This document shows, piece by piece, positions 1 to 64,000 of a stretch of 64,000 nt of DNA; the first letter of the stretch is position 1, and every line of letters begins with the position of its first letter. Source of the stretch: Dechloromonas agitata is5 (GTDB lineage: Bacteria; Pseudomonadota; Gammaproteobacteria; Burkholderiales; Rhodocyclaceae); NCBI RefSeq assembly GCF_000519045.1, contig NZ_KI912532.1:2170001-2234000 (forward strand). The letters run 5' to 3'. Under the pieces are notes generated by a model. It saw only the letters and a program-made list of their open reading frames with translations, was not told where the DNA came from and searched no databases. The translations under genes were made by a program, and so were the position numbers.

Positions 1-934
1 GCAGCTTGGCCTGGAAGGAGGGCAGGATGCGCTTGATGGCATCGACCGTCTCGATGGTGTTGGCGCCCGGCTGGCGCTGCACGGCGAGCACGATGGCGCG
101 CTTGTCCACGTTCCAGCTGGCGATGCGGATGTTCTCCACGCTGTCGATCGGTGTCGCCACGTCTTCCAGACGGACCGGCGCGCCGTTGCGCCAGGTGACG
201 ATCAACGGCCGGTAGGCGGCGGCGTTGCTGAGCTGGCCGTTGTCCTTCAGGGCGAAGGTCTGGCGGCTGCCGTCGAGCTGGCCGACCGGCTGGTTGACGT
301 TGCCTTGGGCGATGGCCTGCTGCAGTTCGTCGATGCCGATGCCGCGCGCGGCCAGCTGATCCGGATTGGCCTGGACACGGACCGCGTATTTCTGCGAGCC
401 GTAGATCTGCACCTGGGCAACGCCGGGAACGGTCGACAGCCGTTGCGCCAGCTGGGTTTCGGCGTACTCATGGACCAGCGACAACGGCAGGGTTGGCGAC
501 GACATCGCGATGTAGAAGATCGGCGAATCGGCCGGGTTCACCTTGCGGAAGGAGGGCGGTGCCGGCATGTTCGGCGGCAGCTTGCGCTGGGCGGCCGAAA
601 TGGCCGACTGCACGTCCTGGGCGGCGGCGTCGATGTTGCGGTCGAGGGCGAACTGCAGCGTGATGGTGGTCGAGCCCTGGGCGCTGGTCGAGGTCATCGA
701 GTCCAGCCCGGCGATGGTCGAGAACTGGCCTTCGAGCGGCGTGGCGACGGCGGCGGCCATGGTTTCCGGCGAGGCGCCGGGCAGGCTGGCGCTGACCGAG
801 ATGGTCGGGAAATCGACGGCCGGCAGCTCGGAAACCGGCAGCGAACGGTAGCCGATGATGCCGAAGATGAGCAGGGCCACCATCATCAGGGTGGTCATTA
901 CCGGCCGGCGGATGCACAGTTCGGGCAGCGTCAT
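1..934 (-). CDS. RND efflux pump inner-membrane permease, N-terminal part
   Basis: The gene runs off the left edge, so only about 311 N-terminal residues are present. The start is the ATG at 934, 10 bp after the adaptor gene stop. The protein opens MTLPELCIRRPVMTTLMM, followed by one membrane helix and a periplasmic region containing LPGASPETMAAAVATPLE, the porter-domain opening typical of the AcrB/MdtB/MdtC family. Such proteins are proton-driven trimers that export drugs, bile salts or other amphiphiles through an adaptor and an outer-membrane channel. It lies directly downstream of its adaptor gene on the same strand. MdtB/MdtC-type (multidrug) is favoured over heavy-metal CusA-type from the N-terminal sequence. 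Substrate cannot be told. Confidence 0.9.
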   Translation of the reverse strand, partial: MTLPELCIRRPVMTTLMMVALLIFGIIGYRSLPVSELPAVDFPTISVSASLPGASPETMAAAVATPLEGQFSTIAGLDSMTSTSAQGSTTITLQFALDRNIDAAAQDVQSAISAAQRKLPPNMPAPPSFRKVNPADSPIFYIAMSSPTLPLSLVHEYAETQLAQRLSTVPGVAQVQIYGSQKYAVRVQANPDQLAARGIGIDELQQAIAQGNVNQPVGQLDGSRQTFALKDNGQLSNAAAYRPLIVTWRNGAPVRLEDVATPIDSVENIRIASWNVDKRAIVLAVQRQPGANTIETVDAIKRILPSFQAKL

Positions 935-944
935 GGCGCCTACC

Positions 945-2102
945 TCACTTCGCCGGGGTGGCGGCGGCGGCCGGGGCAGCTTCGCCGGCTGGCTTGGCCT
1001 TGACCGTGGCACCCGGCGTCAGGCGTAGCTGGCCGTCGGTGACGACCATTTCACCTGCCGCGACGCCCTTGGCGATGGCCGTCCTGCCCTGGTGGCTGGC
1101 AATGACCTCCAGCTTGCGAACCTCGACCGTGTCATCAGCCTTCACCACGTACAGGAAATTGCCGTCGGCCCCCTGCTGGACGGCTTCGTTCGGCACCAGC
1201 ACGGCGTCGCGTACCTGGTCGAGCACCATGCTGACGTTCAGGAACTGGCCGGGCGTCAGGCGCGCCTGCTTGTTGTCGAGCACGGCCTTCATCTGGATGG
1301 TGCCGGTTGTCGCATCGACCGCGTTGTCGATGAAGCGCGCCCGGGCCTCGAAGCTGGCATTCTTGTTGCCCGGCAGGGCGAGTTGCACGGCCATCGGCCC
1401 CTGGCTGACCGCCCGGCGCAGGCCATGCAGGTGGCGCTCCGGTACGGCGAAGGTGACATAGAGCGGGTCGATGCGATTGACGACGGCAAGCGCCGTGTCG
1501 TTGGTCTTGACCGTCGAGCCGGGGAAAACCAGCCGGGCGCCGACGATGCCGGAGAAGGGGGCGCGGATGCTGGTGTAGGAAAGCTGCAGGCGGGCCAGTT
1601 CGAGCGCCGCCTGGTCGGCCTTCAGGGTCGCGGCGGCCGCGGCCTCGTTGGTGCGGATCTCGTTGACCTTCTCGTCCGACACGAAGCCACGCGCCTTGAG
1701 GCCCTGGTAGCGTTCCAGGTCGGCCTTCGCCTTGGCCAGTTGCGCCTGGTCACGGGCGACCACTGCCTCGGCCTGCGCCAACCGGGCTTCCAGGTCGGCC
1801 GGGTCGAGGCGGAGCAGCACGTCGCCCTGCCTGACGGCCTGCCCCTCGGTATAGGCCACGCTCAGCACCTGCCCGTCGATACGCGACTTGACGGTGACGC
1901 CCTCGTAGGCCTCGGCACGGCCGACGACGTTCAAATGGATCGGCATCTCGCCGCTCTGTGCCTGGGCGACGATGACCGGCACCGGCGGGGCGGCCTTGTT
2001 CTTGGCCGGGGCAGCGGCTCTTTGCGTGGACCACAACCCGTAAGCGCCGCCAAGCAGGGCGATGGCAACGAGGGTGACGAGCGGCTTGTTGATTTTTGGC
2101 AT
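945..2102 (-). CDS. RND efflux periplasmic adaptor (membrane fusion protein), MdtA-like
   Basis: This 385-residue protein bridges the inner-membrane RND pump and an outer-membrane channel. An N-terminal membrane anchor (residues 8-25) is followed by a lipoyl/barrel-sandwich half-motif (VKSRIDGQVLSVAYTEGQ), a long alpha-hairpin coiled coil rich in Ala, Gln and Glu (about 110-170), the second lipoyl half (IRAPFSGIVGARLVFPG) and a beta-barrel with C-terminal membrane-proximal domain. Length and domain order match HlyD/MdtA adaptors. It is the first gene of an operon with the pump gene 10 bp downstream. No outer-membrane channel gene is visible in the window; it may lie beyond the left edge. Confidence 0.92.
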   Translation of the reverse strand: MPKINKPLVTLVAIALLGGAYGLWSTQRAAAPAKNKAAPPVPVIVAQAQSGEMPIHLNVVGRAEAYEGVTVKSRIDGQVLSVAYTEGQAVRQGDVLLRLDPADLEARLAQAEAVVARDQAQLAKAKADLERYQGLKARGFVSDEKVNEIRTNEAAAAATLKADQAALELARLQLSYTSIRAPFSGIVGARLVFPGSTVKTNDTALAVVNRIDPLYVTFAVPERHLHGLRRAVSQGPMAVQLALPGNKNASFEARARFIDNAVDATTGTIQMKAVLDNKQARLTPGQFLNVSMVLDQVRDAVLVPNEAVQQGADGNFLYVVKADDTVEVRKLEVIASHQGRTAIAKGVAAGEMVVTDGQLRLTPGATVKAKPAGEAAPAAAATPAK

Positions 2103-2151
2103 GGTCGAAACGCCGGGGGGGCGCGAGGGCGGACGAGATGGGCGAGAATAG

Positions 2152-2182
2152 CCCGAAGGGTCGCGCCAGGCGGCCCTTCGGG
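2152..2182. other. 9-bp inverted repeat upstream of the efflux operon
   Basis: CCCGAAGGG (2152-2160) is matched by CCCTTCGGG (2174-2182) with a 13-nt spacer. It lies between the end of the SafE-like gene and the start of the efflux adaptor gene, both on the minus strand. No T-run follows on either strand, so it is a poor intrinsic terminator. It could be an RNA hairpin in the adaptor leader or a weak terminator for the upstream operon. Confidence 0.4.
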
Positions 2183-2250
2183 TGATTAGAAGCGAATCGT
2201 AACATTCCCGCCGGGGAGGCTGCCCGCTCCCCGTGCACGCTTGCCGCTTG

Positions 2251-2919
2251 TCAGGCGAGCAGGCGGCGGATGCCGAGCAGGATCAGCACGGCGGCCGAAG
2301 CCCAGACCAGCCAGCGCGACAGCCAGGGGCGGCCGGCGCGCAGCTCGCGGCCAAGACGGCCGGCCAGCGGCACGAGGATCAGGATCGGCGTCATCGCCGC
2401 GCCCAGACCGAAGGCCAGGCCATAGCCGGCGCCGGCGGCGGTACTGCCGCTCTGGGCGGCGAGGGCGAGCAGCGAGGCGAGTGGCGTGCACGGCGTGAGG
2501 GCCAGCGTGGCACCCAGCGCGAAAGGCGGGGCTGCATCGGCCCGGCCGTGGAAGCGCAGCGGCTGGACGGCCGGCCGTTTCGGCGCGCAACCCTGGCGGC
2601 GGGACTTGAACAGCAGCCACAGCCCGGCCCCGATGCTGGCGCCGCCGATCAAGGCATTGCCCCAGGTGCCGCCCAGCGCCTTGGCCAGACCGAGGCCGGC
2701 CAGCCCGGCCGAGGCGGCGAGCAGGGTATACATCAGCACCCGTCCGGCCAGGAAGACCACGGCATGGCGAAAGGCTTCGGCCGTGCCGCTCGCCCGGCCA
2801 AGCGCCCAGGTGCCCATGAAGGGCAGGCAGGTGACGGTGCAGGCGGTCAGCCCCATCGACACGCCGAGCAGCCAGACGGTGCCGAGGCCGACCTGGCCGG
2901 CGGCGAGTTCATCGAGCAT
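2251..2919 (-). CDS. SafE/DsbD-like membrane protein (sulfite exporter TauE/SafE family)
   Basis: The 222-residue protein has six or so hydrophobic segments and overlaps the upstream polyferredoxin gene by 11 nt, indicating translational coupling. The first helix carries ACTVTCLPFMGTW and a later helix carries LTPCTPLASLL, Cys-Pro arrangements seen in the CcdA/DsbD transmembrane fold and its SafE relatives. In cbb3-oxidase and metal-handling operons such proteins sit beside metal P-type ATPases or ferredoxins. The context (TonB receptor, DUF4198-like, polyferredoxin) suggests metal or electron transfer across the inner membrane. The exact substrate is unknown; sulfite export is only the family name. 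Confidence 0.75.
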   Translation of the reverse strand: MLDELAAGQVGLGTVWLLGVSMGLTACTVTCLPFMGTWALGRASGTAEAFRHAVVFLAGRVLMYTLLAASAGLAGLGLAKALGGTWGNALIGGASIGAGLWLLFKSRRQGCAPKRPAVQPLRFHGRADAAPPFALGATLALTPCTPLASLLALAAQSGSTAAGAGYGLAFGLGAAMTPILILVPLAGRLGRELRAGRPWLSRWLVWASAAVLILLGIRRLLA

Positions 2920-3970
2920 CGGTCGCCTCGCTGCGTTTCACGAAGCGCACCGGCTTGACGCTGCCATCCGGCAATTCGCCCTTGACCTTGTTCTTGTAGT
3001 ACTCGCGGCGTGACGAGAACAAGGTGACCGGCCCCCATTTGAGGCGGATGGTGCCGTCCTGCGGGCAGTATTCGGCGCAACGGCCGCATAGCGTGCAGTC
3101 CTCGGTGTAGGCCTTGCGCCCCTCGTGCAGCGAGATTTCCTGAATATCCATCGGGCAGGCTTCGCTGCAGATGCGGCACTGGCCGCAGTTCTCGTGCTGC
3201 GTCTTGGCCAGGCGCAGGGGCGACAGGCGCTGGAACAGCGAATTGAAGGCGAGCAGGGGGCAGATGCGGCAGAAGGGTTGGCGAATGGCCAGGGCGCCCA
3301 TTAGCATGAAGCCGATCAGGAAATCGGCCGTCGCGCCGAGTGCAAAACTCCAGCCATCGCCGACGCGCAGCGCCAGCTGGTCGGTGTTGCCGGTGAGCAG
3401 CGTGGTCGCCACCCGCGACGGACAGATGTCGCAGTACGGATTGCCGAGCGCATGCGGCGTGACGCCCAGGCCGGTGAGCAGCGGCAGCAGGAAGACCAGG
3501 CCGAGCAACAGCAGCCACTTGACCGGGCGAACCCGGCGTCCGGCGACCAGATCACCTTCCTCCAGCCGGCGCAGGCCGAAGCCGAAGCGGCGGCCGATCA
3601 TGCCGACCATTTCCTGCAGCGTGCCGAGCGGGCAGACCCAGCCGCAGAACGCCTTGCCGAGCACGAAGAAGAAGGCGAAGAAGGCCAGGAAGCTCATCAG
3701 CAGCGGCAGGATCATCGTGAAGGTGAGCTGCTGGGCGCGCACCATCGCTTCGCCGATGCGATGGTGCAGGATGTGCTGGGTCGGAATCAGCACGCAGTAG
3801 CCGCCGTTCATCTGGTCATAGGCGCAGGACAGCGCCGGCAGCGCGTTGGATATCTTGCCGGCCATGTAGGTGCCGACGATAACGCTGCCGTATACCGTGA
3901 CGAAGAGCATGACCAGCTGCACCGCGAAGCGTAGCCGGGAGAGGGTGGGAAAGAGGGTTTTCAGCATCAT
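2909..3970 (-). CDS. NapH/NosR-like membrane polyferredoxin
   Basis: This 353-residue membrane protein has four or five transmembrane helices in the first two thirds, with two CxxxCP motifs (FCGWVCPLGTLQE and FCRICPLLAF) typical of NapH, NosR and CcoG-type proteins. The cytoplasmic C-terminal part carries two classical 4Fe-4S motifs (CGQCRICSEACP and CTLCGRCAEYCP). Relatives pass electrons from quinol or cytosolic donors towards periplasmic acceptors; CcoG and FtrD-type proteins act in copper or iron handling. The gene overlaps both neighbours (4 nt upstream, 11 nt downstream). I infer that it reduces a metal or powers a metal-uptake step. No napA or nosZ is near, so a Nap or Nos role is unlikely. 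Confidence 0.82.
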   Translation of the reverse strand: MMLKTLFPTLSRLRFAVQLVMLFVTVYGSVIVGTYMAGKISNALPALSCAYDQMNGGYCVLIPTQHILHHRIGEAMVRAQQLTFTMILPLLMSFLAFFAFFFVLGKAFCGWVCPLGTLQEMVGMIGRRFGFGLRRLEEGDLVAGRRVRPVKWLLLLGLVFLLPLLTGLGVTPHALGNPYCDICPSRVATTLLTGNTDQLALRVGDGWSFALGATADFLIGFMLMGALAIRQPFCRICPLLAFNSLFQRLSPLRLAKTQHENCGQCRICSEACPMDIQEISLHEGRKAYTEDCTLCGRCAEYCPQDGTIRLKWGPVTLFSSRREYYKNKVKGELPDGSVKPVRFVKRSEATDAR

Positions 3971-4797
3971 TGCTCCTTGCCGTTCTGGCGGCGGCGCAGC
4001 AGCGGCAGGGCGCCGAGCATGCCGGCCAGGCCGAAGGCGGCGCCCCAGGCGAGGCTGCGACCACGCTCGCCGTCCGGGCCGTAGCTGTGATTGAAGGTCG
4101 TGACGAAATGACGGTCGCCGTCCTGGCGCTCGGTGCTCAGCACGAAACCGGCCTTGGCGCGGTTGTGTCCCTCGCCCTCGGCCTCCGGCGGAAAATCGCG
4201 GGGGAAGAGCACGGTGGCGACCCCCGCGCTATCCGTCGTGAAGTGGGTTCGCGTACCACGCTCGGTTTCCATCCGGACCACCTGGCCCGCCAACGGCTGC
4301 CCGGCATAACGGACGATGAAGCGCCATTTCTCGCTTTCGCGATAGTTGGCGTGTTCGCGCGGCAACGGGTCGGGCACGATCTCCAGTTCGCTCTTGGCGC
4401 GCTGCAGCAGCTCGACCGGGGCCGGGCCAGGGTTGCTCGAATACCAGACGGTGCTGGCGACGGCGACATGGGCCGGGGTTTCCGCCCGGGCGCTGAGCCA
4501 GTGGTAGTTGCCGGATTCGGGCGCCGTGCTGCGCAGGCGGGCCGCCCCGGCCTCGACCGGGAAGGCCTGCTCGCCGCCGCGCGGGCCGAAGACGCGAATC
4601 TCGGTGGCCGGCAAGCCGACCGGCCGGAACTGCGCCGCGGCACGTTCGCCGCGGCCACCCGGTACGGCGACGATCAGCGGCTGGCTGGTCCAGGCCGTGG
4701 TCGCCGGGCCGGACGGGCGGCCGTGCTGGCCATGCTGCTGCGCCAACGCCGAAGCGCTCGCCGCCAGCAGCACCAGCAGGAATGCGGTGCGATGCAT
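3967..4797 (-). CDS. DUF4198-like periplasmic, C-terminally membrane-anchored protein
   Basis: The 276-residue protein has an N-terminal signal peptide (MHRTAFLLVLLAASASALAQ), then a His-rich stretch QQHGQHG at the new N-terminus, a beta-rich periplasmic body, a C-terminal helix (about 251-268) and a basic tail RRRQNGKEQ. The overall pattern resembles DUF4198/NikM-type proteins linked to nickel, cobalt or copper uptake. It is located 9 bp after the TonB receptor gene and overlaps the polyferredoxin gene by 4 nt. I infer a periplasmic metal-handling step. Family assignment is from overall pattern, not from a diagnostic motif. Confidence 0.65.
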   Translation of the reverse strand: MHRTAFLLVLLAASASALAQQHGQHGRPSGPATTAWTSQPLIVAVPGGRGERAAAQFRPVGLPATEIRVFGPRGGEQAFPVEAGAARLRSTAPESGNYHWLSARAETPAHVAVASTVWYSSNPGPAPVELLQRAKSELEIVPDPLPREHANYRESEKWRFIVRYAGQPLAGQVVRMETERGTRTHFTTDSAGVATVLFPRDFPPEAEGEGHNRAKAGFVLSTERQDGDRHFVTTFNHSYGPDGERGRSLAWGAAFGLAGMLGALPLLRRRQNGKEQ

Positions 4798-4806
4798 GGT
4801 CGTCTC

Positions 4807-6909
4807 CTAGCGGAAGTCGTAGCGGTAGGTCAGCATCAGGGCGCGCGGGGCGCCGACCGTGTAGGTCACCCGGCCGGTCGTGTCCTTCTTGGCTTCTGCC
4901 GCATAGCGCTCGTTGAACAGGTTGTCGGCGTTCAGGGTCAGCGAATGCTGCTGGAACTGGTAGCCGAGCGAGGCGTTCACGATCCACTCCCAGCCTTCGT
5001 ACTTCTGGGTGTTGGCGCTGTCCATCCAGTATTCGCCCCAGGTGTTGGCCGAGACGCGCGCGCGCCAGCCGCCCTGTTTCCAGCCGGCGAAGACGCCGTA
5101 CTGGTTGCGCGGCACGAACGGCAGCGTGTTGCCAGCCCGTTCCTGATTCACCGTCGTGGCGCCGACGCGCACCGGTTCGGAGAATTCCGTGTAGCGATAC
5201 TTGGTATAGCTGTAATAGCCACCCAGTTCCCAGTGCTTGTCGAGCGCATAGCGGCCGGCGAACTCGAAGCCTTTCTTGTCGGTCTTGCCGGCATTCAGGT
5301 AGGTCGTCACGCCGCCGTTGCTCTGCTGCACGATGTCCTTGCTCACCGGATTGACGTAGACGCTGGTATCGAAGGACCAGTCGGCGGCGCGAGCCTTCAG
5401 GCCGATTTCGTAATTGCGGGCGATGGGAGCTTCCAGCGCCGGGTTGGTCGATACTTCGCTGAACGACGGAATCTGGCCGGCCTGGGCCGCCATTGCATAG
5501 ACGTTCAAGCCGGGCAGCAGGCGATAGCTGGCGGCAATTTTCGGGGCCGGCAGGTAGAAGGTCTTGCTGATCTGCGTCGTGCCGGCACCGGCGACATATT
5601 TACCGGAGGCGTAGTCGTACTTCCGGAACTGCTGGTTGTTGTCGTCGAAATCGACGATGTCGTAGCGCATGCCGGCGTCGACGATCCAGCGCTCGTTCGG
5701 GCGCCAGGATTCCTGGAGATAGACGCCGGTCAGCAGGGTCGTTGCGTCGTCGATTTCGGCCAGGCGGCCTTTCGCATCGGAGCGGGTGGCGACGATGCGG
5801 CCGCCGCCGCCCGTGGTGACATCGCGATATTCGTATTTGCGCGAATCCGGGGCGCGCTCCTGCCGCGCCGTGATGCCGGCGACCAGGGTGCCCTGGGCAT
5901 GGCGGTAGTTGCCTTCGAGATCCATGCCAAGGTTGGAAACCCAGGATTCGGTTTCGTTGATGATGCCGGTGACCGGGTGGTAGTGGTACCAGGTGTTGTA
6001 GTAGAGGCGCGGCTTGAAGGTGAAGTCGCCGCGCCGCATTTCCAGGCGGCTGTTGAGGAACCAGACCTTGGAGTAGCGGCCGGAATGCTTCCAGGCTTCC
6101 GAGGTGCCGGTCTGCTTGCCAGTCTGCTTGAAGGTCTGGAACATGGCCTCATCGACCGCCCCCGGCAACTGCATGTCGGATTCGGCGTAGGACACTTCAC
6201 TTTCGAGGATGTCGCCGTCGCCCAACTGGATGCCGTGCTTGAGCGAGGCTTGCGTGGTTTCGAAGCGGTTCCAGGTGCGCCAGTCGTTATCCATCTCGCG
6301 GCGGGTCACGGTCAGGGCCAGGGCCTGGCGGTCGTCGATCATGCCGCCGACGCGCAGGTGGTAGTTCTGGGTGCCGAGGTTGCCGGCGCCGATCTTCAGG
6401 TTGTTGGCCTGGGTGTCGAAAACCGACTTGGAAATGATCTGGATCGCGCCGCCCGCACTGCCCGCCGCGAACAGATTGCCCGGGCCCTTGGCGATCTCGA
6501 TGCGCTCGATGTCCTGCGTATCGACAAAATCGAGGCGGGTGAAGCTGTCCGGGTCGGAGAGCGGTACGCCGTCGCGCAGCACCTGGATCTCGCGGATGCC
6601 GTAGGCCGCCTTGAGACCGGCGCCGCGGATGATCAGGCGGGCGTCGAAGCCGCCGTTCTTGCTGTCGATCAGCACGCCGGGCACTTCCTGCAGCGCCTCC
6701 TTGACGTTGAACATCTTCTTGTCGGCCAGCGTCTCCTTGCCGACGACGGCGATCGCCTGCGGTACATCGCCGGTCGAGCGTGTTTCGCGCGTTGCGGTGA
6801 CCGAGACCTCATCGAGTACCTTGCCCGCATCGCTGGCCAGAACGCCTGTCGTGGCCAGCGAACAGGCACAGAGCACCCCGAACGGCGCCATTCCCTTTTT
6901 GTTCTTCAT
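4807..6909 (-). CDS. TonB-dependent outer-membrane receptor
   Basis: The 700-residue protein begins with a signal peptide (cleavage likely after VLAS), followed by a TonB-box-like segment (VLDEVSVTATR), a plug domain (about 45-165, with IEIAKGPGNLFAAGSAGGAI) and a C-terminal 22-strand barrel ending in LMLTYRYDFR, with the terminal Phe-Arg of an outer-membrane protein. It imports a metal complex or similar ligand using TonB/ExbBD energy. It heads a four-gene cluster with the DUF4198-like, polyferredoxin and SafE-like genes. An IS element begins only 23 bp upstream of its ATG, so its native promoter is probably displaced. The ligand is unknown; iron, copper or nickel are the candidates. Confidence 0.93.
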   Translation of the reverse strand: MKNKKGMAPFGVLCACSLATTGVLASDAGKVLDEVSVTATRETRSTGDVPQAIAVVGKETLADKKMFNVKEALQEVPGVLIDSKNGGFDARLIIRGAGLKAAYGIREIQVLRDGVPLSDPDSFTRLDFVDTQDIERIEIAKGPGNLFAAGSAGGAIQIISKSVFDTQANNLKIGAGNLGTQNYHLRVGGMIDDRQALALTVTRREMDNDWRTWNRFETTQASLKHGIQLGDGDILESEVSYAESDMQLPGAVDEAMFQTFKQTGKQTGTSEAWKHSGRYSKVWFLNSRLEMRRGDFTFKPRLYYNTWYHYHPVTGIINETESWVSNLGMDLEGNYRHAQGTLVAGITARQERAPDSRKYEYRDVTTGGGGRIVATRSDAKGRLAEIDDATTLLTGVYLQESWRPNERWIVDAGMRYDIVDFDDNNQQFRKYDYASGKYVAGAGTTQISKTFYLPAPKIAASYRLLPGLNVYAMAAQAGQIPSFSEVSTNPALEAPIARNYEIGLKARAADWSFDTSVYVNPVSKDIVQQSNGGVTTYLNAGKTDKKGFEFAGRYALDKHWELGGYYSYTKYRYTEFSEPVRVGATTVNQERAGNTLPFVPRNQYGVFAGWKQGGWRARVSANTWGEYWMDSANTQKYEGWEWIVNASLGYQFQQHSLTLNADNLFNERYAAEAKKDTTGRVTYTVGAPRALMLTYRYDFR

Positions 6910-6927
6910 GAACTCCCCTTGTTTGCT

Positions 6928-6932
6928 TTTAT
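6928..6932. repeat. Left copy of IS target-site duplication (TTTAT)
   Basis: TTTAT directly precedes the left terminal inverted repeat of the IS and is identical to 8581-8585 directly after the right repeat. The perfect match indicates recent, simple insertion without later rearrangement. Confidence 0.9.
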
Positions 6933-6948
6933 CCTAAAAATCTCAGTT
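6933..6948. repeat. IS left terminal inverted repeat
   Basis: CCTAAAAATCTCAGTT, matching the reverse complement of 8565-8580 at 15 of 16 positions. Confidence 0.93.
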
Positions 6949-7015
6949 GGTGATGTGCAGCTTGCTCGAACCGCTGGCAGGCTATGGGTTTGCTGTTGAT
7001 CGAGGGAGTCACCCG

Positions 7016-8566
7016 ATGGGTGAGTCGAAATTGAAGCGTCTGGACGCCGAGGAAATGCTTTTGTCGTGTGCGGGGGTGCAGACGGCGGGCGGTCGCGTGC
7101 GTGTTCGCTGGGAAGCAGATGGCGCGGCCACGCCGATGGGGCAACTGGCGTACTTCATCGAGTTCCTGACCCTGACGGGGCTGTGGTCGGGCTGGCAGGA
7201 TCGCTGCCCGCTGTCGTACTCGAGCCCGAACGCACCGACCAGGGCCGATGTGCTCGGCACCTGGATGCTGTCGATTCTGTCGGGGCACCGGCGCTACTCG
7301 CACGTCACGACGATTCGCTGTGACGGGGTCAATCCGGGGCTGCTGGGGATGAACAAGGTGATCAGCGAGGATGCGCTGCGCCGGGCGCTGGTGGCGATTC
7401 CCGAAGACAAAGGGGTGAGCTGGCTCGACGACCACCTGCGCGAGAGCACCGCGCCCTTGCTCGATGTGCCCTGGATTCTGGACATCGACACAACGATCAA
7501 GCCGCTGTACGGCAAGCAGGAGGGGGCGGTCGTGTCGTACAACCCGAAGAAGCCGGGGCGGCCTTCGCACAGTTACCACACCTACCTGATGGCCGGGCTG
7601 CGCCTGGTGATGGGGGTCGAGGTCAAGGCGGGCAACGAGCACTCGGGCAGTCACACCTTGCCCGGTCTGCTCAGGATCCTCGATGAACTGCCCGCCCATC
7701 AGCGGCCCAAAATCGTGCGCGGCGATTGCGGTTTCGGGTCGGACGGCATCATGCGCGAGCTCGAAGCGCGCGCGCAGCCCTATCTGTTCAAGCTGCGCCT
7801 GTCGAAGAACGTCAAGCGCCACATCGAGCGTCTGTTCCGGGTCTCGGGCTGGTGCGATGCCGGTCAGGGCTGGGAAGGGATCGACAGCACGCTGGCACTC
7901 ACCGGCTGGGAGGACAAGCGCCGCGTGGTCGTGCTGCGTCGCGCCTTGAAGGGCGAGATGCTCGTCGCCCAGGAGGACAACGGTCAGCAATTGCTGGGCT
8001 TCATCGAGGCCGACCGCAAGGGCGCAAAGCGCATCACCGGCTACGAGTACGCCGTGCTGGTCACGAATCTGGACCACGAAATCCTCTCGCTCGGCCAGCT
8101 CTACCGTGACCGGGCCGACGCGGAGAACGCCTTCGACGAGCTCAAGAACCAGTGGGGCTGGGGTGGCTTCACCACGCACGATCTGCATCGCTGCCAACTG
8201 TCCGCGCGTGCCGTGGCGCTGATCTACAACTGGTGGAGTCTGTTCGTGCGCCTGGCCAACCCCGAAGCCCGACTCGAGGCCATCACCAGCCGGCCCTGGT
8301 TGATGTCCTCGGTCGGTCGGCGCACCGAGCATGCCGGCCAGACCACGATCACGCTCACTGGCCAGCATGCCTACTTCGACAAGGCCCGGCAGGTGCTCGT
8401 GCGCGTGTCCAGCCAGCTTCAAGCCTGGATGAGCGAAGCTGCGGAGCAGTTCACCGCCCCATCGGTCTGGCTGCGCTGTTGCGACCATCTCAAGCGCACC
8501 ATCGCGGCCATCGGGCCACCGGCACCCCTTCGTTTGCTGACCGATCATGCAAACCGGGTGGGGTAA
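7016..8566 (+). CDS. DDE transposase of the IS element
   Basis: The 516-residue transposase carries the RNase H-fold catalytic triad: first Asp in LDIDTTIKPLYG, second Asp in VRGDCGFGSDG, and the Glu within YRDRADAENAFDELK, which matches the Y-x2-R-x3-E-x6-K signature of the IS4 superfamily. The segment SYNPKKPGRPSHSYH follows the first Asp. The chosen ATG has a GAGGGA ribosome-binding site 9 bp upstream; the frame is also open back to 6947. The stop codon overlaps the right inverted repeat. The gene is full length without frameshifts. Confidence 0.92.
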   Translation: MGESKLKRLDAEEMLLSCAGVQTAGGRVRVRWEADGAATPMGQLAYFIEFLTLTGLWSGWQDRCPLSYSSPNAPTRADVLGTWMLSILSGHRRYSHVTTIRCDGVNPGLLGMNKVISEDALRRALVAIPEDKGVSWLDDHLRESTAPLLDVPWILDIDTTIKPLYGKQEGAVVSYNPKKPGRPSHSYHTYLMAGLRLVMGVEVKAGNEHSGSHTLPGLLRILDELPAHQRPKIVRGDCGFGSDGIMRELEARAQPYLFKLRLSKNVKRHIERLFRVSGWCDAGQGWEGIDSTLALTGWEDKRRVVVLRRALKGEMLVAQEDNGQQLLGFIEADRKGAKRITGYEYAVLVTNLDHEILSLGQLYRDRADAENAFDELKNQWGWGGFTTHDLHRCQLSARAVALIYNWWSLFVRLANPEARLEAITSRPWLMSSVGRRTEHAGQTTITLTGQHAYFDKARQVLVRVSSQLQAWMSEAAEQFTAPSVWLRCCDHLKRTIAAIGPPAPLRLLTDHANRVG

Positions 8567-8580
8567 CTGAGGTTTTTAGG
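8565..8580. repeat. IS right terminal inverted repeat
   Basis: AACTGAGGTTTTTAGG, the inverted copy of 6933-6948 with one mismatch; it contains the last two bases of the transposase stop codon. Confidence 0.93.
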
Positions 8581-8585
8581 TTTAT
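8581..8585. repeat. Right copy of IS target-site duplication (TTTAT)
   Basis: TTTAT immediately after the right inverted repeat, identical to 6928-6932. Confidence 0.9.
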
Positions 8586-8901
8586 GGAAAGGGGGGAATA
8601 TTAGATATGCCTTACGTAATAGATATGCGGCACGTTGTCACATGCGACAACGTGTCGCAGCGAGGGTTTTGATCATCCCGACGGTGGACGGTATTGCCTG
8701 ATCGATGACGAAAATCCCGGGAAATTTCGCTATGACGATTAACGCCGGGCGATTGCCTGTGCATAATTCCGGTTTTTCGTTTTCGACGATTTTTCGGCTT
8801 GCCAGGGTCGCGTTCGGAGCCCGGTGTTGCCGTCGCCTTCCCATGAAACCATTCGCTTTCGCCCGGTCTGTGGTGACTTCGCTCAAGCAGCGGGGCAGAC
8901 G
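8586..8901. other. Intergenic region cut off from the leftward receptor operon by the IS
   Basis: These 316 bp originally joined the two divergent TonB-receptor genes. They hold a direct repeat TAGATATGC (8602-8610 and 8620-8628) separated by a palindrome TTACGTAA (8612-8619), then a 9-bp inverted repeat (8631-8654). No riboswitch consensus was recognised. A short frame at 8844-8905 (MKPFAFARSVVTSLKQRGRR) overlaps the receptor start in another frame and is not judged a gene. Confidence 0.5.
8631..8654. promoter_or_regulatory. Perfect 9-bp inverted repeat, operator or hairpin candidate
   Basis: CACGTTGTC (8631-8639) and GACAACGTG (8646-8654) are perfect inverted copies around a 6-nt spacer. 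The symmetry suits a dimeric DNA-binding regulator of the divergent receptor genes. No T-run follows, so terminator function is unlikely. The regulator is not known. Confidence 0.5.
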
Positions 8902-10896
8902 TTGAGCTCCCGTCGCCAGGGCTCCCGGCCGCTGCTTGGCGTGCTGGCCATGACGCTGGTGTTGTGCCTGCCGACCGGAACGGCCCGGGCGACCGGGGAG
9001 GAGGACCTGAGCGCCGTTCCCTTCGCGCAACTGGTTCAGCGCGAGGTGGTGTCCGCCTCGACGCTGGTCCGCCAGATCAGCGATTCCCCTTCCGCCGTCG
9101 CCATCGTCACGGCCGAGGACATCCGCGCCTACGGCTACCGGAGCATCGCCGACGTGATCAACGGCATGCGCGGCCTGTATATCACCGGCGATCGCCGCTA
9201 CGCGTACATGGGTGGGCGCGGCTTCGGCGCGCCGGGGGATTACACCGGGCGCATCATGGTGCTGATCGATGGCTACGTGACGCAGGACAGCCTGTTCAAC
9301 CAGGCCTACATCGACGAATCCGGCCTGCTCGACCTGGCCCTGGTCGAACGCGTCGAGTACGTGCCCGGCACCGGTTCGGTGACCTATGGCAACAATGCCA
9401 TGCTCGGCATCATCAACATCGTCACCCGCAAGGGTGGCAGCCTGAACGCCTTGCAACTGTCCACCGAGGCCGGCAGCCACGATGCCTACCGGCAGCGGGT
9501 GAGCTACGGCAAGCGCTTCGAGAACGGGGCCGACGTCGTGCTTTCGGCCTCCAGCTACGATGCCGCCGGACAGAACCTGTACTTCCCGGCCTACGATACG
9601 CCGGCTACCAACGGCGGCTGGGCGAACGGCATCGACGGCGAGCGCAACAAGCGCTTCTTCGGCAAGTTTTCTTACGAAGGCTTGGTTGTCGAGGCGGGTT
9701 ATGTGGATCGCCAGAAAACGGTGCCGACCAAGGCGACGGCATATTCGGTCTTTAACACCCCGTTTACCATCGATGACGCGAACGGCTACCTGAACGCCAG
9801 TTACGAAACCGATATCGGCTTGTATCTGTATTCGGCATCCCGTTTTTATTTCGGCCACTACGCCCATGAAGGGCATCGGGTCATCGACGATCTGACGACA
9901 CCCTATGCCCAGCGGAAACACCGCGCCGAATGGTGGGGGCTGGATCAGAAGTTTGTCGGCAAGTGGTTCGCCAATCATTCCATCCTGTTCGGGATGGAGT
10001 ATCGCAATGACTTCAGCCAATACCTGAGCCGGGCGTATTTCTATCCAGACGGGACCATCGACAGCGCCAGCCGCGTCAGGGAAAACTACGCGCGAAACAC
10101 GACGAGTGTTTATGTCGCCGATGAATACCGTTTTCATGACCGCTGGCGCCTGAATGTCGGTGCCCGCTTTGACAAGGCGAGCGATCTGGACGGCAATTGG
10201 AGTCCCCGTGTCGCGCTGATTTTCCAGCCTGATTTCCGCACGACCCTGAAGGCCTCCTACAGCGAGGCGTTTCGCATGCCGAATGCCGACGATCGTTCTT
10301 TCTACGGTACGCAAGCGATGCCCGAGTACGTCAAGGCCAAGGAGTTCGTGGCCCAGCACGACCTCGACCGGCGCATGCGCCTGACCGGAACGGTCTACGA
10401 ATATCGGCGCATGGACCAGATGATCGATGTGACCGGCAACGGCGATTACGCCGCCGTCGGCAACAGCCGTTCGCGTGGCCTGGAACTGGAATTCGAGGCG
10501 CGCTGGGACAATGGGGTTCGGCTGCGCAGCAGCGGCGCCTGGCAGGATGCGCGGGATACCACTGGTCAGGATGCGGTTAATTCGCCCAACGTGCTGGGCA
10601 AGTTCCAGATCACCGCGCCGCTGCCCGGGGACTGGTTGCGCGCCGGCCTGGAAACCCAGTACCTGGGCGCCCGCCTGACGGCCGAACGGCGTCGGCTGGG
10701 CGGAGTGGCACTGGCCAACCTGACCTTCACCAATGCCCGGTCATGGCATGGGGTGACCGCCTCGTTCAGCGTCCGCAACCTGTTCGACCGCGACTACGAG
10801 GTCGTTTCCCCCTTCACCTGGGCGCCGGGGACGGGCATCGACAGCCTGCGCATGGACGGCCGGACCTACTGGGTCCAGCTCAACCTGGATCTCTGA
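8902..10896 (+). CDS. TonB-dependent outer-membrane receptor
   Basis: Translation from the TTG at 8902 gives 664 residues with a clean signal peptide (SSRRQGSRPLLGVLAM, cleavage after TARA). The frame is open back to an ATG at 8824, but that start would add 26 residues that spoil the signal peptide. A plug domain (DSPSAVAIVTAEDI; VERVEYVPGTGSVTYGNNAM) is followed by a barrel ending in YWVQLNLDL. Aromatic-rich barrel strands and the plug resemble the vitamin B12/colicin and iron-siderophore receptor group. A YfiR-family gene follows 2 bp after the stop, so the pair is probably co-transcribed. Ligand unknown. Codon use after about 9660 is less GC-biased than the rest of the gene. Confidence 0.88.
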   Translation: MSSRRQGSRPLLGVLAMTLVLCLPTGTARATGEEDLSAVPFAQLVQREVVSASTLVRQISDSPSAVAIVTAEDIRAYGYRSIADVINGMRGLYITGDRRYAYMGGRGFGAPGDYTGRIMVLIDGYVTQDSLFNQAYIDESGLLDLALVERVEYVPGTGSVTYGNNAMLGIINIVTRKGGSLNALQLSTEAGSHDAYRQRVSYGKRFENGADVVLSASSYDAAGQNLYFPAYDTPATNGGWANGIDGERNKRFFGKFSYEGLVVEAGYVDRQKTVPTKATAYSVFNTPFTIDDANGYLNASYETDIGLYLYSASRFYFGHYAHEGHRVIDDLTTPYAQRKHRAEWWGLDQKFVGKWFANHSILFGMEYRNDFSQYLSRAYFYPDGTIDSASRVRENYARNTTSVYVADEYRFHDRWRLNVGARFDKASDLDGNWSPRVALIFQPDFRTTLKASYSEAFRMPNADDRSFYGTQAMPEYVKAKEFVAQHDLDRRMRLTGTVYEYRRMDQMIDVTGNGDYAAVGNSRSRGLELEFEARWDNGVRLRSSGAWQDARDTTGQDAVNSPNVLGKFQITAPLPGDWLRAGLETQYLGARLTAERRRLGGVALANLTFTNARSWHGVTASFSVRNLFDRDYEVVSPFTWAPGTGIDSLRMDGRTYWVQLNLDL

Positions 10897-10898
10897 CA

Positions 10899-11450
10899 AT
10901 GATGCGCCGCCTGCTTGCCCTGCTCGCGATGTGGATCAGCCTGGCGGCCAACGCTCAGGTAGTGTCCGAGCACGACATGAAGGCGGCCTACCTGTACAAC
11001 TTCGCCCATCTCTTCGACTGGCCGGAATCGTCGCGCGCCAACTTCCATCTCTGCGTGCTGGGGGAGGAGGACGTCGGCGCGGCCTTGCAGCGTTTCGACG
11101 AGCGGCGGGTGGACGGCAAACGCATCGTCATCGCCCGGCTGAGCAGCCTGGCCCCGATCCGCCTGTGCGACATCCTCTACGTCGGGGTTGGCGAGCTGCC
11201 CAGCCTGCCCAAAATTCGCAGCACGCTGGGCAGCCAGCCGACCCTCGTCGTCACCGACCGCGGCAACCTGCCGGCCGTGGGCGTGATGCTCGGTATCGAG
11301 AACAGTCGCCTGGTGTTCGACGTCAATCTCGAACAGTGCGAACGCGCCGGCCTCAAGGCCAAGCCTACCCTGCTCGGCTTTGCGCGCAGCGTGCGCCGGG
11401 CGGGCGAAGCCGAGGCCCGGCCGCTGCCGGCCAGCCTGCCCGGCAAATAA
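10899..11450 (+). CDS. YfiR-family (DUF4154) periplasmic protein
   Basis: The 183-residue protein has a signal peptide (MMRRLLALLAMWISLAANA), the family opening EHDMKAAYLYNFAHLFDWP and the family core ICDILYVG-like segment LCDILYVGVGELPSL followed by LVVTDRGNLPAVGVMLGI and NLEQCERAGLKAKPTLLGFAR. YfiR proteins bind the periplasmic part of the YfiN diguanylate cyclase and hold it inactive. No cyclase gene is adjacent; the gene follows a TonB receptor by 2 bp, a pairing common in proteobacteria. The partner here is unknown. Confidence 0.87.
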   Translation: MMRRLLALLAMWISLAANAQVVSEHDMKAAYLYNFAHLFDWPESSRANFHLCVLGEEDVGAALQRFDERRVDGKRIVIARLSSLAPIRLCDILYVGVGELPSLPKIRSTLGSQPTLVVTDRGNLPAVGVMLGIENSRLVFDVNLEQCERAGLKAKPTLLGFARSVRRAGEAEARPLPASLPGK

Positions 11451-11473
11451 AAACGCCTCCGCAAGGGAGGCGT
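11451..11473 (-). terminator. Intrinsic terminator of the cysDN operon
   Basis: ACGCCTCC (11453-11460) pairs with GGAGGCGT (11466-11473) around a 5-nt loop. On the minus strand the hairpin is followed by TTTTTATTT, which also covers the end of the convergent YfiR gene. On the plus strand no T-run follows. Confidence 0.8.
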
Positions 11474-11498
11474 CCGGAGGCGGGTTGGCTCAGCCGTC

Positions 11499-12770
11499 TT
11501 ACTGGATCATGCCCGCGCCAACCGTGTTGTTGTTGCTCTCGTCGATCACGATGAAGGCGCCGGTCGCCCGGTTTTCCTGGTAGGGGTCGACGAACAGCGG
11601 CTGGGCCAGCTTGAAGCGCACCTGGGCGATGTCGTTCATCGCCAGCTTTTCGGCCGGCACCTTTTCCAGCGTGTTCACATCCAGACGGTGGTCGATGGCG
11701 GTCAGCTTGGCCTTCGAGTCGCGTGTCGTGTGACGGATCAGGTAGGTGCGGGCGCGGTCGAGCGGGGTTTCGGCCAGCCAGCAGACGGTGGCGGCAATTT
11801 CCTTGACCGCTTGCGGCGCCTCGTCGGTCTTGACGATCATGTCGCCACGCGAGGTGTCGATTTCATCCGCGAGTAGCAGGGTGACCGATTGTTCGGTAAC
11901 GGCTTCACCGATATCGACGCCGCCGATCTGCACGGCCTTGACGGTGGATTCGAGGCCGTTGGGCAGGACGGTGACCTTGTCGCCGACCTTGATCGCGCCG
12001 GACTCAACGCGGCCCATGAAGCCGCGGTAGTCGTGCAGCTCGGGGTTGGCGGAATCCTGCGGGCGGCAGACGTATTGCACGGGGAAGCGGAACTTCTCGG
12101 CGTGCTCGCTGTGCGCGGTCGGGGCGGCTTCGAGGATTTCGAGCAGGGTCGGGCCGTCGTACCAGTTCAGGCTGTCGCCCCGGTCGACGATCATGTCGCC
12201 GTTGAGCGCCGAGAGCGGCAGGAAGCGCACGTCGTCGATGCCGACCTTGGCGGCGAATTCGAGGTAGTCGGCCTTGATCTTCTCGTAAGCTTCCTGCGAG
12301 TAGTCGACGAGGTCCATCTTGTTGATGGCGACGACCAGGTGCGGGATGCCGACTAGCGAAGCCAATTTCGAGTGACGCCGGGTCTGCGTCAGCACGCCCT
12401 TACGCGCATCGATCAGGATGATGGCCAGGTTGGCGGTGGACGCGGCGGTGACCATGTTGCGGGTGTACTGCTCGTGGCCCGGCGCGTCGGCGATGATGTA
12501 CTTGCGCGTGCCGGTGGAGAAGTAGCGGTAGGCGACGTCGATGGTGATGCCTTGCTCGCGCTCGGCTTGCAGGCCGTCGGTGAGCAGCGAGAGGTCGACC
12601 GCGCCCATGCCGCGCTTCTGCGAGGTCTTTTCGATGGCGTTCAGCGTGTCGGCCAGGATGGTCTTGGTGTCGAACAGCAGGCGACCGATCAGGGTGCTCT
12701 TGCCATCGTCGACGCTGCCGCAGGTCAGGAAGCGCAGCAGGCCGTGATCTTCAACTTGGTGGGCGCTCAT
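11499..12770 (-). CDS. cysN: Sulfate adenylyltransferase subunit 1 (GTPase)
   Basis: CysN is the GTP-hydrolysing subunit of ATP sulfurylase, which with CysD makes adenosine 5'-phosphosulfate (APS) from sulfate and ATP. The 423-residue protein has an elongation-factor-like G domain: P-loop GSVDDGKSTL, DAPGHEQY (G3) and NKMDLVDY (G4), then beta-barrel domains. No CysC kinase domain is fused to the C-terminus, which agrees with an APS reductase rather than a PAPS reductase in the second sulfur cluster. The start overlaps the cysD stop by 1 nt. It is the distal gene of a two-gene operon and is followed by a hairpin terminator. Confidence 0.96.
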   Translation of the reverse strand: MSAHQVEDHGLLRFLTCGSVDDGKSTLIGRLLFDTKTILADTLNAIEKTSQKRGMGAVDLSLLTDGLQAEREQGITIDVAYRYFSTGTRKYIIADAPGHEQYTRNMVTAASTANLAIILIDARKGVLTQTRRHSKLASLVGIPHLVVAINKMDLVDYSQEAYEKIKADYLEFAAKVGIDDVRFLPLSALNGDMIVDRGDSLNWYDGPTLLEILEAAPTAHSEHAEKFRFPVQYVCRPQDSANPELHDYRGFMGRVESGAIKVGDKVTVLPNGLESTVKAVQIGGVDIGEAVTEQSVTLLLADEIDTSRGDMIVKTDEAPQAVKEIAATVCWLAETPLDRARTYLIRHTTRDSKAKLTAIDHRLDVNTLEKVPAEKLAMNDIAQVRFKLAQPLFVDPYQENRATGAFIVIDESNNNTVGAGMIQ

Positions 12771-13699
12771 TAGAAGTAACCCTCTTTCTTGCGTTGTTCC
12801 ATGGAGGCTTCGCTGGTCTGGTCGTCCAGACGCGTGGCGCCGCGCTCGGTGATGGTGGTGGTGGCGGTTTCGACGACGATCTTGGCGACGTTGTCGGCAT
12901 CCGACTCGACCGGGGCGGTGCAGGAGATGTCGCCGACGGTACGGAAGCGGACCAGCTTTTCGACGATCTCTTCACCGGCCTTCGGCAGGTTGGTCAGTTC
13001 GCCGGAAACCAGCGGCACATTGACCGGCACGATGGCGCCCTGGCGGATGACGACCGGGCGGGTGTGGGCGAAGTAGATCGACGGCAGTTCGAGGCCTTCG
13101 CGCTCGATGTATTGCCAGACGTCCATTTCGGTCCAGTTCGAGATCGGGAAGGCGCGGATGTTCTCGCCCTTGTGGCTGCGGGCGTTGTAGAGGTTCCACA
13201 GTTCCGGGCGCTGGTTCTTCGGGTCCCATTGGCCGAACTCGTCGCGGAAGCTCATGATGCGTTCCTTGGCGCGGGCCTTTTCTTCGTCGCGGCGGGCGCC
13301 GCCGATGCAGCAGTCGAAACCGAATTCTTCAATGGCTTCGAGCAGCGTCACCGACTGGTGCTTGTTGCGCGATTCGCCTTCGTGCTTCAGCACGACCGTG
13401 CCGCGCTTCATGGAGTCTTCAACCGAGCGCACGATCAGGCGCTCGCCCAGTTCGGCGGCGCGCTTGTCACGGAAGGCGACCACTTCCTGATAGTTGTGGC
13501 CGGTGTCGATGTGCATCAGCGGGAAGGGGAACTTGCCGGGGCGGAAAGCCTTTTCGGCGATGCGCAGCATGCAGATCGAGTCCTTGCCGCCGGAGAAGAG
13601 CAGCACCGGGTTGGAACACTGGCCGGCCACCTCGCGCATGATGTGAATGGCTTCGGCTTCCAGCCAGTCGAGGTGAGAAAGCGGTTGTCGTTGAGTCAT
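12770..13699 (-). CDS. cysD: Sulfate adenylyltransferase subunit 2
   Basis: CysD is the catalytic subunit that adenylates sulfate. The 309-residue protein has the PP-loop signature LLFSGGKDSICMLRIAEKAF and the conserved IGGARRDEEKARAKERI segment. The start MTQRQPLSHLDWLEAEA is chosen by similarity to known CysD N-termini; the frame is open 15 bp further to another ATG. The C-terminus shows the usual TERGATRLDDQTSEASMEQRKKEGYF-type ending (seen in part as ERGATRLDDQ and KKEGYF). It is the first gene of the cysDN operon. The AT-rich stretch upstream probably holds the promoter. Confidence 0.96.
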   Translation of the reverse strand: MTQRQPLSHLDWLEAEAIHIMREVAGQCSNPVLLFSGGKDSICMLRIAEKAFRPGKFPFPLMHIDTGHNYQEVVAFRDKRAAELGERLIVRSVEDSMKRGTVVLKHEGESRNKHQSVTLLEAIEEFGFDCCIGGARRDEEKARAKERIMSFRDEFGQWDPKNQRPELWNLYNARSHKGENIRAFPISNWTEMDVWQYIEREGLELPSIYFAHTRPVVIRQGAIVPVNVPLVSGELTNLPKAGEEIVEKLVRFRTVGDISCTAPVESDADNVAKIVVETATTTITERGATRLDDQTSEASMEQRKKEGYF

Positions 13700-14026
13700 T
13701 GCTGGGTAATCCACAGGGATTGTCGAATGAGGCGCATTGTAGCAAGGCCTTAATATTCAATTAAGAACATGTGAGCATCTTGTTATACGAAATGGTTATA
13801 TTGTTTGCGCGGGGGCGCCTGCCGATCTGCTCGGTCGTCCCGGTGGCGCAGCAAGTAGCAAGATGCGTTTTTCCGAAGCCCCGGGCGGCTTGCGGGTCGA
13901 AGCTCAGTTCAGGGGGGGCGCAGCGTGCTCAGCCATGCCGATCCGGATGACTAAACGTCACAGCCCGCCAGTCATTCCGGCAAGCGCATCGCCTGCGGCG
14001 TGGTTGCCGGGCAATACAGCGGCCGG
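13700..14026. other. Intergenic region upstream of cysD
   Basis: These 327 bp separate cysD from the histidine-kinase gene, both on the minus strand. The 100 bp next to cysD (about 13738-13815) are AT-rich with several TTATA/ATATT words (for example TTGTTATACGAAATGGTTATATTG) and probably hold the cysDN promoter and a CysB-type activator site; no precise site is claimed. The remainder is GC-rich and no convincing gene, RNA or terminator was found in it. Confidence 0.5.
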
Positions 14027-15304
14027 TCAGACGGTATCGTCAGTTTCCGCCAGTACATCGGCTAGCGTGAGATGGGTCGGCAGGCGGAGGGTGAAGGTGG
14101 TGCCTGCGCCGACGACGCTGTCGCAGCTGATGTGGCCCTGGTGCTTGTGGATGATCTTGATAGCCAGTGCCAGGCCGAGGCCGGTGCCCTGGCCCACCGG
14201 CTTGGTGGTGAAGAAGGGATCGAAGATGTGTGCCAGGTTTTCCGGCGAAATGCCGCTGCCGGTGTCGCTGATGCGAATCTTGATGTGCTCTTCACCATCG
14301 CGTTCGGTGGTGATGGTGATCTTGCCGCTGTGTTCGATCGCATGGCCGGCATTGACCAACAGGTTCATGAATACCTGATTGAGTTGCGACGGGTAGCCCT
14401 GGATATCCGGCAGATCAGCGGCATATTGCTTGTCGACCGTGCATTTGTATTTGAGATCGTTCCAGACGATATTCAGCGTCGAATCGATGCCGTCGTGCAC
14501 CGAGAAAATTTCCAGCTTGTCGCTGCCACGGTGGGCGTAGCTCTTGAGGTCGGCGACGATCTTGCGGACGCGGGCGAGGCCGTCATGGGATTCGCTGAGC
14601 GTTTGGACGACATCTTCACGCAGGAATTCGAAATCCTTGTCGCGCTTGATTTGCTGGTAGACGGCGTAGTCGGAGGAGTCCGGGGCGTGCGCGGCTGCCT
14701 TGTCGGCGGCTTCGATGATGGCGAACATGGCTTCGGTGTAGCGTTCGAGGGCCCCGAGGTTGGTATTGACGAAGCTGACCGGATTATTGATTTCGTGGGC
14801 GACGCCGGCCGCCAATTGCCCCAGCGACGCCATCTTGTCCGCCTGGAGCAGGTGTCTTTGCGTTTCCGCCAGCTTGTCGTTGAGCATCTGCTGTTCTTCG
14901 AGCGAGGCGCGCAGATGGGCGGTGCGTTGTTCGACCAGTTGTTCGAGTTGAGCGTTCTGGTCACGCAGGCGGTCGCGGCCCTGCTTCAGTTCGATCTGGG
15001 TGCGGACGCGGGCAAGCAGGATCGAGGCATGTACCGGTTTGGTCAGGTAGTCGACCGCCCCTGATTCGAGGCCCTGCGACTCTTCCGCCAATTCGGTCAT
15101 GGCGGTGAGGAAGATCACCGGTATGTTACAGGCTTGCGGATGCTGGCGCAGACGGGCGAGGACTTGGTAACCGTCCATCTCCGGCATCATCACATCGAGC
15201 AGGATCAAATCCGGTGGCGTCGGACCCGTGGCCAGATCAAGGGCCTGCTGCCCGCAGTCGGCGGTCAGCACTTGATAGTCCTTGGCCAGCATTGCCGCAA
15301 TCAT
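14027..15304 (-). CDS. Response regulator-histidine kinase fusion (start damaged or non-canonical)
   Basis: From the first available ATG (15304) the product is 425 residues: a receiver domain (phosphoacceptor Asp in LILLDVMMPEMDGY; Lys in VDYLTKPV), a coiled coil, a dimerisation domain with H-box GVAHEINNPVSFV, and an ATPase domain with INDTGSGI-like ISDTGSGIS, FDPFFTTKPVGQGTGLGLAL. It resembles soluble hybrid kinases in which the receiver precedes the kinase. The first receiver strand and acidic pair (KPNILVVDDAPFNLK) are encoded upstream in the same frame to about 15360, but no ATG, GTG or TTG lies between them and the in-frame stop at 15398. An ATG at 15369-15367 would be in frame if one base were added. 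The gene is monocistronic. Confidence 0.8.
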   Translation of the reverse strand: MIAAMLAKDYQVLTADCGQQALDLATGPTPPDLILLDVMMPEMDGYQVLARLRQHPQACNIPVIFLTAMTELAEESQGLESGAVDYLTKPVHASILLARVRTQIELKQGRDRLRDQNAQLEQLVEQRTAHLRASLEEQQMLNDKLAETQRHLLQADKMASLGQLAAGVAHEINNPVSFVNTNLGALERYTEAMFAIIEAADKAAAHAPDSSDYAVYQQIKRDKDFEFLREDVVQTLSESHDGLARVRKIVADLKSYAHRGSDKLEIFSVHDGIDSTLNIVWNDLKYKCTVDKQYAADLPDIQGYPSQLNQVFMNLLVNAGHAIEHSGKITITTERDGEEHIKIRISDTGSGISPENLAHIFDPFFTTKPVGQGTGLGLALAIKIIHKHQGHISCDSVVGAGTTFTLRLPTHLTLADVLAETDDTV

Positions 15305-15358
15305 TTTCAGATTGAACGGTGCATCATCGACGACAAGGATGTTTGGTTTATTTTTCAG

Positions 15359-15701
15359 AGTTATAACATTAGCGATTAATGTAATAAATATAATAACTCA
15401 AATTGCGTAAATAAGGTGAGTGATTCTTTTCCGTCGTCACCCCCCATTGGGCGTAACGATTTGTGCCGATTGTCAGGTATCGACTGCAGCGATCGGGTGA
15501 ACCTTGGCGTATTCGGCCAGCAGGTCGCCGTGTAGCGCGCAGCCGGCAAGCGGAAGACCGGGCGAGGGAGGCATCCTTGCCCGGTCAGCACGGTTCGTTT
15601 TGCCTGGGCATCCTGCCAGGGTGATTGAGGGATGCAGGGTAGGCCAATGCCGGGCCGAGCCTGGCGGTAAAATCCGGCTTTCCCTGCGCCACCGACTGTC
15701 C
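15359..15701. other. Intergenic region between divergent kinase and metalloprotease genes
   Basis: About 340 bp. The part next to the kinase gene (15361-15420) is strongly AT-rich and likely holds its promoter. No convincing coding region, RNA or repeat was found in the rest. Confidence 0.4.
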
Positions 15702-16238
15702 ATGAACCCCGATGCTCCCGCCCGTTACCTGGCTGGCTATCCGCCGGAACTGATCGACCAGGTGCGGCAATTGATCGCCAGCGGCCGGCTGGCCAGGCAT
15801 TTGCAGCAGAAATACCCGGCCGCTCATGCGGTGCGCACCGACAAGGCTCTATACGATTATGTCCAGACGGTGAAGGGTAATTTCCTGCGCAATGCGCCAC
15901 CGCTCAGCAAGGTGCATTTCGACAGCCGCCTGCACATCATTCGCAACGCCCTTGGCACACACACCACTGTGGCGCGCGTTCAGGGTGGCAAGCTCAAGGC
16001 GAAACGGGAAATCCGCGTCGCCACGCTGTTTCGCGAGGCGCCGGAGGCCTTCCTGCGGATGATCGTCGTGCATGAGCTGGCGCACTTGAAGGAACGCGAG
16101 CACGACAAGGCCTTCTACCAGTTATGCCAGCATATGGCGCCGGATTATTTCCAGCTCGAATTCGATCTGCGCGCCTATCTATGCCTGCTGGCGGCCGGCG
16201 GCGAGGCCTTGTGGGCGAGTGCTGCGGTCGACGCCTGA
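15702..16238 (+). CDS. YgjP-like (M48-related, WLM/DUF45) metalloprotease
   Basis: The 178-residue protein carries the zinc motif VVHELAHLKEREHDKAFYQ: an HExxH helix with a third His downstream, as in the YgjP/DUF45 family. The start is the ATG at 15702, preceded by a short non-coding leader; the frame is open further upstream but without family similarity. There is no signal peptide, so it should be cytoplasmic. YgjP-type proteins are little characterised; proteolysis of a specific substrate is the usual assumption. It stands alone and is followed by a strong hairpin terminator. Confidence 0.82.
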   Translation: MNPDAPARYLAGYPPELIDQVRQLIASGRLARHLQQKYPAAHAVRTDKALYDYVQTVKGNFLRNAPPLSKVHFDSRLHIIRNALGTHTTVARVQGGKLKAKREIRVATLFREAPEAFLRMIVVHELAHLKEREHDKAFYQLCQHMAPDYFQLEFDLRAYLCLLAAGGEALWASAAVDA

Positions 16239-16264
16239 AAATGTCCTGAAGTCAGCCATGAAAA

Positions 16265-16302
16265 ACGGGGATGGCCGGCCTGGCGATCCCCGTCTTGTTT
16301 TT
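16265..16302. terminator. Bidirectional intrinsic terminator
   Basis: ACGGGGAT (16265-16272) pairs with ATCCCCGT (16286-16293). On the plus strand CTTGTTTTT follows (end of the metalloprotease gene); on the minus strand TTTTT follows (end of the acetate-kinase fusion gene). Confidence 0.85.
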
Positions 16303-16316
16303 CCGAAAGCCGACGA

Positions 16317-18623
<2,307 letters not shown>

Positions 18624-18732
18624 GCTGTTGCTCGCTTTGGTCGCGTGATTTTATGGCGTCAAGGCTACCATTTTGTTGCGCTGCAGCAAAGTCGGTGTGG
18701 CGTCCGTGCCGCCACGCCGCAGCGGCCCGCGG

Positions 18733-21700
18733 TCAGCCGCCGCACTTGCCTTCCGCCGCCGGGCGGTCGGCGATCAGCGGGCGCAGGGCCGGCTCCATGG
18801 TTTTCAGGATCTGCACCGGCAGGGCCGAGGTGAAATCGTAGGCGGCGGCCTTCGAACCGGGGACGAAGGCTGTGACCACGCCGTAGAAACGGTCGCCGAT
18901 GTAGAAGGCGAAGGTGGCGGCGCGGTTCATCACCTTGGCGCTGCGGACGCCGCCGTCCGCGCCGATCACCTTGGAGCGGTGGTCACCGGTGCCGGTCTTG
19001 CCGCCAACGGCGAGCGGTTTTTCTTCGTGGTCCTGGTAGGTGCCCTTGATGCGCCGGGCCGTGCCGCTGTCGACGACGCGCAGCAGGGCACGCCGGGTGA
19101 CTTGCGCCACCTCGGCCGGCATGACGCGCTCGCCGGCCTTCGGCTGGTGGTCGAGGCGGGTTTCGAAGGGCGTATCGGCGGCGAAGCGCAGTTCGTCGAT
19201 GCGCACGGTCGGTCGGCGGATGCCGTCATTGACCACGATGCCCATCAACTCGGCCAACGCCGCCGGCCGGTCGGCGGAACTGCCGATCGAGGTGGCCAGC
19301 GAGGGCACCAGATGCTCGAACGGGTAGCCCAGGCGCCGCCATTCCTCGGCGATGCGCTCGAAGGCGGCAACCTCGACGACGATGTCGATTCGTACCTGCT
19401 GGGCGTGCTTGAAACGCGGGGCGAACAGCCATTTCGACGCATCGCGCCGGGCTTCGACGCTGGCCGGCACGATGTCCTTCAAGGTGGCTTGGGGCTGGCT
19501 TTGCAGATGGCGCACCAGCCACAGTTCGAGCGGATGGACGCGGGCCAGGTAACCCTGGTCGGCCAGGCTGTACTGGCGTGTGGCGTGGGCGTCGAACAGC
19601 TTGCGCAGGCCGGCCTCGGTGCCGGCCTTGTCACCGAGTTGCTTGCGCATGAAGGCGGCGAAGCTGGCGAAATCGCTCTTCGGCAGCACGCTCAGGTAGG
19701 CTGCCGCCTGCGGCCCGGGGCGGGCAGGCACCGAGTCGCCGAGCACTTCCAGGCGGTCTTCCGGCGCCACGTCACGATACTTGTGCCAGTAGGTGCGCAG
19801 GAAACCCAGTCCCTCGCGCTCGGCAAAGCGGTTGAGGAAGGCCTGGCGGGTATCCTCGTCGTCCTTGTCGCGCAGTCCCCTGGCCGGGGCGTCGGCGGCT
19901 TCGTAGGCGTGGTAATGCACCACGTCGTGCATGATGCGGACGAAGGACAGGTTGACCGATTGCTCCAGCGCCTCGGCCACACTCGGGTTCTTGGCGTCGT
20001 CCTCGTGCTTGAAGTTGCCGAAGCGGTGGATGCCGCCGCCGGTGAAGAAGGTGTCGTTCGGGTCGGCCGAATAGCGGCGTTCCATGGCGGCTTCGAGCAG
20101 TTCCTCCAGGGTCGTTTCCGGCTTGGTGCGCAGCAGGTCGATGGCCCAGTTGCTCAGGCGGTCGGCCGGGTGGCGCTTCACTTTGGCGAGTTCGTCGGCC
20201 GGCAGCGAGGCGTAGCGCTGGTGCAGGTCGGCGACGACCAGCAGGTAGGAGACCAGGGTGCGGAACTTGGCGCTGGAGCCGAGATCGAGCTTGGTGCCGG
20301 CATTGATGTCGAGCGGCTGGTCGAGGTTGTCGGCCTGGATACGCAGGACGTTGGCATCCGGCGTCCGCTCGTAGAGCGTCAGGCTGTAATTGACCTGCTT
20401 CGGATCGCCCTTGGCCAGCAGGCGGCTTTCCTTGAGGCCGGCACAGGCCAGGAAGGCCGGATCGGCCAGGCGGTTGAGGACGCGCGTCACGGCCTGCTGG
20501 CTGGGGCCGTCGAGGGTGGTGTGCACGGTCAGGTCGTAGCGGTCGAGGGCGTAGAGGTTCTCGACGCCGAGCAGTTCGCTGAGCGTGCCGCGAATGTCGT
20601 TGACCGCCTTGCGTTCGACGAAGGAGACCTCTTCGCCGGGGCGGGCCTGGCGGGCCGGGTGGATGGTCGTCTGGAGGGCCGCCTCGCGCAGGTCGGCGGG
20701 GATCAGGTGGTCTTCGGCGAGCAGCCGGATGTAGCTATCGGTCAGCGCGTTGAGCCGGCCGGTGGTGTCGCCGAGCAGGCCGGACGGGCGGCGCTGGGCG
20801 ACGAACAGCGACAGCGCCTGCTTGAAGGCCAGGGCGCGTTCGGTCAGCTCCGCCTTGGGGTCGGCCAGCAGTTGATTGACCGAGGCGAAGTCGCGGCCGT
20901 ACCAGGCCCACAAGCCATCGCCCAGGCCGTTGACCTCGCCGTAGCCGGGAATGCCGCCGAGCGGCACCGAATTGACGAAGTCGAGCACGATGCGGCGACG
21001 GGCCGGCTGGGTTTCCTCGCCATCCTGGTAGGCGCGCAGGGCGGCCGACATCATCTGGTGGAACTTGTCGTCAGTGTCGTGCGTACGACCGCCCGGAGAA
21101 TGACGGAATTTCTCGATCTGCGTCGCCAGCGTACTGCCGCCGGCTCGCCCGCCGCCGCCCAGATGGGCCCGGCGCAAGGCTTCGCCCGCGGCGACCCGGG
21201 CCAGGCGCCCCCAGTCGACGGCCGGGTTGAGTTTCGGGTGCCGGGGATCGAGCAGGTCGCGGTTTTCGATGAACAGCAAGGCTTCGACCAGCACCGGCGG
21301 AATCGCCTCGAAGCTGGCGTACTGCAGCCGGGGATAGCGGCTGTCGTACAGCGCCTGGTTGTGGCGGTCGAGGATACTCAGGCCAGCCTGCGATTTTTCG
21401 CGATAGATCGGGAAAAAACCCTGATTGACGATGTCACGAAAACCGGCCGACTGCCGGGCCTGGGCAGTGACACCAAAGCCTGCTGCGGCCATGCGCGGCA
21501 AAAAGCCCCTGAGCTGGGCGTAACCCAGCCGTTGCTCGTAGGGGCCGCTACTCGGCAGCCAGATGCCCGCGTCTTCACCGGGTTCGAGCTTCCAGGTCGA
21601 GGCTCTGGCTTGCTGGTGAAAATACTCGGCCTGGAAATTGGATTCCTGCAATTCGATCCAGGCTGCCGTTCCGGCAGCACCGGCCATGGCGAGGAAAGTC

Positions 21701-21762
21701 AGCGAGAGATAGAGCTTCCAGCGGCTTGGCCGGGGCTTGTCGTTGGGGGTTTTACCGGACAT
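18733..21762 (-). CDS. Class A penicillin-binding protein (transglycosylase-transpeptidase)
   Basis: The 1009-residue protein has a short cytoplasmic tail, one membrane helix (about 14-33), a GT51 glycosyltransferase domain (about 130-330) and a penicillin-binding transpeptidase domain (about 420-980). Transpeptidase motifs are present: SSAK near residue 494, SVN near 602 and KTG near 919. GT51 motifs are present but divergent: FIENRDLLDPRH in place of the usual EDxxFxxH pattern and GGSTLATQIEKF in place of GGSTITQQL. It polymerises and cross-links peptidoglycan in the periplasm. It is longer than PBP1A/1B-type enzymes and reads like the less-studied 'transglycosylase domain-containing protein' subgroup. 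It is encoded alone, with 109 bp before the next gene. Confidence 0.88.
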   Translation of the reverse strand: MSGKTPNDKPRPSRWKLYLSLTFLAMAGAAGTAAWIELQESNFQAEYFHQQARASTWKLEPGEDAGIWLPSSGPYEQRLGYAQLRGFLPRMAAAGFGVTAQARQSAGFRDIVNQGFFPIYREKSQAGLSILDRHNQALYDSRYPRLQYASFEAIPPVLVEALLFIENRDLLDPRHPKLNPAVDWGRLARVAAGEALRRAHLGGGGRAGGSTLATQIEKFRHSPGGRTHDTDDKFHQMMSAALRAYQDGEETQPARRRIVLDFVNSVPLGGIPGYGEVNGLGDGLWAWYGRDFASVNQLLADPKAELTERALAFKQALSLFVAQRRPSGLLGDTTGRLNALTDSYIRLLAEDHLIPADLREAALQTTIHPARQARPGEEVSFVERKAVNDIRGTLSELLGVENLYALDRYDLTVHTTLDGPSQQAVTRVLNRLADPAFLACAGLKESRLLAKGDPKQVNYSLTLYERTPDANVLRIQADNLDQPLDINAGTKLDLGSSAKFRTLVSYLLVVADLHQRYASLPADELAKVKRHPADRLSNWAIDLLRTKPETTLEELLEAAMERRYSADPNDTFFTGGGIHRFGNFKHEDDAKNPSVAEALEQSVNLSFVRIMHDVVHYHAYEAADAPARGLRDKDDEDTRQAFLNRFAEREGLGFLRTYWHKYRDVAPEDRLEVLGDSVPARPGPQAAAYLSVLPKSDFASFAAFMRKQLGDKAGTEAGLRKLFDAHATRQYSLADQGYLARVHPLELWLVRHLQSQPQATLKDIVPASVEARRDASKWLFAPRFKHAQQVRIDIVVEVAAFERIAEEWRRLGYPFEHLVPSLATSIGSSADRPAALAELMGIVVNDGIRRPTVRIDELRFAADTPFETRLDHQPKAGERVMPAEVAQVTRRALLRVVDSGTARRIKGTYQDHEEKPLAVGGKTGTGDHRSKVIGADGGVRSAKVMNRAATFAFYIGDRFYGVVTAFVPGSKAAAYDFTSALPVQILKTMEPALRPLIADRPAAEGKCGG

Positions 21763-21888
21763 CGTTGGGGGCGGGCTTCTGTGGGTTTTTATGTACTCCG
21801 GCCTTCAATCGCCTGGCGCTGAAAACCGTTCATGTCCTTCGCATGGTAAATCGGTTTCGTGACGCCCGCACCATGCCTTCCAAAAAGA

Positions 21889-21911
21889 AAACCCAGCGCA
21901 GGGCTGGGTTT
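21889..21911 (-). terminator. Intrinsic terminator of the cysH operon
   Basis: AAACCCAGC (21889-21897) pairs with GCTGGGTTT (21903-21911) around loop GCAGG. On the minus strand the hairpin is followed by TTTCTTTTT. Confidence 0.8.
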
Positions 21912-21932
21912 CCGTAGTGGAGGGGTGCCTCA

Positions 21933-21967
21933 GGCCTTCAGGTGAAGGCCACATTCTTTAGTGTCGG
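21933..21967. repeat. Downstream copy of the cysH 3' end (35-bp direct repeat)
   Basis: Identical over 35 bp to 22047-22081. In the cysH frame (offset exactly 114 bp, 38 codons) it would encode DTKECGLHLKA followed by TGA, which is the normal type of APS reductase C-terminus. Confidence 0.9.
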
Positions 21968-22046
21968 GGTTTTGTCTCCGGCCGCCGCTGCGCGGCTTAA
22001 CATCGCTTCGCGAGTTAGCCTGCGACGAACTGCCGACTTACGAGGT
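21968..22046. other. 79-bp insert between the two cysH 3'-end repeats
   Basis: The insert contains an imperfect hairpin, GGCTTAACATCGC (21994-22006) with GCGAGTTAGCC (22010-22020), that pairs over 11 bp with two bulged bases, next to a short palindrome GCCGCTGCGCGGC. It supplies the last two codons (Thr, Ser) and the TAA stop now used by cysH. It looks like a small inserted element or the scar of one. Confidence 0.6.
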
Positions 22047-22763
22047 GGCCTTCAGGTGAAGGCCACATTCTTTAGTGTCGGCATTTTCCCACCACCAGCG
22101 GCCGGCCCGGACATCCTCGCCCGGCGAAATGGCACGTGTGCAGGGCGCACAGCCGATGCTCGGGTAGAACTTGTCGTGCAGTGCGTTGTAGGGCACGGCG
22201 TGCTGCTTGATGTAGGTCCAGACTTCCTTTTCGGTCCAATCCGACAGCGGATTGAATTTCTCCAGGCCGTTGCCTTCGTCGTATTCGCGGAAGGGCAGGC
22301 CGGTGCGGGTGGTGGCCTGCTGGGCGCGCAGGCCGGTGATCCAGGCGCGCTTGCCGGCCAGGGCGCGCTGGAGGGGCTCGACCTTGCGGGCGTAGCAGCA
22401 GGCTTTGCGCAGCGTGACGGAGTCGTAGAAGGCATTGATGCCGTGCTGGCGGACGTAGCTTTCGACTTCTTCGGGTTGCGGGAAAAAGACCTTCAGTTTC
22501 AGGCCGTAGTGCTTTTGCACGGCCGCCATCAGGTCATAGGTCTCGAGCGGCAGGCGGCCGGTGTCGAGGCTGAAGATCTCGATTGGCAGCTTGGCCTTGA
22601 CGATCAGGTCGGTCAGCACCATGTCCTCGGCGCCAAGGCTGTTGGCGAAGGTGGCCGGTGACCAGTGGGCGGCGATGTCAGCCAGCAGGGCATTGACGGC
22701 CTGGGTCTTGGCAGCGACGCTGGCGGTCAGTTCCGGCGTGATGTTGAGCAGGTTCGGCGTCAT
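22038..22763 (-). CDS. cysH: Assimilatory adenylyl-sulfate (APS) reductase
   Basis: The 241-residue enzyme reduces APS to sulfite with thioredoxin. The PP-loop-type N-terminal part contains SLGAEDMVLTDLI and FSLDTGRLPLETYDL. The Cys pairs of a 4Fe-4S cluster are present (ACCYARKVEPL and IGCAPCTRA), which marks it as an APS rather than a PAPS reductase, and the catalytic Cys is in the C-terminal KECGLH. This matches the absence of an APS kinase beside cysDN. The C-terminus ends KATS after a 114-bp in-frame duplication/insertion (see repeats at 21933 and 22047). It lies 3 bp after the DUF934 gene in an operon with sulfite reductase. Confidence 0.95.
   Translation of the reverse strand: MTPNLLNITPELTASVAAKTQAVNALLADIAAHWSPATFANSLGAEDMVLTDLIVKAKLPIEIFSLDTGRLPLETYDLMAAVQKHYGLKLKVFFPQPEEVESYVRQHGINAFYDSVTLRKACCYARKVEPLQRALAGKRAWITGLRAQQATTRTGLPFREYDEGNGLEKFNPLSDWTEKEVWTYIKQHAVPYNALHDKFYPSIGCAPCTRAISPGEDVRAGRWWWENADTKECGLHLKATS
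22047..22081. repeat. Copy of the 35-bp direct repeat inside the cysH 3' end
   Basis: Identical to 21933-21967; encodes the catalytic C-terminal KECGLHLKA region of the current cysH. Confidence 0.9.
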
Positions 22764-22766
22764 GGT

Positions 22767-23279
22767 TCAGGCGCTGCGGCGGCGGAAAAGTGGTTGCGGT
22801 TGGGTGGTCGAGGGCTGGTAGGCATCGCTGAAGACCGAAAAACCCTTTTCGATGGCGTAGGCCGCGCTCTTGTCGTCCCGCAGTGCGTAGGCGTCGAAGC
22901 CGACGCGCGTCAGGTAGAACAACTGGTCGTGCAGGATGTCGCCGACCGCGCGCAGTTCGCCGGTGTAGCCATAGCGCTGGCGCAGCAGGCTGGCCGTCGA
23001 GTAGCCGCGGCCATCGACGAATTTGGGGAAATTGACGGCGATGACGGCGAAGTGTGCGATATCGGCGGCAACTTCCTCGACGAGGTCCTCGCCCTTGATC
23101 AGCAGGCCGATCTTGCCGCCCCGGGCGAGAATCTCGTCCTTGCGAGCCTGCCAGACGGCGAAGGGGAAAATGACGTCGCCGGCCGGCAGGGCAATGCTTT
23201 CCGCCGTGTCGTTTTCACCGAGTTCCAGGGTCAGCCAGGTGTCGGCGACGATTTGCTTGTCCTTGATCAACTGGGCCAT
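22767..23279 (-). CDS. DUF934 family protein of the sulfite-reductase operon
   Basis: The 170-residue protein shows the DUF934 pattern: a C-terminal half with FPKFVDGRGYSTASLLRQRYGYTGELRAVGDILHDQLFYLTRVGFDAY seen as the pieces DGRGYS, GELRAVGDVL-like GELRAVGDIL and GFDAY. Genes of this family sit beside assimilatory sulfite reductase in many beta- and alphaproteobacteria. The biochemical role is not established; a helper of sulfite reduction or electron supply is the usual inference. Its start overlaps the cysI stop by 1 nt, and cysH follows after 3 bp. There is no signal peptide. Confidence 0.88.
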   Translation of the reverse strand: MAQLIKDKQIVADTWLTLELGENDTAESIALPAGDVIFPFAVWQARKDEILARGGKIGLLIKGEDLVEEVAADIAHFAVIAVNFPKFVDGRGYSTASLLRQRYGYTGELRAVGDILHDQLFYLTRVGFDAYALRDDKSAAYAIEKGFSVFSDAYQPSTTQPQPLFRRRSA

Positions 23280-24967
23280 TAGGCAGCCCTCCTTTCCGTA
23301 TTCTTGGCCTGGCCGTGGGCGCGGCCTTCATAGACGCGGTTCTTGAACGGGTCGATGCCGATGCGATCGAAGGTGTCCAGGAAGCATTCGTCCGCGTGGC
23401 GGCTCTCCAGATAGACACCGATGATTTTCTCGACGACGTCCGGCATTTCTTCGGCCGAGAACGAGGGGCCGATGACCTTGCCCAGACGCGCGTCGTTGCC
23501 CTGGCGGCCACCGAGCGTCACCTGATAGAACTCTGCGTCGTTGCGATCGATGCCGAGAATGCCGATATGGCCGACGTGATGGTGGCCGCAGGCGTTCATG
23601 CAGCCGGAGATGTTCAGTTCGATGTCGCCAATGTCGAAAAGGTAATCGAGATTGTCGAAGCGTTTTTGAATAGCCTTGGCGATGGGAATCGATTTGGCAT
23701 TGGCGAGATCGCAAACGTCACCGCCGGGGCAGCAGATGATGCCGGTCAACAGACCGATGTTCGGCGTCGCCAGGCCGGCCTTTTTGGCCTCCAGCCAGAC
23801 GGCATGGAGATCGGCTTCCCGGACGTCGGCGAGAATCAGGTTCTGCTCGTGGCTGACCCGCGCTTCGCCAAAGCTGTATCGGTCGGCCAGATCGGCGACG
23901 AGGTCCAGCTGCTGGTCGGTGATGTCGCCCGGTGCGACTCCATGCGGCTTCAGCGATAGCGTCACCGCACGGTAGCCGGCCACCTTGTGCGGATGCGTGT
24001 TGCGCTCGACCCAGCGGGCGAAGGCCTTGTCGGCCGCCCGTTTTTCAGCGAAATCGCCGCTGCCGGCCGCGGTATCGTAGGCGGGGGGGGCGAAATGCGC
24101 GGCAATCCGGTCGTATTCGGCCTGGGTCAGCGTCAACGGACCGTCTTTCAGGTGGCTCCATTCGGCCTCGACCTGCTCGCCGAAAGCCTCGATGCCCAGT
24201 GCCTGAACGAGGATCTTGATGCGCGCCTTGAAGGCATTGTCGCGCCGGCCGAAGCGGTTATAGACGCGCAGAATCGCCTCGCAATAGCTCAGCAGATGCT
24301 GCCAGGGCAGGAATTCGCGGATCACCTGGCCGCGGATCGGCGTCCGGCCCAGGCCGCCGCCGACAATGACGGTGAAGCCGATCTCACCATCGACCACTTT
24401 CAAATGCAGGCCGATATCGTGGAACCAGGTCACGGCACGGTCGTCCAGGCTGCCTGAAATGGCAATCTTGAACTTGCGGGGCAGGAAATAGAATTCCGGA
24501 TGGAACATGCTCCACTGGCGAACGATCTCGGCCAGCGGACGCGGGTCGATGATCTCGTCGGGCGCCACGCCGGCGAACTGGTCGGTCGTGATATTGCGGA
24601 TGTCGTTGCCAGACGTCTGGATCGAGTGCATCTCGACCTCGGCCAGTTCGGCCATGATGTCCGGGCAATCCTCGATCTTCGGCCAGTTGAACTGCATGTT
24701 GTGGCGGGTGGTGAAGTGGCCGTAGCCGCGGTCGTAAGTCCGGGCGATATGCGCCAGGCGGCGCAACTGGGCCGAATTCAACATGCCGTAGGGGACGGCG
24801 ATCCGGTACATCGGCGCATGGCGCTGGATGTAGAGGCCGTTCTGCACGCGCAGCGGGCGAAATTCGTCGTCGCTCAATTCGCCGGCTTTCCAGCGGCGAA
24901 CCTGGTCGCGGAACTGGGCGACGCGTTCGTCGAGCAACTGGCGGTCGATGGCATCGTATTTATACAT
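23279..24967 (-). CDS. cysI: Sulfite reductase, siroheme hemoprotein (nitrite/sulfite reductase family)
   Basis: The 562-residue protein reduces sulfite to sulfide in sulfur assimilation. It has the duplicated ferredoxin-like and siroheme-binding domains of the family: RRLAHIARTYDRGYGHFTTRHNMQFNW seen as YGHFTTRHNMQFNWP, and C-terminal Cys motifs ICCPGGDVCDLA and SGCMNACGHHHVGHIG for the 4Fe-4S/siroheme centre. Context (DUF934, cysH, TauE permease, CysB regulator) supports sulfite rather than nitrite as substrate. No cysJ flavoprotein is present, so electrons probably come from ferredoxin or an unlinked reductase. It is 21 bp downstream of the permease gene. Confidence 0.92.
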   Translation of the reverse strand: MYKYDAIDRQLLDERVAQFRDQVRRWKAGELSDDEFRPLRVQNGLYIQRHAPMYRIAVPYGMLNSAQLRRLAHIARTYDRGYGHFTTRHNMQFNWPKIEDCPDIMAELAEVEMHSIQTSGNDIRNITTDQFAGVAPDEIIDPRPLAEIVRQWSMFHPEFYFLPRKFKIAISGSLDDRAVTWFHDIGLHLKVVDGEIGFTVIVGGGLGRTPIRGQVIREFLPWQHLLSYCEAILRVYNRFGRRDNAFKARIKILVQALGIEAFGEQVEAEWSHLKDGPLTLTQAEYDRIAAHFAPPAYDTAAGSGDFAEKRAADKAFARWVERNTHPHKVAGYRAVTLSLKPHGVAPGDITDQQLDLVADLADRYSFGEARVSHEQNLILADVREADLHAVWLEAKKAGLATPNIGLLTGIICCPGGDVCDLANAKSIPIAKAIQKRFDNLDYLFDIGDIELNISGCMNACGHHHVGHIGILGIDRNDAEFYQVTLGGRQGNDARLGKVIGPSFSAEEMPDVVEKIIGVYLESRHADECFLDTFDRIGIDPFKNRVYEGRAHGQAKNTERRAA

Positions 24968-24988
24968 GGCGTTCTCTTCTGGGGTAAA

Positions 24989-25765
24989 TCAGGCAAAGAC
25001 CAACTTGCTGCCGATCAGGGCAAGCATGGAGGCCAGCAGGCGGCGCAGGATGTGTTCCGGCACCTTGGCGGACAGGTGGCTGCCGAGCCAGATGCCGGGC
25101 AGCGAGCCGATCAGCAGGGCGCCGAGCAAGGCCCAGTCGACACCGCCGAGCAGCCAGTGGCCAAGGCCGGCGACCAGCGTCAACGGTACGGCGTGGGCGA
25201 CATCCGATCCGACAATCTTGACCGGCGAAAGTTTTGGGTAAAGGAAAAACAGCGCCGCGACACCCAAGGCGCCAGCGCCGACCGAGGAAATGGTGACCAG
25301 CACGCCGAGCAGGGCGCCGACGGCGATGGTGATCTTGGGCAGGCAGCACTGGCGCAGCGCCGAATCCTCGTGTTTGCCGGCGTATTCCCGCAGCTTGCGG
25401 CCGAACAGGATGGCGATGGCGGTGAGCAGCAGCGCGAAACCCAGGCCGTGCGAAACGATGGCGCCGATGGCATTGCTCCCTTTGGGCAGTTGCGACAGCA
25501 CCCCGATGGTGATCACGGCAGCCGGGATGCTGCCCAGCGCCAGGCGGCCGGTGATGGACCAGTCGATATGTCCCTTGCGGCCATGGGCGACGGTGCCGCC
25601 GGCCTTGGTCAGCGCTGCGTAGAGCAGGTCGGTGCCGACGGCCGTGGCCGGATGCACGCCGAACAGCAGGACGAGCAGCGGCGTCATCAGCGAGCCGCCG
25701 CCGACGCCTGTCAGACCGACGATGGTGCCCACGGCAAAACCGGAAAGGGTATAGAGGTAGTCCAT
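24989..25765 (-). CDS. TauE/SafE-family membrane permease
   Basis: The 258-residue integral membrane protein has about eight hydrophobic helices and the family repeats GLTGVGGGSLMTPLLVLLFG and SVGAGALGVAALFFL. It heads the sulfite-reductase operon, which points to transport of sulfate, sulfite or a related sulfur compound; import and export are both possible. The start is the ATG at 25765. The 128-bp gap to the divergent CysB-like regulator gene should hold both promoters. Confidence 0.87.
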   Translation of the reverse strand: MDYLYTLSGFAVGTIVGLTGVGGGSLMTPLLVLLFGVHPATAVGTDLLYAALTKAGGTVAHGRKGHIDWSITGRLALGSIPAAVITIGVLSQLPKGSNAIGAIVSHGLGFALLLTAIAILFGRKLREYAGKHEDSALRQCCLPKITIAVGALLGVLVTISSVGAGALGVAALFFLYPKLSPVKIVGSDVAHAVPLTLVAGLGHWLLGGVDWALLGALLIGSLPGIWLGSHLSAKVPEHILRRLLASMLALIGSKLVFA

Positions 25766-25893
25766 GGGGGCGCATCGTAGCAGCGCCTATTTGAATCAAA
25801 AAGAATATTGGGTTAGATTGGTATAGCTTTTGGTTATTAGTCGCTGGTTGCTAGCGACTGCCCTCAGCTATTAACGAGCACCTAACGACTGCC
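25766..25893. promoter_or_regulatory. Divergent promoter region of the sulfite operon and cysB-like gene
   Basis: The region is AT-rich near 25796-25840 (for example GAATATTGGGTTAGATTGGTATAGC) and has two GCGACTGCC/ACGACTGCC-type words near the regulator gene start. Placement between a LysR-type gene and its likely target operon suggests a CysB-binding region; no exact operator is claimed. Confidence 0.45.
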
Positions 25894-26835
25894 ATGAAAC
25901 TCCAGCAACTACGTTACATCGTCGAAATCCAGCGCCAGGGGCTGAACGTCTCCGAGGCGGCGGAAACGCTCTATACCTCGCAGCCGGGTATCTCCAAACA
26001 GGTCAAGCTGCTCGAGGACGAACTTGGTATCGCCATTTTCGAGCGCAGCGGCAAGCGCTTCACCGGTGTGACCGAGCCGGGCAAGGTCGTGCTGGGCATT
26101 GCCGAGCGCATCCTGCGCGAGGCGGAGAACCTGAAGCGGGCGAGCGCCGAGTTTGCTTCCGGCGACACCGGCCGGCTGGTGCTGGCCGCCACCCATACCC
26201 AGGCGCGCTATGCGCTGCCGCTGGTCGTGCGCGATTTCGTCGCCCGCCACCCCTCGGTCAAGCTGGAAATGCACCAGGGCAGCCCGACGCAGATCGCCGA
26301 ATGGGTGGTCAGCGGTGAGGCCGACATCGGTATCGCCACCGAGGCGATCGACCAGTACCCGCAACTGATCACCCTGCCGGTGCGGCAATGGACGCACTGC
26401 GTGATCGTGCCGGAAGGGCATCCCCTGCTCGCTGCCCAGCCACTGTCGCTGAATGAACTCGCCAAGTGGCCGCTGATCACCTACGACACGGCCTTCACCG
26501 GGCGCTCGCGCATCAACCGGGCCTTCGAGCGGGTCGGCGTGCAGCCCAATGTCGCACTGACCGCCCTCGACGCCGACGTGATCAAGACCTATGTCAGCCT
26601 GGGCCTCGGCCTGGGCATCATTTCCGCGCTGGCGGTGGACCCGCAGCGTGATGCCGGGCTGGTGGCGATCGATGCCGGCCACCTCTTCGAGTCGAACACG
26701 ACGCGCCTGGCGGTACGGCGCGGTACCTACCTGCGTCGCTACGACTACGACCTGATTGCCCTGTTCGCCCCGCATCTCTCGAAGCGGGTCGTCGAGATGG
26801 CCATGCAGGGTGGTGGTGACGAATATCAGCTATGA
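25894..26835 (+). CDS. CysB-like LysR-type transcriptional regulator
   Basis: The 313-residue protein has an N-terminal winged helix-turn-helix (residues 1-60, with VSEAAETLYTSQPGISKQVKLLEDELG) that matches CysB/Cbl closely, and a C-terminal effector domain with LVLAATHTQARYALP and the segment ADIGIATEA. CysB activates sulfur-assimilation genes when N-acetylserine signals sulfur limitation. It is divergent from the permease-cysI-DUF934-cysH operon, its likely target, and cysDN is a second candidate. Cbl (taurine/sulfonate control) is the alternative within the same family. Confidence 0.92.
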   Translation: MKLQQLRYIVEIQRQGLNVSEAAETLYTSQPGISKQVKLLEDELGIAIFERSGKRFTGVTEPGKVVLGIAERILREAENLKRASAEFASGDTGRLVLAATHTQARYALPLVVRDFVARHPSVKLEMHQGSPTQIAEWVVSGEADIGIATEAIDQYPQLITLPVRQWTHCVIVPEGHPLLAAQPLSLNELAKWPLITYDTAFTGRSRINRAFERVGVQPNVALTALDADVIKTYVSLGLGLGIISALAVDPQRDAGLVAIDAGHLFESNTTRLAVRRGTYLRRYDYDLIALFAPHLSKRVVEMAMQGGGDEYQL

Positions 26836-26943
26836 CCTTTGTGATATTTTGCCGCCGTGCGCTTGCGGTTATTATGGCTTTTGATAGTTTAAGCGAATGT
26901 CATTGAGTCGTCCTTCCAACCGCTTGCTTCACGAACCGCACGA

Positions 26944-27789
26944 ATGAATCCTGTCCCCGAAGAAAAACTATTGCTCGGCATGTTGAACGGGGTGGATATT
27001 CCCCCTTGCCCGGCCATCCTGGTCGAACTCGATGCCGAACTGCGCAAGGCGCATTGCGATCAGCGCGAGGTCGCCCGCCTGATCACCCAGGACGTCGCCT
27101 TGTCCGGCCACGTCATGCTGATCGCCAATTCACCAGCCTTCTCCACGGGCAAGCAACTTGATTCGGTCATGCAGGCGATCCAGGTTCTCGGCCTGCAGAG
27201 CGTCTTCAACCTGATCGTCGGCCATCTCCTGCGGGTCGCGTTGACCGGTGGGCAGGATTTCTCGATGGAGCGTTTCTGGGAGAGTTCGGCCCAGACGGCG
27301 CGCATCTCGGCCGAACTGGCCCGGCGCCTGCGCTGCGCCCGGCCGGATGTCGCTTACACCTTCGGCCTCTTCCACGATTGCGGCATTCCGCTCCTCGTCA
27401 AGCGTTTCCGGCAGACCAAGGAAGTCCTGGCCCAGGCCAACCAAGCTGAAGACCGGCTATTTACCGATGTCGAGGATGGCTTGCTCGGTACCAACCATGC
27501 CGTCGTCGGCTACTTCCTCGCTCGCCGCTGGCAACTGCCGGATTTCATCGCCGAAGGCGTGCTCTACCATCACGACTACAGCGTGCTGAGCAAGTCGGGG
27601 CTGATTTCGGAAACCGCGCGGGCCCTGATCGGCATTTGCGTCCTCGCCGAACACGTCATCCGCCTGCATAGCAGCGGCGACGGCGAGCAGGAGTGGGCCA
27701 AGGCAGCGCCTGCTACCTGTGCTTACTTCAATCTCTCGCTGGGCGCGATTGATGATCTGATCGACGACCTCCGGGACTGGCTCGACTGA
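26944..27789 (+). CDS. HDOD-domain protein
   Basis: The 281-residue protein consists of a single HDOD domain (about 15-215), with IPPCPAILVELDAEL at the start, LITQDVALSGHVMLIANSPAF, the helix QAIQVLGLQSVFNLI and a degenerate HD-type core FGLFHDCGIPLLVKRF. HDOD proteins are regulatory scaffolds in signalling, often linked to cyclic-di-GMP or stress responses, and lack a proven catalytic function. There is no receiver domain or signal peptide. It stands alone, downstream of the CysB-like gene and convergent with the NosD gene. Confidence 0.86.
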   Translation: MNPVPEEKLLLGMLNGVDIPPCPAILVELDAELRKAHCDQREVARLITQDVALSGHVMLIANSPAFSTGKQLDSVMQAIQVLGLQSVFNLIVGHLLRVALTGGQDFSMERFWESSAQTARISAELARRLRCARPDVAYTFGLFHDCGIPLLVKRFRQTKEVLAQANQAEDRLFTDVEDGLLGTNHAVVGYFLARRWQLPDFIAEGVLYHHDYSVLSKSGLISETARALIGICVLAEHVIRLHSSGDGEQEWAKAAPATCAYFNLSLGAIDDLIDDLRDWLD

Positions 27790-27803
27790 TTTTCCGAGCG
27801 GCA

Positions 27804-29009
27804 CTACTTGCGCAGGCGGGGTGCCGTGTCGCGCAGGATCAGGGTCGGAGAGGAGAACGGCGCCAGCCGTTCGAGGAAATCAAGCAGTTCGAGTACCGGT
27901 GAATTGCGGAAGAACGCCGCGCTCGGCGTTTCCAGCCAGATCCGGTCGGCGTAGGCGTGCAGTTCGTGCGGCTTGTCGCCGAAGCCGTCGCCATCCAGGT
28001 CGAAACCCTCGTAGTTGTCCCAGCTGTTGCCCCACCAGACGTCGTTTTCCGGATCGCCATCGCCGACCGCGGTGACCGGCCAGAGGTTGCTCTTGAAGGT
28101 GTTGTTGATCGCGATGTGGCCGCCCTTGGCGCCGTAGAAATAGATGCCGGTGATGTTGTGGGCGATGACGTTGTCGATGAAGACGATGCGGTTGAGCGGG
28201 TTCATCGGCGAATCGGCCATGATGCCGTGGGCGCAATGGATGATTTCGTTGCCGAGGACCAGCGCGGCCGACGTTTCCTTGAGGGCCACGCCGGCGCCCG
28301 AGGCGTCCATGGCGTGCAGGATGTGGTTGTGGCGGATGATCAGCCCCTCCGAGTTGAGGGCGATGACGCCGGTCGAGTTCTTCTCCAGCCGGTTGTTCTC
28401 GACGATGCTGCGGTGCGAGAACAGGAAATTGAAGGCGCGCCGACTGTCGCGGATGAGATTGCCGGTGAAGCGGTTGCGCGGTGAATTGCTCACCGTGATA
28501 TCGCGAATCTGCGCGATGTCGTTATGCTCGAAGCGGTTGCCGGTGCTGTACCACAGGCGGATGCCGTCACCCCGGTCGGCGGAATCGACGGCCCGCGAGC
28601 GGATATGGTTGCGGCGCACCACGCTGTCGGTCGTCTTGTGCAGCGAAATACCGAACAGCACGTCTTCCAGTACGTTGTTTTCGATCAGCAGCCCCTTGCC
28701 CTCGCCCATGATGCCGCCGTCCAGCTTGTCGTGCGAGTCGCCGCTGTTGCGCAGGGTCAGGCCGCGTACCGTCACGTTGTCGGCCTTGATGGTGAGCACC
28801 GTGCCCTGCCCGCCGGCATCGACGACGACCTTGCTGTTGCCCTCCAGGGTCAGCGGCTTGTCGATGATCGCCGGGCCGCGATAGGTGCCGGGCGGCAGGC
28901 GCAACACGCTGCCCGGCAGGGCGGTGTCGAGCCAGGCCTGCAGGGGCTGGTTGGCGAAGGCCTCAAAGGTGAGCAGGAGGGGGAGGACAAAGAGAAGCAG
29001 GGGGCGCAT
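27804..29009 (-). CDS. nosD: NosD-like periplasmic parallel beta-helix protein
   Basis: The 401-residue protein has a signal peptide (MRPLLLFVLPLLLTFEAFA) and then right-handed beta-helix repeats (NxxxxNxI patterns such as LIENNVLEDVLFGISL, VVRRNHI, FEHNDI). The C-terminal region has the NosD hallmark NSWDNYEGFDLDGDGFGDKPH followed by a helical tail. NosD delivers copper for assembly of the CuZ site of nitrous oxide reductase, normally encoded with nosF and nosY. Here none of the nos genes is adjacent. It is therefore either an orphan copy or a related beta-helix protein of different role. The start at 29009 gives a proper signal peptide; an upstream ATG at 29060 would not. Confidence 0.8.
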   Translation of the reverse strand: MRPLLLFVLPLLLTFEAFANQPLQAWLDTALPGSVLRLPPGTYRGPAIIDKPLTLEGNSKVVVDAGGQGTVLTIKADNVTVRGLTLRNSGDSHDKLDGGIMGEGKGLLIENNVLEDVLFGISLHKTTDSVVRRNHIRSRAVDSADRGDGIRLWYSTGNRFEHNDIAQIRDITVSNSPRNRFTGNLIRDSRRAFNFLFSHRSIVENNRLEKNSTGVIALNSEGLIIRHNHILHAMDASGAGVALKETSAALVLGNEIIHCAHGIMADSPMNPLNRIVFIDNVIAHNITGIYFYGAKGGHIAINNTFKSNLWPVTAVGDGDPENDVWWGNSWDNYEGFDLDGDGFGDKPHELHAYADRIWLETPSAAFFRNSPVLELLDFLERLAPFSSPTLILRDTAPRLRK

Positions 29010-29094
29010 GGAATCGCGATTTAGCCATGCAGGCCGGGGATTTGCCGCGACCTGAATCAAGTTTTCACCAAACGAAGCGGGTGGCGAGCGGCGT

Positions 29095-30378
29095 TCATTC
29101 CCAGTATTCGGTCATCTCGCTGGCCCAGGCCGTGGCGGCCAGCAATGCACGATTGACGCTTTCCGCATCGACACCAGCCTGGCGGGCTGCCTCGGCCATC
29201 CTGTTCTGGTCGGTCGCCTCGCTCGCTTCGGCGACGGCGAGCAGCGAGGCGTAGGGGCCTTGGTGTTCGAGCAGTGCCTGGCGGATGGCGTCGGCAACCG
29301 GCATGGCCTGCAGGATGTCGGCCAGCGGCCGGCGCAGCAGGCGGTCGAGGCAGGAAAAGATGCCGGTCAGGAAGAGCGGGTCATGGTGCCCTCCGGGCAG
29401 GCTCTGCGCGCCGAGCACTTCCATCAGGCGGCCGCGGGTTAGCGCGTTTTCGATCAGCAGCCAGTCGCTCAGCTGCGGCTCGCGCACCGAGAAGAGCAGC
29501 ACGGCGAGCCAGCGGGCCAGTTTCTGGCGGCCGAGGATGGTCACCGCCTGCTCCAGCGAGTCGATGCGGCGGGTCAGGGCCAGGGCGGGCGAATTCAGGT
29601 AGCGCAGGATGCGGAAGCTGAGTACTGGGTCGAGGCGCATCGCCTTGGCCAGTTCCGCCGTATCGGCATCGCCCTGGACCAGGTGCAGCAGGTTGAGCAG
29701 TTGCGTCTTGTGCGGATCGCCGGCCGGCGCGCTGCTGGCGATTGCCGCATGGTCGACGAAGTGGCCATGGCAGTAGTCGAAATGCCATTGCAGGCAAAGC
29801 TGATGTTCGTCCAGGGTGTCGATGTTGCAGGCAAACAGCTGGATCGGGTCGCCCTGGACGCCGGCACGCACGGCAGACGAAAAATCGCGGACCGAGTTGG
29901 GTTCGCTACCGGCAATGTCGATGGCGGCGTAATCGACTTGCTGGATTACCTTGGCGAAGGCCGGGTTCCTCGGCTGGCGGAAAACGCCGAACCGGTACTC
30001 GCGTTCCCGCAGGCGGGCCATGTCATCGCCGATGCTGCCGGCCTCGGCATCGGGTGCCAGGCGCAGGAGGAGGACGATTTGGCCGCCCGGCAGGCGGTCG
30101 AGTTCCGGTGCATCGAGGCTGGCCGAACTGATCGGAACGAAGGCCGGGCTTTGCTGCAAGTCGGCGCGGCTGGCCACCAGCGCATGGAGCAGGAGACGGT
30201 CGGGGTCCTCCACCGTGTTCGATGCCGGCAGCCGGAACAGATGCCCGGCGATCCGCCCGTTCCGGTCGAAAACCGGCTCCCGGCCGAGGAAGGGAATGGC
30301 GCGGCTGCTTGCGGCTGGCGCGCTGTCGGCTCCGTCATTCGCCGATTTGCCGAACAGATTTTTCAGGCTACTGAACAT
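29095..30378 (-). CDS. Degenerate EAL plus HDOD signalling protein
   Basis: The 427-residue protein has an N-terminal EAL-like segment (about 35-220; IPFLGREPVFDRNGRIAGHLFRL) that lacks a recognisable EAL motif and metal ligands, so phosphodiesterase activity is unlikely. A C-terminal HDOD domain (about 225-420) contains LNLLHLVQGDADTAELAKAMRLDPVLSFRILRYLNSP in pieces such as RLDPVLSFRILRYLNSP. This layout is that of the YuxH/CdgJ group, in which the EAL part may bind c-di-GMP without cleaving it. The ATG at 30378 is chosen; the longer frame upstream crosses the terminator of the next gene. Role unknown; regulation of motility or attachment is typical. Confidence 0.84.
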   Translation of the reverse strand: MFSSLKNLFGKSANDGADSAPAASSRAIPFLGREPVFDRNGRIAGHLFRLPASNTVEDPDRLLLHALVASRADLQQSPAFVPISSASLDAPELDRLPGGQIVLLLRLAPDAEAGSIGDDMARLREREYRFGVFRQPRNPAFAKVIQQVDYAAIDIAGSEPNSVRDFSSAVRAGVQGDPIQLFACNIDTLDEHQLCLQWHFDYCHGHFVDHAAIASSAPAGDPHKTQLLNLLHLVQGDADTAELAKAMRLDPVLSFRILRYLNSPALALTRRIDSLEQAVTILGRQKLARWLAVLLFSVREPQLSDWLLIENALTRGRLMEVLGAQSLPGGHHDPLFLTGIFSCLDRLLRRPLADILQAMPVADAIRQALLEHQGPYASLLAVAEASEATDQNRMAEAARQAGVDAESVNRALLAATAWASEMTEYWE

Positions 30379-30390
30379 GACGCTATCCCC

Positions 30391-30420
30391 CAAAACAAAA
30401 TGCCCACCAGCGGTGGGCAT
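30391..30420 (-). terminator. Intrinsic terminator of the PpiC operon
   Basis: ATGCCCACC (30400-30408) pairs with GGTGGGCAT (30412-30420) around a 3-nt loop; on the minus strand TTTTGTTTTG follows. Confidence 0.87.
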
Positions 30421-30466
30421 TCTCCGGCCACCCGAGGGCGGCCATTTTCGCATGCGGGGTCCGGCT

Positions 30467-31258
30467 TTAGTCGACCTTGGCCTTGCCGCGCAATTCCTTG
30501 ACCAACGTTTCGATCTGCTGCTGGCTGGCACGCTGCTGCAGCTGCGGCTTGACCTGGTCGAACGGCGGCGGGTTGGACGGGCGGGAGTCGTCGAGCTGGA
30601 TGACGTGGTAACCGAAGTCCGATTGCACCGGAGCCTTGGTGTATTCACCCTTCTTCAGCTTGGTCAGCGCTTCGCCGAACGGCTTGACGTAGGCGGCCGG
30701 GGAGCTCCAGCCCAGTTCGCCGCCCTTGTCCTTGGAGCCGGGGTCCTTCGACTGCTTGGCCAGTTCGGAGAACTTCTCGCCCTTGTCCAGCTTGGCGATG
30801 ATCGCCTTGGCGTCCTCTTCCTTCTCGACCAGGATGTGACGGGACTTGTATTCGGTGCTGCCCAGGTTGTTCTTGATTACGTCGTACTCGGCCTTCAGCT
30901 GTGCTTCGCTGATCGGGTTGGCCTTGACGTGCTCGGACAGGAAGGCGCGGATCAGCACGGCCTGCTTGGCCAGCTCGATCTGGCCCTGGATGTTCGGGTT
31001 CTTGTCCAGGCCTTTCTTCTTGGCTTCCTGGGCGAGAATCTCGCGGCGTACCAGTTCTTCCTTGACGGCAGCCTGCAGTTCCGGCGAATCCGGCGCGCCT
31101 TGGGCCTTCTGCTCGGCGACGAAGGCGTTATAGACGGTTTGCGAAATCGGCTGGCCGTTCACGGTGGCGAAGGCCTTGCCCTTTTCGGCAGCGAAGGCCG
31201 GGGCGGAGACGATGGCGCCAGCGACGAGCAGGGCGGCCAGACGGGAGAGCTTGTGCAT
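30467..31258 (-). CDS. Periplasmic parvulin-type peptidyl-prolyl isomerase (PpiC/PrsA-like)
   Basis: The 263-residue protein has a signal peptide (MHKLSRLAALLVAGAIVSAPAFA), an N-terminal SurA-like helical chaperone region (about 25-130) and a parvulin domain (about 132-235) with SRHILVEKEEDAKAII, SKDPGSKDKGGELGW and FGYHVIQLDDSRP. It assists folding of outer-membrane or secreted proteins. It is the last gene of a leftward cluster with bolA, yciI-like and yciB and is followed by a clear terminator. It is shorter than SurA (one rotamase domain). Confidence 0.93.
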   Translation of the reverse strand: MHKLSRLAALLVAGAIVSAPAFAAEKGKAFATVNGQPISQTVYNAFVAEQKAQGAPDSPELQAAVKEELVRREILAQEAKKKGLDKNPNIQGQIELAKQAVLIRAFLSEHVKANPISEAQLKAEYDVIKNNLGSTEYKSRHILVEKEEDAKAIIAKLDKGEKFSELAKQSKDPGSKDKGGELGWSSPAAYVKPFGEALTKLKKGEYTKAPVQSDFGYHVIQLDDSRPSNPPPFDQVKPQLQQRASQQQIETLVKELRGKAKVD

Positions 31259-31291
31259 GTATCTATCCTTGGTTGGAGAACAACTCGAAAA

Positions 31292-31564
31292 TTATACTGC
31301 GCCCGGTACTTCCGCGCAGATGCTGAGCGCATGGACCGGGCCGCGCATCAGGTCACCCGCCGCATCATAAATCAGGCGATGGCGGGCGACGGTGTTTTTT
31401 CCGGCGAACGTGGCGGCCACGATGTCGACATGGTAATGGCCGCCGCCGCCCCGGGCGCCGGCATGGCCGGCATGCAGGTGCGAGTCGTCACGGATGGCCA
31501 GCGCCTCCGGTTGCAGGGCGGCCGTCAGGCGGGCGCGCAGTTCTTCGACGATATCGGCGCTCAC
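31292..31564 (-). CDS. BolA-family protein
   Basis: The 90-residue protein has the BolA pattern: an N-terminal helix [20 protein letters not shown], the [12 protein letters not shown] segment and the C-terminal [19 protein letters not shown]. BolA/IbaG proteins work with monothiol glutaredoxins in iron-sulfur trafficking and also influence cell shape. The start overlaps the YciI-like gene stop by 4 nt (ATGA), so translation is coupled. Confidence 0.92.
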
Positions 31565-31866
31565 GCCGGCAGTGCCTTCTTGAATGGCTTGACGGTGACC
31601 TTTTCGTAAACGCCGGCGGCGATGTACGGGTCGGCATCCGCCCAGGCGCGGGCGGCTTCCAGCGAGGGGAATTCGGCGATGATCAGGCTGCCCGAGAAGC
31701 CCGCCGGGCCAGGATCGGGCGAGTCGATGGCCGGGCAGGGGCCGGCGATGACCAGGCGGCCTTCGGCCTGCAGGGCTTGGAGGCGCGCCAGGTGGGCGGG
31801 GCGGGCGGCCAGGCGTTGGTCGAGCGTGCCGACGCGGTCTTCGGCGATAAAGGCGTAAAGCATCAT
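31561..31866 (-). CDS. YciI-family protein
   Basis: The 101-residue protein shows the YciI fold: [35 protein letters not shown] and a C-terminal AADPY-like [19 protein letters not shown]. The conserved His-Asp pair of the family corresponds to H in RPAHLARL and D in WADADPY. Function is not established; a catalytic role has been proposed for relatives. It overlaps the yciB-like gene by 4 nt (ATGATG, ATGA overlap) and bolA by 4 nt, a strongly coupled cluster also found in other betaproteobacteria. Confidence 0.9.
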
Positions 31867-32468
31867 TTTTCCTCGATGTATTTGGAGAGCAGCAGGCCCT
31901 GGCCGAGTACGAAGACGAGCATCAGGCCCATGCCGCCGAACAGTTTGAAATTGACCCAGGTGTCGGTCGGGAAATTGAAGGCGACGAGCAGGTTGAGTAC
32001 GCCCATCACGGCGAAGAAGGCGATCCACGACAGGGTGACCTTGCCCCAGACCGGCTCGGGCAGCGTCAGCTGCTCGCCGAGCATGGCCTTCATCGGATTC
32101 TTCTTCATGACCAGCGCGCTGAATCCCAGGCTGATGGCGAACACCCAGTAGAGGATGGTCGGCTTCCATTTGATGAAGGCTTCGTTCTGGAACGCCAGGG
32201 TCATGCCGCCGAAGACGACGACCAGCCCCAGGCTGATCCACAGCATCTTGTCCACCTTGCCGTGGCGGAAATGCACCCAGGCGATCTGGGCAATCGTCGC
32301 GGCGATGACGACGACGGTGGCGAGCAGGATCGGCGCCTGCTTGACGTCGACCACGGCCGAACCGAGCAGCGAGGCGACCCAGGCGGCGGCCGTTTCAGGA
32401 TTCTTTTCGGCGTACTTGAAGGCGCCGAAAAAGAGGATGACGGGGAAAAGGTCGAAGAGCAGTTTCAT
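31863..32468 (-). CDS. yciB: Inner-membrane septation protein YciB (IspZ family)
   Basis: The 201-residue membrane protein begins [21 protein letters not shown], the family signature, and has five predicted helices, with KWKPTILYW and the motif [12 protein letters not shown] seen as [18 protein letters not shown]. YciB interacts with the cell-envelope and division machinery and was first described as an intracellular septation protein. It is the first gene of the leftward yciB-yciI-bolA-ppiC cluster. Confidence 0.94.
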
Positions 32469-32520
32469 GGCGCCGCATTATATACTCCGGGCCAATCGCC
32501 TCCAGCAAGCCGGAAAATCC

Positions 32521-33573
32521 ATGCATACGGTCCTGATCATCGATGACAGCGACATCAATCTGACCCTGATCAAAGCCCTCGTGCTGAAACTGGGCGAATG
32601 CAACCCCGTGCTGTTCGACAAGCCGTTGGCGGCGCTCGAGTGGTGCCGCAGCAACGAGCCGGACCTGGTCATTGTCGATTACATGATGCCGGACATGGAC
32701 GGCCTCAAATTCATCGCGGCCTTCCGTGCCTTGCATGGCCGCAATGAAATCCCGGTCTTGATGATCACTGCCAATGACCAGCGGGATGTTCGCTACGAGG
32801 CCTTGCTCGGTGGCGCCAACGATTACCTGACCAAGCCGATCGACCGGGTCGAATTCGGGGCGCGCGTGCGCAACATGCTGTCGCTGCGTATCGGCCAGAA
32901 ATTTCTCGCCGACCGGGCCGCGCATCTGGCCGAGCTGGTCGATGCCCGGACCAGCGAGATTCGCGAGCGCGAGAAGGAACTGATTTTCCGCATGTCGCGG
33001 GCGGCCGAGTTCCGCGACCCGGAAACCGGCGCCCACATCCAGCGCATGGCGCATTACTCGCAGGTCATCGCGCATGGCCTCGATCTTGGCCCGGCGATGG
33101 AAAAGCTGGTTCTGGAAGCGGCACCGATGCACGACGTGGGCAAGATCGGCATCCCCGATTACATCCTGCTCAAACCGGGCAAGCTGACGCCGGAAGAGTT
33201 CGAGGTGATGAAGGGGCACGCCCGGCTCGGTCATGAACTGCTCAAGGACAGCGGTTCCGAAATACTGAGGGCGGGGGCCGAGGTGGCGCTGTCGCATCAC
33301 GAGAAATACGATGGCTCGGGCTATCCCAAGGGCCTGAAAGGCACGCAGATTCCACAACTCGGACGGATCGTCGCGGTCGCCGATGTCTTCGATGCCCTGA
33401 CCTCGGAGCGTCCCTACAAGCGGGCCTGGACGCTGGACGATGCCTGCCGCTTCCTGGAGGATGGCCGCGGCAAGCATTTCGATCCGCTGTGTGTCGAAGC
33501 CTTCCTGGCCGGCTGGGAAGATGTCCTGGAAATTCGCCAGCGTTTCCGCGACGAGGAAATTCCGCAAATTTGA
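32521..33573 (+). CDS. Response regulator with HD-GYP phosphodiesterase domain (RpfG-like)
   Basis: The 350-residue protein has a receiver domain (1-122; acidic pair DDSD, phosphoacceptor Asp in LVIVDYMMPDMDG, Lys in NDYLTKPID) and an HD-GYP domain (about 150-345) with MHDVGKIGIPD, HHEKYDGSGYPKGL and VADVFDALTSERPYK. HD-GYP enzymes hydrolyse c-di-GMP. All metal-binding HD and GYP residues appear intact, so it should be active and phosphorylation-controlled. An Hpt-domain gene follows 53 bp downstream and could feed phosphoryl groups to it. No kinase gene is adjacent. Confidence 0.93.
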   Translation: MHTVLIIDDSDINLTLIKALVLKLGECNPVLFDKPLAALEWCRSNEPDLVIVDYMMPDMDGLKFIAAFRALHGRNEIPVLMITANDQRDVRYEALLGGANDYLTKPIDRVEFGARVRNMLSLRIGQKFLADRAAHLAELVDARTSEIREREKELIFRMSRAAEFRDPETGAHIQRMAHYSQVIAHGLDLGPAMEKLVLEAAPMHDVGKIGIPDYILLKPGKLTPEEFEVMKGHARLGHELLKDSGSEILRAGAEVALSHHEKYDGSGYPKGLKGTQIPQLGRIVAVADVFDALTSERPYKRAWTLDDACRFLEDGRGKHFDPLCVEAFLAGWEDVLEIRQRFRDEEIPQI

Positions 33574-33626
33574 GTACATGCCGGCGGGCTGCCCGGTCGG
33601 GTGGTGCCGGCGCAATGGAGAAGGGA

Positions 33627-33965
33627 ATGGCTGCAGCTTTCGTATTGAACAAGGCGTCCATCCTTGAACGCCTCGGCGGCGACGAGGAGATCTACGCCGT
33701 GATGGTGAGCATGTATCTCGCCGACATCGAAAACAACTGCGCCGCCCTCGCTGCCGCTTATGCCGCAGATGACGGGAAGGTGCTGCAGCGCGAGGCGCAC
33801 ACGATCAAGGGCCTGCTCGCCACCTTCTCGGACGAACCCGGTGCAGCCGAGGCGCACCGGGTCGAGAAAGCGGCACAGGCCGGCGAACTGGCTGGTCTGG
33901 GCGACGCCGTGACCGAATTGCAGAGCCGCTTGCGCGAAGTGGCAGCCGTGCTACGCGCCGGGTAG
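33627..33965 (+). CDS. Histidine phosphotransfer (Hpt) domain protein
   Basis: The 112-residue protein is a four-helix Hpt domain with the phosphoacceptor motif [15 protein letters not shown]. The ATG at 33627 is chosen because GAGAAGGG lies just upstream; another ATG 12 bp upstream is possible. It lacks other domains and so relays phosphoryl groups between a hybrid kinase and a response regulator, most likely the HD-GYP protein encoded just upstream. Its end overlaps the end of bioD on the other strand by 15 bp (convergent). Confidence 0.85.
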
Positions 33966-34616
33966 ACGCAGGAAGTCGGCCGCCCCGGATGCGCCGCCTG
34001 CCGGTGCGTGCGGTACGACGCCGAGCAGCGGCGCAGCCAGGCGGGACTGGAGCGTCGCCAGGTTTTCCTCGAAACGCGACATGGCGGGGTCGATCCGGTT
34101 GGCTACCCAGCCGGCCAGCGGCAGGCCGCGGGCGGCAATGGCCTCCGCCGTGAGCAGGGCGTGGCTGATGCAGCCCAGGCGCATGCCGACGACCAGAATC
34201 ACCGGCAGGCCGAGGGTGACCGCCAGGTCGTCGCTGCCCTGGTTTTCGCCAAGCGGTACGCAAAAGCCGCCGACGCCTTCGACAATGACCAGATCGGCCT
34301 GCTGACGTGCCGTCTCACAGGCGGCGCGGATCGGCGCCAAGTCGATGGTCACGCCAGCTTCGGCAGCGGCGATATGCGGTGCGATGGCCGGAGCGAAACA
34401 ATACGGGTTGATCAGGTGGCGTGGCAGGTCGATGCTGCTGGCGGCGCGGATGTTCTCGACATCCTCGTTCAGCCCGCTGGCGTCGGTGCCGGCGGCGACC
34501 GGCTTGAGGCCGGCGGCGCGCAATCCATTGCGGCGGGCGCGGTGGAGCAGGGCGCAGGTGATGAAGGTCTTGCCGATTTCGGTATCGGTACCAGTCAGGA
34601 AATAGGCGGGGCTCAT
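33951..34616 (-). CDS. bioD: Dethiobiotin synthetase
   Basis: BioD closes the ureido ring of dethiobiotin from 7,8-diaminopelargonate, CO2 and ATP. The 221-residue protein has the P-loop [19 protein letters not shown], the LKPVAAGTD segment with the substrate Lys, and [10 protein letters not shown]. It is the last gene of the biotin operon and its start overlaps bioC by 4 nt (ATGA). Confidence 0.95.
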
Positions 34617-35374
34617 GGGCGGGCGATCAGGGTGATGACGTCGTAGGTCAGCGGCAGGCCGTCTGGCGTGCGCTGGGCTTCGTAGGCAGCCTCGGCCTGC
34701 TGGAAGGTGTGGCGGCTCATCAGGCTGGTGCGCCGGCCGTCGCCGACCTGGTTGGCACCGACGGCCTTGACGGCGCGAAGCAGCGATTTGAAATCGGCGT
34801 AGTGGGCGACCTGGCGGTGGGCGGCCAGCGTGTGGTCGGCGAATCCGGCCGTTTCGGCCATGCTGCGGATGTCGTCGGTCGTGTGAAAAGCCAGGGTGTG
34901 GCGGTATTCGTCGACACCGGCGAAGGCCTGGCGCAGTTCGTGAAAAGTGGCCGGGCCGAGGCTGGCCAGGGCCAGGACGCCACCCGGGCGCAGCAGGCGG
35001 CGGGCTTCGCCCAGGGCGGCCGGCAGGTCGCACCACTGGACGGCCAGGCTGGTCCAGTACAGGTCGATGCTGGCGGTGGCCAGCGGCAGGTGTTCGAGGT
35101 CGGCGGCGACGCGGCAGCAGGGGGTGGATACGTGGTGCAGCATGGCCGGCGAGAGGTCGAGACCGACGATCTGCGCTTCAGGAAAGCGCTGGCGCAGCAA
35201 GGGCAGGGCGTAGCCGGTGCCGCAGCCGGCATCGAGCAGCCGGCCGACCGGCAGGGCCGGCAGGCGGTCGATCAGGTCGTGGCAGATGCGGCGCTGCACG
35301 CTGGCCGCGCTGTCGTAGGTCGGGGCGGCGCGCTCGAAGGATTGCCGGATGCGCGCCTTGCTCGGTCTAGTCAT
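34613..35374 (-). CDS. bioC: Malonyl-ACP O-methyltransferase
   Basis: BioC methylates malonyl-ACP to start pimelate synthesis on the fatty-acid machinery. The 253-residue protein has the SAM motif [15 protein letters not shown], the family N-terminus [21 protein letters not shown] and [26 protein letters not shown] in pieces. The ATG at 35374 overlaps the bioH-like gene by 8 nt. Position in the operon between bioH-like and bioD supports the assignment. Confidence 0.94.
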
Positions 35375-36080
35375 GCAGGAAGTCGCGGGCCCGGGCGATG
35401 AAGTCATCCGGGCGGGAAAGGAAGGGCGCGTGCGCACAGTCGTCGAACACGGCAAGTTGGGCGCCAGGGATCAGTGCGGCGAGCGCTTCGGCGGCACCGA
35501 GCGGCATCAGCGGGTCGGCCGCACCATGCACGAGCAAGGTCGGGCAGGCTACCCTGGGGGCATCGGAGCGCAGGTCGACATCGCGCAGCCAGCGCAGGCC
35601 GGTGGCCAGCACCTCGCCGCTCGGGCGCGGGTCGGCCAGTTGCAGCAACTCGGCCGTCACGCTCTTGGCACGGGCATCGCCGCGATTGAAGCCGCCGACG
35701 AAGCGGGGCAGCATGGCCTCGACATCGGCCGCGATGCCGGCGGTGAATTCGGCCAGCATGTTTGGCGGCATGGCGTACGGCCAACCGTCGCGCTGAACAA
35801 AGCTGGTGGTGCCGGCGACGAGCAGCAGTTTGCCCACCTTGGCCGGATGGCGGGCGGCGACAGCCAGCGCCAACTGGGCGCCGAGCGACCAGCCACCCAG
35901 CGCGGTGCCGGGTTGCAGGCGGGCGGCGATGGCGTCGACGGCGGCGTCGAAGTCGGCGATCAGCGGCTCGCTGCCGTAGCCGGGCAGGTCGATGATGCTG
36001 CCGTTCAGGGCGGAGACGGCGGCGTTGACCGGGGTACGGCCGACGCACCAGCCGGGCAGGAAGACGAAGGGAGCGGTCAT
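35367..36080 (-). CDS. bioH: BioH-like pimeloyl-ACP methyl ester esterase
   Basis: The 237-residue alpha/beta hydrolase releases pimeloyl-ACP from its methyl ester, ending the BioC-started chain. Catalytic triad candidates are Ser in GGWSLGAQLAL, Asp in HGAADPLMP and His in DDCAHAPFLS. The PGWCVG segment near the N-terminus is the oxyanion region. Its ATG overlaps bioF by 4 nt. The symbol rests on position between bioF and bioC as well as on the fold; sequence alone would only support an alpha/beta hydrolase. Confidence 0.86.
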   Translation of the reverse strand: MTAPFVFLPGWCVGRTPVNAAVSALNGSIIDLPGYGSEPLIADFDAAVDAIAARLQPGTALGGWSLGAQLALAVAARHPAKVGKLLLVAGTTSFVQRDGWPYAMPPNMLAEFTAGIAADVEAMLPRFVGGFNRGDARAKSVTAELLQLADPRPSGEVLATGLRWLRDVDLRSDAPRVACPTLLVHGAADPLMPLGAAEALAALIPGAQLAVFDDCAHAPFLSRPDDFIARARDFLHD

Positions 36081-37258
36081 GCGAGTTCCTTCAGGGCGGA
36101 AAGGAGTTGGTCGATGTCGGCAGCGGTGTGGGCAGCCGAGACGGAAATACGCAGGCGCGCCGTGCCTTTGGGGACGGTGGGCGGGCGAATGGCTGGCACC
36201 CACAGGCTGCGTTCCCAGAGCGCCTTGGACAGGGCGACAGCGGCTTCGTTGTCGCCGACGATGTAAGGCTGGATGGCGGTGGCCGAGGGGAGCAGGGGCT
36301 TGCCGGCCAGGCCGTCGCGCAACTGGGCGATACGGGCCATCAGGTTCGCACGCAGGGCATCGCCACTGCGCATGATGTGCAGGCTTTTTGACAGCGCACA
36401 GGCGATGGCCGGCGGGGCGGCGGTGGTGAAGATGTAGCTGCGACCTTTCTGCAGCAGGTATTCGATGGCCGTTGCCGAGCCGGCGACGAAGGCGCCGCCG
36501 ACGCCGGCGGCCTTGCCGAGCGTGCCCATGAGCAGGATGCGCGGCGAGGCGGGCAGGTTGAAGTGGGCCAGGCTGCCCGCGCCATGCGGGCCGAGGACGC
36601 CGAAACCGTGGGCATCGTCGATCACCAGCCAGGCATCGTAGCGCTCGGCCAGTGCGAACATCAGCGGCAACGGCGCGAGGTCGCCATCCATGCTGAACAC
36701 GGCGTCGGTGACGATGAGCTTGCGCGCCGCCGTGCTGGCCGCCAGCAGGCGTTCCAGTGCGGCGACGTCGTTGTGCGGATAGCGCTGCACGTCGGCGCCG
36801 TTGGCCTTGGCCAGTTGCATGGCGTCAATCAACGAGGCGTGGTTCAGCTTGTCGGCGAAGACGGCAGCACCACGGCCGGCCAGCGTCGGGGTGACGGCGA
36901 GGTTGGCGAGGTAGCCGGTGGAGAAGGTCAGCGCTCGCTCGAAACCGGTGAAGGCGGCGATCTCGGTTTCCAGTCGCTCATGCGGCGTCAGGTGGCCGCT
37001 GACCAGATGCGAGGCGCCGCTGCCGGCCCCCCACTGGAGCGCGCCATCCGCCAGTGCCCGGGCGATGTCGGCGTTGCCGGCCAGGCCGAGGTAGTCGTTG
37101 CTGGCGAAATTGAGCATTGCCTTGCCGTCCACCCGGGCGATGCGGTCGGCCGGCGAATCCAGCACGCGGCGGCGGCGGGTCAGGCCGGCGGCGGCGATGT
37201 CGGCCAGTTCGGCAGCGAGTTGGGCAGGGAGCGCGGATTCGGACATGGCGGCGATCAT
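36077..37258 (-). CDS. bioF: 8-amino-7-oxononanoate synthase
   Basis: BioF condenses pimeloyl-ACP (or CoA) with alanine using PLP. The 393-residue protein has LNFASNDYLGLAGN near the N-terminus, SHLVSGHLTPHERLE, the DDAHGFGVLGPHGAGS segment and the PLP-lysine motif LMGTLGKAAGVGGAF. The ATG at 37258 overlaps the preceding membrane-protein gene by 4 nt (ATGA); a second ATG at 37246 is possible. Confidence 0.95.
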   Translation of the reverse strand: MIAAMSESALPAQLAAELADIAAAGLTRRRRVLDSPADRIARVDGKAMLNFASNDYLGLAGNADIARALADGALQWGAGSGASHLVSGHLTPHERLETEIAAFTGFERALTFSTGYLANLAVTPTLAGRGAAVFADKLNHASLIDAMQLAKANGADVQRYPHNDVAALERLLAASTAARKLIVTDAVFSMDGDLAPLPLMFALAERYDAWLVIDDAHGFGVLGPHGAGSLAHFNLPASPRILLMGTLGKAAGVGGAFVAGSATAIEYLLQKGRSYIFTTAAPPAIACALSKSLHIMRSGDALRANLMARIAQLRDGLAGKPLLPSATAIQPYIVGDNEAAVALSKALWERSLWVPAIRPPTVPKGTARLRISVSAAHTAADIDQLLSALKELA

Positions 37259-38355
37259 GGGACGGGTGGGGTCGAGGTCAGGCCGGTCGGCAGCAGGCGG
37301 CGGATCAGCGGGCTGACGGTGGCGCGGAAGCGCGGGCTATGCAGGCAGACGCCGCCGAGCAGGCCGACTAGGCAGCCGAGGACGGTGTCCCAGAAGCGCG
37401 CTGCGATCAGCGGCGCCGGGCTGGTTTGGCCGAGGGTGGCGGCTTCGACCAGCAAAATGGTCAGCGGTGTGATGAAGATGGCCGCCAGCGCGTAATGGCG
37501 GACAATCAGCATTTCGATGCAGAAGGCCAGCGCGATCATGACCAGCGGGATCGTCCACGCACTGAGGGGCAGGAGCAGCACGCCCCAGGCCAGCAGCAGG
37601 CCGATGGCGGTGCCGACGATGCGGTGGATCTGCTTGGTCCACACGGCGCGCAGAGTCATGCCCTGGAGCACGGCCAGGCAGCTGACCGGCACCCAGTAGG
37701 GCTGGACGAGTTGCAGGGCATGCGCGAGGGCGAGGGCGATGCCGACGAAAAGGCCGATGATCACCGCGTCGAATACGACGAAATCGAAGGTGGGGGCCGG
37801 CAAGGGCGGAATTGGCCGGGGGGGCTGGCGGCGCAGCGTGATCAGGCTGTAGAGGAAGGCGATCAGGCTGGCGAGCAGGCAGCCCATGGTCAGCAGGCCG
37901 ACCTTGAGCGGCACGTCGAGGATGCCGCCCGGGGTGTGGGCACCGATCGAGGCCGCCATGACGAAAAAAAAGCTGCCCGGCGGCGGCATGCAATAGTAGC
38001 GGCTGACCATGGTGACCAGGATGGCTGTTATGGTCAGCGCCGGGATGGTGGCCGGCGGGTAGAGCTGGCTGATCACACCGGCGGCGTAACTGGCGATCAG
38101 CGCAAAGGCGCAGGCGAGCAGCACCACCATGCGGTGGTACATCGGCGTTTCCGGCAGGTAGAGGAAGAGCATGCCGCCCAGCGAGGAGATCAGGCCGTAG
38201 TCGAGATGGCTGAAGGAAGCGCCGACCAGCAGTGGCAGACCGGAGGAGAGCGCGGCGGCAAAGGGCATCGGCCAGCGGCGGTCGCTGCGGTTGAAGCGGG
38301 TCAGGCTGCCCCATTCGGCGCGTAGCCAGCTGATCAGTTGGGCTGCTCCGGCCAC
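37255..38355 (-). CDS. FUSC-family membrane protein embedded in the biotin operon
   Basis: The 366-residue protein starts at a GTG (38355) 11 bp after the bioA stop. It has two hydrophobic blocks of about five helices each, separated by a cytoplasmic Pro-rich loop (PPRPIPPLPAPTF), and WVPVSCLAVLQGMTLRAVWTKQIHRIVGTAIGLLLAWG in pieces, which matches the FUSC/AaeB-type exporter half. Relatives export aromatic acids or are of unknown function. Its 4-nt overlap with bioF implies coupled translation. A transport role for a pathway compound is possible but not shown. Confidence 0.8.
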   Translation of the reverse strand: MAGAAQLISWLRAEWGSLTRFNRSDRRWPMPFAAALSSGLPLLVGASFSHLDYGLISSLGGMLFLYLPETPMYHRMVVLLACAFALIASYAAGVISQLYPPATIPALTITAILVTMVSRYYCMPPPGSFFFVMAASIGAHTPGGILDVPLKVGLLTMGCLLASLIAFLYSLITLRRQPPRPIPPLPAPTFDFVVFDAVIIGLFVGIALALAHALQLVQPYWVPVSCLAVLQGMTLRAVWTKQIHRIVGTAIGLLLAWGVLLLPLSAWTIPLVMIALAFCIEMLIVRHYALAAIFITPLTILLVEAATLGQTSPAPLIAARFWDTVLGCLVGLLGGVCLHSPRFRATVSPLIRRLLPTGLTSTPPVP

Positions 38356-38366
38356 GATGGCGCTTC

Positions 38367-39710
38367 TTACAAGGAGGCCGTCAGGGCGGCGGCGATGGTC
38401 TGGCCGAGCAAGGCGATTTCCTCGTCGCTGACGATGTAGGGCGGCATGACGTAAACCGTGTTGCCGATCGGGCGGATTAGCGCGCCACGATCGAGCGCAG
38501 CGCGGTAGAACTGGCGGGAGAAGTACGGGGCGTCGGTGGCGACGTCGAAGGCGGCGATCATGCCACGCTGGCGCAAGTGCTTGACCTGTGGGTGGTCGGC
38601 GAGTGGCGCGAGGGCGGCGCCGATGGCCTGGGCCTTGGCCCGGTTGGCGGCGATCACGTCGTCCTGTTCGAAAATGTCGAGGGTTGCCAGCGCCGCCCGG
38701 CAGGCCAGCGGGTTGCCGGTATAGCTGTGCGAATGCAGGAAGGCGCGGGCGACCGAATCGTCGAGGAAGGCGGCGTAGATCGTGTCGCTGCACAGCACGA
38801 TGGAGAGCGGCAGGTAGCCGCCCGAAATGCCTTTCGACAGGCACATCAGGTCGGGCCGGATGTCCGCTTGTTCGTGGGCGAAGAAGGTTCCGGTACGGCC
38901 GCAGCCGACGGCGATTTCATCACAGACCAGATGCACTTCGTAGCGGTCGCACAGCTGGCGGGCGAGGCGCAGGTATTCCGGGTCGTACATCGCCATGCCG
39001 GCGGCGCCCTGCACCAGCGGCTCAACGATCAGCGCGGCGGTGCGCTCGCCGTGCTGTTGCAGCCAGTTTTCCAGCCCGGCGGCGGCGCGGCGGGCCACGT
39101 CGGCCGGGGTTTCACCCGCTTCGGCCTGGCGGAAGTCGGGCGAGGGCAGCACGTGCGCCGCGGCGCGGACCAGCGGCGCGTAGGCGTCCTTGAAGATGGC
39201 GACGTCGGTGACGGCCAGCGCGCCGACCGTTTCGCCGTGGTAGCTGCCGGCCAGGCAGAGGAACTCGGATTTCTCCGGGCGGCCGATGTTGCGCCAGTAG
39301 TGGAAGCTCATCTTCAGCGCGATCTCGGTGGCCGAGGCGCCGTCCGAGGCGTAGAAGGCATGGCCGAGCGCGCCGCCGGTCAGGACGGAGAGACGTTCGG
39401 AGAGTTCGACCACCGGCTGGTGCGTGAAGCCGGCGAGCATGACGTGTTCCAGGGTGTCGAGCTGTTCGCGCAGCGCCGCGTTGATGCGCGGGTTGGCATG
39501 GCCGAACAGGTTGGTCCACCACGAACTGATGCCGTCGAGGTAACGGTTGCCGTCGAAATCATGCAGCCAGGCACCTTCGCCGCGGGCGATGGGGACCAGC
39601 GGCAGGTAGGCGGGGGCGCCGGGCCGGGCGTGATGCTGCATCTGCGTGCAGGGGTGCCAGACAGCCGCCTGGCTGCGCGCCAGCCAGTCTTCGTTCGACG
39701 ACGTGCGCAT
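38367..39710 (-). CDS. bioA: Adenosylmethionine-8-amino-7-oxononanoate aminotransferase
   Basis: BioA makes 7,8-diaminopelargonate using SAM as amino donor and PLP. The 447-residue protein has the family start VWHPCTQMQHH, GISSWWTNLFGHANPRIN, the aminotransferase motif LVCDEIAVGCGRTGTFFAHE and the PLP-lysine segment MCLSKGISGGYLPLS. Its ATG overlaps the stop of the DUF2863 gene by 1 nt. It leads the enzymatic part of the biotin operon. Confidence 0.96.
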   Translation of the reverse strand: MRTSSNEDWLARSQAAVWHPCTQMQHHARPGAPAYLPLVPIARGEGAWLHDFDGNRYLDGISSWWTNLFGHANPRINAALREQLDTLEHVMLAGFTHQPVVELSERLSVLTGGALGHAFYASDGASATEIALKMSFHYWRNIGRPEKSEFLCLAGSYHGETVGALAVTDVAIFKDAYAPLVRAAAHVLPSPDFRQAEAGETPADVARRAAAGLENWLQQHGERTAALIVEPLVQGAAGMAMYDPEYLRLARQLCDRYEVHLVCDEIAVGCGRTGTFFAHEQADIRPDLMCLSKGISGGYLPLSIVLCSDTIYAAFLDDSVARAFLHSHSYTGNPLACRAALATLDIFEQDDVIAANRAKAQAIGAALAPLADHPQVKHLRQRGMIAAFDVATDAPYFSRQFYRAALDRGALIRPIGNTVYVMPPYIVSDEEIALLGQTIAAALTASL

Positions 39711-40888
39711 CAGTGCAGGATCTGCGAACCGGCGGCGTTCGGCTGTTCCGGCATCTCGGCATGCACCAGCTCGCCCTCGCGGTTCGGGAAGAGCGGGGCG
39801 CCGCAGTCGTCGCAGAATTCCATCGGGAAATGATGGTCGAGGAAGAGCACTTCCTTGACGCCGGTTTCACGCAGCACGGCCTCGATCTCGCCGGCGGCAT
39901 CGGTCGCCTCGTCCTCGGTGCCGAGCAGCGGCCAGACGATGCCGTGGTAGACCTCTTCGCCACTCTTCGGGCCGAGGCTGACGCGGTATTCCTCCATGCG
40001 GCGGTCGTAGCAGGGGCCGACGACGGCGCGGATATCGGCCGGCATCAGGCCGAGCATGGTTTGCAGGAAGGCGACGGAAGCCTTCAGGGAATAGGGACGC
40101 GACAGGCGGTCGGCGTTGCGGCAGGCAGCGTGGTAGGCATCAGCCAGCAGCGGCTGCCAGGCGCAGCCGGTGAGCAGCGGCTCCAGGCTGGGGCTGCCTT
40201 GCTTGATCCATTCCTTGAGCGCGGTTTCCTTGTTGCCACCATCGGCTTCATTCCAGCGGAACAGCGGCTTGCCGCGCGGCACGGCGATGGTGCCGACCAG
40301 GTAGCGCACGTCGGACAGGAACCGATTGGTTTCCGGCATGGTGCTGGCATCGATGCCCAGGTGCTTGTCGGCCAGGGCGGCTTCGCCGAGTTGCTTGGTC
40401 AGTTGCCAGGTGTCGCAGAAGCTGCGTGGCAGCTGATCGGGGCTGAACAGGAAATCGGCCATCGCCAGGCGGGTGTCGGCGCCGAAAACATGGGCGCCCA
40501 GTTGCACGGCGAGTGCCTGTAAGGTGCTCTTGGGCAGCGAACAGGCGGGGATCGAGAAACGCGACCAGGCCAGGACGGGCGCGGCGAAGAGCTGGATGTC
40601 GAAGATCTGCCCCTGCACCTCGACCTGGTTGCTTTCGGCACGCGATTCGACCATGTCGGCCAGTTCGTCGTGCGCCCGCGGATTGGCTTCGAACAGGCGG
40701 TCGAGGGCGGTGTTGATGTCGTCCTCGGCGCCATGGCGGAGCAGTCCGTCGACGGCATCGGCCAGCTGGCTTTCCCAGAAGCTGTCCTCCAGCTTGCCGC
40801 CGGATTCGGAGAGGCCGGTGGCGAGGCGTTGCAGTTCGGCCGCTTCGCGGGAGAGACGGTCGCGCGAACCAAAGCGGGTGCGTTTCAT
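39710..40888 (-). CDS. DUF2863-type protein, first gene of the biotin operon
   Basis: The 392-residue protein begins MKRTRFGSRDRLSREAAELQ and ends with a metal-binding-like segment FCDDCGAPLFPNREGELVH. It has no signal peptide or membrane helix. From memory this matches the DUF2863 family of betaproteobacteria, whose function is unknown. The stop codon overlaps the bioA start by 1 nt, so the two are translationally coupled. The promoter of the whole operon should lie in the 87-bp gap before yaaA, which is divergent. Confidence 0.75.
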   Translation of the reverse strand: MKRTRFGSRDRLSREAAELQRLATGLSESGGKLEDSFWESQLADAVDGLLRHGAEDDINTALDRLFEANPRAHDELADMVESRAESNQVEVQGQIFDIQLFAAPVLAWSRFSIPACSLPKSTLQALAVQLGAHVFGADTRLAMADFLFSPDQLPRSFCDTWQLTKQLGEAALADKHLGIDASTMPETNRFLSDVRYLVGTIAVPRGKPLFRWNEADGGNKETALKEWIKQGSPSLEPLLTGCAWQPLLADAYHAACRNADRLSRPYSLKASVAFLQTMLGLMPADIRAVVGPCYDRRMEEYRVSLGPKSGEEVYHGIVWPLLGTEDEATDAAGEIEAVLRETGVKEVLFLDHHFPMEFCDDCGAPLFPNREGELVHAEMPEQPNAAGSQILH

Positions 40889-40975
40889 CGATGATCCAGA
40901 AAAACCAAAAAGAGGATTTTACCAGCCGGTAAAATGGCGCACAGCACAAACCTTTGTTTTCACCCGCTTTCGATC

Positions 40976-41749
40976 ATGCTCATCCTGCTCTCGCCCGCCA
41001 AGTCGCTCGACTACACGACGCCGCCCCATGTCGCCACCTGCACGCAGCCGCGCTTCCTGCCTCAGTCGGAAAACCTGATCCGGGCGTTGCGCCGCTTGTC
41101 GCCGGCCGACATCGCGACGCTGATGGATTTGTCCGATCAACTCGCGCTGCTCAATTTCAACCGCTATGCCGACTGGTCGCTGCCCTTCACGCCGGAAAAT
41201 GCCAAGCAGGCAGTACTTGCTTTCGACGGCGATGTTTACGACGGCCTCGACGCCCGCCACCTGAGCGCCGATGACCTCGACTTCGCCCAGCAACACGTGC
41301 GCATCCTCTCCGGCCTCTACGGTCTGCTGCGGCCGCTCGACCTGATGCAACCCTACCGCCTGGAAATGGGCACCAAATTTGCCAATGCGGCGGGCAAGGA
41401 TTTGTACGCCTTCTGGGGCACCACCCTGCTCGACGCGATCAATGCCGAACTCGCCGCCATGCCGCGCCCGGTCGTCGTTAACCTGGCCTCCGAGGAGTAT
41501 TTCAAGGCGGCGGTCGGCCGCAAGATCCAGGGCACGGTGATCCAGCCGGTGTTCGAGGACTGGAAGAACGGCAAGTACAAGATCATCAGTTTCTACGCCA
41601 AGCGGGCGCGCGGCCTGATGACGCGCTACGCGGTGGTCAACCGGCTGAGCGAGCCGGAAGCCCTGCAGAATTTCGCGGTCGATGGCTACGCCTTTGCACC
41701 GGAGGCTTCCGACGCGACGACCTGGGTCTTCCGGCGGCGCGAGGACTAG
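40976..41749 (+). CDS. yaaA: Peroxide stress protein YaaA (UPF0246)
   Basis: The 257-residue protein begins [13 protein letters not shown] and has [29 protein letters not shown] and [17 protein letters not shown], all typical of YaaA. In E. coli the protein limits intracellular iron and DNA damage during peroxide stress. It is expressed divergently from the biotin operon and is convergent with the kinase-protease fusion gene (4-bp overlap at the ends). Confidence 0.95.
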
Positions 41750-44700
41750 TCGAGTGCCTGCAGGACGGCGCAGACGGCATCCATTTCGGCGAGGAGCGGC
41801 GCGACCGTCGCTTCGCTGACCGGCGTGGCCTCTTCCTTGAGGCTCAATTCGATCGTCCGCGCCGTTTCACCCAGTGCATCCATGCCCAGGCTAAGCGCGA
41901 CGCCCTTGATGCTGTGCGCGCTACGCACGGCTTCCGGGCGCTGGCCGGTCTGCACGTTCTGCCGTAGGTCGCGGGCCAGTTCGGCGGCATGCGTGTCGCG
42001 GAACTTGAGTAGCATGCGGCGGTAGAAATCCACCTTGTGGCGGACGCGCGCCAGACCTTCGTCGACGTTGATGCCCGGCAGGTCGGGCAACGGGCGGGCC
42101 GCCGCCGGTTGCGGGCAGGTCGGCGGCATGGCTGGCGGCGGGAGGGGGGCAGGACGTTCGGCCGGCAACAGTTCGGCAATCAGCTGGAGCAGTTTTTCCA
42201 GATTGACCGGCTTGCTGACGTGGGCATTCATGCCGGCCGCCAGGCATTGCTCGCGGTCGCTTTCGAGCACGCCGGCGGTCAGGGCGATGATGGGCAGGCC
42301 GGCGTATTCCGGCATCTCGCGCAGTGTGCGGGTGGCGGTGAAGCCATCCATGACCGGCATCTGGCAATCCATCAGGATCACGTCCGGCTTGCGGGCGCGC
42401 ACCATGGCGATGGCTTCGTCACCGTTGCTGGCCAGCCGGACCTGGATGCCGGCCGTGGCGAACAGTTCGCGCATCAGGTCGCGATTCAGCTCGATGTCGT
42501 CGACGACCAAGATGTCGGCCTCCTTCAGTTGCTGGATGGAGGACAGGTCGGGGGCGTTGACCCCCGCGGCGATTGCGACCGGGTGGTCGAGACCAAGGGC
42601 CTTGCTCAGTACGGCGTGCATGCGGCGCAGGCTGGTCGGCTTGAGCAGAACGGCATCGGCCGCCTGGTGATCGGCCTGTGCCGTACTGGTCGCGATCAAC
42701 GAGGAGAGCAGAATCAGTTTCGGCTGCCCGGGCTGCGCCTCCCGGCGAATTTCCTTGATGATGTCCAGCCCGTTTGGGGCCGGCATCTGCCAGTCGAGCA
42801 GGGCGGCGAGCGGAGCGCTGCCTGGGCGGCGCAGGGCGGCCAGTGCCGTGTCGCCGCTGGCGTGGGCATCGACCGTGAAACCGAGTTGCCGGCACAGATT
42901 GCCCAGCGCCCGCCGCGCGGCCGGATTGTCGTCGGCAATCAGGATGCTGCGCCCGGCGTAGGCCGCCAGTTGCTGGCGTAGTTCGGTGGCGGGCAGCGCG
43001 GCGGGCGGGCAGCCGAAGCGAACGGTAAAGTGGAAGGTGCTGCCGAGCCCCTGCACGCTCTCCAGCCACATGCGCCCACCCATCAATTCGACCAGGCGCT
43101 TGGAAATCGCCAAGCCGAGGCCGGAGCCACCGTAGCGCCGGGTGGTGGATGAATCGGCCTGGCTGAAGGCCGAGAACAGGGCTGTCTGCTGTTCCGGTGC
43201 GATGCCGATGCCTTCGTCCTTTATCCAGAAATGGAGCTCGGCCTGCTCACCGCTCGTGCCGGCCAGTCTGCAACCCAGCTGCAGGCTGCCCTGGGGCGAG
43301 AACTTGACGGCATTGCCGAGCAGGTTGATCAAGATCTGCTTGAGGCGCAGCGGGTCACCGATGAAGCTGCGCGTCGCTTCCGGCGCCAGATCGATGCACA
43401 GTTCCAGACCCTTTTCCTCGATACGGCCGATCAGCAGGTCGTTGATCTCGTCGAGCAGGCCTGGCAGTTCGAAGCTCAACTGCTCGATGCTCATCTTGCC
43501 GGCTTCGATGCGCGAGAAATCGAGGATGTCGTCGATGATGCCGAGCAGGTGGTCGGCCGCCCGGCGGATCTTGCCGATGTGCTGCTGCTGGACCGGATTG
43601 AGCGGCGTCAGCAGGCAGAGATCGGACAGGCCGAGGATGGCGTTGAGCGGCGTGCGCACCTCGTGCGACATGTTCGACAGGAATTCGCTCTTGGCGCGGC
43701 TGGCGGCCTCTGCCTGCAACATGGCGAGGCGCAGGTCGTGCGTCCGCTCATCGACCATGCGGGCCAGGTTGTCGCGGTGGTCACGCAATTCCTCGGCGGT
43801 TTCGTGCAATAGGCGTTCGTTGTCGCGCAAGGCCTGCTCGCGCGATTTGAGGGTGGCGATGTTGGCGGCGACAACGACGGCTCCCTCCAGCTTGCCCGCC
43901 TGGCTGTGCAGGAGACTGGCGTGGACGAGGTAGGGAATGTGGCCGTCCATCCCCTGCGGCTGGGTGGACCCGGCCCGGCGGAAATACAGCTCGGCGGAGA
44001 ATCGGCCGCCGGCCGCCCGGATCGCATTGAGCAACCAGGGCGCCTTCGCCACCGGCAGCAGGCTGCGCAACTGCTGGAGACTCGGCTCGGCCAGGCAATC
44101 CTCGAAGTAAGCGCCGATCAGGGTGGCCGGCGTATAGCCCAATTCCTGTTCGAGCAGGGGATTGATCCGCGTCACCCGACCATCCGGCCCGAGCATGACG
44201 AAGATTTCTGCCATGGTGCCGATGGCACGTTCCAGCGCGCCGTGCAGGCGCGTCAGTTCGTCCGAACGCAGGCGCAGTTCATCCTGCTGTCGCTCCTGCT
44301 CGGCGATGAGCAGTTCCATCGTTTCGGTGCTCTGGATCAGTTCACCTTCCAGCGCCTGGTTTGCCTCGCGCAGCATGTCGAGTTCGTTGGCCAGTTCGGC
44401 CGCGATGTCTTCGCTCGCCGGCAGAAAGCGCTGCCGGATCAGGCCGACCGTTTCGCCGACGGCGGCGGCGACCTCGACCGACAGGCCGGGGACGAAGGTG
44501 GCGACGGGGCCGATTTCGGCGGCGATGACGTCGACCCGCGGCAGCGGATTCAGCGTTTCGCGCGCGGCCTCCAGCAGATAGCCCACCCCGGCGCCGTGCC
44601 CGCCGTGGTGATCCTCGACCGGCACGTCGCGCGGCCCGAGCAGGTGGACCGTGCCGGGGCGGGGGCCGGCCATCGCATCGACAACGATCACCTGGCGCAC

Positions 44701-44871
44701 GTTCTCGAAATAGTGCAGCGCATCGAGGCCGCGGTTGCCGCAATCGATCACCTCCGCCGTTCCGGCGGCGAGCAGCCGGCGCAGGGCCAGGGCGACGGCC
44801 GGGCCAAAGCCGTCATCCCCGTGCAGGGGATTGCCGAAGCAGAGGATGCGCAGGCGCGAACGATCAGACAT
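41746..44871 (-). CDS. Fusion: hydrogenase maturation endopeptidase, PAS, histidine kinase, REC, REC, Hpt
   Basis: The 1041-residue protein has, in order, a HyaD/HoxW-type endopeptidase (1-150; [13 protein letters not shown] with D19/D20, [12 protein letters not shown] with D65, HHGGHGAG with H88-H92), a coiled coil (152-215), a PAS domain (about 216-335), a second coiled coil, a dimerisation domain with H403 ([14 protein letters not shown]), an ATPase domain ([32 protein letters not shown]), a receiver with D693, a second receiver with D835 ([12 protein letters not shown]), and a C-terminal Hpt with H986. All key residues are intact. The gene starts 8 nt inside the hydrogenase large-subunit gene. 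I infer that the protease part removes the C-terminal tail of that subunit and that the kinase reports hydrogenase state. The output regulator is not in the window. Confidence 0.92.
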
Positions 44872-46381
44872 GGAAGCGTGTTTTATCGTGGCGGCCGATG
44901 AAATGCACGGTGCACACCAGGCAGGGGTCGTGCGAACGCACGATGTGGCCGATTTCGAGCGGGTTGGCCGGGTCCGGCACGGGCAGGCCGATGATGCTCT
45001 GTTCCCAATGGCCATGGCGCCCGGCGCTGTCACGCGGCGAGGCATTCCAGGCGGTCGGTGTGACGATCTGGTACTTCTCGATCACCCCATTCCTGATCCG
45101 CAGCCAGTGGCCGAGCGCGCCACGCGCCGCCTCGACCAGCCCGTAGCTTTCGCCATCCGGCCAGACATCGAGGCCGGGGTCGAGGTAGTGCGGCTCGCTG
45201 AGGCAGGCTTTAATCGACTGCAGGGTCTCGGCCATGGCCTGGATCAGCCAGCCGGCGCGCCGCAGGCGGGCAAACTGGCGCAGCCAGGTGTTGTCGCCTT
45301 CGCGCGCCAGCAGGTCGGTGATCAGCGGGTCGCCAGCGATGCGCAACTCGGCCAGCGGGCCGGTCTGCACCACCCGGTCGCCATAGCGCGGCGCCTTGGC
45401 CCAGGTGTAGCGGTCGGTGCCCGGCAGGTGGTCGGGGATGGTTTCGCCCTGCCACGGGTGGCGGCCCCCCTCGTAGGGCAGGAACCAGCTGTGGCGGACG
45501 TGTTCGTTGATCTGCGCCTGGTCGAGCGCCTCGACTGCTTGCGTATCGCCGTTGAAGAAGCCGGCCGGCAGGGCGTGGCCGCTGCCGTCGGGGCGGATGA
45601 CCGAGCCATAGCTGAGGAGGTGCGGCGTGCCGCGCCCGAGCAGGTGCAAGCCGATATCGCGGCTGAAACGGTTGAACAGGCCTAGGCCGCTGCCGGCACG
45701 GGCGGCGTCGGCCGCCTGCCAGCGGAACAGCGCATCGCCGCTGTCGAGGGCCATCCATTCATCGAGGCTGCCGCCGATGACGGCCTGCTCGAACCAGCCC
45801 CGAACAGCGGCCAGGATGTCGCGGCTGTCCATCACCCGCCGGCTGTTGGCCGGCTGCGAAATGCCGCCGGGCAGCATGTAGGTCGAGTGCGGCCACTGGC
45901 CGCCGAACAGCGCGACGATACCGAGCAGGTCCCGCGTCGCCTTCAGCGTGCCGCGCGCCACGCTGCCCTTGAGTGGCAGGAAGGCGGCGTTCAAGGCGCC
46001 AGCCAGCGGTTGGCCGGCATAGCGGGCGTTGCAGAAATCCGGCGTGAAGAAGAGGAATGTCTGGCGCAGGTCGCTCTGCAGGGTTTCCGCCATCAGGCAC
46101 AGGTTGCGGACATGGACGGCATGGGCCGGCGGTGTCAGGTTGGCGATCTGTTCCAGCGCCAGCGTCGCGGCGTAGAGGTGGGCCGTGCCGCAAATGCCGC
46201 AGACACGCGGCGTGATGACCAGCGCGTCGCGCGGTGCGCGGCCGATCATGATCTGCTCGAAACCCCGGTAGAGCGTGCCGATGCAGCGCGCATCGACGAC
46301 GATACCGTCTTCCAGGTCGACCTGGAATTCCAGATCGCCTTCGACGCGGTTGAGGTCGATATCGACGGTGACGCGGCTCAT
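44864..46381 (-). CDS. [NiFe]-hydrogenase large subunit, sensory type
   Basis: The 505-residue protein carries both nickel-binding motifs: RVCGICGTAH near the N-terminus and DPCLVCTVH near the C-terminus. Twelve residues follow the final His ([12 protein letters not shown]), so maturation by an endopeptidase is needed. Overall features (short N-terminus MSRVTVDIDLNRVEGDLEF, TPRVCGICGTAHLYAATLALE) point to group 2 hydrogenases, the group of HupUV/HoxBC sensors and cyanobacterial uptake enzymes. It lies 3 bp after the small-subunit gene and overlaps the protease-kinase fusion gene by 8 nt. No cytochrome b, hyp or electron-transfer genes are near, favouring sensing over energy conservation. Confidence 0.94.
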   Translation of the reverse strand: MSRVTVDIDLNRVEGDLEFQVDLEDGIVVDARCIGTLYRGFEQIMIGRAPRDALVITPRVCGICGTAHLYAATLALEQIANLTPPAHAVHVRNLCLMAETLQSDLRQTFLFFTPDFCNARYAGQPLAGALNAAFLPLKGSVARGTLKATRDLLGIVALFGGQWPHSTYMLPGGISQPANSRRVMDSRDILAAVRGWFEQAVIGGSLDEWMALDSGDALFRWQAADAARAGSGLGLFNRFSRDIGLHLLGRGTPHLLSYGSVIRPDGSGHALPAGFFNGDTQAVEALDQAQINEHVRHSWFLPYEGGRHPWQGETIPDHLPGTDRYTWAKAPRYGDRVVQTGPLAELRIAGDPLITDLLAREGDNTWLRQFARLRRAGWLIQAMAETLQSIKACLSEPHYLDPGLDVWPDGESYGLVEAARGALGHWLRIRNGVIEKYQIVTPTAWNASPRDSAGRHGHWEQSIIGLPVPDPANPLEIGHIVRSHDPCLVCTVHFIGRHDKTRFHV

Positions 46382-46384
46382 CGT

Positions 46385-47320
46385 TCAGGGCTCCATTTCC
46401 CGGTTGACCACGCGTTCCGGCGCAGCGGCACGGGCCAGGTTCTTGTAGGCCATGTACTTGGCGCGGGCCACGCCGAGTGGCAGGAATTTGGGTACGGTGC
46501 CAATCTTGGGCGTGACGAACAGGTCACGTGCTGGCGGGAAATCGGCCGAAGTGCAGCCAAAGCAGGGCACACCGGCGCGGGTCTTACTGTTATGGCCGTT
46601 CCACAACTCGGTATTGCATGGCGCGACGGTCTGCGGGCCGCGGCAGCCCAGGTTGAAGAACAGACAGCCTCGCCCGCCGAGCACGTTGTCCTCGATGTCG
46701 TACTCGTGATACTCGTTGCGCGTGCAGCCTTGGTGCACCAGGGTCGAAAAGAAGGCGGCCGGCCGGTTCAGCGCATCGAGCGACAAGGTTTCGCCTTCGG
46801 CGAGCATGGCCAGGACCTTGGTCATCGTGTTGGGGTGGGCCGGGCAGCCGGCCACGTTGATCACCGGCTGGCCGTTGCGGCTCCGCCAGTCGCTGCCGAG
46901 CAGGCCGCCCGGCTGATCCTTCATGAATTGCAGGCCGGTGCAGTCGGTCGGATTGGGGCCGGCGGCATGCACGCCGCCGTATGCGGCGCAGGTGCCCATG
47001 GCGACGACATGGGTGGCGAGGGGTGCCAGTTGGCGGACGATGTCGAACTTGGCGCGCCCCTTCCAGGTGTCGTACTGACCGCTGCCGTTCGGACCGGTGA
47101 GCAGGCTGCCCTCGATGCACAGGATATCGAGCGGCTCGCGGCCGCTGGTCACGCCATCGAGCACCTCGCCGAAACTCCGGTCGGCCGTCAGCGAGGGATG
47201 CCACAGGAAATTCAGGCCGTACTGGTCAATCAGGTTCTCGATGCTCGGCCGGTCGGCGCAGAGCAAGGCCATCGACTCGCCGCTGCAGGCGCCGGTTTGC
47301 ATCCAGACGATATTGGCCAT
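46385..47320 (-). CDS. [NiFe]-hydrogenase small subunit, cytoplasmic, group 2-like
   Basis: The 311-residue protein starts MANIVWMQTGACSGESM and has no Tat signal peptide, so the enzyme is cytoplasmic. Cluster ligands visible are Cys12, Cys in MGTCAAYGG and Cys in VAGCPAHPN for the proximal site, His/Cys in LVHQGC, GGRGC and NLGC for the distal site, and Cys in APCNTE and GVPCFGC for the medial site. The usual fourth proximal Cys is Glu15 (CSGE). The motif WHPSLTADRS also occurs in group 2 enzymes. The ATG at 47320 is preferred over one at 47368, because it gives the family N-terminus. A strong sigma-70-like promoter lies about 70 bp upstream. Confidence 0.93.
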   Translation of the reverse strand: MANIVWMQTGACSGESMALLCADRPSIENLIDQYGLNFLWHPSLTADRSFGEVLDGVTSGREPLDILCIEGSLLTGPNGSGQYDTWKGRAKFDIVRQLAPLATHVVAMGTCAAYGGVHAAGPNPTDCTGLQFMKDQPGGLLGSDWRSRNGQPVINVAGCPAHPNTMTKVLAMLAEGETLSLDALNRPAAFFSTLVHQGCTRNEYHEYDIEDNVLGGRGCLFFNLGCRGPQTVAPCNTELWNGHNSKTRAGVPCFGCTSADFPPARDLFVTPKIGTVPKFLPLGVARAKYMAYKNLARAAAPERVVNREMEP

Positions 47321-47391
47321 GGCCGCTCTCCGAGTTTCTTGATGGCTGCCAATCGGGCATGTCACCACAATTTGCGCTGTTATTTCGTAAA

Positions 47392-47419
47392 ATTATAGTT
47401 AAATTTATTATTTTTACAA
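47392..47419 (-). promoter_or_regulatory. Sigma-70-like promoter of the hydrogenase-sensor operon
   Basis: On the minus strand TTGTAA (47419-47414) is followed after 16 nt by a perfect TATAAT (47397-47392). Transcription would start near 47385, about 65 nt before the small-subunit ATG. The -35 element overlaps the stop codon of the upstream PIN gene. The AT-rich stretch stands out from the surrounding GC-rich sequence. No sigma-54 element of the kind seen before many hup operons was found. Confidence 0.65.
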
Positions 47420-47893
47420 CAAATGTGTCAATTTTTCCTGCGGGCTGCACGGGATGTCAGGTCCGGTTGCCATTGCCCCCGCAATCAGGCTCGCCGCAGC
47501 GGCCGGCTTGACGATTTGAAAGCCCAGTTTGGTCCTTCCGCGCAACTTGAGCAATGCCTTGTCCTTGCTGACCAGCAGGTCGGCCTGGCAGCGGGCGGAG
47601 AGTTCAAGGAATTTCTGGTCGTCGCGATCCTTGCAGCGCGGCAGGGGCGGCGAATCGCCTTCCGGATGCATCTGGACCAGACCGCTGTAGCGTGCGTAGC
47701 GGTCGGCGATCATCGCCGGCGTCAGCTTCAACTGCGGGTAGGTCAACACGCGCTGCAGTTCGTCCAGTGTGCGCCGGTCGGCGAAACACGCGATGCGGCC
47801 GGCTTCCAGCGCCGCCATGATCGGTACCGCATCGGTATTGGCCCAATGGAAGAGGTCGAGAACGACATTGGTGTCGAGAACGAGGCGCAGCAT
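47414..47893 (-). CDS. PIN-domain putative ribonuclease (toxin-like, orphan)
   Basis: The 159-residue protein begins MLRLVLDTNVVLDLFHW with the first PIN Asp, then has TLDELQRVLTYPQL, CKDRDDQKFLELS and ADLLVSKDKALLKL with the other acidic residues, typical of the PIN_3-type 'putative toxin component' family. PIN domains cleave RNA. No antitoxin gene lies directly upstream: the next gene is the divergent DusC-like gene 47 bp away. It is therefore an orphan or a housekeeping PIN nuclease rather than a proven toxin. Confidence 0.85.
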   Translation of the reverse strand: MLRLVLDTNVVLDLFHWANTDAVPIMAALEAGRIACFADRRTLDELQRVLTYPQLKLTPAMIADRYARYSGLVQMHPEGDSPPLPRCKDRDDQKFLELSARCQADLLVSKDKALLKLRGRTKLGFQIVKPAAAASLIAGAMATGPDIPCSPQEKLTHLL

Positions 47894-47940
47894 GGAGCGA
47901 TTATAATGCGCGCCTCTTCCCCCACCCCGTGAAATCCCCC

Positions 47941-48912
47941 ATGTCCCGCATCCTGCTCGCTCCGATGGAAGGCCTCGCCGATCCGCTGATGCGGCAGGTG
48001 CTGACAGCGATCGGCGGCTACGACTGGGGCATCTGCGAATTCGTCCGGGTTACCGAGAGCGTCTTGCCCAACCGCACGTTCCTGCGGACCTGTCCGGAAT
48101 TGCACAACGACAGCCGAACCGATGCCGGTACGCCGATGCGCGTCCAGTTGTTGGGTTCCGACCCGCATTTCATGGCCGCCAACGCCCGGCGCCTGGTCCG
48201 TCACCGGCCGGCCGGGGTGGATATCAACTTCGGCTGCCCGGCACCGACGGTCTTCCGCCATCGCGGCGGGTCGGCCCTGCTCGGCGAGCCGGAACTGCTG
48301 CACGCCATCGTCAGCGCCGTGCGCGCCGAGGTGCCGGCCGACATTCCTTTCACCGCCAAGATGCGCCTCGGCATTGCCGACAGCAGCCTGGCGGTCGATT
48401 GCGCCCAGGCCATCGCGGCGGGTGGAGTCGATGAACTGATCGTCCATGGCCGTACCAAGGTCGACGGCTATAAGCCACCAGCGCGTTGGGCGCAGATCGA
48501 CCGGGTGCGGGCTGCGGTCAGTATCCCGATCATCGCCAACGGCGAGGTATGGACGGTGGCTGATTTCCGCCAGTGCCAGCTGGAGTCGGGGTGCGCCGAC
48601 GTCATGCTTGGCCGCGGTGCGCTGGCCGACCCATTGCTGCCGCGCAAGCTGCGTGGCGAGGCGACTGGCGGCTGGGCTGAATTGCTGCCCTCGGTGGCAA
48701 CCTACTGGCGCGGCGTGCGCGAGCGGGTGATGCCGGTGCATGCCGGCGGTCGCCTGAAGCAATGGCTGATGTTGCTGCGCCGCCATTACCCGGAGGCCGA
48801 GGCGCTCTACCAGCAATTGCGCCCGGTCAAGGCTGCCGAGGATATCGACGCCATGCTGGTCGCTGCCGGCGTGCTCGACAGTCTTCCCGAGCGCCTGCTT
48901 CTCGCCGCCTGA
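47941..48912 (+). CDS. dusC: tRNA-dihydrouridine synthase, DusC-like
   Basis: The 323-residue flavoprotein reduces a specific uridine of tRNA to dihydrouridine. It has the FMN-binding opening ILLAPMEGLADPLMR, the catalytic-Cys motif INFGCPAPTVFRHRGGSALL, FTAKMRLGIAD, the ELIVHGRTKVDGY segment and IIANGEVWTVADF. The PTVxxxxGGxxLL pattern and length fit DusC (position 16) rather than DusA or DusB. Start at 47941; the upstream GTG at 47929 is an alternative. The next gene overlaps the stop by 1 nt. Confidence 0.88.
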   Translation: MSRILLAPMEGLADPLMRQVLTAIGGYDWGICEFVRVTESVLPNRTFLRTCPELHNDSRTDAGTPMRVQLLGSDPHFMAANARRLVRHRPAGVDINFGCPAPTVFRHRGGSALLGEPELLHAIVSAVRAEVPADIPFTAKMRLGIADSSLAVDCAQAIAAGGVDELIVHGRTKVDGYKPPARWAQIDRVRAAVSIPIIANGEVWTVADFRQCQLESGCADVMLGRGALADPLLPRKLRGEATGGWAELLPSVATYWRGVRERVMPVHAGGRLKQWLMLLRRHYPEAEALYQQLRPVKAAEDIDAMLVAAGVLDSLPERLLLAA

Positions 48913-49580
48913 TGGAAGGCAATTCCCGCTTCATCCGCAGCGCCCAGGGGGAGCCGCACGCCGATCTGCCGGAACTGGTCCGGCGCCATTTCGCCCACCC
49001 GTTCCGCAAACCGATTCTCGATTACAACCGGCAAGCCTACGCCGCAGCGCTGGCCGCTCGCGCCGGCTGGAACCCCAAAGCGCCGCTCATTCTCGACGCC
49101 GGTTGCGGCGTCGGCTGGAGCACGTTGCGCCTTGCCGAGGACTATCCCGATCATTTCGTGATCGGCGTCGATCAGTCGAGCGACCGCATCGAGCGCGGCA
49201 AGCCGCTCGCCCTGCCGGGCAACGCGGTGTTCGCCCGGGCCGACCTGGTCGATTTCTGGCGTCTGCTGCAGGCTGACGGTGTCCGCCTGGCCCGCCATTA
49301 CCTGCTCTATCCGAACCCGTGGCCGAAGATCGGTCACCTGGCCCGGCGCTGGCACGGTCACGCCATCTTCCCCTCCCTGCTGGCGCTTGGTGGCGTGCTC
49401 GAATGCCGCAGCAACTGGTCGGTGTATATCGATGAAATGGCCCTCGCCATCGCGCTCGCCACCGGCCGGCCGGCGGTCGGGGAAGCATGGCAGCCGTCCG
49501 GCGAGCCACTGACCCCGTTCGAGAAGAAGTACCTCGCTTCCGGCCACGCCCTGCATCGCGTCGTGGTCGATCTGGGCTGA
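48912..49580 (+). CDS. TrmB-like SAM-dependent methyltransferase
   Basis: The 222-residue protein has the SAM motif LILDAGCGVGWSTLRLAEDYPDHFVIGVDQS in pieces and the TrmB-like segment YLLYPNPWPKIGHLARRWHGHAIFPSLLAL, in which the NPWPK motif is characteristic of tRNA (guanine-N7) methyltransferases. It lacks some N-terminal features of housekeeping TrmB, so it may be a paralogue. It overlaps the DusC-like gene by 1 nt, and co-expression of two tRNA-modifying enzymes is plausible. Confidence 0.82.
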   Translation: MEGNSRFIRSAQGEPHADLPELVRRHFAHPFRKPILDYNRQAYAAALAARAGWNPKAPLILDAGCGVGWSTLRLAEDYPDHFVIGVDQSSDRIERGKPLALPGNAVFARADLVDFWRLLQADGVRLARHYLLYPNPWPKIGHLARRWHGHAIFPSLLALGGVLECRSNWSVYIDEMALAIALATGRPAVGEAWQPSGEPLTPFEKKYLASGHALHRVVVDLG

Positions 49581-49590
49581 GACGAGGGGC

Positions 49591-49923
49591 ATGTCGGAGG
49601 AAACCACGGTGTCGCCTTGCCAGAGTTGCGGCGCCTGTTGCGCCAGTTTTCGCGTCGACTTCCATCCGGCTGAACTGGCCGGAGGGCGCTTTGCCTGGGG
49701 GCAGGGCGTTCCGCACTCCCTGAGCGTGCCGGTAACCGCCTGCATTGTCCGCATGGCCGGCACCGATCGCGCGGCGCCGCGTTGCGTGGCACTCGATGGC
49801 GAGATCGGTCTGGCTGTGCGCTGCACCATTTATGCCGAGCGCCCATCGCCCTGCCGCGAGTTCGATACCGAACACAGTGCCTGCAACCGGGCACGGCAAC
49901 GCCACGGCCTGCCTCCGCTATAA
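49591..49923 (+). CDS. YkgJ-family Cys-cluster protein
   Basis: The 110-residue protein has the zinc- or iron-sulfur-binding pattern of the family: PCQSCGACCASFRVDFHP at the N-terminus, CVALDGEIGLAVRCTIYAERPSPCREF in the C-terminal half seen as RCTIYAERPSPCREFD. Function is unknown for the family. It starts 10 bp after the methyltransferase gene and is the last gene of that cluster. Confidence 0.88.
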   Translation: MSEETTVSPCQSCGACCASFRVDFHPAELAGGRFAWGQGVPHSLSVPVTACIVRMAGTDRAAPRCVALDGEIGLAVRCTIYAERPSPCREFDTEHSACNRARQRHGLPPL

Positions 49924-49930
49924 GCGATAT

Positions 49931-49965
49931 TTATCCCCGTTCTGGTCGGACAAGGCTGTGGATAA
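49931..49965. repeat. First copy of the DnaA-box module
   Basis: TTATCCCCG at 49931-49939 and TGTGGATAA at 49957-49965; the latter is the exact reverse complement of the DnaA consensus TTATCCACA. Confidence 0.8.
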
Positions 49966-50149
49966 GCTCGGGATGAACGCCGTAAGCCCCTGATGCACAT
50001 AGTCAAACCGCGGGTTGCTCAAATTTTGGGCGGGTGGCTGCTTTGGCTTGCCGGACAAGGCTTTTCGGGTTTTGTCAAATGCCCCGCGAGGGGGGAAGGG
50101 CTGCGGCCCGGGATTTGCCAGTGGTGTTCAGTTGTTGAATAAACGCTAT

Positions 50150-50184
50150 TTATCCCCGTTCGGACGGGGTAAGTCTGTGGATAA
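50150..50184. repeat. Second copy of the DnaA-box module
   Basis: TTATCCCCG at 50150-50158 and TGTGGATAA at 50176-50184, with the same 26-bp spacing as the first copy. Confidence 0.8.
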
Positions 50185-50417
50185 GTTCTGGGTAGATTCT
50201 GCAACTCACTGTCCGGCAAGGGTTTTGGGTGTCTTGCTTAAATTTTGAGCAAAACTTGCTGCGCTGCACATCAATTCATGGCAAAACCCGCAAGATAAGC
50301 TATCATATATAAGACTTGCGGGCCGGCCTCGGGACGCTACCCGCCGAACCATTCGGCCGCCGCGATTGTCGTAAAATATTCGTTTCCCAGAGCAACCCTT
50401 TACGAAAGGAAGTCGCC

Positions 50418-53015
50418 GTGCTTGAAGCCTATCGCGCCCACGTTGCAGAGCGTGCAGCCCTCGGTATCCCGCCGCTGCCCCTGTCCAAGCAACAGACCAC
50501 CGAACTGGTGGCCCTGCTGAAGAATCCTCCCGCCGGCGAAGAAGCCGCTCTGGTCGAATTGATCACCTATCGCGTGCCGGCAGGCGTCGATGACGCCGCC
50601 AAGGTCAAGGCCGAGTTCCTGGCCAAGGTCGCCAAGGGTGAAGAGTCCTGCGCCCTGATCTCCAAGGAAAAGGCCACCGAACTGCTCGGCACCATGCTCG
50701 GCGGTTACAACGTCAAGCCGCTGATCGACCTGCTGGCCTGCCCGACCTGTGGCGCCGTCGCCGCCGAAGGCCTGAAGAAGACCCTGCTGGTGTTCGATTA
50801 CTTCCACGACGTCGCCGAGCTGGCCAAGGCCGGCAACGCCAACGCCAAGGCCGTCATGCAGTCCTGGGCCGACGCCGAGTGGTTCACCTCGCGTCCGGAA
50901 GTCCCGGCCTCGCAAAAGCTGACCGTGTTCAAGGTCACCGGCGAAACCAACACCGACGACCTGTCGCCGGCCCCGGATGCCTGGTCGCGTCCTGACATCC
51001 CGCTGCACGCCCTGGCCATGCTGAAGAACCCGCGTCCGGGTATCGAAGCCGACGAGCCGGGTGCGCGCGGCCCGATCAAGCAACTGGAAAAGCTGGCTGC
51101 CAAGGGCAACCTGATCGCCTACGTCGGTGATGTGGTCGGTACCGGTTCTTCCCGCAAGTCCGCCACCAACTCGGTGCTGTGGTTCACCGGCGAAGACATC
51201 CCGTACGTCCCGAACAAGCGCTTCGGTGGCGTCTGCCTGGGCTCCAAGATCGCGCCGATCTTCTTCAACACGATGGAAGATGCTGGCGCGCTGCCGATCG
51301 AAATCGACGCCGGCCAGATGGACATGGGCGATGAGATCGAACTGAAGGTCGATGGCGCCACCGGCAAGGTTACCGCTGTCAAGAATGGTGCCGTGATCGC
51401 CGAATCGCAGCTGAAGACGCTCGTCATTCTCGACGAAGTCCGCGCTGGCGGCCGTATCCCGCTGATCATCGGTCGCGGCCTGACCGCCAAGGCGCGTGAA
51501 GCCCTCGGCCTGCCGGCCTCCACCCTGTTCCGTCTGCCGCAGCAGCCGAACGATCCGGGCACCGGCTACTCGCTGGCCCAGAAGATGGTCGGCCGCGCCT
51601 GTGGCCTGCCGGAAGGCAAGGGCATCCTGCCGGGTACCTACTGCGAACCGAAGATGACCACCGTCGGTTCCCAGGACACCACCGGCCCGATGACCCGCGA
51701 CGAACTGAAGGATCTGGCCTGCCTCGGCTTCTCCGCCGACATGGTCATGCAGTCCTTCTGCCACACCGCCGCTTATCCGAAGCTGGTCGACGTCAAGATG
51801 CACCGCGAACTGCCGTCCTTCATCAGCACCCGTGGTGGCGTTGCCCTGCGTCCGGGCGACGGCGTCATCCACTCCTGGCTGAACCGCCTGCTGTTGCCGG
51901 ATACCGTCGGTACCGGTGGCGACTCGCACACCCGTTTCCCGATCGGCATCTCCTTCCCGGCCGGTTCCGGTCTGGTTGCCTTCGCTGCCGCCACCGGCGT
52001 CATGCCGCTGGACATGCCGGAATCCGTGCTGGTTCGCTTCAAGGGCAAGATGCAGGACGGCATCACCCTGCGCGACCTGGTTAACGCCATTCCGCTGTGG
52101 GCCATCAAGCAGGGTCTGCTGACCGTCGAGAAGAAGGGCAAGAAGAACGTCTTCTCCGGCCGCATCCTCGAAATCGAAGGTCTGCCGGATCTCAAGGTCG
52201 AACAGGCCTTCGAACTGTCCGACGCTGCTGCCGAACGTTCCGCTGCTGCTTGCGCCATCGCCCTGAACAAGGAACCGATCGTCGAGTACATGCGTTCGAA
52301 CATCACCCTGATGAAGTGGATGATCGCTGAAGGCTACCAGGATGCCCGCACCCTGAAGCGTCGTATCGCTGCCATGGAAGAGTGGATTGCCAAGGGCGAA
52401 CTGCTCAAGGCCGACGCCAACGCCCAGTACGCTGCCGTGATCGAAATCGACCTGGCCGAGATCACCGAGCCGATCGTTGCTTGCCCGAATGATCCGGACG
52501 ACGTCAAGGTCCTGTCCGAAGTGGCCGGCGACCAGATCGATGAAGTCTTCATCGGTTCCTGCATGACCAACATCGGTCACTTCCGCGCGGCCGGCAAGGT
52601 GCTGGACGGCAAGTCCGACATCCCGACCCGCCTGTGGATCGCTCCGCCGACCAAGATGGATGCCATGGTGCTGAACGAGGAAGGCTACTACAGCGTTCTC
52701 GGCAAGGCCGGTGCCCGTATGGAAATGCCGGGCTGCTCGCTGTGCATGGGTAACCAGGCCCAGATCCGCAAGGGTTCCACCGCGATGTCGACCTCGACCC
52801 GCAACTTCCCGAACCGCCTGGGTATCGACACCCGCGTCTACCTCGGCTCCGCCGAGCTGGCTGCGATGTGCGCCCTGCTCGGCAAGATTCCGACCAAGGA
52901 AGAGTACATGCAGTACATCCAGGTCGTGAATGCCAAGGCGGCCGATATCTACCGCTACATGAACTTCGACCAGATTCCGGCTTTCGTTGAAGTGGCTGAA
53001 ACGGTCACCATGTAA
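50418..53015 (+). CDS. acnB: Aconitate hydratase B
   Basis: AcnB interconverts citrate and isocitrate in the TCA cycle with a 4Fe-4S cluster. The 865-residue length equals that of E. coli AcnB. The start is the GTG at 50418 ([17 protein letters not shown], matching the known N-terminus) with AAAGGA upstream; the frame is open to 50316. HEAT-like N-terminal domain (1-160), swivelling domain with [16 protein letters not shown], and cluster-binding part with [35 protein letters not shown] and [13 protein letters not shown] (cluster Cys) are all present. Codon use is strongly biased (GCC, CTG, GTC), as in a highly expressed gene. Single-gene unit with a strong terminator. Confidence 0.97.
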
Positions 53016-53046
53016 TTCATCTGCCGCAAGGCGGATTGCAATCGCC

Positions 53047-53079
53047 AAACCCCTACCGGGAAGCCGGTAGGGGTTTTTT
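53047..53079 (+). terminator. Intrinsic terminator of acnB
   Basis: AAACCCCTACCGG (53047-53059) pairs with CCGGTAGGGGTTT (53064-53076) over 13 bp with a 4-nt loop and a T-run. Confidence 0.93.
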
Positions 53080-53233
53080 GTCGTTGTCATTCGGAGGGCG
53101 GTGGCGTTAACATGCGGTCGGACTATGGCTTGTCCGAGGTGTGGCAGGCATGATCGTCGGTTAGGATGGCTCGGGTTGGCAGGGGTGGCAGTGGTACCCC
53201 GCGGTCGCTAGTTACTGCAGGAAAGCGAAGCAC

Positions 53234-53650
53234 ATGGCGTATGAACTCGTATGGGAACCGGAAGGGGTCGTGCGGCGATTCTCGGGGAGCGTTTCGGCCG
53301 CCGAGTTCATCAATTCGGTGGAGCGTGTGCAAGGTGATCCGCGTTATGACGACATGCACTATGTCATCAACGATTTCTCCGCTGTGCCGAGCGTCAGCTT
53401 CTCCGATGAGACATTTACCGAACTGGCAGTCCTGCATTACGGCGCTTTCGTCTCGAATCCGAATTGCCGGGTCGTCTTCGTGACCACCGACAACATGCTG
53501 GCCGGCATGGCGCACCGGATACTGCAGCATGGGCCGGTCATTTCATACCAGACCGAAGTCTTTCCAACCGAGGCCGAGGCCAGGGACTGGCTGGCCAGCC
53601 AACCACAGTTGCACCTGATGAGCAACGTGATGGGATTCCGCCTCGACTGA
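53234..53650 (+). CDS. SpoIIAA/STAS-like small cytoplasmic protein
   Basis: The 138-residue protein has alternating strands and helices (ELVWEPEGVVRRFSGSVSAAEF, DMHYVINDFSAVPSVSF, RVVFVTTDNMLAGMAH) and the EARDWLASQP ending typical of SpoIIAA-like (STAS-fold) proteins. No catalytic residues are evident and there is no signal peptide. Function unknown; such proteins often act in signalling or as anti-anti-sigma-like modules. It lies upstream of the beta-helix gene, separated by 97 bp, probably with its own promoter. Confidence 0.65.
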   Translation: MAYELVWEPEGVVRRFSGSVSAAEFINSVERVQGDPRYDDMHYVINDFSAVPSVSFSDETFTELAVLHYGAFVSNPNCRVVFVTTDNMLAGMAHRILQHGPVISYQTEVFPTEAEARDWLASQPQLHLMSNVMGFRLD

Positions 53651-53747
53651 GGCCTTGTGCGGCCAGTTTGGTGGCGCCTTGATCGATGCATCGCGTTGCC
53701 GGGGTGGCCGTTTTCCGATTGCCGCAGCGCGGCAGGAGGTGCGCGAA

Positions 53748-55028
53748 ATGCCCTCGATGACAGTTTTCCAGATGCCTTTGGCCGTCTTGCTCGTCGGCTT
53801 GGCGACGGGGTTTGCGCCTGTGGCGTGGGCGGCCGATAGTCTGCCGCCGACGCCCGATTACCTTGGCGAAGTCCGGCGGGGCGCGGACGGCCGCTTGTTG
53901 GCGCGTCCGGAGCCGACCACGGCGACCCCGGGCAGGGTCGAGGCTGCCACGCTGATTGTCGGTCCCGGCGAGAAAGTCGCCACCTTGACCGAAGCCGCCC
54001 GGCTGGCGCGCGATGGCGAGGTGATCGAGGTGCGTCCCGGCACCTATCGTGGCCAGCCGGTGGTGTGGACCCAAAACGACCTGATCATCCGTGGCACCCG
54101 TGAGCGTCCGGTCATGCTGGCCGATGGCAGAAGTGCCGAAAGCAAGGGGCTCTGGGTCGTACGCGGCGGCAAGGTGCGCATCGAGAACATCGAATTTCGC
54201 GGGGCGCGGGTCCGGGAATCGAATGGTGCCGGTATCCGCTTCGAGAAGGGCAGCCTGACGGTGCACGGCTGCGCTTTCTTCGACAACGAGATGGGCATCC
54301 TGACCGCCAATCAGCCGGAAATGTCGCTCACCGTGATCGACAGCGAGTTCGGTGAGGCGCCGCGCCACAAGGGCGACCTGCATCACCTGCTCTACGTCGG
54401 CGCGATCGGCAAGTTCGTGTTGCGTGGCAGCCGCTTCTCGAACGGCTATCTTGGCCATCTGGTCAAATCGCGGGCCCGCGAGAATCACATCCTCTACAAC
54501 ATGTTGCTCGATGGGGCGGGTGGCCAGGCCTCCTACGAACTGGAGTTCCCGAACGGCGGCCTCGCTGTCGTGATCGGCAATACCATTGGGCAGAGTGCCG
54601 GCACCGACAACCCGCGGCTCGTTTCCTACGGTGCGGAAGGGCCGCGCTGGCCGGAGAACGGGCTGTACATGGCGCACAACACGCTGATCAACGACGCGCC
54701 GAGCGGCAATTTCGTCGCCGTGTGGACGGATAAGCTGGGTGTAGCGGTGGACGTCTGGCTGCTCAATAACCTGACGGTCGGCAACGGCGATCTGTTTCAG
54801 CCGGCGCAGGGGCGTTTCGATGGCAACCGCCCGGTGCCGCGCGCCGAGTTGGTTGAGGTCGGCGGGGTGCCGCTGCGCTTGACGATGACCTCTCCGCTGC
54901 GCGGCAGCATCCGGCCGCCGGGCGAGGCGAATGGTATCGATTTGTTGCCGCGGGCGGAATTCGTCTTCCCGGCCGGCACGCGGCCGATGCCGGTCGGTAG
55001 TCGGCTGGCGCCCGGGGCGTTCCAGTAA
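53748..55028 (+). CDS. Exported right-handed parallel beta-helix protein
   Basis: The 426-residue protein has a signal peptide (MPSMTVFQMPLAVLLVGLATG, cleavage after AWAAD region) and a beta-helix of repeats such as VRIENIEFRGARV, GIRFEKGSLTVHGCAFFDNEMGI and HILYNMLLDGAGG. The ATG at 53748 has a perfect AGGAGGT ribosome-binding site 7 bp upstream. No catalytic lyase motif could be recognised; carbohydrate binding or processing at the cell surface is possible. It is convergent with the small membrane-protein gene at 55032. Confidence 0.8.
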   Translation: MPSMTVFQMPLAVLLVGLATGFAPVAWAADSLPPTPDYLGEVRRGADGRLLARPEPTTATPGRVEAATLIVGPGEKVATLTEAARLARDGEVIEVRPGTYRGQPVVWTQNDLIIRGTRERPVMLADGRSAESKGLWVVRGGKVRIENIEFRGARVRESNGAGIRFEKGSLTVHGCAFFDNEMGILTANQPEMSLTVIDSEFGEAPRHKGDLHHLLYVGAIGKFVLRGSRFSNGYLGHLVKSRARENHILYNMLLDGAGGQASYELEFPNGGLAVVIGNTIGQSAGTDNPRLVSYGAEGPRWPENGLYMAHNTLINDAPSGNFVAVWTDKLGVAVDVWLLNNLTVGNGDLFQPAQGRFDGNRPVPRAELVEVGGVPLRLTMTSPLRGSIRPPGEANGIDLLPRAEFVFPAGTRPMPVGSRLAPGAFQ

Positions 55029-55031
55029 AGC

Positions 55032-55250
55032 TTAGAACGCGAACCAGGCCGCTGCAGCGAAGCTGAGGGCCATCGCCCAGCCGGCCAGGCCGCCGAGCAG
55101 CATGCGACGGTCGCCCTTGAGGCCAAGCGGAATCATCTCGGTCACCGTGACACGCCGGCCGTAGCGCGCGACGCCTTCTTCCCCGATGCGGATGGCGAGG
55201 AGGGCGCAGCCGATGCCAAGCACCAGGCAGGCCCAGGTCGGCCAGTTCAC
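55032..55250 (-). CDS. Small two-helix membrane protein coupled to psd
   Basis: The frame starts at a GTG (55250) that overlaps the psd stop codon in a GTGA arrangement, so translation is coupled. The 72-residue product (VNWPTWACLVLGIGCALLA...) has two hydrophobic helices (about 5-22 and 50-70) separated by a charged loop RIGEEGVARYGRRVTVTE. Nothing in it is recognised. A role near the membrane linked to phospholipid synthesis is possible but only inferred from position. Confidence that it is translated is moderate. Confidence 0.6.
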   Translation of the reverse strand: MNWPTWACLVLGIGCALLAIRIGEEGVARYGRRVTVTEMIPLGLKGDRRMLLGGLAGWAMALSFAAAAWFAF

Positions 55251-56092
55251 GGGCGGTGGCCCATCGCCTCGCCCAGGCGGATGGGGCGGGTCGGCGTCCA
55301 TTCCGGGTTGAAAGTCAGTGTGTTCCCCGGGAAGAGCATGACCACCGTCGAGCCGAGCAGGAAGCGGCCCATTTCATCCCCCTTCTTGAGCACGATGTTC
55401 TGCTCGTCGTAGCGCCATTCGCGGATCACCCCTGGGCGCGGTGGATTGACCACGCCATGCCAGACAGTCGCCATGCTGCCGACGATGGTGGCGCCGACCA
55501 GGGTGAGCACGAAGGGGCCGTGGGCCGATTCAAACACGCAGACGACCCGCTCGTTGCGGGCGAACAGGCCGGGCACGCCGCGTGCCGTGGTCGGATTGAC
55601 CGAGAATAATGCGCCGGGGATGTAGATCATCCGCGTCAGCCTGCCGTCGCACGGCATGTGGATGCGGTGGTAGTCGCGTGGGCTGAGGTAGAGGGTGGCG
55701 AAGCTGCCGTTCTCGAATTGCGCGGCCAGTTGGCGGTCGCCGCCGACCAGGGCGGTGGTCGAGTAGCGATGGCCCTTGGCCTGGAAAATCTGGTCGCGCT
55801 CGATGGCGCCGAACTGGCTGATCGCGCCATCCACCGGGCACAGGAAGTCAGCCTCGGCGGGGGGGCGGGCGCCTGCCTTGAGCGGCCGGGTGAAGAATTC
55901 GTTGAAGCTCTTGTAACTGGCGATGTCCGGGTTGGCCGCCTCAGCCATGTTGACCTGGTAGCGGTCGACGAACCAGCCGATGACGCGGGTCGTCAGACTG
56001 CCGGCCTCGGCCGAGGCCAGTTTGCCGGCGAGGATGGTCAGCGCCTGTTTCGGAATCAGATATTGGGGCAGAACGGCAAGGCGGTCGGACAC
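55247..56092 (-). CDS. psd: Phosphatidylserine decarboxylase
   Basis: Psd forms phosphatidylethanolamine. The 281-residue proenzyme matches the length of E. coli Psd, with FNEFFTRPLKAGARP, VDGAISQFGAI, SPRDYHRIHMPCDG (catalytic His) and the self-cleavage motif GRFLLGSTVVMLFPG, whose LGST provides the pyruvoyl prosthetic group. It associates with the inner membrane. The small membrane-protein gene overlaps its stop. Confidence 0.96.
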   Translation of the reverse strand: MSDRLAVLPQYLIPKQALTILAGKLASAEAGSLTTRVIGWFVDRYQVNMAEAANPDIASYKSFNEFFTRPLKAGARPPAEADFLCPVDGAISQFGAIERDQIFQAKGHRYSTTALVGGDRQLAAQFENGSFATLYLSPRDYHRIHMPCDGRLTRMIYIPGALFSVNPTTARGVPGLFARNERVVCVFESAHGPFVLTLVGATIVGSMATVWHGVVNPPRPGVIREWRYDEQNIVLKKGDEMGRFLLGSTVVMLFPGNTLTFNPEWTPTRPIRLGEAMGHRP

Positions 56093-56120
56093 GGCAGCTT
56101 CCAGCGTGGAAAACCCACAA

Positions 56121-57095
56121 TTATACGGGGTCTATTGTCGGCGCCGTCGGATCGGCTGCCTGCGACCAGCGCTCGCGCCGCCATTTCTCGCGCTCGCCAT
56201 TGGCGCAGAAGGTCCAGGCGACCAGCCGGCTCTGCTTCTGGCCCTGGGTCATCGGCATGATGCGCGATTCGATGACTTTGGCCTTCTTCAGCGCTGCTTC
56301 GATATGGACGATGTTGTCGGCCTTGGACACCAGACTGGTGAACCACAGCACGCGCTTCGGAATGCCGGCGCTCTGCTCGATCATCGACTTGACGAAGGCG
56401 CGCTCGCCGCCGTTGCACCACAGTTCGGTGCCGCCGCCGCCAAAGTTGAGGCGCGGCTGAGCCGTTCCCTTTTTGGCACCCGGCTTGCCGAGGTTGTTCC
56501 ACTTGCGCTGGCTGACGGCCAGCACTTCGTCGGGCGAGTTGTGGAAGGGCGGGTTGCAGATCGACAGGTCGAAGCTCTCGCCGGAACGCAGCAGGCCCGT
56601 GAAGATGTTGTCCCACACCGGCTGGTGGCGCAGTTCGATGTCGGCGGCCAACTCGGGGTTCTTGCCGAGAATGGCCTGGGCATTGGCCAGCGCGGCTTCG
56701 TCGATATCGACACCGAGGAAGGACCAGCCGTACTCGGCGTGGCCGATCAGCGGATAGACCAGATTGGCGCCGGTACCGACATCGAGCACGCGGACCCCGG
56801 GACCGGTCGGGATGGTTTTCTTGTTGCAGGTGGCGAGCAGGTCGGCGACGCTATGGATGTAGTCGGCCCGGCCGGGAATCGGCGGGCAGAGGTAGCCAGC
56901 CGGAATGTCCCAGCCCTTGACGCCGTAGTGATGCATCAGGATGGCCCGGTTCAGCATCTTGACGGCAGCCGGGTTGGCGAAATCGATGCTCGGCGTACCG
57001 GCCGGCGTGGTCTTGATGTACTTGGCCAGGGCGGCCGACGTGGCCGTCAGGGCGGCAAAATCGTAGCCGGCGGCGTTCTTGTTGCGCGGGTGCAT
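56121..57095 (-). CDS. rlmF: 23S rRNA (adenine1618-N6)-methyltransferase
   Basis: The 324-residue protein begins MHPRNKNAAGYDFAALTA, the RlmF opening, and has the SAM motif VLDVGTGANLVYPLIG and the N6-adenine catalytic motif LSICNPPFHNS (NPPF). Also typical is RNLGxPGxKKG, seen as NLGKPGAKKGTAQPRLNFGGGG. The ATG at 57095 is preferred over one 36 bp upstream because it gives the family N-terminus. Acts on 23S rRNA in the cytoplasm. It lies 28 bp upstream of psd on the same strand and could be co-transcribed with it. Confidence 0.95.
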   Translation of the reverse strand: MHPRNKNAAGYDFAALTATSAALAKYIKTTPAGTPSIDFANPAAVKMLNRAILMHHYGVKGWDIPAGYLCPPIPGRADYIHSVADLLATCNKKTIPTGPGVRVLDVGTGANLVYPLIGHAEYGWSFLGVDIDEAALANAQAILGKNPELAADIELRHQPVWDNIFTGLLRSGESFDLSICNPPFHNSPDEVLAVSQRKWNNLGKPGAKKGTAQPRLNFGGGGTELWCNGGERAFVKSMIEQSAGIPKRVLWFTSLVSKADNIVHIEAALKKAKVIESRIMPMTQGQKQSRLVAWTFCANGEREKWRRERWSQAADPTAPTIDPV

Positions 57096-57141
57096 GGCGG
57101 CTTTCGTGAAAACGGGCCGCCATTGTCCCACGCCTGCGCCA

Positions 57142-58302
57142 TCAATGCTCCCGGCCGTCGATGCGGGGCTGCATCAGGAGCGGGATATACCGCACGGCGA
57201 GGATGCCGAAGGCGAGCAGCCAGCAGGTGGCGGAGGCATGGATGCAGGCCAGGTAGGCACCGGGTGCCAATTGCGGCACGACGACGCGGATCGCGAGGGC
57301 AGCGATCATCACGTACAGCACGGCGCGGTCGAGGGCGTCGAAAACGACCTTGCGTCCGGTATGCCCTTTCGAGATGCGCATGATCATGGCCGGGATGACG
57401 CAGCCCATGGCGCCGAAGGTGAACAGGTGCACCGACACTGAACCGATCCAGACGAAATTCACGAGATGACCGAGAGCCTCGATCAGCAACTGGCCGACGA
57501 TGGCCAGATAGCCGATGTACATGATGCCGATGTCGATGCGCTTGAAAGCCAGTTGCGGTTTCCAGAAGACGAAACGGATGGCGAGCAGGACGGCGAGGGC
57601 GAGCGACAGGCCGGCGGTCAGCGGGCGGGGCAGGAAGGGCTCGACGACAAGCAGCAGGCCGAGCAGCTTGATCGGCATGTCCAGCTTGGGTTGGCGCAGG
57701 ATCTGGACCTGGAAGACGCCCTTCATGAACTGTGTCAATGTACGCTCCAGCATCACCAGGAAAGCCAGGCGGAACAGGGCGATGGCCATGCCGTAGCCGG
57801 CTGTGAAGTTGTTGCCGTAGAGCATCAGGTATTTGGCGATCAGGAAGGCCGGCAACATCAACATGAAGAAGGCGTTATCGCGGTAGCTGTCCTGGCTGCG
57901 ATAGCGGATCAGCGTCCACAGCAGCATGGCGGCGATCGTTCCGAGGAAGGCGTTGTTGGCCAGCATGGCGAGGGGCAAGGGCCAGTTGCCACCAAAGCCC
58001 ATGGCCAGGCGTTCGACGATCCAGGCGCCGGCCAGCACCATCAGGGCCGGGCCGTGGTAGCCGCGGATGTTCACCCAGTTCTTGGTCGAGGTCAGCAGAA
58101 AACCGCCCAGCACCGCCCAGCCGAAGCCGAAGAACATCTCATGGGCGTGCCACTGGACGGAGGAAAAGGGGGCTGTGGGAGCGGGCAGGATGCCGCTGAA
58201 AATCATCGCCCAGAGCAGCGGCAGTGAGAGACCGGCGAGGCAGGCGAGGGCGAAGAAGGGGCGAAAGCCGACGAGCCAGAGCGGGTGAGTGTGTCGAAAC
58301 AT
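57142..58302 (-). CDS. nnrS: NnrS-family haem-copper membrane protein
   Basis: The 386-residue protein has about twelve membrane helices, FRHTHPLWLVGFRPFFALA at the N-terminus, WHAHEMFFGFGWAVLGGFLLTST and VHLFTFGAMGCVIPAMIMRISKGHTGR, typical of NnrS. NnrS relieves nitrosative stress and is often found with denitrification genes. The ATG at 58302 is chosen; a longer frame starts at 58470 but would add non-family sequence. The window has no nir or nor genes, but NosD at 27804 supports a denitrifying background. Confidence 0.92.
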   Translation of the reverse strand: MFRHTHPLWLVGFRPFFALACLAGLSLPLLWAMIFSGILPAPTAPFSSVQWHAHEMFFGFGWAVLGGFLLTSTKNWVNIRGYHGPALMVLAGAWIVERLAMGFGGNWPLPLAMLANNAFLGTIAAMLLWTLIRYRSQDSYRDNAFFMLMLPAFLIAKYLMLYGNNFTAGYGMAIALFRLAFLVMLERTLTQFMKGVFQVQILRQPKLDMPIKLLGLLLVVEPFLPRPLTAGLSLALAVLLAIRFVFWKPQLAFKRIDIGIMYIGYLAIVGQLLIEALGHLVNFVWIGSVSVHLFTFGAMGCVIPAMIMRISKGHTGRKVVFDALDRAVLYVMIAALAIRVVVPQLAPGAYLACIHASATCWLLAFGILAVRYIPLLMQPRIDGREH

Positions 58303-58472
58303 GGGCGAACCAATAGGCGGGTTGTGCAATCGAAGTGGCAAGTTTAGCGACAGTCGGCGTGGTGAAACTTGATTTGACCCCGGGTTGTCACGCATGGCAA
58401 TGAACAATGGCGTAAAATTCCATCCTTGGCCGAAAGTGAGGGGTTTCTCGGCTGGTTTCCATAAGGACAAAG

Positions 58473-59720
58473 ATGAAGCGTGTGGATGATTTCCGCTTGC
58501 GCCTGGGCAAGCACGAGCTCGTGCCGATCATGATCGGCGGCATGGGGGTTGATATTTCGACGGCCGACCTGGCCCTGGAGGCGGCCCGGCTGGGTGGCGT
58601 CGGGCATATTTCGGACGCCATGATCAACACCGTGTCCGACCGCCGCTACGACACCAAGCACGTCAAGGAAAAGCTCGCGCTGTACAAGTACAACGTCCTC
58701 AATGAAGACAAGTCGCCAGTCAAGTTCGACCTCGGCCGGCTCGAGGAAGCAACCAAGCTGCACGTTGAGGCCACCATGGCCCGCAAGCAGGGCTCCGGCA
58801 TGGTCTTCATCAACTGCATGGAAAAGCTGACCATGAACGCGCCGAAGGAGACGCTCAAGGTCCGCATGTCCGCTGCGATGGACGCCGGCATCGAAGGGAT
58901 CACGCTGGCCGCCGGCCTGCATCTCGGCTCCTTTGCATTGATCGAGGACCACCCGCGCTTCCGCGACGTCAAGCTGGGCATCATCGTTTCCTCGGTGCGT
59001 GCCCTGCAGCTGTTCCTCAAGAAGAGTGCCCGAACCGGCCGCCTGCCGGACTACGTTGTCGTTGAAGGCCCGCTTGCCGGCGGCCACCTCGGCTTCGGCA
59101 TGGACTGGGCGCAATACGATCTGGCCACCATCGTCGCTGAAGTGCTGCACTACCTGCGGGAAGAGAAACTGGATATTCCGGTGATCCCGGCCGGCGGTAT
59201 TTTTACCGGCTCCGATGCCACGGCTTTCCTCGAACAGGGTGCCGCCGGCGTACAGGTGGCGACGCGCTTCACCGTCGCCGAGGAATGCGGCCTGCCGGCG
59301 GATGTCAAGCAGGAGTATTTCAAGGCCAGCGAGGATGATATCGAGGTCAACCAGATCTCGCCGACCGGCTATCCGATGCGGATGATCAAATCCAGCCCGG
59401 GCATCGGTGACGGTATCCGCCCGAACTGCGAGGCCTACGGCTATCTGCTCGATGCCAACGGCAAGTGCGCCTATATCACCTCATATAACCGCGAGGTGGC
59501 GGCTCATCCGGATGCCCGCAAAGTTAAGGTGTGGGACAAGACCTGCCTGTGCACCCACATGCGCAACTTCGATATCTGGACCTGTGGCCAACTCACCTAC
59601 CGCCTGAAGGATACGACCCGCCGCGCCGAGGATGGCAGTTACCGTATCCTGTCGGCCGAGCACATCTTCAAGGATTACCAGTTCAGCACCGATCAGCAGA
59701 TCGCCCTGCCTGAAGCCTGA
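58473..59720 (+). CDS. Nitronate monooxygenase-family flavoprotein
   Basis: The 415-residue protein has an FMN-binding TIM barrel: VPIMIGGMGVDISTADLALEAARLGGVGHISD seen as PIMIGGMGVDIS, VVEGPLAGGHLG, IPVIPAGGIFTGSDATAFLEQGAAGVQVATRF in pieces. This is the FMN-dependent oxidoreductase/2-nitropropane dioxygenase-like family, which also includes enoyl-ACP reductase FabK. A C-terminal extension beyond residue 330 has Cys residues (CLCTHMRNFDIWTCGQ) that differ from classical enzymes. Substrate is unknown. It stands alone. Confidence 0.84.
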   Translation: MKRVDDFRLRLGKHELVPIMIGGMGVDISTADLALEAARLGGVGHISDAMINTVSDRRYDTKHVKEKLALYKYNVLNEDKSPVKFDLGRLEEATKLHVEATMARKQGSGMVFINCMEKLTMNAPKETLKVRMSAAMDAGIEGITLAAGLHLGSFALIEDHPRFRDVKLGIIVSSVRALQLFLKKSARTGRLPDYVVVEGPLAGGHLGFGMDWAQYDLATIVAEVLHYLREEKLDIPVIPAGGIFTGSDATAFLEQGAAGVQVATRFTVAEECGLPADVKQEYFKASEDDIEVNQISPTGYPMRMIKSSPGIGDGIRPNCEAYGYLLDANGKCAYITSYNREVAAHPDARKVKVWDKTCLCTHMRNFDIWTCGQLTYRLKDTTRRAEDGSYRILSAEHIFKDYQFSTDQQIALPEA

Positions 59721-59793
59721 GATCACTCGCGCAGCCGCCTACCAGGCGGCTGCGCTGCAATGGGCCAGGCCGGATTGCCTGGATGAACGTCGC

Positions 59794-61011
59794 ATGTCCC
59801 CAACCCCTCTGAACGAACGATTGTCTCGGCCTGGCGCTGCGTGGCGCGGATTCCTCGTCGGCCTGCTGGCCTTGCTGGCCCAGCCAGCCAGCGCTGAAGC
59901 CGACTTGCCGTTCAATCTGCAGGGTTTTGGGACGCTTGGCCTGGCTAGGACGACCAGCGATCAGGTCGAATTCGTGCGCGATCTTTCCCAGCCGAGCGGC
60001 ATCCGGAAGGATTGGGATGGGCGTGCCGACAGTGTATTTGGCCTGCAGGCCACCTGGCAGATTGCGCCGCAACTGAGCGCCGTGGTTCAGGGCAAGGTGA
60101 AGTACCACTATGACCGCAGCTACGATCCGCAACTGGCCTGGGCCTTCCTGAAATATGAGCCGACCCCCGAGTGGAGCCTGCGCCTGGGGCGACTGGGGAC
60201 CGAGTTCTTCATGATGGCCGACTCGCGCTGGGTCGGTTATTCCTTCCTGACCGTGCGTCCGCCGGGAGATTATTTCTGGTACCTGCCCTTCTACAGTATC
60301 CATGGTGGCGATGCCGCTTATTCCGTGCCGCTCGGCGATGGTCTGGTCAGGCTCAAGGCTTTCTACGGCGAATCGAACGGCCGGGTACCGCTGGCTGACC
60401 GGCAGTGGGACGTCGAAGGCTCGCCGATGTCGGGTGTGTCGGTCGATTACTACCGGGGCGGCTGGCACCTGCGCGCCAGCTACGCCAACATCCGGGCCAG
60501 CAACGACCTGCCGATCGCCGGCCTGCTGCAGGCCTATTCGCCCGATCCGGCGGCCTCGGCTGCCTTCCTGGCGACCCGCAACCAGCGCACCGACTACTAC
60601 TCGCTCGGCGTGGTCTACGATCAGGGCCCCTGGCAAGTCCAGTTCATGCTCAACCGTATCGAACAGGGCAACAATGCCCTGGAAAGTTCGGAGGGCGGCT
60701 ATCTGCTGGCCGGTTATCGCATCGGCACGGTGACGCCCTATCTCGGTTATTCCTGGGTGCATTCGCGGGCCAACAATCACGACGGCCGCCCGCTTATCGA
60801 GCAGCGCATCATCGCCGACTCACATTCCGATCAGACGACCGGCATTGTCGGCGCGCGCTGGGATTTCGCCAGCAACCTGGCGCTCAAGGCCCAGTGGGAT
60901 GCGATACGCGGTGATGCCTCGTCGATCTTTCCCTATCGAAGCGAGCCGGCATCTGGCCGCTGGTCGGGCCGGATGGATGTCTATTCCGTGACCCTGGACT
61001 TCATTTTCTGA
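59794..61011 (+). CDS. Outer-membrane beta-barrel protein, porin-like
   Basis: The 405-residue protein has a signal peptide (cleavage after QPASAEA), amphipathic strands throughout (LQGFGTLGLARTT, WSLRLGRLGTEFF, GWHLRASYANIRAS) and a terminal Phe (VTLDFIF), the signature of an outer-membrane barrel. Dimension fits a 16-strand porin-like protein. It is 4 bp upstream of a small periplasmic binding protein gene, so the two are probably an operon; phosphate or another anion is a guess only. Confidence 0.8.
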   Translation: MSPTPLNERLSRPGAAWRGFLVGLLALLAQPASAEADLPFNLQGFGTLGLARTTSDQVEFVRDLSQPSGIRKDWDGRADSVFGLQATWQIAPQLSAVVQGKVKYHYDRSYDPQLAWAFLKYEPTPEWSLRLGRLGTEFFMMADSRWVGYSFLTVRPPGDYFWYLPFYSIHGGDAAYSVPLGDGLVRLKAFYGESNGRVPLADRQWDVEGSPMSGVSVDYYRGGWHLRASYANIRASNDLPIAGLLQAYSPDPAASAAFLATRNQRTDYYSLGVVYDQGPWQVQFMLNRIEQGNNALESSEGGYLLAGYRIGTVTPYLGYSWVHSRANNHDGRPLIEQRIIADSHSDQTTGIVGARWDFASNLALKAQWDAIRGDASSIFPYRSEPASGRWSGRMDVYSVTLDFIF

Positions 61012-61015
61012 TCGC

Positions 61016-61453
61016 ATGCCGATCCGTCGCCTGTTCCTTCTCGGCATCGTGTTCTGGCTGCTGGCCCAGCCGGGGGCTCCCCTGCATGCCGAACTGGCAG
61101 TCGTCGTCAATGCCCGTTGCGGCGTTGCGGCGATGACGCGCAACGAGGTGATCAACATCTTCTTCGGGCGCAGCCGCCAGTTCTTCAACGGCGTCGAGGC
61201 CCAGCCGGTCGATATGCTCGACAGCCATCCTGATCGGGCGCGTTTCTATTACAAGCTGCTCGGCAAGGATCTTTCCGAGGTCAATGCCTATTGGTCACGG
61301 CAGGTCTTTTCCGGGCGCGGCCAGCCGCCCGTCAAAGTGGGGAGTTCGGAGGAGGTGCTGAAGTGGGTTACGACGCACCCGGGCGGTATCGGCTTCATCG
61401 AGGCGTCCAAAGCGGATGCCCGGGTCAGGGTCGTGCTGGAAATGGCCCATTAG
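61016..61453 (+). CDS. Small periplasmic solute-binding-like protein
   Basis: The 145-residue protein has a signal peptide (MPIRRLFLLGIVFWLLAQPGAPLHA) and a short PstS-like fold: ELAVVVNARCGVAAMTRNEVINIFFGRSRQF and TTHPGGIGFIEASKA in pieces. Such short, one-lobe versions of phosphate-binding proteins are encoded beside signalling genes or outer-membrane proteins. It lies 4 bp after the barrel gene. Ligand unknown. Confidence 0.78.
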   Translation: MPIRRLFLLGIVFWLLAQPGAPLHAELAVVVNARCGVAAMTRNEVINIFFGRSRQFFNGVEAQPVDMLDSHPDRARFYYKLLGKDLSEVNAYWSRQVFSGRGQPPVKVGSSEEVLKWVTTHPGGIGFIEASKADARVRVVLEMAH

Positions 61454-61468
61454 GAATTCCGGTGGGGC

Positions 61469-61540
61469 ATGAACATTGAACTGATCGGCATGGTGATCAT
61501 CTTCGTGGTCATTGCTGTCATTGTCATCAAAGCAGGGTAA
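61469..61540 (+). CDS. Candidate 23-residue single-helix membrane peptide
   Basis: ATG at 61469 to TAA at 61540 encodes MNIELIGMVIIFVVIAVIVIKAG: a short N-terminal acidic turn, one hydrophobic helix and a Lys near the C-terminus. GGTGGGG lies just upstream as a possible ribosome-binding site. It sits 15 bp after the binding-protein gene and before the CBS gene, in an apparent operon. Existence as a translated peptide is inferred from composition only. Confidence 0.45.
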   Translation: MNIELIGMVIIFVVIAVIVIKAG

Positions 61541-61613
61541 TCTCTCCTTGGGCTGCACCAGCCATGGCTCGATGAGCGGCTGGCGTACGCCACACTGACC
61601 AAGGAGACAAACC

Positions 61614-62054
61614 ATGCCGAAAAGAATGATCCGCAATCTGCTTGAAGGCCGTGTGCTGGTAACGGCTAGCAAGGAAACGACAGTACGGGTGGCCTGCCGC
61701 CTGATGACCGAGCGCCGGATCGGTGCCTTGCTGGTCGTCGAGAACAACCGTATCGCCGGCATCTTCACCGAGCGCGATGCGCTCAACAAGATCCTGTCGG
61801 CTGGGCTGGACCCGGATACGACGCAGCTCGGCCAGGTCATGGCGAGTAATCCGCAGACCATCACGGCCGACAAACCCTTGTCCTACGCGCTCTACATGAT
61901 GGCCGAGGGGGGCTTCCGCCATGTGCCCGTCGTGGACGCCGAGGGGGTGCCAGTCGGCATGGTTTCGGCGCGTGATGCGCTGGGCCAGGATATGGTCGAC
62001 CTGGAACGTGAGATCAGACACCAGCAGGAACTGGAAACCGCAATCGGTTACTGA
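61614..62054 (+). CDS. CBS-domain protein
   Basis: The 146-residue protein consists of a tandem CBS pair: VACRLMTERRIGALLVVENNRIAGIFTERD and PLSYALYMMAEGGFRHVPVVDAEGVPVGMVSARDAL in pieces, followed by a charged helix. CBS pairs bind adenosine nucleotides and regulate partner proteins. No catalytic domain is attached. It is 73 bp after the small peptide gene and its stop overlaps the convergent truC gene by 7 bp. Confidence 0.9.
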   Translation: MPKRMIRNLLEGRVLVTASKETTVRVACRLMTERRIGALLVVENNRIAGIFTERDALNKILSAGLDPDTTQLGQVMASNPQTITADKPLSYALYMMAEGGFRHVPVVDAEGVPVGMVSARDALGQDMVDLEREIRHQQELETAIGY

Positions 62055-62779
62055 GCGAGCGGCCAGCCAAAACGCGCCAGTGTCGCGGCGAATTCGCCGG
62101 ACACTGGCGTTTTCATGTCCAGGCGCAAGCCGCTGACCGGGTGGTCGAAACCGAGCCTGACGCAGGCGAGCAGCAGGCGCCGACAGCCGAACTGTTCGGC
62201 GAAGAAGCGGTTGTGGCGGCCCTTGCCATACGTTGCGTCGCCGATGATCGGGTGGGCGATATGCTTCAGGTGCCGCCGGATCTGGTGGCGGCGGCCGGTG
62301 ACCGGCTCCACCTCTAGCAGGGCATAGCGACTGCTTGGATAGCGGTCGACGGCAACCGGCAATTCGATTTGGGCCAGTGTGCGGAAATGCGTCAGGGCGG
62401 GCTGCGCTTCGTTGTTACTCGCCTCACCCTGGAATTCGTAGGGGTCGCGCTGCCGGGTCAGCGGATGATCGATGCTGCCCGTTGTCGCTGGGTAGCCTCG
62501 CACGACGGCCAAGTAGCGTTTGTCGATCCGGCCTTGCTCGAACTGGCGGCCGAGTTGCCCCGCGATTTCTGCAGTCAGTCCAAAGAGCAGTACGCCGGAA
62601 GTGCCGCGGTCCAGGCGGTGGGCCGGCCAGACCCGCTGGCCGATCTGGTCGCGCAGGATCTGGATGGCGAAGCGGGTTTCGTGGCGGTCGATTTCCGAAC
62701 GATGGACGAGCAGGCCGGCCGGTTTGTCGATGACGACGATGTGCTCGTCGCGGTAGAGGATCGGTAGTTGCTCAGCCAA
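62048..62779 (-). CDS. truC: tRNA pseudouridine(65) synthase
   Basis: The 243-residue protein is a RluA-family pseudouridine synthase, with the catalytic motif PAHRLDRGTSGVLLFGLT (Asp in HRLDRGTSG), IVVIDKPAGLLVHRS and LLEVEPVTGRRHQIRRHLKHI, and the short length of TruC without an S4 domain. It modifies U65 in tRNA. It overlaps the malyl-CoA lyase-like gene stop by 8 nt and is downstream of it. Confidence 0.9.
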   Translation of the reverse strand: MAEQLPILYRDEHIVVIDKPAGLLVHRSEIDRHETRFAIQILRDQIGQRVWPAHRLDRGTSGVLLFGLTAEIAGQLGRQFEQGRIDKRYLAVVRGYPATTGSIDHPLTRQRDPYEFQGEASNNEAQPALTHFRTLAQIELPVAVDRYPSSRYALLEVEPVTGRRHQIRRHLKHIAHPIIGDATYGKGRHNRFFAEQFGCRRLLLACVRLGFDHPVSGLRLDMKTPVSGEFAATLARFGWPLAQ

Positions 62780-63755
62780 AGAAGCGGCTCTTGGCCTCGT
62801 CCGGGACGGCCATGCCGGTGACGTGGGCCCGGTCGAGCAATTCCCAGTAGTAGCGGTAGGAGGCCCGGTCGTGCAACTTGCCGTTATGCTGGATCGGGCC
62901 CCAGTCCTTGTCCTGGGCGGCGATCAGGATTTCGGTGGCAGACTGCACTTCCGAGAAATCAGGGCGCATCGCCTCGACGATGGGCATGATCTGGTTCGGA
63001 TGGATGCTCCACATGCGCAGGTAGCCAAATTCGTTGCGGGCACGTCGCGCGTCGCTGCGGATGATCTCGATGTCCTTCAGTTCGGTCGTCACGTTGTGCG
63101 ACGGTACAACGCCGCAAGCCAGCGCGGCAGCCGTGATTTCGCATTTGGCGCGGGCGACCAGCGGATGTTCGAACTGCCCCGGGCTCTTCATCGCGCTACC
63201 GGGAATGGCGCCGTGATGCCCAGAAACGAAGTCCATCAGGCCGAAATCCAGCGATTCGACCCCGGGCAGGGCGGCGATCTCCCACACCTCACGCAGGGCG
63301 CCATGGGTTTCGATCAGGACATGCACTGGAATCTGGCGCTCGATGTTGAGATGCCGCTCGATGGCGCGCAGGGCCTCGATCTGCACCTGCACGTCGCCGG
63401 CACTACACGGCTTGGGCAAGGTGATGAAAGGCAGGCGATTACCGGCGATACCAACCAGGATTTCCATGTCCTGCCGCCAGTGCGGATGGCTGACATCATG
63501 CACGCGGGCGCCAACCCGGTTGAACCGGTTGTCGTCGCTCATGATCACGCTGGCCGCCATCTCGGCATGTTCCCGCTCGGCGCCGGCATGGGCACCATCC
63601 TCGCAGTCGCAGGTGATGTCGAAGATCGGCCCGAGTTCCTTCTGCAACTGCAGCGCCTTGCGCATCAGTTTTTCCGATCCGGCGTAATGATCAACGGCTG
63701 GCAGGATGGGGAAGGGCTTTTCGCCAGCGAAAAGGACAGCTTTGGGGTGGCGCAT
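62772..63755 (-). CDS. HpcH/HpaI-family CoA-ester lyase, malyl-CoA lyase-like
   Basis: The 327-residue protein (from the ATG at 63755) has the CitE/Mcl fold: DCEDGAHAGAEREHAEMAA with metal-binding Glu/Asp, HVLIETHGALREVWEIAALPGVESLDFGLMDFVSGHHG and MWSIHPNQIMPIVEAM. The family cleaves malyl-CoA, methylmalyl-CoA or citramalyl-CoA into a CoA ester and glyoxylate or pyruvate. An upstream ATG at 63791 lies inside the mdh terminator loop and is not preferred. It follows mdh and may handle a C4 acid. Exact substrate unknown. Confidence 0.82.
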   Translation of the reverse strand: MRHPKAVLFAGEKPFPILPAVDHYAGSEKLMRKALQLQKELGPIFDITCDCEDGAHAGAEREHAEMAASVIMSDDNRFNRVGARVHDVSHPHWRQDMEILVGIAGNRLPFITLPKPCSAGDVQVQIEALRAIERHLNIERQIPVHVLIETHGALREVWEIAALPGVESLDFGLMDFVSGHHGAIPGSAMKSPGQFEHPLVARAKCEITAAALACGVVPSHNVTTELKDIEIIRSDARRARNEFGYLRMWSIHPNQIMPIVEAMRPDFSEVQSATEILIAAQDKDWGPIQHNGKLHDRASYRYYWELLDRAHVTGMAVPDEAKSRFFG

Positions 63756-63776
63756 GATGTTTGGGCGGATGAATGA

Positions 63777-63807
63777 AAAAGGCCGCGGCATTTTACCGCG
63801 GCCTTTT
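63777..63807. terminator. Intrinsic terminator downstream of mdh
   Basis: AAAAGGCCGCGG (63777-63788) pairs perfectly with CCGCGGCCTTTT (63796-63807) around a 7-nt loop. On the minus strand the hairpin is followed by TTTTT, so it ends mdh; its symmetry could also work on the plus strand. Confidence 0.9.
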
Positions 63808-63832
63808 GGTGAAGCTAAGAACTAACGCCGGA

Positions 63833-64000
63833 TTACAGCATGCCCTTGACGGCTTCGGCCTCGTCGGTCAGTTCCTTGAGGGTGATATTGATCTTTTCCT
63901 GGCTATAGGCATCGATTTCCAGGCCCTGGATGATCTTGTAGGAACCCCCCTTGCATTCGCACGGGAAGCCGAACACGATGCCGGCCGGAATACCGTAGGA
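63833..64000 (-). CDS. mdh: Malate dehydrogenase, C-terminal part
   Basis: The 55 C-terminal residues present ([18 protein letters not shown], then [14 protein letters not shown] and a short helix ending in AVKGML) match the end of the LDH/MDH-family malate dehydrogenase, in particular KIxQGLEID. The enzyme interconverts malate and oxaloacetate in the TCA cycle. The gene runs off the right edge. A perfect terminator lies 26 bp downstream. Confidence 0.9.

Follow-up and report, generated by a model that had tools for sequence, protein, structure and literature searches.

Described hydrogen sensors and maturation proteases

The sensor hydrogenase HoxBC is thought to dock on HoxJ, a separate histidine kinase. 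Maturation proteases of the HycI/HybD/HyaD family are, to our knowledge, stand-alone proteins, and the metal-binding triad of HybD consists of Glu/Asp16, Asp62 and His93. We analysed a window of 64,000 nucleotides from Dechloromonas agitata is5, in which a protease domain of this family is fused to a histidine kinase next to the genes of a hydrogenase.

Among the group labels of HydDB, 2b reads 'histidine kinase-linked' and 2c 'diguanylate cyclase-linked (putative)' (PMC5037454). The preliminary description of the window had linked group 2c to histidine kinases. This swaps the two labels, even though the 2c lineage examined here does include members linked to a kinase. We place the window's system in the group 2c lineage by sequence kinship: its large subunit is 60.4% identical to that of a Methylobacter tundripaludum locus (L062), with both in one tree, and passages of two papers report group 2c from the genus Methylobacter (PMC12810054; PMC4853749). 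Titles and abstract openings, mostly of non-subscription papers, indicated no protease-kinase fusion, and no paper joining a group 2c hydrogenase with a histidine kinase was found in this mostly non-subscription literature.

Gene layout and hydrogenase subunits

Three minus-strand genes, for a small subunit, a large subunit and a fusion protein of 1041 amino acids, were present as claimed in the preliminary description, according to the ORF list and Pfam. The small-subunit gene (46385..47320, minus strand) starts at an ATG ('MANIVW'), while its longest ORF begins at a GTG at 47368; the product matches Oxidored_q6 and NiFe_hyd_SSU_C. No Tat-type leader was seen by eye at its start (MANIVWMQTGACSGE), and the small subunit is taken as cytosolic. 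The second Cys of its proximal cluster is Glu instead. The large-subunit gene (44864..46381, minus strand; 505 amino acids, NiFeSe_Hases) encodes the nickel-site motifs RVCGIC and DPCLVCTVH. The fusion gene (41746..44871, minus strand) was delimited by ORFs, Pfam, residues and predicted secondary structure, its length being counted from the ATG of 'MSDRSRLR' within a longest frame that begins further upstream. Its start overlaps the stop of the large-subunit gene by the claimed 8 nucleotides, ATGTCTGA (44864..44871, minus strand), and an overlap of the same kind and length (RTGYCTGA) recurred in all 14 fused loci of our scan. Visual inspection of the ORFs between 38000 and 51000 revealed no response regulator cognate to the fusion. 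The gene set probably senses hydrogen.

After DPCLVCTVH, the large subunit continues with a tail of 12 residues (44867..44902, minus strand), presumably the piece cleaved from it. The tail had 12 residues in 15/15 fused loci and 12-16 residues in 82/82 large subunits. The group 2b HoxC of the same genome ends at ...VCTVH without a tail, and the relevant part of a review describes 2b and 2d sensor hydrogenases as tailless (PMC12134894). SHDPCLVCTVH was found in 78 of the 82 large subunits, including that of the window. The L2 motif of group 2c is given as SFDxCLVCTVH in one passage of PMC4853749, where the Thiomargarita motif likewise has SHD.

Domains of the fusion protein

All domains are encoded on the minus strand. 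The protease domain (residues 1-150, with D20, D65 and H92; 44422..44871) was recognised by HycI, an AF2 model and Foldseek. It is followed by a coil (residues 157-219, with LREANQALE at 167) and a PAS-like domain (residues 222-340), together at 43852..44403. The histidine kinase core (residues 390-620, H403; 43012..43704), the first receiver (645-775, D693; 42547..42939), the second receiver (785-900, D835; 42172..42519) and the Hpt domain (950-1041, H986; 41749..42024) were assigned by Pfam and residue checks. Pfam reported HycI, HisKA, HATPase_c, two Response_reg stretches and Hpt, and H403, D693, D835 and H986 were each confirmed where they had been claimed. The protein has the H-box His, ATPase domain, receiver Asp and Hpt His of a hybrid histidine kinase with Hpt. 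The first receiver had the highest dN among seven segments in 5/5 pairs.

The analysis supports the PAS domain of the preliminary description. Pfam gave no PAS model in the window protein at E≤0.001, but PAS_4 matched the fused relative L054 (E=7e-4), and the PAS-like domain is backed by predicted secondary structure and by a profile common to other sensors. A signalling helix is predicted directly after the protease. The linker 152-160 had low confidence in a full-length model with a pTM of 0.43; the protease-coil junction is probably flexible, given the low prediction confidence there.

The fusion is inherited

The same joining of a HycI-type peptidase to a histidine kinase was found in 14 of 80 related loci from other genomes and also in G385, a genome from the same genus assembled as one contig. 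We looked for a frame split or an assembly error, and the frame was intact in all these cases. Nothing in favour of an artefact joining two genes was found, and its probability is negligible against these copies. The fusion is real and inherited, and neither an assembly artefact nor a product of chance. The fused loci form one clade (support 100/100), which spans Azonexaceae to Chromatiaceae. No re-split fusion was found within this clade, all 16 of its members being still fused. In the copies from Chromatiaceae, Hpt is missing and there is a single receiver, as seen by Pfam for L054 and by alignment for L055 and L056.

In the 62 unfused readable loci, a free protease gene is followed by a separate sensor gene. 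Because these other loci have the protease and the sensor as separate genes, the sequences place the fusion as a derived form of the group 2c lineage with separate protease and sensor genes. The output of the unfused sensors was a histidine kinase in 23/62 and GGDEF/EAL in 36/62. A Rieske-like stretch lies ahead of the coil-PAS part in 27/62 unfused sensors; that many sensors carry it suggests that the signal may be electron-based in many sensors of this lineage. A direct match to the PAS segment of the window protein was obtained in 61 of the 62 (L113 missing), and a coil-PAS profile matched 62/62, a count that is not independent since the profile was built from the same sensors. The profile scored 106 bits with the genome's own HoxJ, 86 and 74 bits with two further kinases taken as HoxJ-like, and 31.8 bits with the next unrelated ORF.

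A loose coil pattern, LRxANxALE, was present in 15/15 fused sensors, 27/62 unfused sensors and 0/526 other frames, where seven apparent control matches came from the fused genes, read in longer frames. With only 27/62 unfused sensors carrying it, we dropped this pattern as a lineage-wide docking mark.

In a search for HycI-kinase fusions outside this lineage, a phylum sample had HycI in 78/398 genomes, with a frame of >700 amino acids only in the D. agitata genome. Eight other matches lay in frames of >500 amino acids; by eye, three of the four examined combined HycI with a HypF/Kae1-like domain and one was a stand-alone gene with an upstream extension. A class sample had matches in 51/274 genomes and two other frames of >500 amino acids, G084 and G087, the latter seemingly an upstream extension. 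A genome with the fused domain as its sole HycI protein would have been strong evidence for the role of this domain, but the other 15 fused genomes each have at least one more. Hand reading of 32 non-fused HycI matches located 26 at no more than 3 kb from another large-subunit match and three within about 5 kb; three had no large subunit near on the contig.

Conservation of the protease domain

The protease domain of the window scored 36.8 bits with HycI in Pfam (cut-off 23). In a scan of its own genome, it scored 41 bits and the genome's HyaD 111.8 bits, and the 15 other fused copies scored 41.8 to 61.4 bits, all over the cut-off. Its AF2 model had a mean pLDDT of 90.3, with low confidence at residues 89-92, which include the His ligand, and the top PDB matches in Foldseek were HycI/HybD structures (5zby, 5ttx, 1cfz, 2e85). 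The metal ligands, assigned as D20, D65 and H92 by alignment to the genome's HyaD, are intact, in agreement with the preliminary description, and the triad is kept in 15/15 fused copies. Among unfused proteases, both Asp were present in 65/65 and the His in 63/65, with two gaps. G13, N14, H17, D19, D20, D65 and H92 were invariant across 58 aligned domains, fused and free.

The dN/dS of the protease domain was 0.16-0.54 and exceeded the kinase-core value in 4/5 pairs. The ratio of protease to large-subunit distances was 1.92 for fused loci (14 rows) and 1.81 for unfused loci (58 rows): measured against the large subunit, fused and free proteases evolve at similar rates. In fused loci, the partial correlation was 0.53 for protease and large subunit and 0.12 for protease and sensor. 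Triad, selection and rate led us to reject a degenerate protease.

How the fusion may work

The explanation that we prefer, and hold to be somewhat probable, is that the protease matures its own hydrogenase, which docks on the coil-PAS part to report H2 to the kinase, with the fusion as a tether between both. The small, large and fusion proteins are encoded in what appears to be a single operon, in which the genes of the large subunit and the fusion overlap. Once Hyp proteins had inserted the NiFe site, the 12-residue tail would be cut off by the protease domain. We infer this cutting from the intact triad, the fold, the tail and the presence in this genome of two HycI proteins and two tailed hydrogenases. 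Maturation by a second protease may also occur, since all 15 other fused genomes have another HycI protein. In Salmonella, HyaD partly replaced HydD, with large subunits sharing 67%, as one part of PMC5299533 reports; the two tailed large subunits of the D. agitata genome are 31% identical to each other. The mature hydrogenase would dock on the coil-PAS part, as homology to HoxBC and HoxJ suggests, and H2 turnover would alter autophosphorylation at H403. From there, the phosphoryl group may pass through the receivers to H986 and on to a response regulator, along residues that are all present. The fusion would mainly ensure one maturase per kinase at a fixed stoichiometry, with a short flexible linker holding the maturase beside the docking site.

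A signalling role for the protease itself is possible. It might stay on the large subunit, before or after cutting it, so that the kinase reads H2 turnover or the maturation state, with or without nickel, which we judge rather unlikely. According to PMC5299533, maturation proteases can bind a large subunit in a stable complex, the covalent fusion was retained from Azonexaceae to Chromatiaceae, and the protease lies directly ahead of the signalling helix. However, the sensor is kept with a free protease in the unfused relatives (61/62, direct match), protease distances follow the large subunit and not the sensor, and the intervening junction is probably flexible. For the proposal of the preliminary description, a kinase coupled through the protease to maturation or H2 turnover, we found no positive evidence. 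It is likewise unlikely that the protease clamps the large subunit and the kinase is kept off or on until a hydrogenase loaded with nickel and trimmed is present; if so, the cell would read 'finished, H2-competent hydrogenase present' in addition to H2.

The fusion might instead be a near-neutral read-through of adjacent genes, fixed once, with the sensor working unchanged. Its single origin on the tree (100/100) and the nearly equal protease/large-subunit rate ratios of fused and unfused loci fit this, as does the start of the sensor frame in the protease stop region in 24/62 unfused relatives (offset -3, 4-nt overlap), from which a small change could fuse the two genes. The persistence of the fusion in 16/16 members, although its downstream parts varied, makes this reading quite improbable. 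That the protease has lost its catalytic activity and does no more than dock the large subunit is very improbable: the fusion itself and the HycI score, low beside that of HyaD, could be so explained, but not easily the seven invariant residues including the triad, the tail kept in 82/82 large subunits, or the 15 other fused copies over the cut-off.

Comparison with known systems

The fusion shows that one protein can combine a cofactor-maturation enzyme with a signal transducer, an arrangement retained in a single lineage from betaproteobacteria to Chromatiaceae. Two questions are now testable: a possible role of hydrogenase maturation proteases after cutting, and the route of the H2 signal to the kinase. 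Outputs of the 2c lineage, placed behind a HoxJ-like coil-PAS module, include histidine kinases and those of the c-di-GMP type.

With others of the group 2c lineage, the window's system shares the operon order small-large-protease-sensor and a related coil-PAS part. It differs in that its output is a hybrid histidine kinase and not GGDEF-EAL, the protease being fused to this kinase; the diguanylate-cyclase link of group 2c was not found in the window, whereas 36/62 unfused relatives have GGDEF. Like HoxBC/HupUV with HoxJ/HupT in group 2b, it pairs a kinase with a hydrogenase that probably senses H2, and its coil-PAS module is homologous to that of HoxJ from the same genome, which appears to carry both systems. 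In contrast to the tailless group 2b large subunit, that of the window has 12 extra residues, and while HoxJ is a separate, simpler kinase, the one here is of the hybrid type, carries receivers and Hpt, and is preceded by a protease. The protease resembles HycI/HybD/HyaD in fold, metal triad and a gene adjoining that of the large subunit, but here makes up the N-terminal domain of a kinase. The fusions of HycI with a HypF/Kae1-like carbamoyltransferase in other proteobacteria, read by eye, are also covalent, but there the partner is a maturation-type domain and not a signal transducer. The protease-kinase fusion varies a known type of hydrogen sensor in a new way.

The protease-kinase fusion is a genuine arrangement

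Three genes on the minus strand, a [NiFe]-hydrogenase small subunit (46385-47320), its large subunit (44864-46381) and the protease-kinase fusion (41746-44871), were each supported by an ORF and by Pfam; the Pfam matches in the fusion were HycI, HisKA, HATPase_c, two receivers and Hpt. The phosphorelay residues given in the preliminary description, H403, D693, D835 and H986, were correct. The strain's own genome is 3.63 Mb in one contig. A genome collection was scanned with the large-subunit alignment via two short peptide patterns, and the best 80 of 179 confirmed places were kept. Among these 80, the closest named large subunit (85%) came from a Dechloromonas MAG; as judged from sequence, the window is by kinship a relative of Dechloromonas/Azonexus.

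The same fusion directly followed the large-subunit gene in 14 of the best 80 of the 179 places, a fraction that is not a prevalence because the ranking favours close relatives. The protease domain was matched at E<=1e-10 in 16 of 199 sampled genomes of the family, and two of the 199 had a frame of >1000 amino acids with this domain: the strain itself and G385, a one-contig genome of the same genus, whose locus also keeps PIN-domain-like and dus-like neighbour genes (names by eye). The 8-nt overlap of the large-subunit and fusion genes, noticed earlier in the window, recurred as ATGTCTGA or GTGYCTGA in all 14 fused loci. A maximum-likelihood tree built from large subunits placed all 16 fused rows in one clade (support 100/100), which comprises betaproteobacteria of Azonexaceae type as well as Thiorhodococcus and Imhoffiella of the Chromatiaceae. 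The like arrangement in 14 loci, the single contig of G385 and this clade show that the fusion is genuine.

Protease domain and its presumed substrate

The protease metal ligands, described as intact, are D20, D65 and H92; every one of the 15 fused copies has all three. In 65 unfused proteases, both Asp were present in every row and the His in 63; the two rows gapped there are probably the truncated L087 and L088. Across 58 aligned protease domains, G13, N14, H17, D19, D20, L30, D65 and H92 were invariant. An AF2 model of the domain (mean pLDDT 90.3) matched HycI and HybD structures best in the PDB; residues 89-92 had low confidence, which makes the modelled geometry of H92 tentative.

All 82 large subunits carried 12-16 residues past the DxCLxCxVH motif, whereas the group 2b HoxC of the strain's own genome ends at the motif. 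According to a 2025 review, the H2-sensing hydrogenases of groups 2b and 2d lack a cleaved peptide (PMC12134894). Two HycI proteins and two hydrogenases with a tail are encoded in the own genome, where another PF00374 match, at 1940037, seems to be NuoD.

By segment, NG86 dN/dS in five pairs of fused genes was 0.16-0.54 for the protease, which is therefore constrained, 0.06-0.26 for the coil, 0.12-0.41 for PAS, 0.10-0.29 for the kinase core, 0.26-0.69 and 0.07-0.28 for the first and second receivers, and 0.12-0.50 for Hpt. In four of these five pairs, the kinase core was under tighter constraint than the protease. The ratio of protease to large-subunit distance was 1.92 in 14 fused rows and 1.81 in 58 unfused rows. 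Protease distances followed those of the large subunit, given the sensor (partial r 0.53 fused, 0.55 unfused), and only weakly those of the sensor, given the large subunit (0.12 and 0.25); ratios and correlations are purely descriptive, and all of them are inflated by shared descent. A stronger reading, that the protease itself takes part in signalling, seems rather improbable to us.

In other proteobacteria, HycI-type proteases are seemingly fused, by eye, to a HypF/Kae1-like carbamoyltransferase domain (L173:832-2532, L174:663-2399 and L175:983-2587), a second kind of HycI fusion.

Unfused relatives and their outputs

A HycI-type gene unjoined to a kinase followed the large subunit in 64 of 66 other loci and in L040; in the two exceptions, L076 and L117, the contig edge lies just past the large subunit. 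The gene next to the free protease was readable in 62 loci and encoded a histidine kinase in 23, a GGDEF protein in 36 and a broken or truncated sensor in L067, L098 and L101. EAL accompanied GGDEF in all of the 36 but L104, which meets the end of its contig. A Pfam scan of ten representatives, including a fused one, gave the same outputs; in L122, HATPase_c was above its cut-off and HisKA under its own. The window PAS segment directly matched 61 of the 62 sensors, all but L113. Three output types required three changes on the large-subunit tree (8 rows unlabelled). The sensor of a Roseateles locus (L111:10071-12713) is a hybrid histidine kinase with its large subunit inside the GGDEF-EAL clade, an independent change of output.

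A Rieske-like CxH...CxxH stretch lay near the frame start in 27 of the 62 sensors (for example, L062:9992-12616, L073:9990-12080 and L122:10001-12625). This [2Fe-2S]-type stretch precedes coil-PAS, with a histidine kinase or GGDEF-EAL behind. Four of five scanned bearers passed the Pfam Rieske cut-off, L074 falling below; the two fused proteins scanned by Pfam had none. Its label required six changes on the tree, at least five on well-supported branches. The stretch could provide a direct electron path from hydrogenase into sensor. No paper joining Rieske, diguanylate cyclase, PAS domain and hydrogenase was found in the literature searched.

Hydrogenase subunits

Residue 15 of the small subunit occupies the second Cys position of the usual proximal FeS site (Cys14 of the own HoxB). 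Of 81 small subunits from the lineage, 69 had Asp and 12 had Glu at this position, and Huc (7uur) has Asn, so the proximal cluster of this lineage is probably unusual. In the gas channel of the large subunit, the Phe110 position (own HoxC numbering) was Phe in 68 of 81 large subunits, and the Ile position was Val in 55 of them. This amounts to half of the narrowed-channel signature of O2-tolerant regulatory hydrogenases.

Comparison with known H2 sensors

Against the coil-PAS profile, the own-genome HoxJ scored 106 bits, and kinases in L045 and L044, taken to be of HoxJ/HupT type, scored 86 and 74 bits. Setting aside an 87-bit fragment in L083, the split front of a sensor belonging to the set, the highest score of any other ORF in the pool was 31.8 bits. 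By these scores, the presumed docking part resembles its counterpart in the established H2 sensor; a review describes the HoxBC-HoxJ contact itself as presumed and leaves the exact mechanism open (PMC6978683). By eye, an uptake hydrogenase cluster in the own genome (G000:C1:1143722-1168436) has HyaD, HypX-like, HoxA-like, HoxBC and HoxJ genes, so two different H2-sensor systems may coexist in this cell.

HydDB labels 2b as histidine kinase-linked and 2c, putatively, as diguanylate cyclase-linked (PMC5037454), and Methylobacter-type enzymes are assigned to 2c (PMC4853749, PMC12810054). No report of a protease-kinase fusion was found in the literature searched, mostly judged at title or abstract level. 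Therefore, we assign this system to the 2c lineage, as a kinase-linked branch in which the protease is fused.
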